Origin: Stramenopiles sp. TOSAG23-2
Taxonomy: Eukaryota; Sar
NCBI GenBank assembly: GCA_900128395.1
Contig: LT649242.1
Span: 1 to 46,303, forward strand
Reading direction: 5' to 3'
Length of the DNA: 46,303 nt
In this document: positions 1 through 46,303 of the stretch, piece by piece
Numbering within the stretch: the stretch's first letter is position 1
Layout: each line of letters begins with the position of its first letter
The notes under the pieces: model-generated
Seen by the model: the letters and a program-made list of their open reading frames with translations, nothing else
Told to the model about the DNA's origin: nothing
Databases searched by the model: none
Made by a program: the position numbers and the translations under genes

Positions 1-176
1 TTGCATCGATAGTTTTCATATAACATTTTAGAAGATTCACCCGTGTGGATTGACACGATATTGAATACTTAATACTTTACCATAGTATCGACAATAACCA
101 TTACGTTTGTAAATTGGTGTTACTTTTTGATATATAGACGACTATATATACAATACGGAATTGCATTGTTACATTT
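1..176. repeat. Left terminal inverted repeat
   Basis: This matches the reverse complement of 5381-5554 almost end to end. It includes the tip TTGCATCGAT, the stretch CACCCGTGTGGATTGACA and an inner stretch AATTGCATTGTTACATTT. The main difference is a short divergent patch around 121-140. The first gene's ATG lies only 12 bp inside. Confidence 0.85.
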
Positions 177-188
177 ATAAATAAAAGT

Positions 189-1232
189 ATGTCATCTAAT
201 GCCGAAATTAATGACAGATTAAAAGATTGTCTTGACAATTGGGGAATCTTAGAATGTAAGAAAAATATTTCGTTGTTGGCTCAAGTGCATTGTAATGGAA
301 ATGAAGAGTATGTGAACGCTTTTCTTCAAAAAACCATTCCCACATCAATTAACAAGCAGTTAAAATCTTTATCGAATGAGAAGTTATTATTATACCATGA
401 CAGTTATGATGACTTTACTCAAATGCTTATTACAATTTCAAATGATTCATTGATTGTAGAAGAAAATTTCGAGGATAAAAGTATATTTTCTAAATTTATA
501 ACAGACAAATTAAAAAGAAAAGTAGCAAATGATGAAAAAAATTTTGGAACTATTCTTACTTGCTCATTATGTACATGTAGTGTATATGTAAACAATAAAA
601 ATGAAAAAAATTACACAAATAATTGTATTTGTAAAGAACATCTTTTAAATGTGTCAACGAATATTTTCCGTATCGATAAAGAAAGTAACAAGCTTAAGAA
701 GATTTGTGTTTGCTGTGAAAATGAGTTTGCATGTCAAAACTGTGGTTGTTTTAAAGGACCATCATCTACTGATATAAACATTTCTTACTGCAGGCATAAT
801 CATGATAATAATAATACTTTTAATATCAATGTAAAAACTGGATTAAGAAATAAAATATGCCATTATTGTTTAATAAAAGAAAGAGAAGTGAAAAAAGCGA
901 GACGAGAAAAATTGAAAAAGGACAAAGAAAAAACAACATCGCTGTTTAGTAATTGTGTAATTAACATGCATGATAAAAGAAGAGCACCGAGAAAGGCATT
1001 AAATTTTGAGAAACAAGGTATTTGTAAAATTTTAAAAAATTATGAAAAGGATTATTATTCATTTGCAACGCCATTACAAAAAAAAGGATTATTAAAAAAA
1101 ATAAGAAGACAAACAAAAAATATATTTGATATAGAGCGTTTGGAAATATTAATGGAAGGTATTAGAGATGAAAATGTAAAACAAAATACAAATGATGTAA
1201 AAAAAGAAAGTGATACGCGTGAAGCAATTTAA
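189..1232 (+). CDS. Unrecognised Cys-rich, basic protein of the TIR element
   Basis: A 347-aa protein with no family I recognise. The N-terminal ~115 residues are mixed helical-looking sequence. The middle (about residues 120-240) holds a dense set of Cys and His residues, including CSLCTC, CVCC, CQNCGC and CHYC, which suggests several zinc-binding knuckles. The last ~110 residues are very rich in Lys and Arg. A zinc-binding, basic protein encoded by a mobile element is most simply a DNA-binding accessory factor, but that is inference. The ATG at 189 follows the left TIR directly and the frame has no interruption. Confidence 0.7.
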   Translation: MSSNAEINDRLKDCLDNWGILECKKNISLLAQVHCNGNEEYVNAFLQKTIPTSINKQLKSLSNEKLLLYHDSYDDFTQMLITISNDSLIVEENFEDKSIFSKFITDKLKRKVANDEKNFGTILTCSLCTCSVYVNNKNEKNYTNNCICKEHLLNVSTNIFRIDKESNKLKKICVCCENEFACQNCGCFKGPSSTDINISYCRHNHDNNNTFNINVKTGLRNKICHYCLIKEREVKKARREKLKKDKEKTTSLFSNCVINMHDKRRAPRKALNFEKQGICKILKNYEKDYYSFATPLQKKGLLKKIRRQTKNIFDIERLEILMEGIRDENVKQNTNDVKKESDTREAI

Positions 1233-1326
1233 AAACAATTTTTGTGTGTGTAAAAATGTTATATTCGTAAAATGTACGTAAAAAATTTGTATGTTAAACT
1301 ACACCGAAAGTTTATTTTTAATACAC

Positions 1327-4300
1327 TTACTCCATTGCAGAAATTTTGTCATTATCTTCAACAGCTAAAGTTCCAAATTCATCCGCATTTGGGCAAATGA
1401 AATGATCCTCGTCTGGATTGTCAAAACTTACACAATTGCCATCGCGGTTTAAATATGTCGGTTTTAAACATGTACAACATGCTTGAAGGTAATTACCTTC
1501 ATAGGAAGGCAATGCAATTGATTGTAAATACCGTTTGGTAATGTTTTGTGCTTCTATAATTTTTTCCTCAGAACCAAAATTATATTTCTTCTGCTCTATT
1601 TTCAATGCTTGAAGATTATATTCTACATCATCATCTAAAATTTTATTGTTACTTTGTTCATTTACATATTTCATATACAATCTTCCACGTTTAAATGTTT
1701 TCATGATATCCCGGCTATCACCTCCTTTCTTTATTATTGCTATGAATGAATTGACCGATTTTAATTCTTGTATTTGACAATCTGGTACAGTTTTTGATTT
1801 CAAGCTATGGACAACTTTATTTAATTCAAAGTCCAACTGTATATGACATTCATTATGGCAGCATGTTTCATCTTCTTTCGGTGTTCCATCGGGAATAGAA
1901 GGTCCAATAACAGTTACGTGATCCATTTTAAATTCCATCCGGTACTTCATTGATCCCCAATCAATTCGAATAATTTGTTTACTATAAACAACATGTAGGC
2001 ATAATTGATTTTTAAATGTATACACCTTGTTGTCACCATAATGTATTTCTTTTATTTTGAACTTGCGTGAATTTGGCGCTTGCTCATTCATAGGAAGTGA
2101 TGGTATAGTTGCCTGAATTTTCGCAATTAGAGTATCTTTCAAAACTTGTTGCGATGGTAATTCACTTCTGCTTAAAGTTGGTTTTATACACTCATATACG
2201 TCGCAATGTGGATCCATCATCCAAGGTTTAAACGTTGGAAGATCATTAGTTAAATTATCTTTCAATCTTAATATTCCAGCAATAGATTTATCTTCAATTT
2301 TATAATTTTTAATAAAAGTTTCTTTTGTTTGTAAATGAGATACATCTTTTCCAGCATACTTGCATGAGCCATAAATACATGTTCCGCAGCATGTATGAAT
2401 ACGTGATTTGGCATCTGGGTATTTTTTACAAATATCATTGTATAAATAATTTGTCCAAGCTAATAATTTTACTTCCTTTTTCTTGTCAACTATCCATTGA
2501 CTAGTAATACTTAACTGTGATCGACGGTTGTTTGTTGAGGCACGTCTATCTCGTTGTACCATCTGGGCTTTATTGCATTTTGCTGCACGCATTGCACGAT
2601 CTCCAATTCCACCAGCATTATTACTCATATCATATTCTTTATTACTTGAAACATGTTGCATTTCCAAACCTTCACCATCTGTTGCAGTTTTCGCTGTCAT
2701 ATTATCCAGGTAATACTTTTCTGAGTTTGTTTTTATACGATACAGTTGCTGCGATAATTCCACCGTGCCTCGCAATTGATATGGCTTAATTGCTTTATTT
2801 GATTCCATGCAACGGATTAAATCCACCAGGAAACATTGGCTTTTAGCTGCATATGGAACACCATCTTTGAAACGGTTTGCATTCATTGTTTGACAAGTAA
2901 CTGCAAATTCATGATTTACCATTTCTCTCATCCTGATAAAATCGCGTTCTGCATCTGAAAGTTTTGAACGATCAGGTAATGATAAACCACAACAAGCACA
3001 TGTTTCATTAAAAAACGGGGAAGTTAAAAATGGGGAAATTAATGCTAATTTCACAGCATCACCGCCATTAATTTTTAACGCACCATTTTCTTCAAGTGAT
3101 CTACTTTCAACTATGAAAGTATTTATTTTGTGGCATTCCCGTAGATGATCTATGTACTGTTTATACATTTTTTTCCCGCCATACTTGAACATCACCTTAC
3201 ACATAAAAACAAGGTGGTTGTTTGACATTGGTGTCATCACCACATGGAACATGCATGCCGCTGCATCATTTATTAACGGTGGCTTTGGCCGTCCAATATG
3301 CGATACGTAATTTGGTGCCATTGCCTCAACCATGTTTGTTCCTCGCATTAATGTTTCGCCATTGACACTACTTCTTAAAATTATACCCGTAGCTAACGTA
3401 AATGGAATTGGCAAGGTCCATCTTGGTAAAACATTTCTGCCTAATTGAGCATATAATCCTCCGCCATCCAAAATAGTATATAAATGCGGAATTTTCATAA
3501 ATTCAATTGTATATGAACTATCTTCATGATCATTTAACACCAGCGTTTTTCCATTCAAATCTTCTTTTTTAAAAAGTTGATTTATATAAGGTTGTAAATC
3601 TTTGTATTTGTCATTGTCATTTGATAATGCAAATTGTTGAAGATATCTGTGTCCACTAGCTTCTAATAATACAAATTGAATCGTAAATACTGTTTGATTC
3701 ACCGATTTCTGCAACACAACATTTCCAGATGCTAATCGATGTGCATCACTGTTTATTGTATAACAAACTTTAAACGGGCCGTCATCACTTTCATTCTTAT
3801 TAAATTTATCAATTTTATATTTTATTATCTCTAACAGAAGATACCGAAAGCTAGTCTCTTTTTTTAAAACTTCTTTGTAATACTCGAAGCTGCTTGGTCG
3901 TATTGCTAATCCTATAACGTTGTTAAAAACTATCGTCTCTATTTTATAGTCCCGTTGTTGCGCCATTTTTTTTATCGCACTTATTCCACTCACTTTAAAA
4001 TTAAAAGGTAAATACATATTGTGTGTATTATCCACCATTTCTTGTATTATAGGGTGAAAGGCATATTGCCATAGTCTATCAGTCACTTTTACAGCAGTAT
4101 AGATATTCAACATGAACTCATCCATTTCTTCTTTTAATGATTTTTTCCAACTGTTAACTATATACTGATTTAAAACATACGTAAAATATGGTTGAAGTCC
4201 ATAATGTATCAAATCATTACATAAAGCAACTAGTTGATCATTTAAAATCTCAACAGTCTCATTTTCTTCCTCGTCGTCAGTGTCAGTATCCATCATATTA

Positions 4301-5322
4301 AGACTATCATTATTTGCAAAATGTGTCAAATCAGTATCTGTTGCCTCTAACATTAACATCACTATTTTTTCCACAATAGTGGTTCTTTCTCTATTTCTTA
4401 ATTCTGAATACTTTTGCTGCTTCGTTTCACTACCATTACTATTTTTTGTAACGACATCTGTACAAGCATTAATGAAGTTGATTATCTTTTTTCCTTCTAC
4501 GGTTTGTAAGAACGTTGCAATATTACCACCTTTGTTTCCTACATCATCATTGTAAATGAATAAACATTCTTTTCTATTCCCTCCTATGCTTCTAATTCTT
4601 GCTTTGGTAATACAGATTCTAAGTTGATCACATACCTTTTTAAATCCTCCTATATCATTTTGAACCCAACTTTTAATTAATTTGATATCTTCTGATGATA
4701 GTGTTAAAATCATGTTTATCCATTTATAATATTTGCATTTATGATTTAATAATTTTTCAATTATACCTTGTTGCAAATGAGATAAATTCTTGTAATCATC
4801 GGTTGATTTGATTACATCGACAAGTTTATAATAATAGATACCAAAATTTTGGTAATCGTTGTAATGTTTCAAGCATTGTATGCCTAAACACCCAAGCCTA
4901 TCCATCATTTTATCTAAGTAGTTTCTATCTACTGCAGATAGTATAGTATCAACACCTGTATGTGCTTCTGTATCATTGTTACTATGACTAATGCCACTAC
5001 GACGACTTCTTCTTGTAGCTTTGTTTCTTTGATTTACAAGCTGTTGTGTTTTTTTAAACTCTTCAAAATTATCTAAAGTTTTCAATAAATGTAAACAACG
5101 ACGTTCAGCATCTGTTATTACTAATGGTTTTGGTGACATATGTTCACGCATGAACTCATACAGTCGTTTATTGCAAAACAATATACAACTATAATCTTTT
5201 AATCTATCTATTGCATATTTTAAAATAAGCTTTAGATTATCATCCGGTATCTTTTCAAAAGGAAAAGAAAAATCAGTTGCACAACTACCATCATATAAAG
5301 CAGACATTATATCTATATACAA
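1327..5322 (-). CDS. Large unrecognised protein of the TIR element, F-box-like N-terminus
   Basis: A 1331-aa uninterrupted frame and the main gene of the element, so it is the best transposase candidate. Residues ~20-65 (around FPFEKIPDDNLKLILKYAI) resemble an F-box: a Pro-Asp-Asp start, a Leu/Ile-rich helix and a Cys-Asn-Lys-Arg step. Several Cys pairs follow: CACCGL near residue 778, CCGTCIYGSC near 975, CCHNECH near 1155 and CCTCL near 1283. The tail is acidic. I could not assign a DDE, HUH, tyrosine recombinase or polymerase active site. Translation could start at Met1 or Met6. It reads inward from the right TIR. Confidence 0.7.
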   Translation of the reverse strand: MYIDIMSALYDGSCATDFSFPFEKIPDDNLKLILKYAIDRLKDYSCILFCNKRLYEFMREHMSPKPLVITDAERRCLHLLKTLDNFEEFKKTQQLVNQRNKATRRSRRSGISHSNNDTEAHTGVDTILSAVDRNYLDKMMDRLGCLGIQCLKHYNDYQNFGIYYYKLVDVIKSTDDYKNLSHLQQGIIEKLLNHKCKYYKWINMILTLSSEDIKLIKSWVQNDIGGFKKVCDQLRICITKARIRSIGGNRKECLFIYNDDVGNKGGNIATFLQTVEGKKIINFINACTDVVTKNSNGSETKQQKYSELRNRERTTIVEKIVMLMLEATDTDLTHFANNDSLNMMDTDTDDEEENETVEILNDQLVALCNDLIHYGLQPYFTYVLNQYIVNSWKKSLKEEMDEFMLNIYTAVKVTDRLWQYAFHPIIQEMVDNTHNMYLPFNFKVSGISAIKKMAQQRDYKIETIVFNNVIGLAIRPSSFEYYKEVLKKETSFRYLLLEIIKYKIDKFNKNESDDGPFKVCYTINSDAHRLASGNVVLQKSVNQTVFTIQFVLLEASGHRYLQQFALSNDNDKYKDLQPYINQLFKKEDLNGKTLVLNDHEDSSYTIEFMKIPHLYTILDGGGLYAQLGRNVLPRWTLPIPFTLATGIILRSSVNGETLMRGTNMVEAMAPNYVSHIGRPKPPLINDAAACMFHVVMTPMSNNHLVFMCKVMFKYGGKKMYKQYIDHLRECHKINTFIVESRSLEENGALKINGGDAVKLALISPFLTSPFFNETCACCGLSLPDRSKLSDAERDFIRMREMVNHEFAVTCQTMNANRFKDGVPYAAKSQCFLVDLIRCMESNKAIKPYQLRGTVELSQQLYRIKTNSEKYYLDNMTAKTATDGEGLEMQHVSSNKEYDMSNNAGGIGDRAMRAAKCNKAQMVQRDRRASTNNRRSQLSITSQWIVDKKKEVKLLAWTNYLYNDICKKYPDAKSRIHTCCGTCIYGSCKYAGKDVSHLQTKETFIKNYKIEDKSIAGILRLKDNLTNDLPTFKPWMMDPHCDVYECIKPTLSRSELPSQQVLKDTLIAKIQATIPSLPMNEQAPNSRKFKIKEIHYGDNKVYTFKNQLCLHVVYSKQIIRIDWGSMKYRMEFKMDHVTVIGPSIPDGTPKEDETCCHNECHIQLDFELNKVVHSLKSKTVPDCQIQELKSVNSFIAIIKKGGDSRDIMKTFKRGRLYMKYVNEQSNNKILDDDVEYNLQALKIEQKKYNFGSEEKIIEAQNITKRYLQSIALPSYEGNYLQACCTCLKPTYLNRDGNCVSFDNPDEDHFICPNADEFGTLAVEDNDKISAME

Positions 5323-5380
5323 ACAGTTATTATATAGTTACGTTTCATATATGTGGTTGTCTATATCTAGAGTAAACACT

Positions 5381-5554
5381 AAATGTAACAATGCAATTCC
5401 GTATCGTATATATAGTCGTCTCTATTGAAAATTAACACCAATTTACAAACGTAATGGTTATTGTCGATACTATGATAAAGTACTAAGTATTCAATATCTT
5501 GTCAATCCACACGGGTGAATCTTCTAAAATGTTATATGAAAACTATCGATGCAA
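5381..5554. repeat. Right terminal inverted repeat (copy 1)
   Basis: This is the inverse partner of 1-176, ending in ATCGATGCAA at 5554. It is also the first of three direct copies; the others start near 5615 and 5824. Confidence 0.85.
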
Positions 5555-5579
5555 GTTTTAATATTATATATGCAATATA

Positions 5580-6000
5580 TATGTAATATATATTAAACGT
5601 TATTGTATATATACAAATGTAACACTGGTATTACGTATCGTATATATAGTCGTCTCTATTGAAAATTAACACCAATTTACAAACGTAATGGTTATTGTCG
5701 ATACTATGATAAAGTACTAAGTATTCAATATCTTGTCAATCCACACGGGTGAATATTCTAAAATGTTATATGAAAACTATCGATGCAAAATATGTAATAT
5801 ATATTAAACGTTATTGTATATATACAAATGTAACACTGGTATTATATATTGTATACAGTCGTCTATATCGAAAATTAACACCAATTTACACACGTAATGG
5901 TTATTGTCGATACTATGATAAAGTACTAAGTATTCAATATCTCACTGACCCGCTCAATACGGCCAAGAAGAATGTTATATGGAATCGATCGATGCGAGTT
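5580..6000. repeat. Two further tandem copies of the TIR (unit about 210 bp)
   Basis: Outside the right TIR, the TIR sequence occurs twice more in the same orientation. Copy 2 spans about 5615-5788 and is nearly identical, including the terminal ATCGATGCAA. Copy 3 spans about 5824-5999 and is more diverged at its outer end, which reads ATCGATGCGAG. Each is preceded by the same AT-rich spacer (TAATATATATTAAACG at 5584 and again near 5795), so the unit is about 210 bp. These look like stacked solo ends or a subterminal satellite derived from the element. Confidence 0.8.
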
Positions 6001-6140
6001 TTAGATATAAAATATCAATATGTATATCTATTTTACTATATTATATATTATCTCTCTCTTTCTTTATCTTTCAGTCGAACTATATATATATATATTATAA
6101 TGTATTACTATTGAAAAAATAGTCCACAATTGTGCATAAA

Positions 6141-6488
6141 ATTTGCAAATCTTTTTTTAATAAAATTGAATTTATAGAGTAATGTTAAGGTATATTAAAA
6201 TATCGCAATGGTCGTACTTTGGCGTTCCGATTGCGTATGGATAGTATAAATAATGGCATCATAATCAACAATGGCCTGCCTTAGCGCCTGCTGGAAATGT
6301 GGAATGTTGTGATGATTTGCAAATCTTTTTTTAATAAAATTGAATTTATAGAGTAATGTTAAGGTATATTAAAATATCGCAATGGTCGTACTTTGGCGTT
6401 CCGATTGCGTATGGATAGTATAAATAATGGCATCATAATCAACAATGGCCTGCCTTAGCGCCTGCTGGAAATGTGGAATGTTGTGATG
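6141..6488. repeat. Perfect 174-bp tandem duplication
   Basis: Positions 6141-6314 and 6315-6488 read identically. On the minus strand the unit keeps an open frame ending in a short peptide (core FQQALRQAIVDYDAIIYTI) followed by TAA. This could be the duplicated tail of a lost gene or of an element. The peptide is not recognised. Perfect identity indicates a very recent duplication. Confidence 0.85.
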
Positions 6489-6664
6489 AAATAAATCAAA
6501 TAAAAAATTATTCAAAAAATAAATAAATAATAAAAATAGGCAGCACATAATAATTTCAATAATACCGACCGACCTGGTATAATAGCAATAATAATTCGAA
6601 ACAATCAATAATCATAATAATAAATAATTATTCTAATAATCCAGAAGATCTTTGTATAAACAAT

Positions 6665-6907
6665 ATGTCGGATACGTTGTCTGCAAGTCAACATGCTGCT
6701 AAAAATTATGGTGGTTCTGCATCGGACTCATCGCTAAGTGCATCTGAGTTAAGACGTCGTCATGGAGTTAGAAACAATAATCAAGATTGGGCTAATAAAG
6801 CAGCGCCTGGTGTATCTGTCAATGGCGATGATGGAAGTACAATGATTATAGGTGTTGTTGCTTTGATATTATTTATAGCAGTCGTTGCATTTTTCGTTCG
6901 AGGTTAA
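6665..6907 (+). CDS. Small tail-anchored membrane protein, possibly Sec61-beta-like
   Basis: An 80-aa protein with a Ser/Ala-rich N-terminus, an Arg-rich patch (ELRRRHGVR, residues ~29-37), a short APGVSV stretch and a single C-terminal membrane segment (about residues 60-78) followed by a positive end. This layout fits the beta subunit of the Sec61 channel, which is small, tail-anchored and has a Pro-Gly pair before the membrane helix. The usual FYTDD-like box is absent, so the match is weak; another tail-anchored ER protein is possible. A GT...AG pair at 6903-6929 could extend the tail, but 27 bp is much shorter than the introns seen elsewhere here. Confidence 0.55.
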   Translation: MSDTLSASQHAAKNYGGSASDSSLSASELRRRHGVRNNNQDWANKAAPGVSVNGDDGSTMIIGVVALILFIAVVAFFVRG

Positions 6908-7532
6908 TATATATATGTTTTTATTGCAGTTATATTATTTCTTGAAATTTCCTATCGACGAATTGATGAGGAATTGGATTTCTACCACATGTAGAGATAT
7001 ACAAACTGCGATTATTAAAACTTGCGCTTATAATAATCGTTTTGCTTTAAAATGTGCATTTGGTGAGTCGTACAATGACTTGTACCCCGGTACAATTTAT
7101 TCTCCGCCTTCCTATGATGTTCGTTTTTCATCAACTGCTACGAGTAGTTGATACCATCTATTTACCTTCATTGGTTTTCTCTATTATGGGAATATCAACA
7201 CATTAGTGTGAGATAGATTATTTCAGTTATCATATTGTATGATATTCTTTTGAAGAGTAGGAATTATCATCCATGAGTAAATTAAAAAACAAATAAATTA
7301 ATATATATATATATGCGTAAATTATTCTTTTATATATCATATGATATCATATCCTATTGTATCCTATACCCATCATATGATATCAATATGTATAATAATA
7401 TATGATATGCATATGCAAGTATGATATGATATCATTTAAACCAATCATACAATAAATATTTAAAAATAATATATGCTCTTTTTTACCACCACATACTTTT
7501 TTCGTATTATCTTGGCCTATATCATCATGCTT
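6908..7532. other. Convergent intergenic region with a dispersed repeat and ATATGATATC clusters
   Basis: This lies between two genes that end toward each other. It holds one copy of the dispersed module (about 7178-7320) and, at 7335-7436, many overlapping copies of ATATGATATC-type words. An open stretch on the plus strand to 7151 (for example from the ATG at 6964) could encode a small protein, but nothing in it is recognisable. Confidence 0.5.
7178..7320 (+). repeat. Dispersed convergent-gap module, copy A1
   Basis: This aligns over about 130 bp with 31312-31441: AATATCAACACA, a small hairpin (ACAC-loop-GTGT), then GTGAGATAGATTATTTCAG, then the core TTTTGAAGAGTAGGAATT at about 7248-7265. 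It is noncoding in both strands as far as I can see. Confidence 0.75.
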
Positions 7533-8318
7533 TTACGAATTAAACAAATTATATAAAAATGCTATACCTGCCAAGACAATACTAGCTGTGTGAGTTGATT
7601 TATGTAAAATTGCCCCTGGACCACAATCCATTTCTTCATAAAACGTTTCTTCATCTACTCCTGAATAAGACGAACCACAAGATTGACAGAAATTCTTAAA
7701 GTAACCGCCTTCTACCCTTGAATAATCGTCATCGCCTTCGCCCCAACATTCCCATAATTCTTTACATAACCAAAACATTGATGATTTTTTGCAATAGCCT
7801 ACTTCCTCGCAAGAACATTTAGAAACTGTTTTTCGTTTTGTAAAAGCCAAAAAATCGTATTTAGCGCACATACCACTACATGCTGCACCATGTTTCTCGT
7901 ATCTTCGTGGAGGGCCAAATCTCCCTGTCTTCAAAGTTTTCATGTCATCTCTACAACATTTTTCGAATTCGAAAATATGTCTTTCATTTGACAACGCTAA
8001 CTTTCGTACTTTGCATTCATCTGTTTCAAGCCCCAAAGGCTCGCAATCTGCTTTACTGCTGCATATAGTACCACCAGTAGGTTTACCATTTTTGTCTAAA
8101 TCGCCATAATCTGCACAACGACTAAAAAGAGCACAGGATCGATGGGCCGATTCTTGCACCAAGTAATCATTCCACTTCTTTAAATCACATTTCGAAGGGT
8201 TTACAGGAGCTTCGGTAGCTGCCGTGTCTTGAGAATATACAAATGGCACGTGACTACATATTATAATGACTAAAACAAAAAGACTGGTATTAATAATACA
8301 AGATGAAGCTATAGTCAT
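7533..8318 (-). CDS. Secreted or GPI-anchored Cys-rich protein
   Basis: A 261-aa protein with a clear signal peptide (hydrophobic residues ~8-28, likely cleavage before QDTAATEAP). The mature part has about twenty Cys residues, including a KCCRDD motif, CSCEEVGYC and CQSCG, so it should be disulfide-rich and extracellular. The last ~20 residues are hydrophobic and preceded by a small polar stretch, which fits a GPI-attachment signal or a C-terminal membrane anchor. I do not recognise the family. It is likely a surface protein; a precise role cannot be given. Confidence 0.7.
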   Translation of the reverse strand: MTIASSCIINTSLFVLVIIICSHVPFVYSQDTAATEAPVNPSKCDLKKWNDYLVQESAHRSCALFSRCADYGDLDKNGKPTGGTICSSKADCEPLGLETDECKVRKLALSNERHIFEFEKCCRDDMKTLKTGRFGPPRRYEKHGAACSGMCAKYDFLAFTKRKTVSKCSCEEVGYCKKSSMFWLCKELWECWGEGDDDYSRVEGGYFKNFCQSCGSSYSGVDEETFYEEMDCGPGAILHKSTHTASIVLAGIAFLYNLFNS

Positions 8319-8844
8319 GTTTACTATCGGGGAAAGGATTCACACAAGCTGTATATAGTAATTGCTTTGGTAATATGATATTATTAATTTGTATATATGT
8401 AAATTGCAATATATATATATATGAAAACAATATACTTTCGTAGATTGTATTATCTTAATTTAAATATAATAACGGGCGAGATGTAAATAATCATTTACAT
8501 TGTATGTGATAATATATTAATTAAAACAAAAGTAGTGTGCTAGTTGCAACCCAGCAAACCGGCAAACCACCGGCAAAGTGTGTGCAAAAAAAAAACTACT
8601 AGCCAATAGCAAAAAAGGCTGGCCTGGCTGGCAATAGCACCAGGAATAGAATGGGTTATATATACCTTAAATACAATATTTAAAAACACTGAATCGAGTG
8701 AGATATTTGAAATTCTCTCTATTGTGTACAAAGGTTGTACATACTGGTATGTGGTACAAAATATCATTAACATGTGGTATGATGCATATGACATTATATA
8801 AAATGTATAATATATATACAATGTATATATATATATCACATAAT
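8319..8844. other. Intergenic, with a short GC-richer patch
   Basis: Mostly AT-rich. Positions 8540-8655 are unusually rich in G and C for this window and contain repeated GGCAAA/CCGGCAAA and GGCTGGC words. It could be a promoter element or the remnant of an insertion. No gene was seen. Confidence 0.35.
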
Positions 8845-11208
8845 TTACGCATTACTTGGTAATCGTGTTGCATTATCTTTTTTAGGTTCGTCTTCGTCCA
8901 TAGCTTTTTCCTCTTCTATTTCTTCTTCACTCATAAAATATTTTCCATTGGCTAATAACTTCAACAACAGTAAGCAAACTTTTAAGTTTTTTTTTTGTTT
9001 AACATTATGATACATTGGGCCATCTAACATATTATACATCATATCCGCAACACCATCTTCCTTCAGTTCATTAATTTGTGATAATTGAGCTAATAAATTA
9101 CACGCAGTTGAAAATTCTTCTTTTGTAATTGCTTCTTCACCTGTTTTCGTTCCATCAAAATATATGTACAATGGCCTTGAGAATTTTAATACATATGCTT
9201 GGACATTGCGTTTTTTAGAATCTTTTTTCTCTGTCAAGCCTTTATCAAATAAAAATTGTTGGTAATTGACTTCATTGGTCTCTAAATCCATTTCATCCCA
9301 ATCTATTATATCACTTCTATCCATTAACCAAGGTACATGTAATCCAGTCCCAGCTTCCATGACTTGGGCCCACTCTAAGATGGTAACCATTCCCGTTTTT
9401 TTATAATCTATTTTATGAAAACCTTTTTCCAAATCTAATAAATGCTCCCTCACTGCATTAGATAAACCTCTCACTACAGTACGAACGTAAATAATATGAA
9501 CTTGTTAGAAAATTTGATCGTTGTACAATGTGTAATTGATTATTTCTAATACAAGATGATACTTACAATAATGATAATGTTTATCACGTTTCCCACCCTT
9601 AACTGAAAAGCTACATGGATGTATTTGTAACTCGTTTTTTTCTACTAGTAAGTATCCTCCAAGATTCGATTTATTGCCAAAATACGAAGATGCGCTGAAA
9701 ACGCGAATGCAATGCGCGACATCATCTTTGTAACCATCTTGTAATGGTGATCCAGATATAATAAGAGTATTTAAATTGCAATTCTCTAATACACGTTGTA
9801 CATGCTGAGTGTCGTACAATATACTAATTCCACGATCTTCGTTAAAGCTGATGTTGGCAGATTTATCATACAAGTCACTCCATAAAATGTCTTGAACTAT
9901 GCAATGATTTCTTTCCTCCTCCGTCATCTGCATTAAATCAACAGAGACGCCAATTTTTTGGAAAAGATTGCCTACATTTGCTTCATTGCCACGTTTAATA
10001 TTTTTAACAGATTCTAAATCTATCCGTTCATCTCTCCATATCCCACTGTGGCAAATCAGACATTTTTCATATAATTGTATACATAATGGTAGAAAATGAA
10101 ATAAATCATGTAAGGATACAAATAGTTTATGTAAAGTAGCCTGATTTTCCGTAGTTGGAATATAAATGGAACATATTTCATGCACAAACCCAAATTTTAA
10201 ACTATAAGATGCATGTTCGTGATTACCACGTAAGAAGTAAACTGATTCAGGTTCTGCAATGCTCCACAGCATAATCATTGTCAAGCAATGTATGCTTTTC
10301 GGTCCGTAATTAATGATATTACCGGTAAATATATATGGTTTGTTTTTTGTAGGAACCCCGTTATCATCAATAATTTCCATCAAATCCTCGAAATGCCCAT
10401 GCAAATCTCCAACAATAACAAATAATGGAATATTGCTTTTTTTCTTTGGTAGTGATATAAGAGTTTCTTCTAGTTTAATAATGTTATTATACGCTTCTAT
10501 GATGGTTAAAAAATCATCCAATTCTAGATATGAATTTGCTTCTGTTGTTTTGCGAAAAGATTGTAAAACTGCATTGATATTATTTGAAGAATATTGGAGT
10601 TTTGAATTTTTTTTATTTGGAAATGGAAATGTTGTTTTCATCGTCGTTACATTCCTATCCATGCACAAATTATGTTTTTCAATTCTTTTGGAATATACAT
10701 TTTCATAAAAATTAGTATATTTTGTTGCGTGCCGCTCAAAAAATAACTCTAGTTGATTTCTATTTCTCCAAGTTGTTTTTTGAATTAATATCTTTTCCGC
10801 GCCTCTCTTTCTAACAAGTTTTTGAATCGTTATACAGGCTCTTCCTTCTTCTGTTTGATTCCGAGCGTCTTCCTCCATCTGTGATTCCCATGTATCTTGC
10901 TTCTCTGTTGCAGCTACCGTTTTCATACGTTCATTTGATAGTGAATCCATATGTTGCAAAGCTTTTTGAGCTTCGCGTACCATAGCTTCCGATTCCTCTC
11001 TCTTAATATTCTTTGGAACTGGCGTAACAATTTTGATTTGCTGGTTAATGGGATCAGAGTTATTGTTGTTATTATTGCTTTTGTTAGTAGTAGTATTAGT
11101 AGTGCTAGTTGCGTCAGTATTTGTATCCCTCTCCTTCTTTGCCATTATTGAGTTACCATTATCAATCTTCTGAGTTTTATTCTTCTTTTTAGATGCGCCA
11201 CCTCCCAT
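8845..11208 (-). CDS. PPEF-like protein phosphatase with IQ and EF-hands, probably inactive
   Basis: Two exons (11208-9567 and 9473-8845) joined across a 93-bp GTAAGT...TAG intron give 756 aa; the second exon has no ATG, which supports the splice. Order: MGGGAS N-myristoylation signal, Asn/Thr-rich stretch (~28-55), IQ motif (~123-140), PPP catalytic fold (~262-525), then EF-hand region with loop DYKKTGMVTILE and a second degenerate loop. This is the layout of PPEF/RdgC phosphatases. GDLHG (267-271) and GNHE (328-331) are intact, but the GDxVDRG box reads GNIINYG (296-302), so its Asp residues are gone, and the RxH metal-ligand His is replaced by Ser (~487). It is therefore probably a calcium-responsive membrane-tethered pseudophosphatase. 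Confidence 0.8.
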
Positions 11209-11855
11209 GTTATTTACTTATTACCGTGGTTGGTATTATTAGTTACAGTTAAGAAGACGAGTATCCAATTTATGCGCCACAATATAATCAACGATAATTT
11301 ACAACAAACTCATAGGCGTATTAGTTTTTGTTGAGTGTGTGTTTCCGTGATGTGTTTTACAAATACGATAATATGTAATATGTGAGTATAATATTATATT
11401 ATTGCAACGTGCTATTATTGAAGAAATAATAATACCTATTTATTTTTTATTGCCAGGTAGTAGGATTATGATTGCTGGATTGCACTATTATTTACTATTA
11501 TTATTAATATACTATTATCAGAACAGTATACTATAGTACTATAATATAATACTGGTATAACCATATTAATACCAGACCAATACTATAATAAAATAAAAAA
11601 ATGCCAGAGAAGTGTAAAATTATTATAACTTTTAGATTTTAACCATCATAATATCATATAATATCGTATATATACATGAGTAAGAGAAAATTTTATATAA
11701 TATGAAGTGTGGAAATACACAAGCACTTCATTATGAAGTAATATTCAACCGAGGGTGGTGAACATTAAATTAATATGTATATGAAGATCCAACAGAGTCT
11801 GAATTGCTGGAGGAAGTGTTTTGTAATATATATATATATATATGATGTGTGGTTA
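11209..11855. other. Intergenic, AT-rich
   Basis: This is the 5' region of the PPEF-like gene and the 3' region of the duplicated secreted protein. It contains AT microsatellites and an (AT)n run near 11827-11842. No gene or clear site was seen. Confidence 0.4.
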
Positions 11856-12563
11856 TCAATTCTCGTACCCTGACCTATCAATATTGGGAACAGGTGCTAT
11901 GCATTGATTCGCAACTAGTGCTTCGTAATTAGAATTAAGCATTTCTTGCATGCATTGCCCGCAAGATGGAGCCATTTGATTATACAGACACTCGTCGCAG
12001 CACGCGTCCACCATTATATTTGCGCATTGCACCGAAGCACCTCCTTCCCTCACCCCGTAGGTTTTGAATTCATCACACGTTTCAAATGTACCTGGCGGTG
12101 GAGGATAACGTTCTCCAACCAAACGGCGTAATGGGTGAGAGCGGCTTAGTCTCCTTGCTGAACGCATCCCACCATGATTACTGCCGTACCCTGACCTATC
12201 AATATTGGGAACAGGTGCTATGCATTGATTCGCAACTAGTGCTTCGTAATTAGAATTAAGCATTTCTTGCATGCATTGCCCGCAAGATGGAGCCATTTGA
12301 TTATACAGACACTCGTCGCAGCACGCGTCCACCATTATATTTGCGCATTGCACCGAAGCACCTCCTTCCCTCACCCCGTAGGTTTTGAATTCATCACACG
12401 TTTCAAATGTACCTGGCGGTGGAGGATAACGTTCTCCAACCAAACGGCGTAATGGGTGAGAGCGGCTTAGTCTCCTTGCTGAACGCACTCCATGCATTCT
12501 AGCGTCCATCCTCTTGACACTGTATACTAGTAAAATAGCCACTAATATAACTATTTTATTCAT
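11856..12563 (-). CDS. Secreted protein made of two identical Cys-rich halves
   Basis: A 235-aa protein: signal peptide (residues ~1-21), then two copies of a ~101-residue unit joined by a short linker (GSNHGGM). Each unit begins with an Arg-rich segment (SARRLSRSHPLRRL) that looks like a propeptide or processing site. It continues through ERYPPPPGTFETC to a compact domain with eight Cys residues (CANIMVDACCDECLYN, then CGQC). The two units are identical in protein and in DNA (11865-12166 and 12186-12487). I do not recognise the domain. Secretion plus possible dibasic cleavage suggests a precursor releasing two copies of one Cys-rich product; this is inference. Confidence 0.7.
   Translation of the reverse strand: MNKIVILVAILLVYSVKRMDARMHGVRSARRLSRSHPLRRLVGERYPPPPGTFETCDEFKTYGVREGGASVQCANIMVDACCDECLYNQMAPSCGQCMQEMLNSNYEALVANQCIAPVPNIDRSGYGSNHGGMRSARRLSRSHPLRRLVGERYPPPPGTFETCDEFKTYGVREGGASVQCANIMVDACCDECLYNQMAPSCGQCMQEMLNSNYEALVANQCIAPVPNIDRSGYEN
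11865..12487. repeat. Perfect 302-bp direct repeat inside a gene
   Basis: Positions 11865-12166 recur at 12186-12487 (offset 321 bp, spacer 19 bp) with no difference found by eye. The offset is a multiple of three, so the reading frame is kept. Confidence 0.9.
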
Positions 12564-13377
12564 CTTGTCTGCGTCACCAAAATTTACCTTGTGTTCCTAT
12601 CTAACTATGTAAGATATTCAAATTATATATTAGTGATGTAAATATTAAGATAATAAATTCAACATAAGGCAGAAGGCATCCCTTGTACTGCTGTATCTAA
12701 TTTTTTTAATTATTATTTTTTTTTTTATCGTGTAATTTAATACATAATAATTATGAAGAATAATAATAAAAATAATATTAATAATAGTATATAAAATAAG
12801 AAGGGAAATACTATTATACTGCTGGTAAAAAATTGACGAATTTCACTGTGCTGAAATTATTTTTTTTTTTACTTTTTTTCCCTTCTTTTTTTTTTGTTGA
12901 TGTCTTGTACTTCTTCAACTTCACCTATACCCTATTATACTAATACCACACCACTCCATCGCACCAATATGAGATGCAAGGAAACAAGGAAACTTACTCT
13001 GAATGTGTTTTCATAGGCATATAATTTTAAAAAATATAAAAACTAAGTACGCTAAACAACTATTATATATATAATACTATTTTACATTATATCTTTTTTC
13101 ACACAAATTTCTTCATCAGATTTATTATTCCAAAATTATGAACTATACGCTGTGGTAGTACGGATACTATAATACTGGATTAATTACGGTTATTATTATT
13201 AAAAAAATATATTAATACTAGTATTAATATTAAATGTTAATATTAAAAGTAAAATAACTCTGAACACAATAAAAACGTCTATTGCGTCAAATATATTATA
13301 TATATTATAAATCTAGTCAAGTGTGTACATCAAAGGTTCTCTTACTGTAATTTTATTTTTATATATTTTCGATATAG
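12564..13377. other. Divergent intergenic region
   Basis: This lies between two genes transcribed away from each other, so it should hold both promoters. It is AT-rich with T homopolymers (12715-12727, 12862-12892). I see no further gene and no defined motif. Confidence 0.4.
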
Positions 13378-14641
13378 ATGGGATTATGCGCTTCTAACCC
13401 ATTGTCTGATCTACCTCCAGCTTTTCGAAATCAACTCGAAGACAACAAAAAGTTGTTTGATTTCTTACATTTAAATACAAAACAAAGTGTTAAAGTAGCC
13501 AAATTATTTTGGAAATTTGATGACGACGGCAGCAATTCATTATCGTTACGTGAATTAACACGATCCTTAAGTGTAGAAACAACACCATTTATAGATAACA
13601 TCTTCGCCCTAGTAGATAGTAAAGGTAAAGGAACACTTAATTTTTCACAATATGTAGTTGCAACTTGGAATGTTTGTACGTTGACAGAGCATTCGATTGG
13701 GCCAGTGACCTTTGAAACCTATAACGAAAGTGGGAAGGGTATACATACTGATACGATATTTCAATTAGTGGATGAAGCAATGGGAACTTTAAGTGGTACA
13801 GTCAGCTATGGAAAAACTAAAAGAATAGAAAGTGATAGGATTGGGGGAATGAGAAATAGTGGTCAAAAAGCGGGTATAAGACTACAGTCAAAAGAAGGGA
13901 AAGTGCTGGCAAAATTAGCTGATCCAGATGGTTGTAAGTAAATAAAGTACTATTTCCCATAATAAACTTTGTAGAATTTCTTTAGCTAACAACACGTCAT
14001 TTTTTATAGATGTGAATATGAGTGGCTTTTTGAAATATGTTAAATCTCATCCATTTTTGTTGAAAAAAACTGTTAATTTTCAAAACGCTTTACGTGAGGA
14101 ATCTATGAGCGTCTCAGAATGGCAACAGTTAGCAGGTAAACGTAACGAAGTGATACCAAGGAAATTACAATATGATATGTCCAATAAATTGATGGAATTT
14201 ATACAACAAAGATCTCAGGCTAAATTAGGTTATTCTTCGTCACCCGAAACATCAACGTCGTCGTATGTATCAAGAGAGAAAGCTGTTGAGATATCCAAAC
14301 AAAAAGTAGAAACAAAAGTTGACTACGATGAGTCTCATGTCAAAGCTGCAAATATGATCCAAAAAGTACAACGTCGAAAATCGGTTGAAAAGAAAAGAAA
14401 TGAAGGTAAATTAGTAAAACATAAAATTGATATAGGTGGTGGCTGGACTGAATATTATGATAGTAATGGGACTCCCTACTATGTGAATAGTAAAAATGAG
14501 ACCCAATGGGAATATCCAGAAAATATCCAAAGAAAAACTTTTACTGCAGATGAATGGAAAGAAGTCACTGATCCAAAAACTGGGCATGTGTATTATTACA
14601 ATAAAACAACTAAGTGTTCGACATGGGATAAGCCTTATTAA
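13378..14641 (+). CDS. N-myristoylated EF-hand, IQ and tandem WW protein
   Basis: Two exons, 13378-13933 and 14010-14641, separated by a 76-bp GTAAGT...ATAG intron, give 395 aa. Splicing rebuilds an EF-hand loop across the junction (DPDGYVNMSGFLKYV), which proves the join. Order: MGLCASN (myristoylation, with Cys4 a palmitoylation candidate); EF-hand loop DDDGSNSLSLRE (~51-62); a weaker loop DSKGKGTLNFSQ (~81-92); the junction EF-hand (~181-192); a helical region; an IQ-like segment (AANMIQKVQRRKS); and two WW domains at the C-terminus (GGWTEYY...WEYP and DEWKEVTD...STWDKPY). It probably links calcium signals at a membrane to proline-rich partners. Full-length homologs are not known to me. 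Confidence 0.85.
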
Positions 14642-15112
14642 AACGTATGATAATCAAATAAAAAATACGAAGTACGTGGGGCGAGTATTGATGTATGATA
14701 CATACACTCTCTTTTGCGCATATATTTTTTACAAAACTAAAAAAAACAGTACATATGGTGGGTTAATTAAATATATATTATACGAAGTATATACGAGTAT
14801 GATACGTATATATAATATATATAATACATTAAAATAAGAGAATTTTTTATATAATTACATACTTTTTTGTAGAGTATTTAATATTGGCTCAGTCACTGTG
14901 TATTCTTTTGAGAGTAGGAATTGTCATGAGTAAGGGAATAAAAAATTAAAATACGCGTGTATATAAATTTTTAATATTTTACTTGTTGTACGAATCATAA
15001 AAAAATAATGTCATACTCATATATCATACAAAGTACGTTCGTGTACAAATATTATACACCGCCGCTCTATCTCTGAAAAAAAACATTTTTTTCAACACGC
15101 GGGTTACTTTTA
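14642..15112. other. Convergent intergenic region with module copy A2
   Basis: An AATAAA-type poly(A) signal lies just past the stop codon (about 14656). Copy A2 of the dispersed module is at 14874-14967. The rest is AT-rich with words such as TATACGAAGTATATACGAG near 14780. Confidence 0.5.
14874..14967 (+). repeat. Dispersed convergent-gap module, copy A2
   Basis: This shares TTGGCTCA, the core ATTCTTTTGAGAGTAGGAA (14902-14920) and a downstream ACGCGTGTATA with the copy at 41340-41441. Confidence 0.7.
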
Positions 15113-18100
15113 TTACTCACTATCTCCGTTTGCTACTTGTACAACAGGAACCCTAACATTAGCAACAGGAACCCATACATTAGCATTGACGGTAGTGTTA
15201 TCTTTTTTGGTACTTTTTTGCACAACTACGCTATTTTTCCGAGGTCTGCCAACCGGATTTTTTTTTACTGGTTTATCATCATTTACACTATTTTTACGAG
15301 GCCTTCCAACAGGATTTTTCTTATTCACACCTGGATTTCCAACTACACTATTCTTCCGAGGTCTTCCCCTGCCATCTTTCTTTTTCTTTTCGCCATCATC
15401 ATCACGCTTGCGTTTCATGCTCATATTAGTACCACTATCAGAATTTGATAGTGTTTCTATTTTCGTAGTATCTAATTTCTGTTTCTTCTTGGAATCGCCA
15501 TCTTTCTCTGATTTTTTTGCTTTTCGCTTTTTTGGCGGTCTTTTGTATGTTTCTTTGTCTAATGCTAAATATTGTTTCAGTTGAACAAAATTCTTTTGTA
15601 ATCTTTCAAACTCTTCCAAGATTACTGGCACATACCTTCTATTACTTATAACGTTTTCTACCGTGCTTAATTTGCCAGGGTACGGAGGTGGAAACTGTGG
15701 AATAGCTGGTGTTGTTGCAATTGAAATTTGTTCAGGAGAAGTACCTGTTATCATTAGAGCATTTCCAGTACCATTGGCGTTATTAATAGTCGTTGATGTC
15801 GTCACGGCAGCTGTTGCTGACGTGGCATGTGGTTCTGTATTATTTTGTCCATTACTTCCGGCTTTTTCTCCTACTACTACCGTCTCCCCTGGACTTACGA
15901 CTTGCTGCTTTTCACTACTTTCTTGCATTTCTTCGCTATTTTTGCTTTGTCTACGAATATCAATTTTCTTTGCTATGTGCCACTCATCCCATTCCTTGAA
16001 CCATCTTTCCATATTAGCGTTAAGGTTCCGAATGGATTTTTTATATTTATCTGCTTTTTTAAGAACTTTCTTAAATGGGTTGTCTAAATCTTTCAAAACT
16101 TTCCATTTTTTAGTTAATCGATTAAATTGGTTTTGTTTGCGTAAAATTGTATCGACTTTTCTTATGCAATGTTGTAAATTTTCCACTCGCAAGAGTTCAT
16201 AAGGTTTCAAAAGCTTTAAGCTCTCAGAAGCCCATTTGAGTATTTCCACGCCTGTAACAATTAGATTCTGTACATTTTGACTTTCGTTACTTAAATGCCT
16301 AAAAGCTGTTGTGTTCCCCATTAATAATTCATCGATCTCCACATCACCAATTTTTCCACGAGTAGCAACATATTTTAATAAATCATCCCCAGCGACACTC
16401 TTTTCTACGTCATAATATTCTGTGTCAAACTGTGCATCATCAGACGGAATTAAACGCAAAAATTCACGCCTAGCAGTTTTGACTAGGTTTAAAAATTGCT
16501 TAACTTCATCAATTCTCTTCTCTTCGTTATATTTGGCTTTTTTTTCTGGTGGATAGTGCATATCAAGGGTCTTAAGTAGCCACCCGGTAACTTCATGTGA
16601 AATCATACCCATTCCTTTAATCTTGTGATAGGTTGGCGATTCATTTGTAGTAGTGGTGGTGGTGGTAGTAGTAGTCGTGGTCGTCGTCGTTGTTGTTGTT
16701 GTTGTCGTAGCAAGGGTAGATGCCATAGACTGTCCACCCGCACGCGATACTTCCATTTGCTTACTGTTTAAATACATAGACAACGAATCGGTTATTTGTT
16801 GAATAACGTTGGATACGCCTATACGAATAGTACAACGTGGACAGTAATATTTAAAATCATCAGTAAGGTTAGCGACAGGAACATCCATACAATCAGGATG
16901 AAACCAATTGCCACATTTCTCACAACCAAACATATCGCCATCTGTAGTGTTTCCGCATAAACACCACGGGTGTACAATGTCCATTATTTGCGGCATCAAG
17001 TCAAGGTGGCAATGTATTTTCATTCCTTGGTCACGAAGTTTTCGCAAATGATCTAAGGAGGCATTGCCTTGTTGAATGCCCGCATTTCGAACTTCTTGGT
17101 CCCAATTGTACCCATCTTCTATTTCTTTATCAATCTTTTCTACCAATGGTAAATATATAGCAATTTTCTCGTGTTGTTTCAACAGTCCCCGCAGTTTCGT
17201 TAGGGTTAATTTCTCTTCAGTCAAAGCTCTTTGCATCTTTTCGTTTAAAGTTTTTCCTTTCCTAGCTTCGCTTTTTAATCTTGTCAACGCCCCTTTTGGT
17301 AGAAATGGCACCGTTGCAGCTTTTTTCAACAGCTCACCCAACTTTTCCATAGTTGGTTTTGCCTCTCCGCTTTTTAATTTAAAGAAATTTTCGATTTCTT
17401 TTGAGCCTATTTGTGCTTTTAAAGATTTATTTCTTAATGCTTCCGCTGTTTGGACATGGCGTATAATCCTCCACCCATCATATCCTTTGCTTGATTCAGA
17501 AATTCCTGGAATGTACAGAGGTTCCTCGTCATCTTTCTTCAACGTCTCGTAACGTTTTAAGACTCTGCTAACTTCTTGGATTTTTCCACCACTGTCAGCT
17601 TCTAGCAATGGTGCCACACTCCGAAGCCATTTTAAAATGTTAACACGATATGACAACAGCTTTACTTCTGGTGTTGAGTATGCAAGACTAGTTCGTGCTT
17701 CTTCTAATAAATTTTCAAAAATTTCTAAATATTCTTCTTCTATGGTGACTATTTTTCCGCTGATAATATTATTATCACCGTTGGTATTGCTTGAACTATC
17801 CGTATCGATATCCTTTGCCTGTTCCGATTCCTCCTTTAGCGCTTCTTCCATGTCTTTATCGCTTTGCATAAGTTGCTCATCTACTTTCTTGATAAAAATT
17901 TCAGCTATTTCCACTTCTTTTGTGATTACTTTCAATTCATTATAAACTTCGGTGGCAAGCGTGTTGGCTTGAAAGCAAAGGTCCGTGATCTCTTTCTTTG
18001 TAGGTTTTCGTCCAACCTTTGATTTGTTGCGTTGCTGTTTTGAAAAACTATTCCTTGCCCGCGAAATCCATTCGCTTGACTTTTCAAATTCATTAATTAT

Positions 18101-20708
18101 TGGCTCTGTATTTACAATCTCGACTTGTGTTTTTTTGACGTCTTCTATTATCTTCTCTAAAACTTTTAGCTCGATTGGTGCTATTGACATCACATTCGAA
18201 GAGGAATGAGAATTGCGTAAAGGGAAAACTGGATTAGAGGATCTATATTTTATAATACTTCCAATATTTTCCACAATTTCATTTACCGTATTTTGCAATG
18301 CTACAGAATCGTTCTTTAATTGTTTTAGCTTTTCTAGTTCATCTTCTATATCAACAGTAATATCGTCACCCTCTTCAATCAAAATTAACAACGAATCAAT
18401 GGTCACTGGTACTTGGTTTTTCTTATGCGCCCCTTTCCCCGGGGCTTTTAAAGCTAATTCGGTCCGTTCGAGCCATTCTAAGCAAGACTTTATAGTATTT
18501 CTCATCTCCTTTTCTTTTTCTATTCGGTATTCCTCTGCTACCATATTCTCTGGAAGCAAAGCTCGTATGGTTGGTATTTCAGCAAACATATCTTGCAATG
18601 TCTCTATATTTTCAAATGGTTCTTCTGTTAAACATTTTGTTGCTCTTGCAGCCCAATCGCGGCGTTTTATTTCTGTTTCTAAAACTTTTAGAAGATCCAT
18701 TTCAACAGGTATATCCACCCCCTCGACATATAAACTATGCAAATCCTCTTTCGTGCTCTTTTTGTCGTCAATAGCTTCCTGCGCCTCTTCCATCCATTCA
18801 TTTGCAGTTTCGACTAAATCACGAATATCCTCAACCACGCCTTTATTTTTGCTATTATTATCCATCATTAGAAAATCTTCAGCTTCATCCAAAAGTGTAC
18901 TTAACATTTTTAAGTTTGCTTTCTTTTTACCTTCCCCGCCACGTCTTGATGTTTTGTTCGGTATGGCGTCTTTGAACTTTTTTACCCAAGTAGTCGCCTC
19001 GCTCAAAGCTTTTGTCAACTTTGTCGAATGGACACTTACATCGATAGGTAAGTGTTTTGATTCTTGTAAAAGTGCGCTAAAAACTTTTAAAGACCCACGA
19101 TTGCCGCTACTTGATGATGGCGTCCCGGCACCATTATTACCATCACTGGCACCATCTTTACTATTACTCGTTTTATTACTTTTTAAATTATTTACACGTT
19201 TTATCCATTCCTGCGTAGACAATAATGCATTTTTTACAATTGCCAATTCATCAGTTTCAATTCCAATTGACTCCACTTGCTCAACTAAATCCTTGACTAC
19301 TTCTAATGCCGGTTTTCTATTAGAGGTACCATTTCCATCTGCCAGACGCTGTTTATTTGAAATTTGGAATTCCCAAAATTCTGGGAAAAGTCGTTGAATA
19401 CGTGTGCTTTGTGCCACAGCCTCGGTTAAACGCATTTTTAATTCATCAACTTGTGGAACTCTTACTGGAAAATTTTGGCTATGTTTTAACATGGTTTGAA
19501 ATACTTCGATTCTTATACATTTATCGCCACTAATCATACCTTCATATTTTTCGATCCATTCATTAATATCGCTTAAAATATTTTTAACGTGGTTAATATC
19601 GTCCAAGAAGCCCTTTAACGATTTGGCATTTTGCATCAATTTCTCCAACTCTTCCAAACTGTACAATTGTTTATTCATACCGGACAACATATCATGTGCA
19701 TGTGCCGTCCATTGATTTACCATCATGATGCGGTCTTTCAATTTTTGTTGTTGATTTATTGAGCTTTTTACAAAACCTTCTTGTGACGAGCCGGGTACTA
19801 ATGTAACTTGAGGCAAAGTTTTAGCTTCGATTAATAACATTTTTAAATCGTTAAATCGAAATTGGTTATTATTGTTGTTGTCACTACTATTTAATAGATT
19901 CCTAGCACGCGTGTTCCACGCGGTCCATATTCTCTTAATTTCCTTATCTGTCAATTTCGTGTTGGATAACCTGCCATTGCTATTTTTTTTAACGTTGCTT
20001 TTGTCCATCTTTTTCAATGCAATATTCGCATTGTCACTACGTACACCACGTCTTAATTTTTCCTCTTCTTCAAAATTTTTACGTAAATATCGAACTTCTT
20101 GTCCTGCGCCAACGCTTGCCGCTAATTGAAATGCTGCACGATTTATATTGTATTTACTATTATGTAACATTTCAAGTGCTTTTTCATTTTCAAGTAACGA
20201 GTTGGTCAACGCATTTTTATCAATAGCCCGCTTCACGGAATGTAATGGCTTCGAAAGTGCTTTTGAAATTTCTAAATATCTAGTCACTTCAGCTGCATTG
20301 ACATCACTTCCTTTTCCACCTTCAGCGCCTTGCCATATACAATTAGCTTCCAACAAAGCCATCTTCTCTTCCCTTGTTTTCGGCTTATTTGTCGGGTCTT
20401 CGCGATACGAGCTAACAACAGCTTGGTATGCATTATCATCAACTCTCGGTCGCTTACGCTTGTAACGTTTTCCAGCGACTTCAAAATGATTCGCGCTATC
20501 ACGACCACTTGTTTCAGCTATGTTATTACCACTACTAGGTGAGGAGTGCGGTGTTTTTTTAGAACCCATTAAAGAACCTGAACGATCCCGCGGTGACAAC
20601 GTCATACGGCTATTATTGGACATAAAATTTGAGGATGGTGTTTTCTTAATTTTTAAAGACGGTGATAAGTAGCCAAGATTATTTTGCATTGTCGCCGTGG
20701 TTGTCGTT

Positions 20709-20747
<39 letters not shown>

Positions 20748-20800
20748 TTATCACTGCTACTTGATGACGGGGTATTTAATTTATCATTTTGATTATTCAT
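15113..20800 (-). CDS. Giant chromatin protein: ELM2-like, PLU-1-like repeats, PHD finger, AT-hooks
   Basis: A single 1895-aa frame. An N-terminal Ser/Thr tract (~17-35) is followed by an ELM2-like region (~115-205, from PRVDDNAYQAVV to KYNINRAAFQLA). Most of the protein is repeated helical units with W..A pairs and long Leu-rich helices, as in the PLU-1 region of KDM5 (JARID1) proteins. A PHD finger of C4HC3 type sits at about 1275-1320 (WCLCGN, FGCEKCGNWFHPDC, YYCPRC). A second poly-Thr tract lies at ~1367-1390. Three AT-hooks (GRPRKNS) lie near 1810-1860, next to basic nuclear-localisation-like runs. There is no JmjC, JmjN or ARID domain, so it should read histones and bind AT-rich DNA without demethylating. 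Confidence 0.8.
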
Positions 20801-21575
20801 TTTTTTATATTTTAATATTATTTATATTTTCTTAATTATTATTATTATTATGTAACATATATATATTATATAATACAACAGAGAGAAAAAAAAAAGGTGG
20901 GACAACAAATAATATTGAATATATATGGTATATATATAGATGTGTGTCGATCCTAAAATCAATCGTATATTTAAATATTATTATAAATTTAAATAATAAT
21001 TATTTATTTTTTTTTTTTTTTTTAAATCAAAATAAATCTCCTCCTCCTAAATCTTATTAAAATCCCTTTTCGGCTGCTGTGTCCATGCTATTATACGCGG
21101 GCTCTGTATAAAAAAATGAAGAATATTAAAAATATAATATGATGGGTGGTTGGAAATTATTATGTTCGAAGGGCTCTATTATTCCAACCAGGCATGTACT
21201 TGTTCGTGTGTGTGCCAGTGTGGGAAAAAAATCTGCTGCTGGTTTAAATACCTCGTAATACGCGGAAGTGAAAAGATGTAACGTGTATTATCATATATAT
21301 TTAATTTCAAATATATATATATTATGTACATTATCATATATATAATGTGTGATTAAAATATTAATATATTACCTCCCCCCCCAGGGGTTTTATTTTTAGT
21401 TTTTAATTGGGGATGGTATCATATCAGGTATGTCATACGACACAGTACAGTGTATGTGATTTTTTTGAAATATTTTATCATAATTTATTTTTTATTACAA
21501 AAGCAAAACTCTCCTTCATCATATCATACAGACGAAAAATACAACAAAATATAATCACGCAATATTTTAGTGTTT
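20801..21575. other. Intergenic between two minus-strand genes
   Basis: This holds the promoter region of the ELM2/PHD gene and the 3' end of the Tubby gene. It has a long T run (21009-21024) and a C run (21373-21382). No gene was seen. Confidence 0.4.
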
Positions 21576-23829
21576 TTATTCGCATGCTAATTTACTATCA
21601 AAACTACTTAATGATATTGCAAAAGCTTGAAATGGTGACAATGGACTTTGGAAATCCATTGTAAATTTATCTTTAGCAACACGACCAAATTGCAATACAA
21701 CCCGTTCTTGGTCTTCAGGGTTGATTAATTGGAAATTTTTTACAGATGCCATCGTTACCCGTCCATTGAAATTTAAAACGTAAGCACCGACTTGGTCATT
21801 CCAACGTGGAGGTTTGTTGATCATATAAAACAATTGATCCAATTCGCGGTCTTTAAATTTCCGTAATATCCCTTCTTCGTCAGTTCTTGGTTGAAATTTA
21901 ACACGTCGTTGCGTACGTTCATCTACTACTGGTACCGCAACTCGCATTTTCCTTGGACCTCTTGAACCAAGCAAATTAGATGCATACATTGCTATTCCTA
22001 ATTCCTCCCTAATTTTATTTGAACCTGATGTCTTATCGCCACTATTTGGATTCATGCCATCGTCATAAACATTAAATTCGGTACCTAAAAAGTTTGAACG
22101 TAACTTTCCAACATAATTGTCACTTTTACGGGCAAGATCATCTTTGCTAATAGAAATTAGATAATTGGAAGTTTTATTAGCCTTCCGCGGTTTTGCTGCC
22201 ATCAAAAAAGTATCATTCTCTTTCAAATATAAGTGATATTGTGTCGATCCAAAACCAAAACTTGCCATTCCTGTTGGTTTGATTCTTTCAATGTAACACT
22301 GGACTACACCATCGCGTCTTCGTGCAGGTGCCATGACAAATTCTTTCATATTTGATAGATTGGGAGTGCGTTGAATGCCACGAGCTCTTGGTGCTGCATC
22401 AGCTTCTTTATCGATATCATCCGAACTTGGTGGTTTTGGCTTTTGATCCTTTGTTGGCGTACGTGATTTATTTGATGCCTTGCTTTTTCTTTTTGGTGAT
22501 CGTTTATCTGCACGTAATCGAGCTGCTTGAAGTCGTTCCTATGTAATAATAATAACAATGATATATGTGTGTGTATATAGAGAGTTAGATTCATGTTGTA
22601 TACTATAATATAATATATATAGTTTGATAGATCAAAAATGTATGTAAATATATATATATATATATTTGTAGATAGATTAAATAGAGAGGCAATACAAAAC
22701 TTACTTCTCGTGTCATTTTTCGTCGATCCTCTGGGACATCAATTTTAAACATATCATCTTCATCCGCTGAGTCATCCATATCTGGTGGCGGTTTTGGTCC
22801 TCTCTTTTTTTTTTTCTTCGTCTTCTTACTATTCCTATCTGGTGTTTTTCCACCAATATCTTCAGTATCCACTTCATCCATGAATCCTTTTTGATTTGAT
22901 TCTTTAAATCTCCTATTTTTCTTTTTTTTTAATGGTGTATTGCTCTGTTTTTTACGTCGTATCATAGTACCTTCATCCTCATCATCTGAGGAATGAACCA
23001 TACGTATAGGTTTTTTTCCCTTCCTATCTGATGTTTTTCCTTCGTCTCTTGGCGCTGCTCGTCGACCTTTTCCCCTGTAATCATCATCGTTATTATTAAA
23101 ATCCTCCACGACATCATCCTCTTCATCATTGAATAGATCTTGTCGGTCTCTTGCTGCTTTTTTTTTCGCGCTTCTATTCACTTTCTCTGATCCATTTTTC
23201 CATCTGTCTTCATTGTCATAATCGTCTTCAACAAACCTATTTTTATCTGTTTCATCGATTGATTCCGCAACAACCTCTCGACGACCTCGGATCCCTCTTT
23301 TTAATGATGATTTAGATGGTAGCTCTTCTTCCATTACATCTCCATCATCACTATCAAAAGGATCCAAAAAATTGTCATCCATACCAAAGTCTACATTTGT
23401 ATTCTTTCCAACCGCACTAAATCTTAAGTTTTGCCTTGGTCTTGAAAAATCCTTAGACTTATTGTTTCTCATGGGGCTCATACCACTACCACTACCACCA
23501 ATGGTTGGTTTTCCACTTCGGTTTACACCTGGTCCACCTAAGCTTCTTGCCGTGCGTCGTTTCGCGCGTTCCCGCTCCCGCTCTTCATATTGTTCTCGAG
23601 CACTATTACCACGACTCCTACTAGAATTATTATTGTTTCTAAAAGATAAGACATCATCAGCTTCTGCAAGTAAATCATCACCTTGTCCACGTGAAGATGT
23701 ATTATGTCGCCCATATGTACCACTTGTAGAACCATGTCGTCCATATCCACCACCACTATTGCTATTAAATTTACCTTCTGATGTTTTCCCGCCCCATATA
23801 TCATCATCATTTCGGTTTAGGAAGGCCAT
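21576..23829 (-). CDS. Tubby-domain protein with long disordered N-terminus
   Basis: Two exons (23829-22705 and 22538-21576) joined across a 166-bp GTAAGT...ATAG intron give 695 aa; the junction reads MTRE-ERLQAARLRADK in frame. The N-terminal ~430 residues are charged and low in complexity, with acidic stretches and many KKK/RKK runs. The C-terminal ~250 residues are a Tubby domain: GVVQCYIER near its start, a basic RGPRKMRVAVP segment, and the hallmark ending VVLQFGRVAKDKFTMDF...PLSPFQAFAISLSSFDSKLACE. Tubby domains bind PI(4,5)P2 and move membrane receptors into cilia. With DPCD and dynein nearby, a ciliary role is plausible; a nuclear role also fits the basic N-terminus. Confidence 0.9.
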
Positions 23830-24847
23830 GATATGTGTGTGTATATATGAGTGCTTTCTTTTTATTATTGTAATAAATCCCTACTTCGTTTGTTCCAAAT
23901 ATACCCAAAATCAGTAATATATATGTGTAGGTATATATATATATATTATATTCCTATTCCTATATGCGGTAATGTGAACGTATGAATTAACAACTAGAGA
24001 AGGCAATTTGTATCCCAAAAAACAAGAAAAATATGATCCCTTTTTCTTTAATAATCTCTTTTTTTGTAAATATTACATACTATCCATCCTTCGATTTCGT
24101 TTCTACTATTATTATATATTCATTTTTACCGATAAAATCTAAATCAATATAAAAAAATAAAACAACTGCCGTCATCAATTATTGCGGCGCATCATCATTT
24201 TAAGAGGTGCATACCATTGGCCAAGTTATTATTTATATTTCAATTTTAGAATAAGTCCAAAATTCTTCTATTATTATTAGTTTTAATTTTTCAGCACCAA
24301 TTTGATTTTAAAAATTTTAAAAAAAGATTTCCGGCTCCGGGCGTCTGGATGAGCACATGAGCACCAGAGCACACGCTCTGCTTTTTCCGATGCAGTTATA
24401 ATAATACGAAATAGGCCTAAAATTCCATGTAAGCATCTGTTGTTCATTTCATTCATATTATAACACTTATATCAAATCACAGCTCTGGGAGCTATACTTT
24501 TGCTACAGTATGATATTTAGTCGCTAGCTATGATGAACATATGAAAGGATTTAAATTAAAATAGTTGGTAGTTGGTTCTATTTCGTGATTTCACCACTTT
24601 CAGCTAGGAGTATAAATAGTATTCTATTTAGTATAAGTTACCTATCATGTCATAGGCACAAATCATATTGGCCATAATTTTCAACAAGCACAACAAACTG
24701 ATTTTTTTTAATAAAAGATGCATCAACGGCATATGTCACGTGTGCTGCCTCCTCTAACGATCTGCAAAATAAAAAGCAAAAATACAACAAAAATTAGACA
24801 ACAATAGTCAAGATATATTACATAATAAATAATTATTCATAATAATA
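23830..24847. other. Divergent intergenic region (about 1 kb)
   Basis: This separates the Tubby and cytochrome b5 genes, transcribed apart. It has a GC-richer patch at 24328-24395 (GAGCACATGAGCACCAGAGC), a TATA-like GTATAAATAG at about 24610, and a CACGTG E-box palindrome near 24738 roughly 100 bp before the cytochrome b5 start. No gene or tRNA was seen. Confidence 0.4.
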
Positions 24848-25261
24848 ATGTCGAAAAAATTTACGTTAAAACAATTAGAAGTTTATAAAGGTGAAGATGA
24901 TGCGGAAAGGCATGAGGGTAAGGTAATATTTGCTGTACGTGATGCTAAAAATGCTGCAAATGCTACGAAATACAATGTATATGATGTAACTAAATATTTG
25001 GAAGATCATCCAGGTGGTGATGATATCATGAAAGAGAATTCCGGTATTGATGCATCTGATGAATTTTGGGATATTGGACACAGTGAGCAAGCAATGGATG
25101 ATATGAAACAATATATTGTTGGCCAATTAACAAAAGAAGAATGTGAAAAATTGAAAGAAGCAGCTAGCTCAAGTAGTGTATCAGGTGGTGGTTCTATGAT
25201 GCCAGTTCTTGTATTCATTTTACTTCTTGCTGCTGGTGGTGCTGCGTTTATGTTTACCTAA
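24848..25261 (+). CDS. Cytochrome b5, tail-anchored
   Basis: A 137-aa heme protein that passes electrons to membrane oxidases and desaturases. The heme-binding core has both axial histidines: His54 in the HPGG motif and His78 in GHSEQA. A short Ser/Gly linker leads to a C-terminal membrane segment (~113-135, MMPVLVFILLLAAGG), so it should be anchored in the ER or outer mitochondrial membrane facing the cytosol. Length is normal for the family. Confidence 0.95.
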   Translation: MSKKFTLKQLEVYKGEDDAERHEGKVIFAVRDAKNAANATKYNVYDVTKYLEDHPGGDDIMKENSGIDASDEFWDIGHSEQAMDDMKQYIVGQLTKEECEKLKEAASSSSVSGGGSMMPVLVFILLLAAGGAAFMFT

Positions 25262-25613
25262 GTATTGTTTTGTATTTTGTAAAGATAGTATGATTATTGT
25301 ATTATATATATATATATAATATGAAATTGCAAATTAGTAGAAATTATATAGTGAACCAAAAAAAGAAGAAGAAGAAATAAAAGAGGACATAGGGAGAAAT
25401 ATGGTGTTATCAGTGTTTTAAAAATAATAAAAATATTATAACAGTAGAAGTGTGCAGTTCACTTGTGTGTGTGTGTACAATTTTAATTTTACGTATAAAA
25501 TACGCCTCCCTCACTATAATAAAATTGTTATTTTTTTAAAAGAGATCTTAAACATTTGTATAAAATATATGAGATGTAACGTGTGCGTACAAAAAAAAAA
25601 CTAACTATCATAC
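25262..25613. other. Convergent intergenic region without the module
   Basis: AT-rich, with an (AT)n run, a purine-rich stretch near 25360-25400 and a (GT)n run at 25464-25475. This is the one tail-to-tail gap where I found neither dispersed module. Confidence 0.5.
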
Positions 25614-27614
25614 TTATCTCAACTTAACATTTTTATAAAATGCCAATGAATCTGGATTGCGTAATGCACTTGAATTTTTTACTGGTCTTCCTTCTAATAC
25701 TTTTTTCACTGCTAATTCTACTTTTTTACCTGATATTGTATATGGTATATCTGGGCATTCCAAAATGACATTTGGTACATGTCTTGGACTACATGCATTA
25801 CGTATACGATCTTGTATATTACGTTTTAATTTTGACGTCAAAGTATTTCCTTCACTCATCATGACAAATAACACTACCTTCACTTCATCCCCACCAATTT
25901 TTCCAACTTGTAAACCAACAATAACACTATCTCTGACTTCTTTTATCGTCTCATCGACTACACGATAAATATCTGCTGTACCAATACGGATACCACCTGC
26001 ATTTAATGTAGCGTCACTTCGACCATATATGATCATACCACCACGTTTTGTAATTTTAGCAAAATCACCATGACGCCATATATTTGCATATTCCTCAAAA
26101 TATGCACCTTGATAACGTTTGTTTTCTGGATCATTCCAAAAGAAAAGAGGTCCTGATGGAAATGGTTTTTGACAACACAATTCGCCTTTTTTATTCACAA
26201 TGCTACGACCATCGTCGTCATAAATAGCAACATCCAAGCCTAAACCTAAACATTGCAATTCGCCCATGTAGACAGGTAATATTGGACATCCAAGTGCGAA
26301 ACATCCATTTAGATCCGTACCGCCACTTATACTAGCAAATTGTACATCAGGTTTGATTTTTGTGTAGACGTAATTAAATACAACATCTGTTGCAGGGGAA
26401 CCAGTGGATGCTATTGTACGTAAGTTACTCAAATTGAATTTTTTACCAGGTTCACAACCTGCATTCATAATAGCTTGTAAATATGCTGCTGATGTACCGA
26501 ATAACGTCAATTCTGTTTCCTCTGCCATTTTCCATAATGAATCCCATTCTGGATAACATGGATTACCTTCCCAAACCACTACGGTTGCACCGACTGATAA
26601 TGCACTCATTAACCAATTCCACATCATCCATCCAGTAGTCGTATAATAAAATACTTTATCATCTCGTTTAATATTACAATGCAATATCATTTCTTTCATA
26701 TGATTAATCAACACTCCCGGTCCTTGTACAATACATTTAGGCAATCCTGTTGTACCTGAACTATACATTATATATACAGGATGGTCAAATGGTAATTGTT
26801 CAAATTCAATTTCTTGCGCTTCAATTCCTTCAAGAAAATCAACTAAATGTACACCATTTTTAATATGTTGAATACCAATTTTATATTCAGTACCTTCCGT
26901 ATATGGAACAAATACAACTTTTTTTAAACTTTTTATTTGTTTCGTGATATCTTTCACTTTACCCATCAAATCGACCCGTTTCCCTTTGTAAAAATATGCC
27001 GTAGTTGTAAATAGAACCGTAGGTTCGATTTGACCAAATCTGTCCATAACTCCTTGGATTCCGAAATCAGGTGAACATGAAGACCAAATTGCACCCATTG
27101 AAGTTGCTGCAAGCATTGCAACCACAGATTCTGGAATATTAGGTATGAATCCAGCAACACGATCACCACACTTTACTTTTGATCGTTTTAATGCAGCTGC
27201 AAATTTTGAAACAGAATCATATAATTCTCTATATGTAATTTTTTTCGCTTTCACGCTACTATCGCATTGAAATATAATTGCTGTTCTGTCATCTCTATAT
27301 TTAAGCATATTTTCCGCAAAATTCATCAAGGCTCCGGGATAAAATTTACATCCAGGAAATTTTGTGACATCATCATATGCAGCGACTGGTTGTATCGATG
27401 CTTTTACATCAATAAATTTCCATAATGCCATCCAAAAGGATGAATATTCAGTCACAGACCAACGATGTAATTCATGATATGTTGACATAGGAGGTGCGTT
27501 ATAATTTTGTTCCACAAACCGCATGAAACGTGTCATTTCTGAATTTTCTACGTCTTTTGCAATGGGCGTCCACATTTTTTTTGGCATTTCATTTCTTTTT
27601 GTAAGACTTGCCAT
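25614..27614 (-). CDS. AACS: Acetoacetyl-CoA synthetase
   Basis: A 666-aa ANL-superfamily enzyme that joins acetoacetate and CoA using ATP in the cytosol, letting ketone bodies feed lipid synthesis. The AMP-binding signature YSSGTTGLPKCIVQGPG is at about 288-304. The N-terminal region (MTRFMRFVEQNY, then WSVTEYSSFW) is the AACS-type linker, and ISGGTDLNGCF and YGRSDATLNAGGIRIG match the family. The C-terminal domain has the catalytic Lys region (PYTISGKKVELAVKKVL). Length and motifs fit a complete, active enzyme; no intron was needed. Confidence 0.93.
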   Translation of the reverse strand: MASLTKRNEMPKKMWTPIAKDVENSEMTRFMRFVEQNYNAPPMSTYHELHRWSVTEYSSFWMALWKFIDVKASIQPVAAYDDVTKFPGCKFYPGALMNFAENMLKYRDDRTAIIFQCDSSVKAKKITYRELYDSVSKFAAALKRSKVKCGDRVAGFIPNIPESVVAMLAATSMGAIWSSCSPDFGIQGVMDRFGQIEPTVLFTTTAYFYKGKRVDLMGKVKDITKQIKSLKKVVFVPYTEGTEYKIGIQHIKNGVHLVDFLEGIEAQEIEFEQLPFDHPVYIMYSSGTTGLPKCIVQGPGVLINHMKEMILHCNIKRDDKVFYYTTTGWMMWNWLMSALSVGATVVVWEGNPCYPEWDSLWKMAEETELTLFGTSAAYLQAIMNAGCEPGKKFNLSNLRTIASTGSPATDVVFNYVYTKIKPDVQFASISGGTDLNGCFALGCPILPVYMGELQCLGLGLDVAIYDDDGRSIVNKKGELCCQKPFPSGPLFFWNDPENKRYQGAYFEEYANIWRHGDFAKITKRGGMIIYGRSDATLNAGGIRIGTADIYRVVDETIKEVRDSVIVGLQVGKIGGDEVKVVLFVMMSEGNTLTSKLKRNIQDRIRNACSPRHVPNVILECPDIPYTISGKKVELAVKKVLEGRPVKNSSALRNPDSLAFYKNVKLR

Positions 27615-28517
27615 GGTTACTATATGTATGTATATATGTATGTATGTATTATATTATTTATAATTACTATAAAAATGCCAGCGTCTGTTTATTGTGTTCT
27701 TGATTCAGTAGCATCTATGAAGTAATATGATGCTGATGATGGATGTATTGTTCTTCTTCCCTTGATTGGTGGTTGTACGGATGAATCCATAATAGTTTAA
27801 GTTCAACACTTCTATCTATGTATACAATAGTATACTATTGTGATGAAAGAAAGGCGGAGGGCGAAAGATATTTTAATTTGTGCCTCAATGCTATTTACAT
27901 CCTAGTTGGGGAAATCGTCATCAATATGATGGTTCATACGTAAAATGATTTCTGCGATTAATTTGATGGGAACTTTTCCTATGCTGTGTCTATGCTTTTT
28001 GGAAATATTGTGTGTGATTTACCTTAACCTATTTTTAACATTAATGTAGGAATAGCATGGGGCCTGTATTGTCCCCCAAAAACTCCATGGCTACTCCTGG
28101 TTGACTTTATTGCACTTAATGTAATCATTGGGATGCTTGTTTGAAGCACCATGTAATCATGATGTTGATCGTTTCGTTTGCTTTTGCTACACCATTCCAT
28201 AACATTGCAATATTGTATATAAAATTTTACGCATTGGATGTGAAACTTCATTGTATACCTCAAACGTTTGTTGCGATGATTTTATTTTCCCTAATTGACT
28301 TGGTGAAGTATATCAAGGCAATATTATTGTTGTTGTTGGTATTAAATTTCTTTATATCATTATGGCAGTGGTGGTTTTTACTATGACTTCCAGGATCAAT
28401 ACTTGCTGTTTTTCTTTTTTTTGCAGTTGAACCTCCTCCAGAATTATTACCTAATTCATTTTCATTACGTCAAAGTATCTCTGAGAACAGACTCGATGAA
28501 ATCAATACTGTAATTTT
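27615..28517. other. Decayed coding region upstream of the AACS gene
   Basis: On the minus strand a chain of open segments in changing frames runs downstream of the reverse-transcriptase-like fragment. One is an Asn-rich stretch (core STAKKRKTASIDPGS) near 28440-28380, one is open at 28024-28263, and one ends near 27915 (core SIGKVPIKLIAEIILRM). Frames change and stops intervene, so this looks like a broken gene. A 33-codon open frame at 27790-27689 (MDSSVQPPIKGRR...) could be a small upstream ORF of the AACS gene or part of the relic. Confidence 0.4.
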
Positions 28518-29339
28518 CTATGTTGTGATAAATCTTTCTTTGCTGCAAAGAAGTAAATTGCTTAACCCTGGTGAACCCAATCCATTTGGTCCACCCCAAT
28601 CTTTCCTATTCATTACAATGCCATTTACAGGTTGTGCCAATTGTACAATCTTTTTGCTTTTATTATAAAAATAACGAAAACTGTTTCTATTTCTTATTGT
28701 AGCTGGTACCATATATGTATTCCAACCTTCTATCATATCCCCAAGTATATAATATTGATTATTGCAGATAACTTTTGTCATATTGATCACTTCTTTGCTG
28801 GTAATAGTTGCATACATTCTGCCATCTGTTGTATCTTTGTCTCTTGTTCGTATATTATATGCTCCTCCTTTTCCAAACCGTCTTACTTTATAGTATTTTG
28901 TTTCATTTTTAGGTTGTTTCGCTTGAAGGAATTTAACTGCTGTTAGTGCTCTTTGGTGTGGACAATGCGTAAAAAAGCTTTTTAAATCACCAGGTCGAAT
29001 TAAAAATCGCGTTTTCTTTCCATATTTTTTGCTTAAGCGTGCTTTTTCTTTTTGCCAATGTATCTTAATATTGAATGTATTTTTAATATGCCAATTTCTT
29101 GTTTTAAGTATCGCATTTTCTATCCATCTTGTAATAACTTTACCCGTTATTTTAACTAACGTCTCCCAAGGAGTTCCACATTGTGGAATCACCGGTCTCA
29201 CACGTAGAGCATCTTTATGTTTGCGTTGTACGTATGCGTTTTTTGAAATTGTTGTTAGGCTCCGTATCTTCTTATATGATGTAAAATCTTTTAGATGCGC
29301 GATATTTGTAAATCTTTGAAAGGCGTTTCGGATTTTTTC
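28518..29339 (-). pseudogene. Reverse-transcriptase-like fragment, truncated
   Basis: The frame is open from 29339 (just after a TGA) to 28518, about 273 codons, without a proper start. It contains LRVRPVIPQCGTPWETL, like the R-P-I...G-T-P segment before the RT palm. Next is a motif-A-like GDLKSFFTHCPHQRAL with the catalytic Asp, and near the end a motif-B-like GGPNGLGSPGLSNLLLCSKE. The frame stops before motif C (YxDD). The spacing between A and B is longer than usual. It is best read as the remnant of a non-LTR or Penelope-like retroelement; the family is not settled. Confidence 0.5.
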
Positions 29340-30191
29340 TCATGGAACAGATTACAAAACGCAAACAGAATAATTTTGTTATTTCATTACAATAATAATA
29401 ATAAGTGACCCTCATCACTTCGATGATTTCAGCGAATTTAGCAAGGAACTCAAGGAAAAAGATTTGTATGAGAGCAGTGGCAGGAGCAATGGCGGGAGCA
29501 ACAGCGATAACAGCAATTTTAAAAACGGGAAAGCGGTGAAAAAAAAATTGAAGATCATACCAAAAAAAAATTCCAAAGCAAATAGCAGCACAAGTTCAAG
29601 TTCGAATGGCAGTTCGAAACAAATTGTCAATGTAAGTTCTGATAGCGAAAGCAATGATGATTTAGTTGGAAATAAAAGCACATTATTTCATTACTTGTTT
29701 TTTTGTGTCTTTCTGTCAACTTGACATAATATTGTACTTGTTAGTATACATAATTTTAATTCTGTATAGGCCTTATTATAGCCCTTGTAAATAAAATGAG
29801 TTTGTGGCACTCTTTTTGTGTATGGCGTATGGCACTCCACAGCACTATGTTGTCCAAAAAACGACGGTGGTTTTTTCCAGAAGAAGATAATGATGTTATT
29901 ATTGAAATTACCTGGTATAGCTCTTCCAGGGAAAAAATAATAAAGATACAGTCCATACACAGCTTTCTTCTTCATTCATTTTCATGATTTCAATTTAAGA
30001 ATTACAAACAAAAAAAAGAAACTAATACCAAAAGGTAAGTAATAATGCATTAGAAGAAACTGTTTTTTCAAAGAAAAGAAATACTAACAATTCATTTATT
30101 ATTTTTTTTTTTTACCTCTCTCATCATCACTTTCCGTCTTACCATCAAGTTCATCACAGTACCATATAAACAAAACACTTAAAAATCAAGT
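29340..30191. other. Relic or leader region before the GST gene
   Basis: Plus-strand positions 29412-29723 keep an open Ser/Lys-rich frame (KNGKAVKKKLKIIPKKNSKA, then NVSSDSESNDDLVGNK) that looks coding but has no clear start or partner exon. Around 29756-29987 both strands are open in short frames. These may be further pieces of the retroelement relic. The last ~200 bp contain a T run (30101-30112) and should hold the GST promoter. Confidence 0.35.
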
Positions 30192-30881
30192 ATGACTACA
30201 GACGTTAAATATTATGGTATCCCAGGACGTGGTGAAGCAGTGCGTTTAATGCTTAAATTGAAAGGCACTAAATACACCGAAACGTACATTGATAGCAAGA
30301 CATGGAAAGCAGGTGAAAAAGAAAACACTAAGTGGAACGTTATGCCTGTTATTACATTGGAAAATGGGCAAGTAGCAGGAATGTCAAGATCAATTCTAAG
30401 ATACATTGCAAAAACTACATATGTAGAAGGAAATCCTTTGTATCCAACCGATCCAAACGATGCTTTGGTTGTCGATGAAGTCATGGATTTTTTAGGCGAA
30501 GATATTTGGATGGAAATGTTAAAATCTGTGGGTGAAAAAAACGGTGAAGAAATTGCAAAGAATACATTAGCCAGTGGTGGTAAAGCTTTCCTCCAATTAA
30601 ATGAATTGGAAAAAAATATCGAAGGTACAGATAGTACATTGAAAAATGGTAACTTATCTGTTGCTGATATTTATATTTATGCAGCAAGTGGTTGGTATTC
30701 AAGTGGTTTCATGACGAAAGAAACCAATGCCCAATCATTGTTTACTGGTCGTCCAAAATTATCAGCTATCTGCACACGTGTTGGTGCTTTGGCAGCTGTA
30801 AAAGCTCATCAAACAGATGCAAATAATAAAATTGCTATGAAACAAGCATATATGACAGCACCTTGGTCAAGCAAGCTTTAA
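30192..30881 (+). CDS. Glutathione S-transferase, sigma/alpha-like
   Basis: A 229-aa cytosolic enzyme that conjugates glutathione to electrophiles. The N-terminal thioredoxin-like domain begins VKYYGIPGRGEAVRLML, with the catalytic Tyr at 7 or 8. The glutathione-binding segment MPVITLENGQVAGMSRSILRYIAK has the cis-Pro and a Ser-Arg pair. The all-helical C-terminal domain ends with a typical SVADIYIY...RPKLSAICTRV region. Length is normal. A poly(A)-like AATAAA lies about 40 bp past the stop. Confidence 0.93.
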   Translation: MTTDVKYYGIPGRGEAVRLMLKLKGTKYTETYIDSKTWKAGEKENTKWNVMPVITLENGQVAGMSRSILRYIAKTTYVEGNPLYPTDPNDALVVDEVMDFLGEDIWMEMLKSVGEKNGEEIAKNTLASGGKAFLQLNELEKNIEGTDSTLKNGNLSVADIYIYAASGWYSSGFMTKETNAQSLFTGRPKLSAICTRVGALAAVKAHQTDANNKIAMKQAYMTAPWSSKL

Positions 30882-31654
30882 GACACATGATTTGTTTGGT
30901 TTGATGTTTATATTTAAAAATAAAATGATGTGATATGATGATAGATGACGTTTCGTCTATTTCTCTCTCCTAATTTTTTTCAACGCCGGGAGAATAATCC
31001 ACATGTTATACAAAAATATAAAAATGACAAGTCGTAAAAAAATATATTATATATGTGATAAGAAATGCCGTTCATAAATTTTTCATATGCTTATCATCAA
31101 CGTTCTTGCGTGTTTCGAAGTTCGTAGATTTTACTTTATAAATTATGTTGTGGTGACACTTTTTAAAGATTTACAAAAATATTTACGACGTATGGAACGA
31201 ACAAAATGGACCGTGCGTTCGTACGACGAAAGTAAATGTGAATAAATGAAAGAGTGAGGAGAGATGCAATTTTTTTGAATCTAGTACAGATATGATATAA
31301 TATATACGTTGGATTGGTATTTTCGATTATGAGAATATCAACACACTTGTGTGAGATAGATTATTTCAGTTATTTTATTCTTTTGAAGAGTAGGAATTAT
31401 CATGAGTAAATTAAAAATAAATTATGCGCGTATAAATTAAATTATATATGCAACGTACAGAGTACCGTGTATTATACGTACGGGTTTGTATTTTACGACT
31501 TCGGTGTGTACAAAAATAATAATACTCGAGTGTATTTCTTCTCTTTGCTGGTTTTTAATTTTATTTTTTTTTACATTTTTTAATCTTCCAAAACCTCAAA
31601 CACCTTCTTGTATATCACATACAAAACCATATAATATATAATACATATTCGTAT
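30882..31654. other. Convergent intergenic region with module copy A3
   Basis: The 3' regions of the GST and leucine-rich repeat genes. Copy A3 lies at 31312-31441. AT-rich otherwise. Confidence 0.5.
31312..31441 (+). repeat. Dispersed convergent-gap module, copy A3
   Basis: Closest to copy A1. The hairpin CACACTTGTGTG differs from that in A1, but pairing is kept. The core TTTTGAAGAGTAGGAATT is at 31381-31398, followed by TTATGCGCGTATAAATTA. Confidence 0.75.
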
Positions 31655-32848
31655 CTAATTATCAACCACTACCATATCAACATCTAAATTATTCTTTGCT
31701 ACCATTGGTTTGCCATCTACTACATATGGTTTCACATCGCATTGTACTTGAAAATATTCAAATCGTGTTGATGATAATTCACGAAATGCATCTGCACTTT
31801 GAACATCGAAATTATTTCCAAATACTTGTAAACGTTGTATTGCCGTATTAGATGACATTGCATCTGCAATTGCTACTAAACCAGTGTCACCAATTTTATT
31901 ATTACGTATATCTAAATCTGCTAATGTCCTACAACTTCGTAATGCAACACCAAGTGCTTGTGCCCCTTGATCTTGTATGCGATTTCTTGACATGTTCAAG
32001 GATGATAAAATACATCCACCTTTCATCAATAAAATTGCAAATGCTTCTGCACCAGCAATGGAAATTTCATTAGCTCTTAAATCTAATAAACGTAAAGATG
32101 CATTATCTTCCAAATATTGTGCTATAGTTTGCGCGCCTGCATCTCTGATTTTATGTTTACCTATGTATAATTCTTGCATTACTCGATTTGTACGTATCAT
32201 TTTTGCAATATGAAATGCAGTTGTTTCTTGTAAATCATATAAACGTGGATTTTCCATGTTTAATCGCAATACGGATGTATTATACCACATTGTTTGTGCT
32301 ATTGCAATAACAGCTTGTGTACCAATTTCGGAGTTACCAACATCTAAATCACGTACTTTACAAGCAGCATCGACTAATATACGACTGACTGCCATACCAC
32401 CTTCTTCCCCAATTGGGTTGCCATTGAACGATAACGCTTCGACCTTAACTCCATTCTCACTGGCTAATGCTTCACATATTAATTTGCATCCATCTGGTCC
32501 AATACTATTGCCATTTAAATACAATTCACGAACTGGTGTCGCACCAGTTCTTAATAAATTTGCTAAAGTTTCTGCACCTGTGTCTGTTATTAAATTACAA
32601 CCTAAATCTAATATTCCTATAGCTACACCAGAATCCAACATTGCATCGCATAGACATTTAACAAACGTATCATTAATACGATTATTAAACAAATACTTAT
32701 GTTTACCATTCAATACAACATCAACTTCATCATTTCCAGATGCTTTTTGTGCATCCAATCGTTCCATAAAGACAGATGATGGTCTAGTCGTTACTTCTTT
32801 ATCACCAACTATTGTTAAATATGCATTTGATAATTTTTTCGCTGCCAT
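31655..32848 (-). CDS. Leucine-rich repeat protein (ribonuclease-inhibitor type)
   Basis: A 397-aa protein built from about nine 28-residue repeats of the RI class, such as LDLGCNLITDTGAETLANLL, LYLNGNSIGPDGCKLICEAL and LDLRANEISIAGAEAFAILL. Short caps lie at both ends. There is no signal peptide, membrane segment, NACHT or other catalytic domain. It should fold as a horseshoe that binds other proteins; the partner cannot be told from sequence. In flagellates such proteins are often axonemal or regulatory. Confidence 0.85.
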   Translation of the reverse strand: MAAKKLSNAYLTIVGDKEVTTRPSSVFMERLDAQKASGNDEVDVVLNGKHKYLFNNRINDTFVKCLCDAMLDSGVAIGILDLGCNLITDTGAETLANLLRTGATPVRELYLNGNSIGPDGCKLICEALASENGVKVEALSFNGNPIGEEGGMAVSRILVDAACKVRDLDVGNSEIGTQAVIAIAQTMWYNTSVLRLNMENPRLYDLQETTAFHIAKMIRTNRVMQELYIGKHKIRDAGAQTIAQYLEDNASLRLLDLRANEISIAGAEAFAILLMKGGCILSSLNMSRNRIQDQGAQALGVALRSCRTLADLDIRNNKIGDTGLVAIADAMSSNTAIQRLQVFGNNFDVQSADAFRELSSTRFEYFQVQCDVKPYVVDGKPMVAKNNLDVDMVVVDN

Positions 32849-33839
32849 TATATTATTTTTATTTTTTTTTTTGACTACTAAAATATATGTATATATCTAT
32901 ATACTCTTACAATCTTGAAGAATGCGATATATATTTGTGTGACACTATGTTATATTAATAGTTTTGATCCCAAATAAACAAATCACAGACTTTTTATTTT
33001 GTTTGGAAAAGAGTTACTAAAACACAACGTTTACTCAACAATAAACACATCTTTTTATCTCATTTTCTATGTTTTTACGACGAGCGAAAAACGGCTCTGC
33101 AAATTTTCATAGGAAATGACGATGTACTCTACCAGGTAAAACCCATAGTAGCTATAATCCGCGCGGGTAAGCGTTTTATAAATTCGCATCAATTTTTTAT
33201 CCAGAAATGACGATAATAATGAGGACTATATTTTGTTTGAGATCTAAATATCCGAAATGATGATAAGATGTGTACATACTATATCGTTATAATTGAATTA
33301 TTGCAAACTTGATGGAAATAATTTTTGATATTATTGTTTTTTCTATATAATACTACAACATAAACATTAGCTCTTGATTGAAATATTATACGTTACCTAT
33401 GTGGGAAGAAAAAAAAAAGCCAGGAGGAAATTCCGTTATTAGTCATTTAAGGAAACTACTTAACAAATAGAATATACACGGTGTGTCTATGCTATTCTAA
33501 TAATTTTATGATTATCCTATTTCCAAATAGAAAGGTCATAGCATAAGGATAGTTGGAATTAGTCCTTAAATTACTGGGATTAGAAAATCTATATCGATAT
33601 ATTGGAGTTTATAATTGTTTACGGGGAAGAAGTAGGTACATATATTGTACATTAACATAATACATTCTAGAGTAATATATATATACATATATAGAGAGAG
33701 AGATAATATATAATATATTGTTTTTTCCGTAAGTGAGTTTGTATTTCGTTTTGTTCCTTTTTTTTTAAGTACATACATATATATATAATAATAATACATT
33801 TAATAAATATTATATTGTATAATTATTATTTAACCAAAA
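32849..33839. other. Divergent intergenic region (about 1 kb)
   Basis: Promoter region of the LRR and calpain-fold genes. Positions 33430-33580 carry nested inverted repeats, including the palindrome CTATTTCCAAATAG and the pair TATGCTAT/ATAGCATA; this may be a degraded short inverted-repeat element. No gene was seen. Confidence 0.4.
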
Positions 33840-36539
33840 ATGGCGTTATGGGAAGATAATAAATTCACTTCAAATAATGCAGCGTTATATGAGGAAGAAG
33901 GAAAAGTTGCTGAGTATGATATTGGAACAAATGGTAGTCCAACAGAAGTATATTGGTTAAGACCAAACGATGAATTTCCAACTGGTAATAATTTAGCAGA
34001 TCCACAATTATTTGTCGATGGGGATGAAGCTGGAGATGTCAGTGAAGGTAGTATGGATGATGCGTGGTTTATAGGTGCATTAGCAGCTGTTGCAGCACAC
34101 CCATTAGCACTAGTACAAAATTTATTTGTTGATGAGGATGAAGATGCATGGGCACGTGAAGGTCGATTAGCGTGTAGATTTTACAAAGATGGCGAGTGGA
34201 TCGAAGTTCCTGTAGATACAAAGATACCAATGAAATTAAAAGAAAAGGAGGAAACATGTGTTCCACTGTACGGTCGGTGCCGTAATCCAGAGGAACAGTG
34301 GATACAAATGGTAGAAAAAGCATATGCAAAGTTACATGGAACTTACAACGCTTTATCTGGTGGGCATGTTGGTGATGCATTAGTCGATTTAACTGGGGGT
34401 AGTGCACAAACAATTGTCTTGACAGATGACCCCGTTGCAGAAATGGTAAGCAAAGGCCGTCTATGGCCACGGATACAACGTTATTTGGATTATTATTATG
34501 TAATAACATGTGAAAAAACTGTTAGTAGTGGCATGGAAGATATAAAAGATGGTGAAGTTGATTTAGTAACTGGTTTGAAGCAAAGTAGGGCATATAGCAT
34601 TTTATGCGCAAAAGAAATCGGTGCTTTGCGGTTCATCAAGATACGCAATCCATGGGGAGAAGATGCTGCATGGCGTGGTGAATGGAGTGATGGTTCCCCA
34701 AAATGGGAGGAACATCCTGAAGTAGAACAAGCCATGAAAGAAGACACGGAGATTGGATTTGATCGTACTAATAAAGATGGAACATTTTGGATGGTATGGG
34801 AAGATTTTGTTAGACAATTTGATACATTATGCATGTGCCGTTTATTCGGTGAAGAATTCAATCAATATTTAATACAAGGTGAATGGGAAGGTCGTACAGC
34901 AGCTGGCGCTCATAAAATTATACGTGATTCCATGGCAACTACGAAAAAAGGGAAAAAGAATACGGGAAATGTGAAACGATCGCCAGAGAAAAAAACGGCC
35001 GATGAGGAAAAAAATGATGGTGGGCCACGTAAACGTAATGTTCATATTTCCAATCGCCGTGGTACATTTACGGAAACGGATGGTGATCCACGTTGGTTCA
35101 ACAATCCACAATATCGACTAGTTGTTGAGAAAGAAACAGAATGTTACATATCTTTAATGCAAAAAGATAGACGCGTTTTAAGACATGGCGATTCTCATTA
35201 CTCCATAGGTTTCGTCGTATTGCGACAAAAGAAAAATGAGAAAGGACGTATATGGGAACAAGATTTGAAATATACAATCACTGACAGTAGTAAATCACGT
35301 TTTGCGGGGTTGTTACCACGTAGAGAAGTGACAAAAGCAAGTATTGTTCTATCGCCAAAATATCATTATATCATAGTTCCGTACACAAGAAATTGGGGAG
35401 TTGAGATGCCATATACAATGAGAATATTCACACGCCAAGAAATGAAAGTGGAAGCATTGCCTGAATTATTTTGTAAAACATATGAAGGTAGTTGGACAAT
35501 TGGCGAGGAATTGGATACTGCAGGTGGCCCATTGACTATTAAAGGCACGGAGAAAGAAAATTTAAAATTTTGCCAAAATCCACAATATTTAGTACGTTTA
35601 CCAAAAACGAAAGATAGAGTCAGTTTGAAAGTAGTCTTAAAGCGTACCGATAAAAATGGTGTTGTGAAAGGGAAACGTGAAGGTAAAACGAATTTCCCAG
35701 GATTAGTCATTGTGAAGCCAGATCCACCACCAGCTACAGGGAAAAAGAAACGAATTGAAATCACAAATTTCATGGGCGAACCATTATCACCACACAAACG
35801 TGCGGAAGCAAAGGCAAAAGCAGCACGTATAGCACGTGGGGAAGAGATTATAGAGGAAGATAAAACAGTTGGTAAAGTTTCTCGTAAATTATCAATAGCA
35901 AAAGGTGACTGGTGTTGCAATAGTGATTTTTCTGATCGTGAAGCTGCTACGTGTACATTGCCAACGTTGATGCAAATATGGTGTGAAAATGGAATGATTA
36001 TTGTTCCCGTTTTACAACAACCTGGAATGGAAGGTTCATACATGTTGGAAGTTTTTAGTGAAATTCCAATATCGATGGAGGAAATGCCACAAACAAGAGA
36101 GAAAACAGTGGCATCGTCTTGGACTGAAAATTTAAGTGGTGGGATGCATATGAATGAGAATTGGAAAAGAAATCCAAAATTTAGTTTGGAATTGTTTACA
36201 GATAGGCCTGCAAAAGTTGATATTACATTATCAAGACCAGAAGATAGATGGGGTAGACGTGCAGTTAAAGATAGTGTTGGTACGATGATGGGTTTTTATT
36301 GCGTTTCAGGAACAAGAATTACGAAAGAACCAACAGGAATTTTTTATGATGGTAAACCATGGACACAAACACCATATATGCCAGTACATAAAATATCGAC
36401 ACCACCAAATTTTATGTTACAACCATTGAATGAAGGTGACGTTTATACTATCTTGCCAACAACGTTTGAACCGGATAGGCATGGTCCATTTTTTGTAACT
36501 GTGAAAGCTGATTGTGATTTTAGATTAACCACAAAATGA
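33840..36539 (+). CDS. Calpain-fold pseudoprotease with three C2-like domains
   Basis: An 899-aa protein. Residues ~30-345 are a calpain protease core: LVDLTGG (181-187), IKIRNPWGE (266-274), WSDGSPKW, and a GTFWMVWEDFVRQFD end. The catalytic Cys position is Ala75 (DDAWFIGAL where active calpains have GDCWFLAAL), and the catalytic His is Arg250 (GLKQSRAYSI). Only the Asn (270) of the triad remains, so it cannot work as a Cys protease. After a basic linker come three beta-rich calpain domain-III (C2-like) units with W..NP(Q/K) starts near 417, 545 and 762. Inactive calpains in animals and trypanosomatids act as cytoskeletal or signalling scaffolds; a similar role is inferred. Confidence 0.88.
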   Translation: MALWEDNKFTSNNAALYEEEGKVAEYDIGTNGSPTEVYWLRPNDEFPTGNNLADPQLFVDGDEAGDVSEGSMDDAWFIGALAAVAAHPLALVQNLFVDEDEDAWAREGRLACRFYKDGEWIEVPVDTKIPMKLKEKEETCVPLYGRCRNPEEQWIQMVEKAYAKLHGTYNALSGGHVGDALVDLTGGSAQTIVLTDDPVAEMVSKGRLWPRIQRYLDYYYVITCEKTVSSGMEDIKDGEVDLVTGLKQSRAYSILCAKEIGALRFIKIRNPWGEDAAWRGEWSDGSPKWEEHPEVEQAMKEDTEIGFDRTNKDGTFWMVWEDFVRQFDTLCMCRLFGEEFNQYLIQGEWEGRTAAGAHKIIRDSMATTKKGKKNTGNVKRSPEKKTADEEKNDGGPRKRNVHISNRRGTFTETDGDPRWFNNPQYRLVVEKETECYISLMQKDRRVLRHGDSHYSIGFVVLRQKKNEKGRIWEQDLKYTITDSSKSRFAGLLPRREVTKASIVLSPKYHYIIVPYTRNWGVEMPYTMRIFTRQEMKVEALPELFCKTYEGSWTIGEELDTAGGPLTIKGTEKENLKFCQNPQYLVRLPKTKDRVSLKVVLKRTDKNGVVKGKREGKTNFPGLVIVKPDPPPATGKKKRIEITNFMGEPLSPHKRAEAKAKAARIARGEEIIEEDKTVGKVSRKLSIAKGDWCCNSDFSDREAATCTLPTLMQIWCENGMIIVPVLQQPGMEGSYMLEVFSEIPISMEEMPQTREKTVASSWTENLSGGMHMNENWKRNPKFSLELFTDRPAKVDITLSRPEDRWGRRAVKDSVGTMMGFYCVSGTRITKEPTGIFYDGKPWTQTPYMPVHKISTPPNFMLQPLNEGDVYTILPTTFEPDRHGPFFVTVKADCDFRLTTK

Positions 36540-36935
36540 TTGTTACATAGTAATGAGCAATATATATAATATACAATATGTAAATTATGAAGTCATGTGT
36601 GTCTATGTAAAACAAAAATAACACAAATGTAGCTGCAGCTGTGTAAGCATAAAAAAGGAGAAGAGCAAAAGGTGTGTATAAATGATATTTAATTTTATTA
36701 AAAGTATTCGATTTTATTTTCTGTGGAATTTTATATTTTTTTTATTATTACCATCCCAGAGTGCCCCCCCACCTCCTTACAGGTATTATATATCCTCCTA
36801 TAAATAATACTTTTTGACTTGTGCACTTAGAAAAATATATTTCTAATTATTGATAAAATGTAGATTAAATATTACAGACTATTTTTTTAAACATACTGTA
36901 AAGTAATTATTCATCCTTTTAAATCTAGAGAAGTA
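36540..36935. other. Short gap between two plus-strand genes
   Basis: AT-rich with a C run at 36764-36774. It should contain the calpain gene's 3' end and the fusion gene's promoter. No further feature was seen. Confidence 0.4.
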
Positions 36936-39900
36936 ATGGCCAAATTTTTATCAGAACAAGATTTTATCTTTCATCGAATTGATGGTAGTAGTGATAGTGA
37001 CAATGCAATAATAAAAGATACTGCATTAATATTAAATCAAGAGTGGCCAAATATCAAATTACAATCAAGAATTGAATGGTTATCTCGGAGTTCGATTAAT
37101 AACTTACCAGCATCTTGGGTGTTATTAAATACTAATAATAAAGCAATCGCGCATGTGCGACTTTCAACTAAGTACAAAGAAGAACAGAGTATAAGCAATA
37201 ACAACAATAACGATAACAATGTCAAGAAAAATTTACGTGAAAATATTTCTGTAATTGCGACGTCTGTTGTTGTTGCGAAACAACTTCGTGGCCTTGGCGT
37301 AGGTAAAATTTTGTTAAAAAAAATGCATGAATGCTGTTTTGACTTGGGTTTTGGCAGAGTAGTATTATGGACAACCGATGCTGTCGGGTTTTATTTAAAA
37401 TCAGGATATAAAAAAATTCAGCCGTTGAAAAAGAATATCCCGAATGTAATTGCAAAACATTTTTCAGATACATCATTAGATAATTTACGCAATGTCTTAA
37501 TGAAAAAGCGAAAAAGTATCAATAATAATAATAACAATAATAAAACAAACCAAAAAATAGCTACAAGCGAATCAGTAAGTGAAATTTTAGACGGTGATTC
37601 AAATTTAGAAAATAACACTTGGCTTGCTTTTCGAGTTCGAAGTTCCTTTAAACCATTTTATCGTAATAAAAAAGCTATGGAAGAAGAAATGAATCATTTA
37701 TTAGAGAGTGGGCATTTCACTAATAAACAAACTAATAATGATGTTGACGAATTGAAAACTACATACATTAATCATGTCCCATTTGAAAATCAAATTGGTC
37801 CTATGTGTGGTATCTCGGCATTAAATTGTATGAAAGAATATTTTAAGAACACAGTCAAAGCAAAGAATTTGGATATTAATTCAATACAGGTTGATAAGAT
37901 TATTATAAAATCTAAAGATGCTGATGGTAATAATATTGTAATGGAAAAATACAAATCAAATAAAAGTGGATGGGGGAAATCATGTTCAACAATGTCATCA
38001 TCATCATTATCATCACAGCAACAACAACAACAACAACAACCTATCTCAATTTTAGAACAAGCGCAGAAAGAAAAGATTACAACAGACGGGGAATTATTTG
38101 ATATTAAAAAAATTGGTAAATTGGCAGCAATGGATGTTTGTGATTTAAATTCAGTTGTTGTTGAACGTATGTCATTACGTCTTATCATAAATTTATTGTT
38201 AAATCGATTGCCTGTATTAATCTGCTACGACAGATCGTCATCTTCATCTATTTATGGTGTCTCCATGAAAAAAGGTAAAGCGGCGCATTGGGCTCTTATT
38301 GTTGGTTTCATACTAACAAAACAAATGAGGGATAGCAATAGTCATATGTTAAATACTAGCAATAGTGATAATAATGGAAAATACAAATATGTCTGGTTAG
38401 ATGAACATAAAACAAATATCCAACAACATGCCATTCATTATGCTGTTGATGATGATTGTAACGATGATATCAACAATGATCCAATACTGATATTGCAGCA
38501 TGGTATGTCTCAAAAAGTATTATTTTGCCCTTGGAGTAAGTTAAAAGCATCAAACTTACAAGTTGAGGAATATGCAAGAACCTTATCAGAAGATAATTCA
38601 CTGCGCTATAAAAAGTTAGAATGGAAACATATTTCAAAACCAACCTTGAAAAATTGTATTTTATTTCTTTATCCAACATTATCAGAAACATTGCAAAAAG
38701 AGAAATGGTCAAATGTCCTAGATGCGTATTGCAAGACAAATTATTACATAGATATAACATCCTCGCAAGCAATTAATCAAGTCAACGTTATGATAAATCA
38801 TGAATTACCAAAACAATTGTTAGATTGGTTATTTACATATACAAATTCATATCGTACAGAATGGTTCATAGCTACTGCATTTAATCCAAATTCAAAGCCA
38901 TGCGACGTTGCCACGAATTTACAAGAAAACGATGTACTAGAGAAATACATTATTGAAAAAAAGTGGTTATATTTAAAAGGTATAGGCCAAGATCCAAACA
39001 TGGAATGGCCAGGTGAAAATCACTTTTTAATATGTGCTACTTATATGGATGCAATGGAAATTATGGCTCGTTTTCATCAAAACGCAGTCGTTGTATCCTC
39101 ATCTGCCATAGTAAATGATCAAATGATTCAAAAATTACCAAATCTTCATGCAAAATTATTATTTAATAATGGTTACGTCTACCCACCCCACAAAGAGGAG
39201 GATGATAAAGAAGCGCACATAGAGGATATACTACCTCCAAATAATACAAGAAGAAGAAGAAGAAGACAACGTACTCGGCATGAACCACTAATTGAGAATA
39301 AACGCCCTATTAATTTAGTATTAATCGGTGGAGGTGTTGCAAGTATAAGTTGCATTGATACTATTCTTGACATTGCAAATTTAAATGAGTCGAATGAAGC
39401 TTCAAGTATTGAAATATATTTAATTACCCCGTCAGAGAATATACAAAGATTGAAAAAAAAACGGCGATTATCAAGTTATTTAAAAGAATATGAGATAAAA
39501 TATGAAAATGCTGCGATATTAGCAAATAAAGGTGTTAAGGTAATTCAAGATACTGCAAAAGGTTTGAATATGGAAGAAAAGCAAGTTTTGTTGGAGTCAG
39601 AAAATATCGTATCATTTGATAAATTATTTATTGGTACAGGCGCTTTGCCGAATCTACTTTTTCGTTCCCCATTCTGTCTTAGTGTACGAGACAAAGCAAG
39701 TGTAATCGATCTAGGTAAGCGTGTTAGCACTTCTACACATGTTGTCATTGTTGGAAATGGTGCTATTGCAATGGAAATGGTTGAAGCCTTGCGTGGTACT
39801 ATGATCGACATAACTTGGGTAGTAAAAGACAGTTACGTTGGCAATACATTTTTTGATCAGAGTGCATCTGCATTTTTTCAATCAAAAATATTTGAAAATA

Positions 39901-41033
39901 GAAGACGATCTGATTGTCATAAATATGCAATTCCACTATCAAATGCAAATCATTTTCAGTGGCAAATACTATCACATGATGATGTTAAGAATAAGGCAGA
40001 TGATGAGCAAATGTTTGTTGATGAAGATGAATTGAACAATGCAATAAATATAGAAAACAACGTATTGTTTGGACATTCACTAGGACCGAGCTGGTTAAAT
40101 GTTTTGAATCAAAATATAAAAGATAATAAAGTAGACAAGAATGATAATAATTTTACTGACGATGATAACAATAATGCTGGAATGGAAAATAGTATTAGTA
40201 GTCTTCCAAAATTGAATGTAGTTTATAATGCAACTATTGCAAAATATGCAGATACATCTATGGATGACACAAATGAATGGAATTTGCACATTTGCTTAGG
40301 AAATGGAAGTATTTATTGTTGCGATTATCTTATTTCTGCTACAGGGGTACTTCCAAATACCCATTTCGTTCGTAGTAGTAATGTTAATGACAATATTTAT
40401 TTCGCAGAAGATGGTGGTATACCAGTAAAAAGTAACTCTATGCAAACGTTCTTTTCAAATGATGTATATGCTGCAGGTGATTGCTGTACAATCGTAGTTG
40501 AAAGGGAGGAGGAAGAGGAGGATAGCAACCATTGGTTTCAAATGCGGCTATGGGACCAAGCAATGTATACAGGGCAAAAAGCTGGGATTTCTATGATGTC
40601 TTTTGAAAATAAATTTTACGATTCGTTAAATTTTGAATTATTTACACATGTAACAGAGGCATTTGGATACAAAGTTGTGTTGTTGGGGCGTTACAATGGT
40701 CAAGGTATGAGTGAAGAGTATATCAATGCACTGCAGTCTATTTCACTTGAAGCAATAGAATCATCCTCTCCATCGTCTTTAAATTTAAATAAGTATAAAT
40801 CAACCGCAATGTCGACATTGAAAAACGATAATGATGTTGAAATTTTCTTACGATGTACACCTGGTACTGAATATATTAAAGTTGTAGCGGTAAATAATAA
40901 AGTTTGTGGGGCTATATTAATTGGCGAAACAGATTTAGAAGAGACATTCGAAAATTTAATTTTATCACAAATAAATATCAAAGGTATGGATTTATTAGAT
41001 CCTAATATTGATTTAGAGGATTATTTTGATTGA
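36936..41033 (+). CDS. Triple fusion: NAA80-like acetyltransferase, ACTMAP-like protease, PYROXD1-like flavoprotein
   Basis: A 1365-aa uninterrupted frame. Part 1 (~25-170) is a GNAT fold like NAA80: LNQEWP, HVRLS (73-77), VVVAKQLRGLGVGKIL with the acetyl-CoA loop RGLGVG (118-123), and DAVGFYLKSGY. Part 2 (~276-560) matches ACTMAP/C19orf54: VPFENQIGPMCGISALN with Cys291, AHWALIVGF with His451, LQHGMSQ and WSKLKASNLQ. A middle region (~565-770) is unrecognised. Part 3 (~790-1365) is a full PYROXD1: FAD site IGGGVAS (797-803), NAD(P)H site VIVGNGAIAMEM (937-948), GNTFFDQSA, AAGDC (1179-1183), and an ending GETDLEETFENLIL...LDPNIDLEDYFD. ACTMAP trims and NAA80 acetylates the actin N-terminus. 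The added oxidoreductase implies a redox link. Confidence 0.9.
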   Translation: MAKFLSEQDFIFHRIDGSSDSDNAIIKDTALILNQEWPNIKLQSRIEWLSRSSINNLPASWVLLNTNNKAIAHVRLSTKYKEEQSISNNNNNDNNVKKNLRENISVIATSVVVAKQLRGLGVGKILLKKMHECCFDLGFGRVVLWTTDAVGFYLKSGYKKIQPLKKNIPNVIAKHFSDTSLDNLRNVLMKKRKSINNNNNNNKTNQKIATSESVSEILDGDSNLENNTWLAFRVRSSFKPFYRNKKAMEEEMNHLLESGHFTNKQTNNDVDELKTTYINHVPFENQIGPMCGISALNCMKEYFKNTVKAKNLDINSIQVDKIIIKSKDADGNNIVMEKYKSNKSGWGKSCSTMSSSSLSSQQQQQQQQPISILEQAQKEKITTDGELFDIKKIGKLAAMDVCDLNSVVVERMSLRLIINLLLNRLPVLICYDRSSSSSIYGVSMKKGKAAHWALIVGFILTKQMRDSNSHMLNTSNSDNNGKYKYVWLDEHKTNIQQHAIHYAVDDDCNDDINNDPILILQHGMSQKVLFCPWSKLKASNLQVEEYARTLSEDNSLRYKKLEWKHISKPTLKNCILFLYPTLSETLQKEKWSNVLDAYCKTNYYIDITSSQAINQVNVMINHELPKQLLDWLFTYTNSYRTEWFIATAFNPNSKPCDVATNLQENDVLEKYIIEKKWLYLKGIGQDPNMEWPGENHFLICATYMDAMEIMARFHQNAVVVSSSAIVNDQMIQKLPNLHAKLLFNNGYVYPPHKEEDDKEAHIEDILPPNNTRRRRRRQRTRHEPLIENKRPINLVLIGGGVASISCIDTILDIANLNESNEASSIEIYLITPSENIQRLKKKRRLSSYLKEYEIKYENAAILANKGVKVIQDTAKGLNMEEKQVLLESENIVSFDKLFIGTGALPNLLFRSPFCLSVRDKASVIDLGKRVSTSTHVVIVGNGAIAMEMVEALRGTMIDITWVVKDSYVGNTFFDQSASAFFQSKIFENRRRSDCHKYAIPLSNANHFQWQILSHDDVKNKADDEQMFVDEDELNNAINIENNVLFGHSLGPSWLNVLNQNIKDNKVDKNDNNFTDDDNNNAGMENSISSLPKLNVVYNATIAKYADTSMDDTNEWNLHICLGNGSIYCCDYLISATGVLPNTHFVRSSNVNDNIYFAEDGGIPVKSNSMQTFFSNDVYAAGDCCTIVVEREEEEEDSNHWFQMRLWDQAMYTGQKAGISMMSFENKFYDSLNFELFTHVTEAFGYKVVLLGRYNGQGMSEEYINALQSISLEAIESSSPSSLNLNKYKSTAMSTLKNDNDVEIFLRCTPGTEYIKVVAVNNKVCGAILIGETDLEETFENLILSQINIKGMDLLDPNIDLEDYFD

Positions 41034-41213
41034 AAAGTGCAAAAGGGGAGATTAAAAATATCTCATTCTGTTGCGCATTCTTGATATTTGTGTTTACGTA
41101 ATAAAGAGCTTATTTTTATATTATATATTACGTATAATCATATCATAATCATATCATATCATAGTCACATATATCATTAAATTTATTTTTATATTTTTAA
41201 ATAACTTATATAT

Positions 41214-41320
41214 AATGGTGGTTAAAATCTAAGTTATAACTTAATGATATGTCATTTGATTTTATCCATCATTATCATACGAAGCGTTCGTATTATATAT
41301 ACGCGTACGATCGTATCATA
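41214..41320 (+). repeat. Dispersed convergent-gap module B1 with palindrome
   Basis: This shares AAAATCTAAGTTATA and a palindrome followed by ACGCGTAC with 43410-43525. The palindrome here is ATACGAA-GCG-TTCGTAT at 41277-41293. Confidence 0.65.
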
Positions 41321-41339
41321 CTCGTACTTCGCACTTCGT

Positions 41340-41441
41340 AGATATTAAATATTTGGCTCAAACACTATTTATTCTTTTGAGAGTAGGAATTATCATGGGG
41401 TATGATAGAAATAAAAAAATTAAAATAATGCGCGTATACTT
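41340..41441 (+). repeat. Dispersed convergent-gap module, copy A4
   Basis: Closest to copy A2. TTGGCTCA is followed by the core ATTCTTTTGAGAGTAGGAAT (41371-41390), then TAAAATAATGCGCGTATA. Confidence 0.7.
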
Positions 41442-41509
41442 TTTATTAAAGCTTATAATTTAATTTACTTTTTTTATATTTTTAAATATGATAAAAATAA
41501 AAAACAATT

Positions 41510-42010
41510 TTAACTCACAATGTCCATTACAAGTGCAACACCTGCTAATGTCCATCTAGCTGGTGGCGATTTCGTTTTCAACTGTGCAACAAATACAAAT
41601 GTCGGGCCACGTTGTAACGTTTTGTAAACTGGGCATTGATAAATATTTGAAGTGGATGCTTTATCGCTTGCGATAGAACGGCAATTAATAATTGGCATTT
41701 GACAGAACATCTCACGTGGTGTTGCTTTCGTAATTGCACCATCATTTGGTGCCCATTTTGCACCTTCCATATATAAGCCATGTAAGTAAGCGCCATCGCG
41801 GGATCTGCTATCGATTTCCTCGGCATTCATTCTTTTCGTCATTTCTGTTAGAGTTATCAATTTATCCAATGCATCCCCAGTTCTTTGTGCTGTCATTTGT
41901 TTAATAGCAGTCAAAAACGATTGTGGATTTGAAAATCCGGCTATCCATGTAACTACAGGAATATCAGCTGGATTCCCAGTCCAATCAACCAATTGTTCGT
42001 ATCTTGTATC
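41510..42010 (-). pseudogene. Orphan C-terminal fragment of an axonemal dynein heavy chain
   Basis: The frame is open from 42010 (just after a TAA) to the stop at 41510. It encodes the very end of a dynein heavy chain: WIAGFSNPQSFLTAIKQMTA, then GAYLHGLYMEGAKW, YQCPVYKTLQRGPTFVFVAQL and ARWTLAGVALVM. There is no ATG, and the 594 bp upstream hold no more dynein sequence before a gene on the other strand. A full heavy chain has over 4000 residues. It is either a truncated pseudogene or a 3' exon whose upstream exons lie beyond an unusually long, gene-bearing intron. The retained frame and motifs suggest a recent break. Confidence 0.75.
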
Positions 42011-42604
42011 TTATTCTTGTTCTTGTATATATACATATACATTGTTATTGATCATAAATGTATTTGCTTGTATTTTAACACTATTCATCATGTGATTCGA
42101 TGTACAAATAGCTTATTCAAATAATCCATATTCTTCGGTTTTTCCTACCGCTGTGCTGCTGATGGCCATAGTATTTCCATTGCAAAAAATATCGTTATAA
42201 CTCCAGTTTGTTACATGGTATTTATAAATTTCACAACAATGCTATGTGCATGGAAGAGTTTCCAAAGTTAAAATGTAAAAAGAATCAATATTCATAGTTA
42301 AAATTACCTTAAATCCGAAGAAGAAAAATCAGGAAAAGAAGATTAAGATTTCAAAAACGTTTTTAGTAGTTTTTGTTGTTTCTTACTATTTTCAATTCAT
42401 TCAATAATATTAATTGAATTAATGCAATAAAAAGTACACTGCTTCATAATATTCTTTTGTTTGTTTCTATCTTTCACCTGATTTATTGTAGCTATTGTTC
42501 ATATTGATTTGATTTTTTTTTTTAAAGAAAGAACAATTAAAGAATAAACGGTGTATAATATATAAGAAAATATTAAAAGAAACAAAAAGTAAATCTTGGA
42601 CAAA
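42011..42604. other. Gap upstream of DPCD and of the dynein fragment
   Basis: Mostly AT-rich. A short minus-strand frame ends near 42118 (MAISSTAVGKTEEYGLFE then stop); it is not recognised and may be chance. The promoter of the DPCD gene should lie here. Confidence 0.35.
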
Positions 42605-43288
42605 ATGTTTATGGCATCTTCCCAACGTGATAAAATAGATGCAATGCGTGTTTCGGATGAGTTATTAGGGAATGGAACAACAACTGCTTTAGTAACACGT
42701 GGGCGTTTACGAGTGAAAACAGCATATGATGAAGGTGTATGCAAATGTGAAAAAGTGGAGGAATATGATGTTAGAACAGATGAATTGTTGTTGAGGAAAT
42801 GGAGACAAAATAAAGGCTTAGCCGGTATGGGTAAATTCATTATTGAAATAGGTGAAGAGGCTGGTGCATCCACTGTTAATGATGTGTCGGTAACAGATAA
42901 TAATAAAGAATTATTATTTCGTCCAAATAATAATAGGAATCCAGTATTCATGCCTCAAGACACTAAAATGGCATGGAGGTGGCGTATACGAAATTTGCCA
43001 TATCCAAAAGATGTATATCAAATTACTGTTGATAATGATAAGCAACAAATTATTTTAAGAACAACTAATAAAAAATATTATAAACGTTTTGACATTCCTG
43101 CTTTGAAAAGAAGTGAAATGCCTTTAGATCGCAGTGATTTATCCTTCTCACATGAAGGAACAACATTATTAATATTGTATGCTAAGCCACGTAAAATATT
43201 GTATCAAGAGGAACAGGCAAGACAGGCAAGGAAAAGAGCACCAAAATCTGATGGAGAAATCGATCCAAATAGTTGTAAACAGCAATAA
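42605..43288 (+). CDS. DPCD: DPCD protein (cilia formation/motility factor)
   Basis: A 227-aa protein from the ATG at 42605 (MFMASSQRDK). It matches DPCD, the protein deleted in a primary ciliary dyskinesia model: LLRKWRQNKGL, the hallmark WRWRIRNLPYPKDVYQITVD, RTTNKKYYKRFDIPAL, MPLDRSDLSFSHEGTTLLI and a charged tail. DPCD is thought to act with R2TP chaperones in assembling ciliary machinery such as dynein arms. Its presence supports a flagellated organism. The stop codon overlaps an AATAAA poly(A)-type signal. Confidence 0.93.
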   Translation: MFMASSQRDKIDAMRVSDELLGNGTTTALVTRGRLRVKTAYDEGVCKCEKVEEYDVRTDELLLRKWRQNKGLAGMGKFIIEIGEEAGASTVNDVSVTDNNKELLFRPNNNRNPVFMPQDTKMAWRWRIRNLPYPKDVYQITVDNDKQQIILRTTNKKYYKRFDIPALKRSEMPLDRSDLSFSHEGTTLLILYAKPRKILYQEEQARQARKRAPKSDGEIDPNSCKQQ

Positions 43289-43663
43289 ATATTTTTTGTG
43301 TCGTTTGAAATGAAATTTTAAAGTGTGTTTTTATTATTTTAAAAAAATATATATCATACGTCTGATATGATATGATGATATTTTAATTTTTTAAAAAAAT
43401 ATAATATTATAATGGTTAATAAAATCTAAGTTATATTCGTATAATAATTTTACTTCTCGTGTTAAATAATATATATGCTATATATATCATACGAACGGTT
43501 CGTATAAAATTTATACGCGTACTCGTAAAATATTTTATACAAACCGTACAGTATAATATATCATATCTCATATCATCATACGAAGTATCAATAGTACTAA
43601 TAAAATACTAGTTTAAAAAACGTATTTATATCACATCAATATCATACAGTGCATGTAATATTT
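43289..43663. other. Convergent intergenic region with module B2
   Basis: Module B2 spans about 43410-43525. ATATGATATGAT words occur near 43363-43380 and TCATATCTCATATCATC near 43560. No gene was seen. Confidence 0.5.
43410..43525 (+). repeat. Dispersed convergent-gap module B2 with palindrome
   Basis: AAAATCTAAGTTATA, then the palindrome ATACGAAC-G-GTTCGTAT at 43489-43505, then TATACGCGTACTCG. Compared with B1, the centre of the palindrome has changed but the arms still pair. Confidence 0.65.
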
Positions 43664-46303
43664 TTAAAAAAACAGCCCACCCTCATCTTCATCATCATCC
43701 AAATGATTGAAATATTCATCTATATTGGACGCAATTTTTGGTCCACCACCATCTTTCCTCATCTCATCGACCTCTTCCATTATTTGTCCTAATCCTACTC
43801 GTTTATTAGCCATATCAGCAAGATTCACCATCGATGCACTTGCCTTGTTTCGTTGTAATTGTCGTTTCTCAGCAAATGATGTTAACGATGCTAGCGAATC
43901 ACGATCTCCAACTCCTCCTAATGTTGTTGATACAGCAGTTGTTTGCGATCTACGTACCGCTGTGTTCATCCGTAATCCAAGCATCCCTCCACTACTACGG
44001 CTGTTAAAATCGCTATTTGAAGCACCCCCATTTTGCGGTCGTAAAGATCTTGATTTATTCATACCTTTTAAATCACCCATGGAACGACTTCGAATGGACA
44101 TCCTTGATAACCAAGATACTTTTGCCAATGATTCTAACAAGGTACCAACATCATCTGATGAATGGATGAAATACCTTGCACTTGATGGTTTTGCGCCTAC
44201 TGTGGCTGTAAATATTTTTGTGCGCGTACCACTACTACTTTTATGGGAACTGAAAGCAGAATTTGAACTGCTTAATGAGTCCCGGCTTTCATTTCGTTGA
44301 CTTGCACCAAATGCAGTCAAATCATTGAAACTACCTTTACTAAGACTTGCTAAATTATTACTACTACTGCCACTTTTTGCCCTTGGTGGTATTGCTTTAT
44401 CCGTAGGCCCACCCTTACCAGACAACTCTTTTGACTTGCTTCCAAAGAAAGCAGATTCTTTAATGTTATCTTCTGTAGTTTTCGTGTTACCATCATTCTT
44501 GCTCCTATTTTGTCTTGGCGTTTGCAATTCACCTTGCCTATGACGTTCATCTACTTTCATTCCCATTACACCAGCTGCAGATGCAGGGCCTTGTCTCGGA
44601 ACTAAACCACGCTCTTCATAACGTGCATGTATTTTTTGAAACATTGGTTCATCATCGTTTTCATCTCCAATACATAAAATGAAATCAACCGGGGCACTTT
44701 TTTGTTGTTGTTTTTGTGGTGAATCTGAGAAAGTTACACGTGGGCGTCCACTGGTAGTTCCATCACTTCCTATGGCTGAGTCATCTTGGCTAATATTGCT
44801 ATTTTCATTATCGCTTTCCACTTCATCATTTTTGCTTTTTTGATCAGCATAATTTAAAATTTGAACTACCATTTGCCCTTTATCCACACCTTCTGGTCTA
44901 ACTTCCACAGTTTCTTTTCCCCTAATGATTTGTACAGGGAAACGTTTTAATACTACGGATAGATGGTCTTTTAATTCTTTTGCTTGCATGTTGCCAAAAT
45001 CCTTATCTGTATCTTGAAATCTCCAAATAACTGCGCTGCCCTTCACATCTATATACGACCCTGTTGTTCTCATAGTATAAATTTGCATGATTTGTTTCAC
45101 AGTATCTTTCCATGAATCGTCAAACATTTCATTTGTCATTTGCCATTTAGAATCAACTTTGTTCCATTTATATGTAAATCCATTTTCCGCTGCTAAACCA
45201 ATGTTGGAGGAATCGCCACCTAATAAATGTTTTAAAATTTTCTTTTTTTCGCCACTCAATAAGAAAACAGTATTGCGAGTTGTATCAGCTGCCATGCGCT
45301 TAATAGCTTTTAATACTTGTTCCGTCGGTCGTCTAGCCGTGCTATCAGCCGCGGTCGTCGTCGTTTCGATTGTATTATCATTATTACCACCGAACTGTTC
45401 GTTACCGTTGCCCTCGTTTTTCGTCTCAACGTCAGTAGTTGCATCCTTATTTTCATTATTGCTACTACTATCATCTTTACTAGCCCTACGTCTGCTTTTT
45501 GCTCGTTGGTACATGCTTAGTGGATCTAAATTTGCTGCTGCGGTAATAGTACCCCCAACATCTAATAATATTACACGATTAAACGATGAACGATATGCAT
45601 CTACAACTGCAGTGTGATCAAGCTTTGAAAAATCAGATTGTACTCCCATCATTTTAAATTCCAAACCAAAACCATATCCAATGCGTAATTTACCAGTACG
45701 ATTCTTTTTAAATCGTTTTAAATCTGTTAATACGCGTTCTGCCCAACTAGTCGTAGAATTTTGCTGTATCCAAACTGTGTTTTGCTCTGCCCGCAACGTT
45801 GTTTCCATTCCTTGCATTGTTAAACATCGATCTATTATTTTAGCAACACCATCAGCTTCAAATGGGTTAAATACTACTGCACCAGGCAATATACGGCTAG
45901 CCGATGCGAATTCACTAATTGCTAAAATGCCACATGGCATATTGTTTTCTTTTGCTCGTATCGCGCAATATTCCAAGGGCATTAAATCCAAACCTTGACG
46001 TACACACGTATTTAAATAGATATCCCCAATTTTAAACAATGCAGTACGTTCATATACATTTACACGATCTACTTCGTGATAGATAATTGCTGGATTATCA
46101 CCGCCATCACTAATACCAGTAGCTGCTAAATTTATTTTACTAATCTCTTCGTTAATTCGCTTTTTCGTATCTACATAATCATCCCCACGCTCAGGACATC
46201 GGAGACCATACTGTATCAAGACACAGCGACCGACCCATTGTGGATTTGCATCTAAAAACGTGCGATATGCTAAAAGCTTAATTGGCAAACCGCACATATA
46301 TAT
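43664..46303 (-). CDS. Trehalose-6-phosphate synthase/phosphatase, 5' end outside the window
   Basis: At least 877 aa, continuing past the right edge. Residues 1-200 from the first visible Met are the C-terminal half of a GT20 synthase domain (GLPIKLLAYRTFL, VNVYERTALFKIGDIYLNTCVRQGLDLMPLEY, ISEFASASRILPGAVVFNPFE). Next comes a HAD-type trehalose phosphatase domain (~240-590) with IGDENDDEPMF as motif IV. Its motif I reads LLDVGGTI: the nucleophile Asp246 is present, but the second Asp of DxDGT is Gly248, so phosphatase activity is doubtful. A Ser/Asp-rich insert sits before motif IV, and a ~280-residue Ser/Arg-rich tail follows. It may be a regulatory class II-like protein. Confidence 0.88.
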   Translation of the reverse strand: MYMCGLPIKLLAYRTFLDANPQWVGRCVLIQYGLRCPERGDDYVDTKKRINEEISKINLAATGISDGGDNPAIIYHEVDRVNVYERTALFKIGDIYLNTCVRQGLDLMPLEYCAIRAKENNMPCGILAISEFASASRILPGAVVFNPFEADGVAKIIDRCLTMQGMETTLRAEQNTVWIQQNSTTSWAERVLTDLKRFKKNRTGKLRIGYGFGLEFKMMGVQSDFSKLDHTAVVDAYRSSFNRVILLDVGGTITAAANLDPLSMYQRAKSRRRASKDDSSSNNENKDATTDVETKNEGNGNEQFGGNNDNTIETTTTAADSTARRPTEQVLKAIKRMAADTTRNTVFLLSGEKKKILKHLLGGDSSNIGLAAENGFTYKWNKVDSKWQMTNEMFDDSWKDTVKQIMQIYTMRTTGSYIDVKGSAVIWRFQDTDKDFGNMQAKELKDHLSVVLKRFPVQIIRGKETVEVRPEGVDKGQMVVQILNYADQKSKNDEVESDNENSNISQDDSAIGSDGTTSGRPRVTFSDSPQKQQQKSAPVDFILCIGDENDDEPMFQKIHARYEERGLVPRQGPASAAGVMGMKVDERHRQGELQTPRQNRSKNDGNTKTTEDNIKESAFFGSKSKELSGKGGPTDKAIPPRAKSGSSSNNLASLSKGSFNDLTAFGASQRNESRDSLSSSNSAFSSHKSSSGTRTKIFTATVGAKPSSARYFIHSSDDVGTLLESLAKVSWLSRMSIRSRSMGDLKGMNKSRSLRPQNGGASNSDFNSRSSGGMLGLRMNTAVRRSQTTAVSTTLGGVGDRDSLASLTSFAEKRQLQRNKASASMVNLADMANKRVGLGQIMEEVDEMRKDGGGPKIASNIDEYFNHLDDDEDEGGLFF

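Follow-up and report, generated by a model that had tools for sequence, protein, structure and literature searches.

What keeps enzymes of actin N-terminal processing and the flavoprotein PYROXD1 together on a single polypeptide? The question is raised by a gene on contig LT649242.1 of Stramenopiles sp. TOSAG23-2, analysed here as one window, the whole stretch of 46,303 nucleotides. An earlier note on this DNA had read the gene as a triple fusion of NAA80, ACTMAP and PYROXD1 and had proposed, by gene-fusion logic, that PYROXD1 is a partner in actin processing. The reading favoured here, with moderate confidence, is that a single gene specifies a conserved chain of four domains with two known jobs, actin N-terminal processing and protection of RTCB.

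One frame, four domains and their relatives

The single frame of 1365 codons is just as the earlier note described it: it runs uninterrupted from an ATG, and the nearest in-frame stop upstream lies at −16 codons with no intervening ATG. A Pfam scan of the ORF returns a GNAT domain, ACTMAP-like_C, DUF3293 (PF11697) and Pyr_redox_2, and the chain comprises an NAA80-like GNAT, an ACTMAP-like protease, DUF3293 and PYROXD1 (Table 1). The three parts of the proposed triple fusion hold up by Pfam, profile and PDB comparison; the fourth, DUF3293, had been overlooked. None of the listed prokaryotic NCBIfam models reaches its cut-off on the 1365-aa protein, the best being CoA-disulfide reductase for the flavoprotein part (65.2 bits against a cut-off of 578.8) and ArsN2 for the GNAT part (32.6 bits against 125).

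Table 1. Features of the fusion gene, in window coordinates
Feature	Position	Strand	Basis
Quadruple-fusion ORF NAA80-ACTMAP-DUF3293-PYROXD1, 1365 aa	36936..41033	+	ORF, Pfam, relatives
NAA80-like GNAT domain, aa 12-193	36969..37514	+	Pfam, PDB search, profile
Actin-peptide contact residues W37, N39, R45	37044..37070	+	Comparison with fly NAA80
ACTMAP-like cysteine protease domain, aa 227-582	37614..38681	+	PF21646 and alignments
Cys291 (GPMCG), presumed nucleophile	37806..37808	+	Invariant in aligned relatives
His451 (AAHW), presumed catalytic base	38286..38288	+	Invariant in aligned relatives
DUF3293 domain, aa 588-724 (Pfam core 647-718)	38697..39107	+	Pfam and full-length alignment to small bacterial proteins
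Arg-rich linker ahead of PYROXD1, aa 772-782	39249..39281	+	Basic in P0002 too
PYROXD1 flavoprotein, aa 793-1365	39312..41030	+	PDB search and alignment to human
PYROXD1 loop-2 motif GHSLGPSW, aa 1046-1053	40071..40094	+	Motif spacing
C-terminal RTCB-binding tail IDLEDYFD, aa 1358-1365	41007..41030	+	Human IDIEDYFD

Could the fusion be an artefact of assembly or gene modelling? The source assembly is fragmented and very incomplete, which speaks for such an origin, but the frame is uninterrupted and two database relatives, from ENA and JGI, carry all four domains on one chain at 98% and 55% identity. These relatives exclude a chance join, contradict the join error for which the earlier note had allowed and make an assembly error very unlikely, so that an artefact of either kind is close to refuted. 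The fusion is genuine and conserved.

Conservation is uneven along the chain. The relative P0002, rescanned for domains, has the same four-domain architecture, and its domain blocks are 56-74% identical to those of the window protein, its linkers and inserts 18-38% and one loop 47%. Fast-changing linkers of low-complexity or basic composition, set between domains that look complete on their own, are consistent with a polyprotein that is cut there, perhaps by the cysteine protease domain of the chain itself, into NAA80-ACTMAP and PYROXD1. However, no conserved cleavage motif is apparent by eye, and ACTMAP, which strips the acetylated N-terminal residue from actin, is described as such a remover and not as an internal cutter in the accessible parts of two papers (PMC13367750, PMC10318143). 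A cleaved polyprotein appears quite unlikely.

Two further proteins share the front of the chain. P0018 holds NAA80-ACTMAP plus, by alignment, the start of DUF3293. The distant protein P0020 (495 aa, 27% identity) carries NAA80-ACTMAP alone, in the identical order on one chain; unlike in the window protein, DUF3293 and PYROXD1 are not seen, although its contig spans no more than 1912 bases, so that the end of this chain may be missing. Each protein search scored about 8000 candidates, those with the most shared words, and poly-N and poly-Q words probably crowded part of these searches, which is a guess. No named animal ACTMAP stands among the five matches of one such search, and given this and the number of candidates scored, the range seen for the fusion is a minimum. 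Among the same candidates no other association of PYROXD1 with ACTMAP was found. In IMG/VR, 66 stretches fit a pattern and none of them is a relative; a search with the whole protein finds no second copy in the window's own assembly.

The NAA80-like and ACTMAP-like domains

The first domain matches Acetyltransf_1 in Pfam (E 3.6e-7). As a single sequence against the PDB it finds the fly NAA80 chain 5wjd (7.8e-8) and human NAA80 (1.5e-3). A profile of the domain separates these from other acetyltransferases: fly NAA80 scores 2.5e-19 and human 1.8e-18, whereas the next GNAT reaches 1.9e-5, a lead of 13 orders of magnitude, and the NAA80 matches begin at profile position 23, while the others among the 60 listed begin at position 51 or later. 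Acetyl-CoA binding loops of this kind are of the type R/Q-x-x-G-x-G, and the intact RGLGVG pointed out in the earlier note is located at aa 118-123. The domain shares with NAA80 (NatH) this loop and a WP..R element, and unlike that enzyme it lies within a larger chain. Two residues that contact the actin peptide in fly, W36 and R43, have their equivalents in W37 and R45, kept in all four aligned sequences. The position of fly R38, one NAA80 peptide contact of several, is more variable (N39 in the window protein; P0002 has K, P0018 R and P0020 E); in the window protein it is the one contact lost among the three tested, and fly S124 aligns with W145. Together, these comparisons support an NAA80-type domain and not a generic GNAT, as had been proposed. 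N-terminal specificity may differ because of the changes at R38 and S124, and because the R38 contact is not kept the domain is labelled NAA80-like, a name that carries no claim of proven NAA80 specificity.

The second domain matches the ACTMAP family PF21646 (E 7.7e-17, 62.3 bits against a cut-off of 27), in agreement with its first assignment. Cys291 and His451, which had been listed as intact, are invariant in two alignments, of 8 and 7 sequences; the human nucleophile, C132 (PMC13367750), lies outside these alignments. By sequence alone the domain has no match in the PDB at E 10. Like ACTMAP (C19orf54) it shows an above-cut-off PF21646 match and a presumed Cys/His catalytic pair; unlike ACTMAP it is fused behind NAA80 and bears low-complexity inserts. 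These features support a protease of the ACTMAP type.

Could these two domains instead be members of different GNAT and papain-like families, unconnected with actin? Two fly contact residues, R38 and S124, are replaced here, and the assembly yielded no host actin whose N-terminus could be checked. On the other hand, the profile match is specific to NAA80, PF21646 is well above its cut-off, and P0018 and P0020 likewise join the two domains on one chain. The profile and Pfam results thus point to NAA80 and ACTMAP where the earlier note had seen room for unrelated families, and a role away from actin seems decidedly unlikely.

By homology, the ACTMAP-type protease, with Cys291 and His451, would take the acetylated first residue off new actin, and the NAA80-type domain would then acetylate the exposed N-terminus. 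Since the two domains share a chain, both steps of actin maturation would reside in one enzyme. NAA80 is an animal enzyme in the literature, and its processing of actin with ACTMAP is described as unique to animals, at least in the accessible parts of the sources (PMC10318143, PMC11465159); here the domains lie in a contig of Stramenopiles sp. TOSAG23-2, whose small, compact assembly suggests that the host is probably not an animal. Both enzymes on a conserved single chain in a probable non-animal would move the pathway deeper in time. A reading that includes actin maturation by ACTMAP and NAA80 as something other than an animal invention is, taken as a whole, doubtful. The fusion would also offer a ready-made single-chain enzyme for work on mechanism and structure.

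DUF3293 and PYROXD1

DUF3293 is a conserved bacterial-type module of the chain. The Pfam match (PF11697, aa 647-718) scores 47 bits, above its cut-off of 25, with an E value of 4e-12, and the domain aligns over about 137 aa, the full length of small bacterial proteins, with ten alignment columns invariant over 26 sequences (the window protein and 25 bacterial ones). The bacterial members are small and stand alone (about 140 aa where measured), whereas here the domain is internal to a eukaryotic chain. By sequence it finds nothing credible in the PDB (best E 0.29), and ten ORFs near 8 of 38 bacterial loci, part of them adjacent and part further away, show no recurring partner. The literature searched holds no mention of DUF3293, and the fusion offers a possible functional context for this uncharacterised domain.

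The chain ends in a complete PYROXD1, as had been recognised: this part matches 8orj/6zk7 at E 2.7e-75 and is identical to human PYROXD1 at 170 of 398 aligned residues. The claim that both dinucleotide sites are intact stands for most contacts, since the human residue is found at 7 of the 9 FAD and 4 of the 5 NAD contacts tested; it fails at three positions, A43P, V87A and G157A. Twelve FAD contacts are named for human PYROXD1 (PMC12263435), and the remaining three belong to loop 2, outside the alignment, where W1053 takes the place of human W239 by the LGPxW motif and its spacing. The window protein has a diverged loop 1 (human P45-R76), a region for which high conservation and an invariant motif are described. 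The tail that in human inserts into the RTCB active site (I493-D500; PMC12263435) is identical at seven of eight positions, I495 being L, and it forms the exact C-terminus of the chain, a free end despite three preceding domains. The gene thus provides an example of a PYROXD1 that retains its RTCB tail behind 790 residues of other domains. From residue-level conservation we infer that this part would bind FAD and NAD(P)H and, when reduced, would place its free tail into the RTCB active site and shield the RTCB cysteine from oxidation.

Host partners and the purpose of the shared chain

The host assembly contains archease, the RTCB cofactor (2.2e-32). Searches of this fragmented and very incomplete assembly did not find RtcB or conventional actin; its actin-family matches resemble ARP2, ARP1 and other actin-related proteins, names given by reading and not by a family model. 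The CCT family has one clear and one weak match, and EF-1alpha has no clear match (best E 1.8e-7, 30% identity). The missing RtcB and actin carry little weight because CCT and EF-1alpha are poorly represented too. The proposal that RTCB is absent and PYROXD1 has taken a new job was dropped on the same grounds and on the presence of archease. A search for RLL/RTRAF carries no weight, since it gave no match in any control genome either. The assembly further contains a T4-type RNA ligase, and RTCB therefore need not be the sole ligase; a 957-aa part of the T4-type enzyme shows no further Pfam domain, and its presence does not decide between the two as the tRNA-splicing ligase.

Could PYROXD1, perhaps with DUF3293, instead serve actin maturation, for example by an NAD(P)H-dependent shielding of the ACTMAP cysteine like that of RTCB, which would make the chain a redox-controlled enzyme? 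The fusion is conserved at 55% identity, loop 1 has diverged from human, and a reactive cysteine is needed by both ACTMAP and RTCB (PMC13367750, PMC12263435). However, PYROXD1 retains both its RTCB tail and motif 2 (LGPxW), archease is present, P0020 joins NAA80 to ACTMAP without PYROXD1 (on its short contig), and the searches, with about 8000 candidates scored in each, revealed no PYROXD1-ACTMAP pairing elsewhere. Such coupling is unlikely. Gene-fusion logic does not prove an actin role for PYROXD1, and the conservation of tail and motif is the reason for rejecting that role as the main reading; the old job of PYROXD1 appears intact. Under the favoured reading of two known jobs on one chain, the domains would most likely be joined for co-expression or localisation, and not for a part of PYROXD1 in actin processing. 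The Arg-rich linker ahead of PYROXD1 is a possible nuclear signal or a plain linker.

Architecture and novelty of the fusion

The earlier note had described a triple fusion of NAA80, ACTMAP and PYROXD1. Its single continuous frame stands, running 1365 codons from an ATG without interruption, with the first in-frame stop on the 5' side 16 codons ahead of that ATG; its count of parts does not, since a DUF3293 domain recognized by Pfam had been overlooked, and the fusion is therefore four-part.

Features of the fusion protein and of the surrounding window
Feature	Position	Strand	Basis or remark
Fusion ORF	36936-41033	+
Acetyltransf_1	aa 46-158		Pfam, 3.6e-7, above cut-off
ACTMAP-like_C (PF21646)	aa 353-459		Pfam, 7.7e-17, above cut-off
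DUF3293 (PF11697)	aa 647-718		Pfam, 4e-12, above cut-off
Pyr_redox_2	aa 793-985 + second stretch		Pfam, 3.2e-19, above cut-off
Calpain-family cysteine protease with domain III	33840-36539	+	immediately 5' of fusion gene
Dynein heavy chain C-terminal domain	41510-41992	-	just 3' of fusion gene
PLU-1 + PHD domains	15113-20800	-	1895-aa ORF; presumably resembles a histone-demethylase-type chromatin protein
ORF of 1331 aa	1327-5322	-	zero Pfam matches at E 0.001

The architecture is a new combination of known parts. The literature searched contained no paper on PYROXD1 and ACTMAP together, and none of the listed titles on NAA80 with ACTMAP or on PYROXD1 fusions concerns such a protein. A chemistry paper covering NAA80 and ACTMAP likewise gave, in its accessible part, no account of one, the founding ACTMAP and PYROXD1-RTCB papers lying outside the search; such a two-part fusion may have been reported earlier.

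Relatives and conservation of the chain

Searched with the whole protein, the window's assembly (17.45 Mb, 793 contigs) yielded the fusion only once. All four domains are present in two database proteins, P0001 (ENA; 1365 aa, 98% identity, from the protein search listing) and P0002 (JGI; 1304 aa, 55% identity, from the listing and a Pfam rescan), and that the join is an artefact seems extremely improbable. Compared with P0002, the window's domain blocks show 56-74% identity and its linkers and inserts 18-38%; motif 2 of the PYROXD1 part reaches 79% and one loop following it 47%. We read this contrast in protein identity as a sign that each domain of one chain is under selection. A polyprotein is quite unlikely.

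Other relatives are shorter. P0018 (ENA; 568 aa, 43% identity) has NAA80 and ACTMAP and no Pfam call for DUF3293; since its C-terminal end nevertheless aligns to the start of DUF3293, it may be truncated. P0019 is apparently a piece of a protein similar to P0002. P0020 (495 aa, 27% identity) carries GNAT then ACTMAP, in the order of the window and with no further domain; it stops at the ACTMAP end, on a longest contig of 1912 bases, and more sequence may follow. The opening segment of P0021 (321 aa) resembles the NAA80-to-ACTMAP junction, an alignment suggesting that it may be a shortened model of the pair, and P0022 has ACTMAP without other domains. On this showing the NAA80-ACTMAP pair may predate the four-part chain or be more widespread than it.

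The front half and DUF3293

When the single sequence is compared with PDB, E is 7.8e-8 for the chain of CG8481, which we take to be fly NAA80, and 1.5e-3 for human NAA80. A four-sequence profile (window, P0002, P0018 and P0020), run against all PDB chains, gives 2.5e-19 for fly and 1.8e-18 for human NAA80. Both rank far ahead of the next GNAT (1.9e-5), which bears out the NAA80-type assignment of the earlier note. The NAA80 matches open at profile position 23, and none of the other rows (best 60 of 106) opens before 51. The key peptide contacts of the fly enzyme are W36, R38 and R43, the S124 side chain also touching the inhibitor and T125 being named too, in the accessible part of the source (PMC10318143). 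In the window, W37 and R45 preserve the first and third of these, and N39 stands in place of R38. All four sequences of the profile share the W and the R45, with N, K, R and E, in the order given above, at the fly-R38 position. S124 falls on W145 and T125 on T146 in the PDB profile alignment, at the offset fitting W36/R38/R43. As judged from these alignments, the domain is NAA80-like in ancestry and in part of the peptide site, and its N-terminal specificity may differ.

The second part likewise proves to be of ACTMAP type: PF21646 scores above cut-off, and neither Cys291 nor His451 varies in the alignments of the front half (8 sequences) and of the ACTMAP part (7 sequences); the same holds for DGE-F, YD, H522-S525 and SN-Q. 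Cys291 is the presumed nucleophile; the human one is given as C132 in the accessible part of PMC13367750. The ACTMAP profile returned zero matches among PDB chains. That these two domains have been assigned to the wrong families is very unlikely.

For DUF3293, tblastn against plasmids returned 10 records, nine from Paraburkholderia and one from Caballeronia. PF11697 scores 81 bits on one plasmid-encoded protein, relatives of which account for 38 of 68 stretches in a genome-contig scan. In an alignment of the window with 25 of these 38, ten columns are invariant in all 26 sequences (Y598, T647, N650, P651, N661, G684, E694, Q715, N716 and A717). Ten neighbouring ORFs scanned at 8 of the 38 loci include no recurring partner, and the literature searched made no mention of DUF3293.

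PYROXD1, RTCB and the host assembly

Human PYROXD1 structures match the fusion protein at 2.7e-75 (PDB), with 170 of 398 aligned residues identical to the human chain of 8orj. The dinucleotide sites had been called intact, which is largely so: with human contacts taken from PMC12263435, 7 of 9 alignable FAD contacts (not A43P, V87A) and 4 of 5 NAD contacts (not G157A) are identical. The PYROXD1 C-terminal tail enters the active site of RTCB, and longer C-terminal truncations remove RTCB binding and protection (PMC12263435). Seven of the eight residues of the human tail I493-D500 are identical in the window (change I495L), and because PYROXD1 is the last domain of the fusion this tail stays free. 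A tail of this type ends 15 of the 17 listed proteins; the fungal P0009 (Catenaria) and P0010 (Allomyces) extend past it. Human loop 2 lies outside the alignment, and W1053, the last residue of the loop-2 motif GHSLGPSW, is placed at human W239 by the LGPxW motif and the S233-A234-W239 spacing, which SALGPDW in P0005 (Taenia) and P0007 (Hymenolepis) also fits. Loop 1, described as containing an invariant motif (PMC12263435), has clearly diverged from human in both the window and P0002. The two tapeworm PYROXD1 proteins (799 and 817 aa) are additionally listed with PF07856, which may reflect either gene fusion or a join made in the gene model.

Could the two halves serve different substrates? 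We lean, with some reserve, towards a chain whose front half matures actin N-termini and whose back half guards RTCB. The ACTMAP part would cut the actin N-terminus, the NAA80 part on the same chain would acetylate next, the PYROXD1 part would guard RTCB, and the single chain would serve shared expression or localisation of both halves. An Arg-rich linker ahead of PYROXD1 (aa 772-782), basic in P0002 too, could be a nuclear signal, suiting RTCB more than actin. According to the accessible part of PMC10653391, PYROXD1 has evolved in step with the tRNA ligase complex. The earlier proposal of PYROXD1 as a partner of actin N-terminal processing is not supported, and functional redox coupling is in our view unlikely.

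The window's assembly yields one strong and one weak match to the CCT family, of which eukaryotes normally have eight cytosolic subunits. With CCT nearly absent, and conventional actin and a clear EF-1alpha match missing, the assembly is very incomplete; absences from it mean little and presences count. RtcB was not found there, nor was RLL, in a search that likewise matched no control genome. The assembly does encode a T4-type RNA ligase and archease (2.2e-32), which catalyses guanylylation of RTCB (PMC12263435). In another sequence (L011, 25-3159, + strand), a 1044-aa ORF has a PF00022 actin-like domain, long low-complexity stretches and extra sequence on both sides, features that mark it as a putative unusual actin-related protein.
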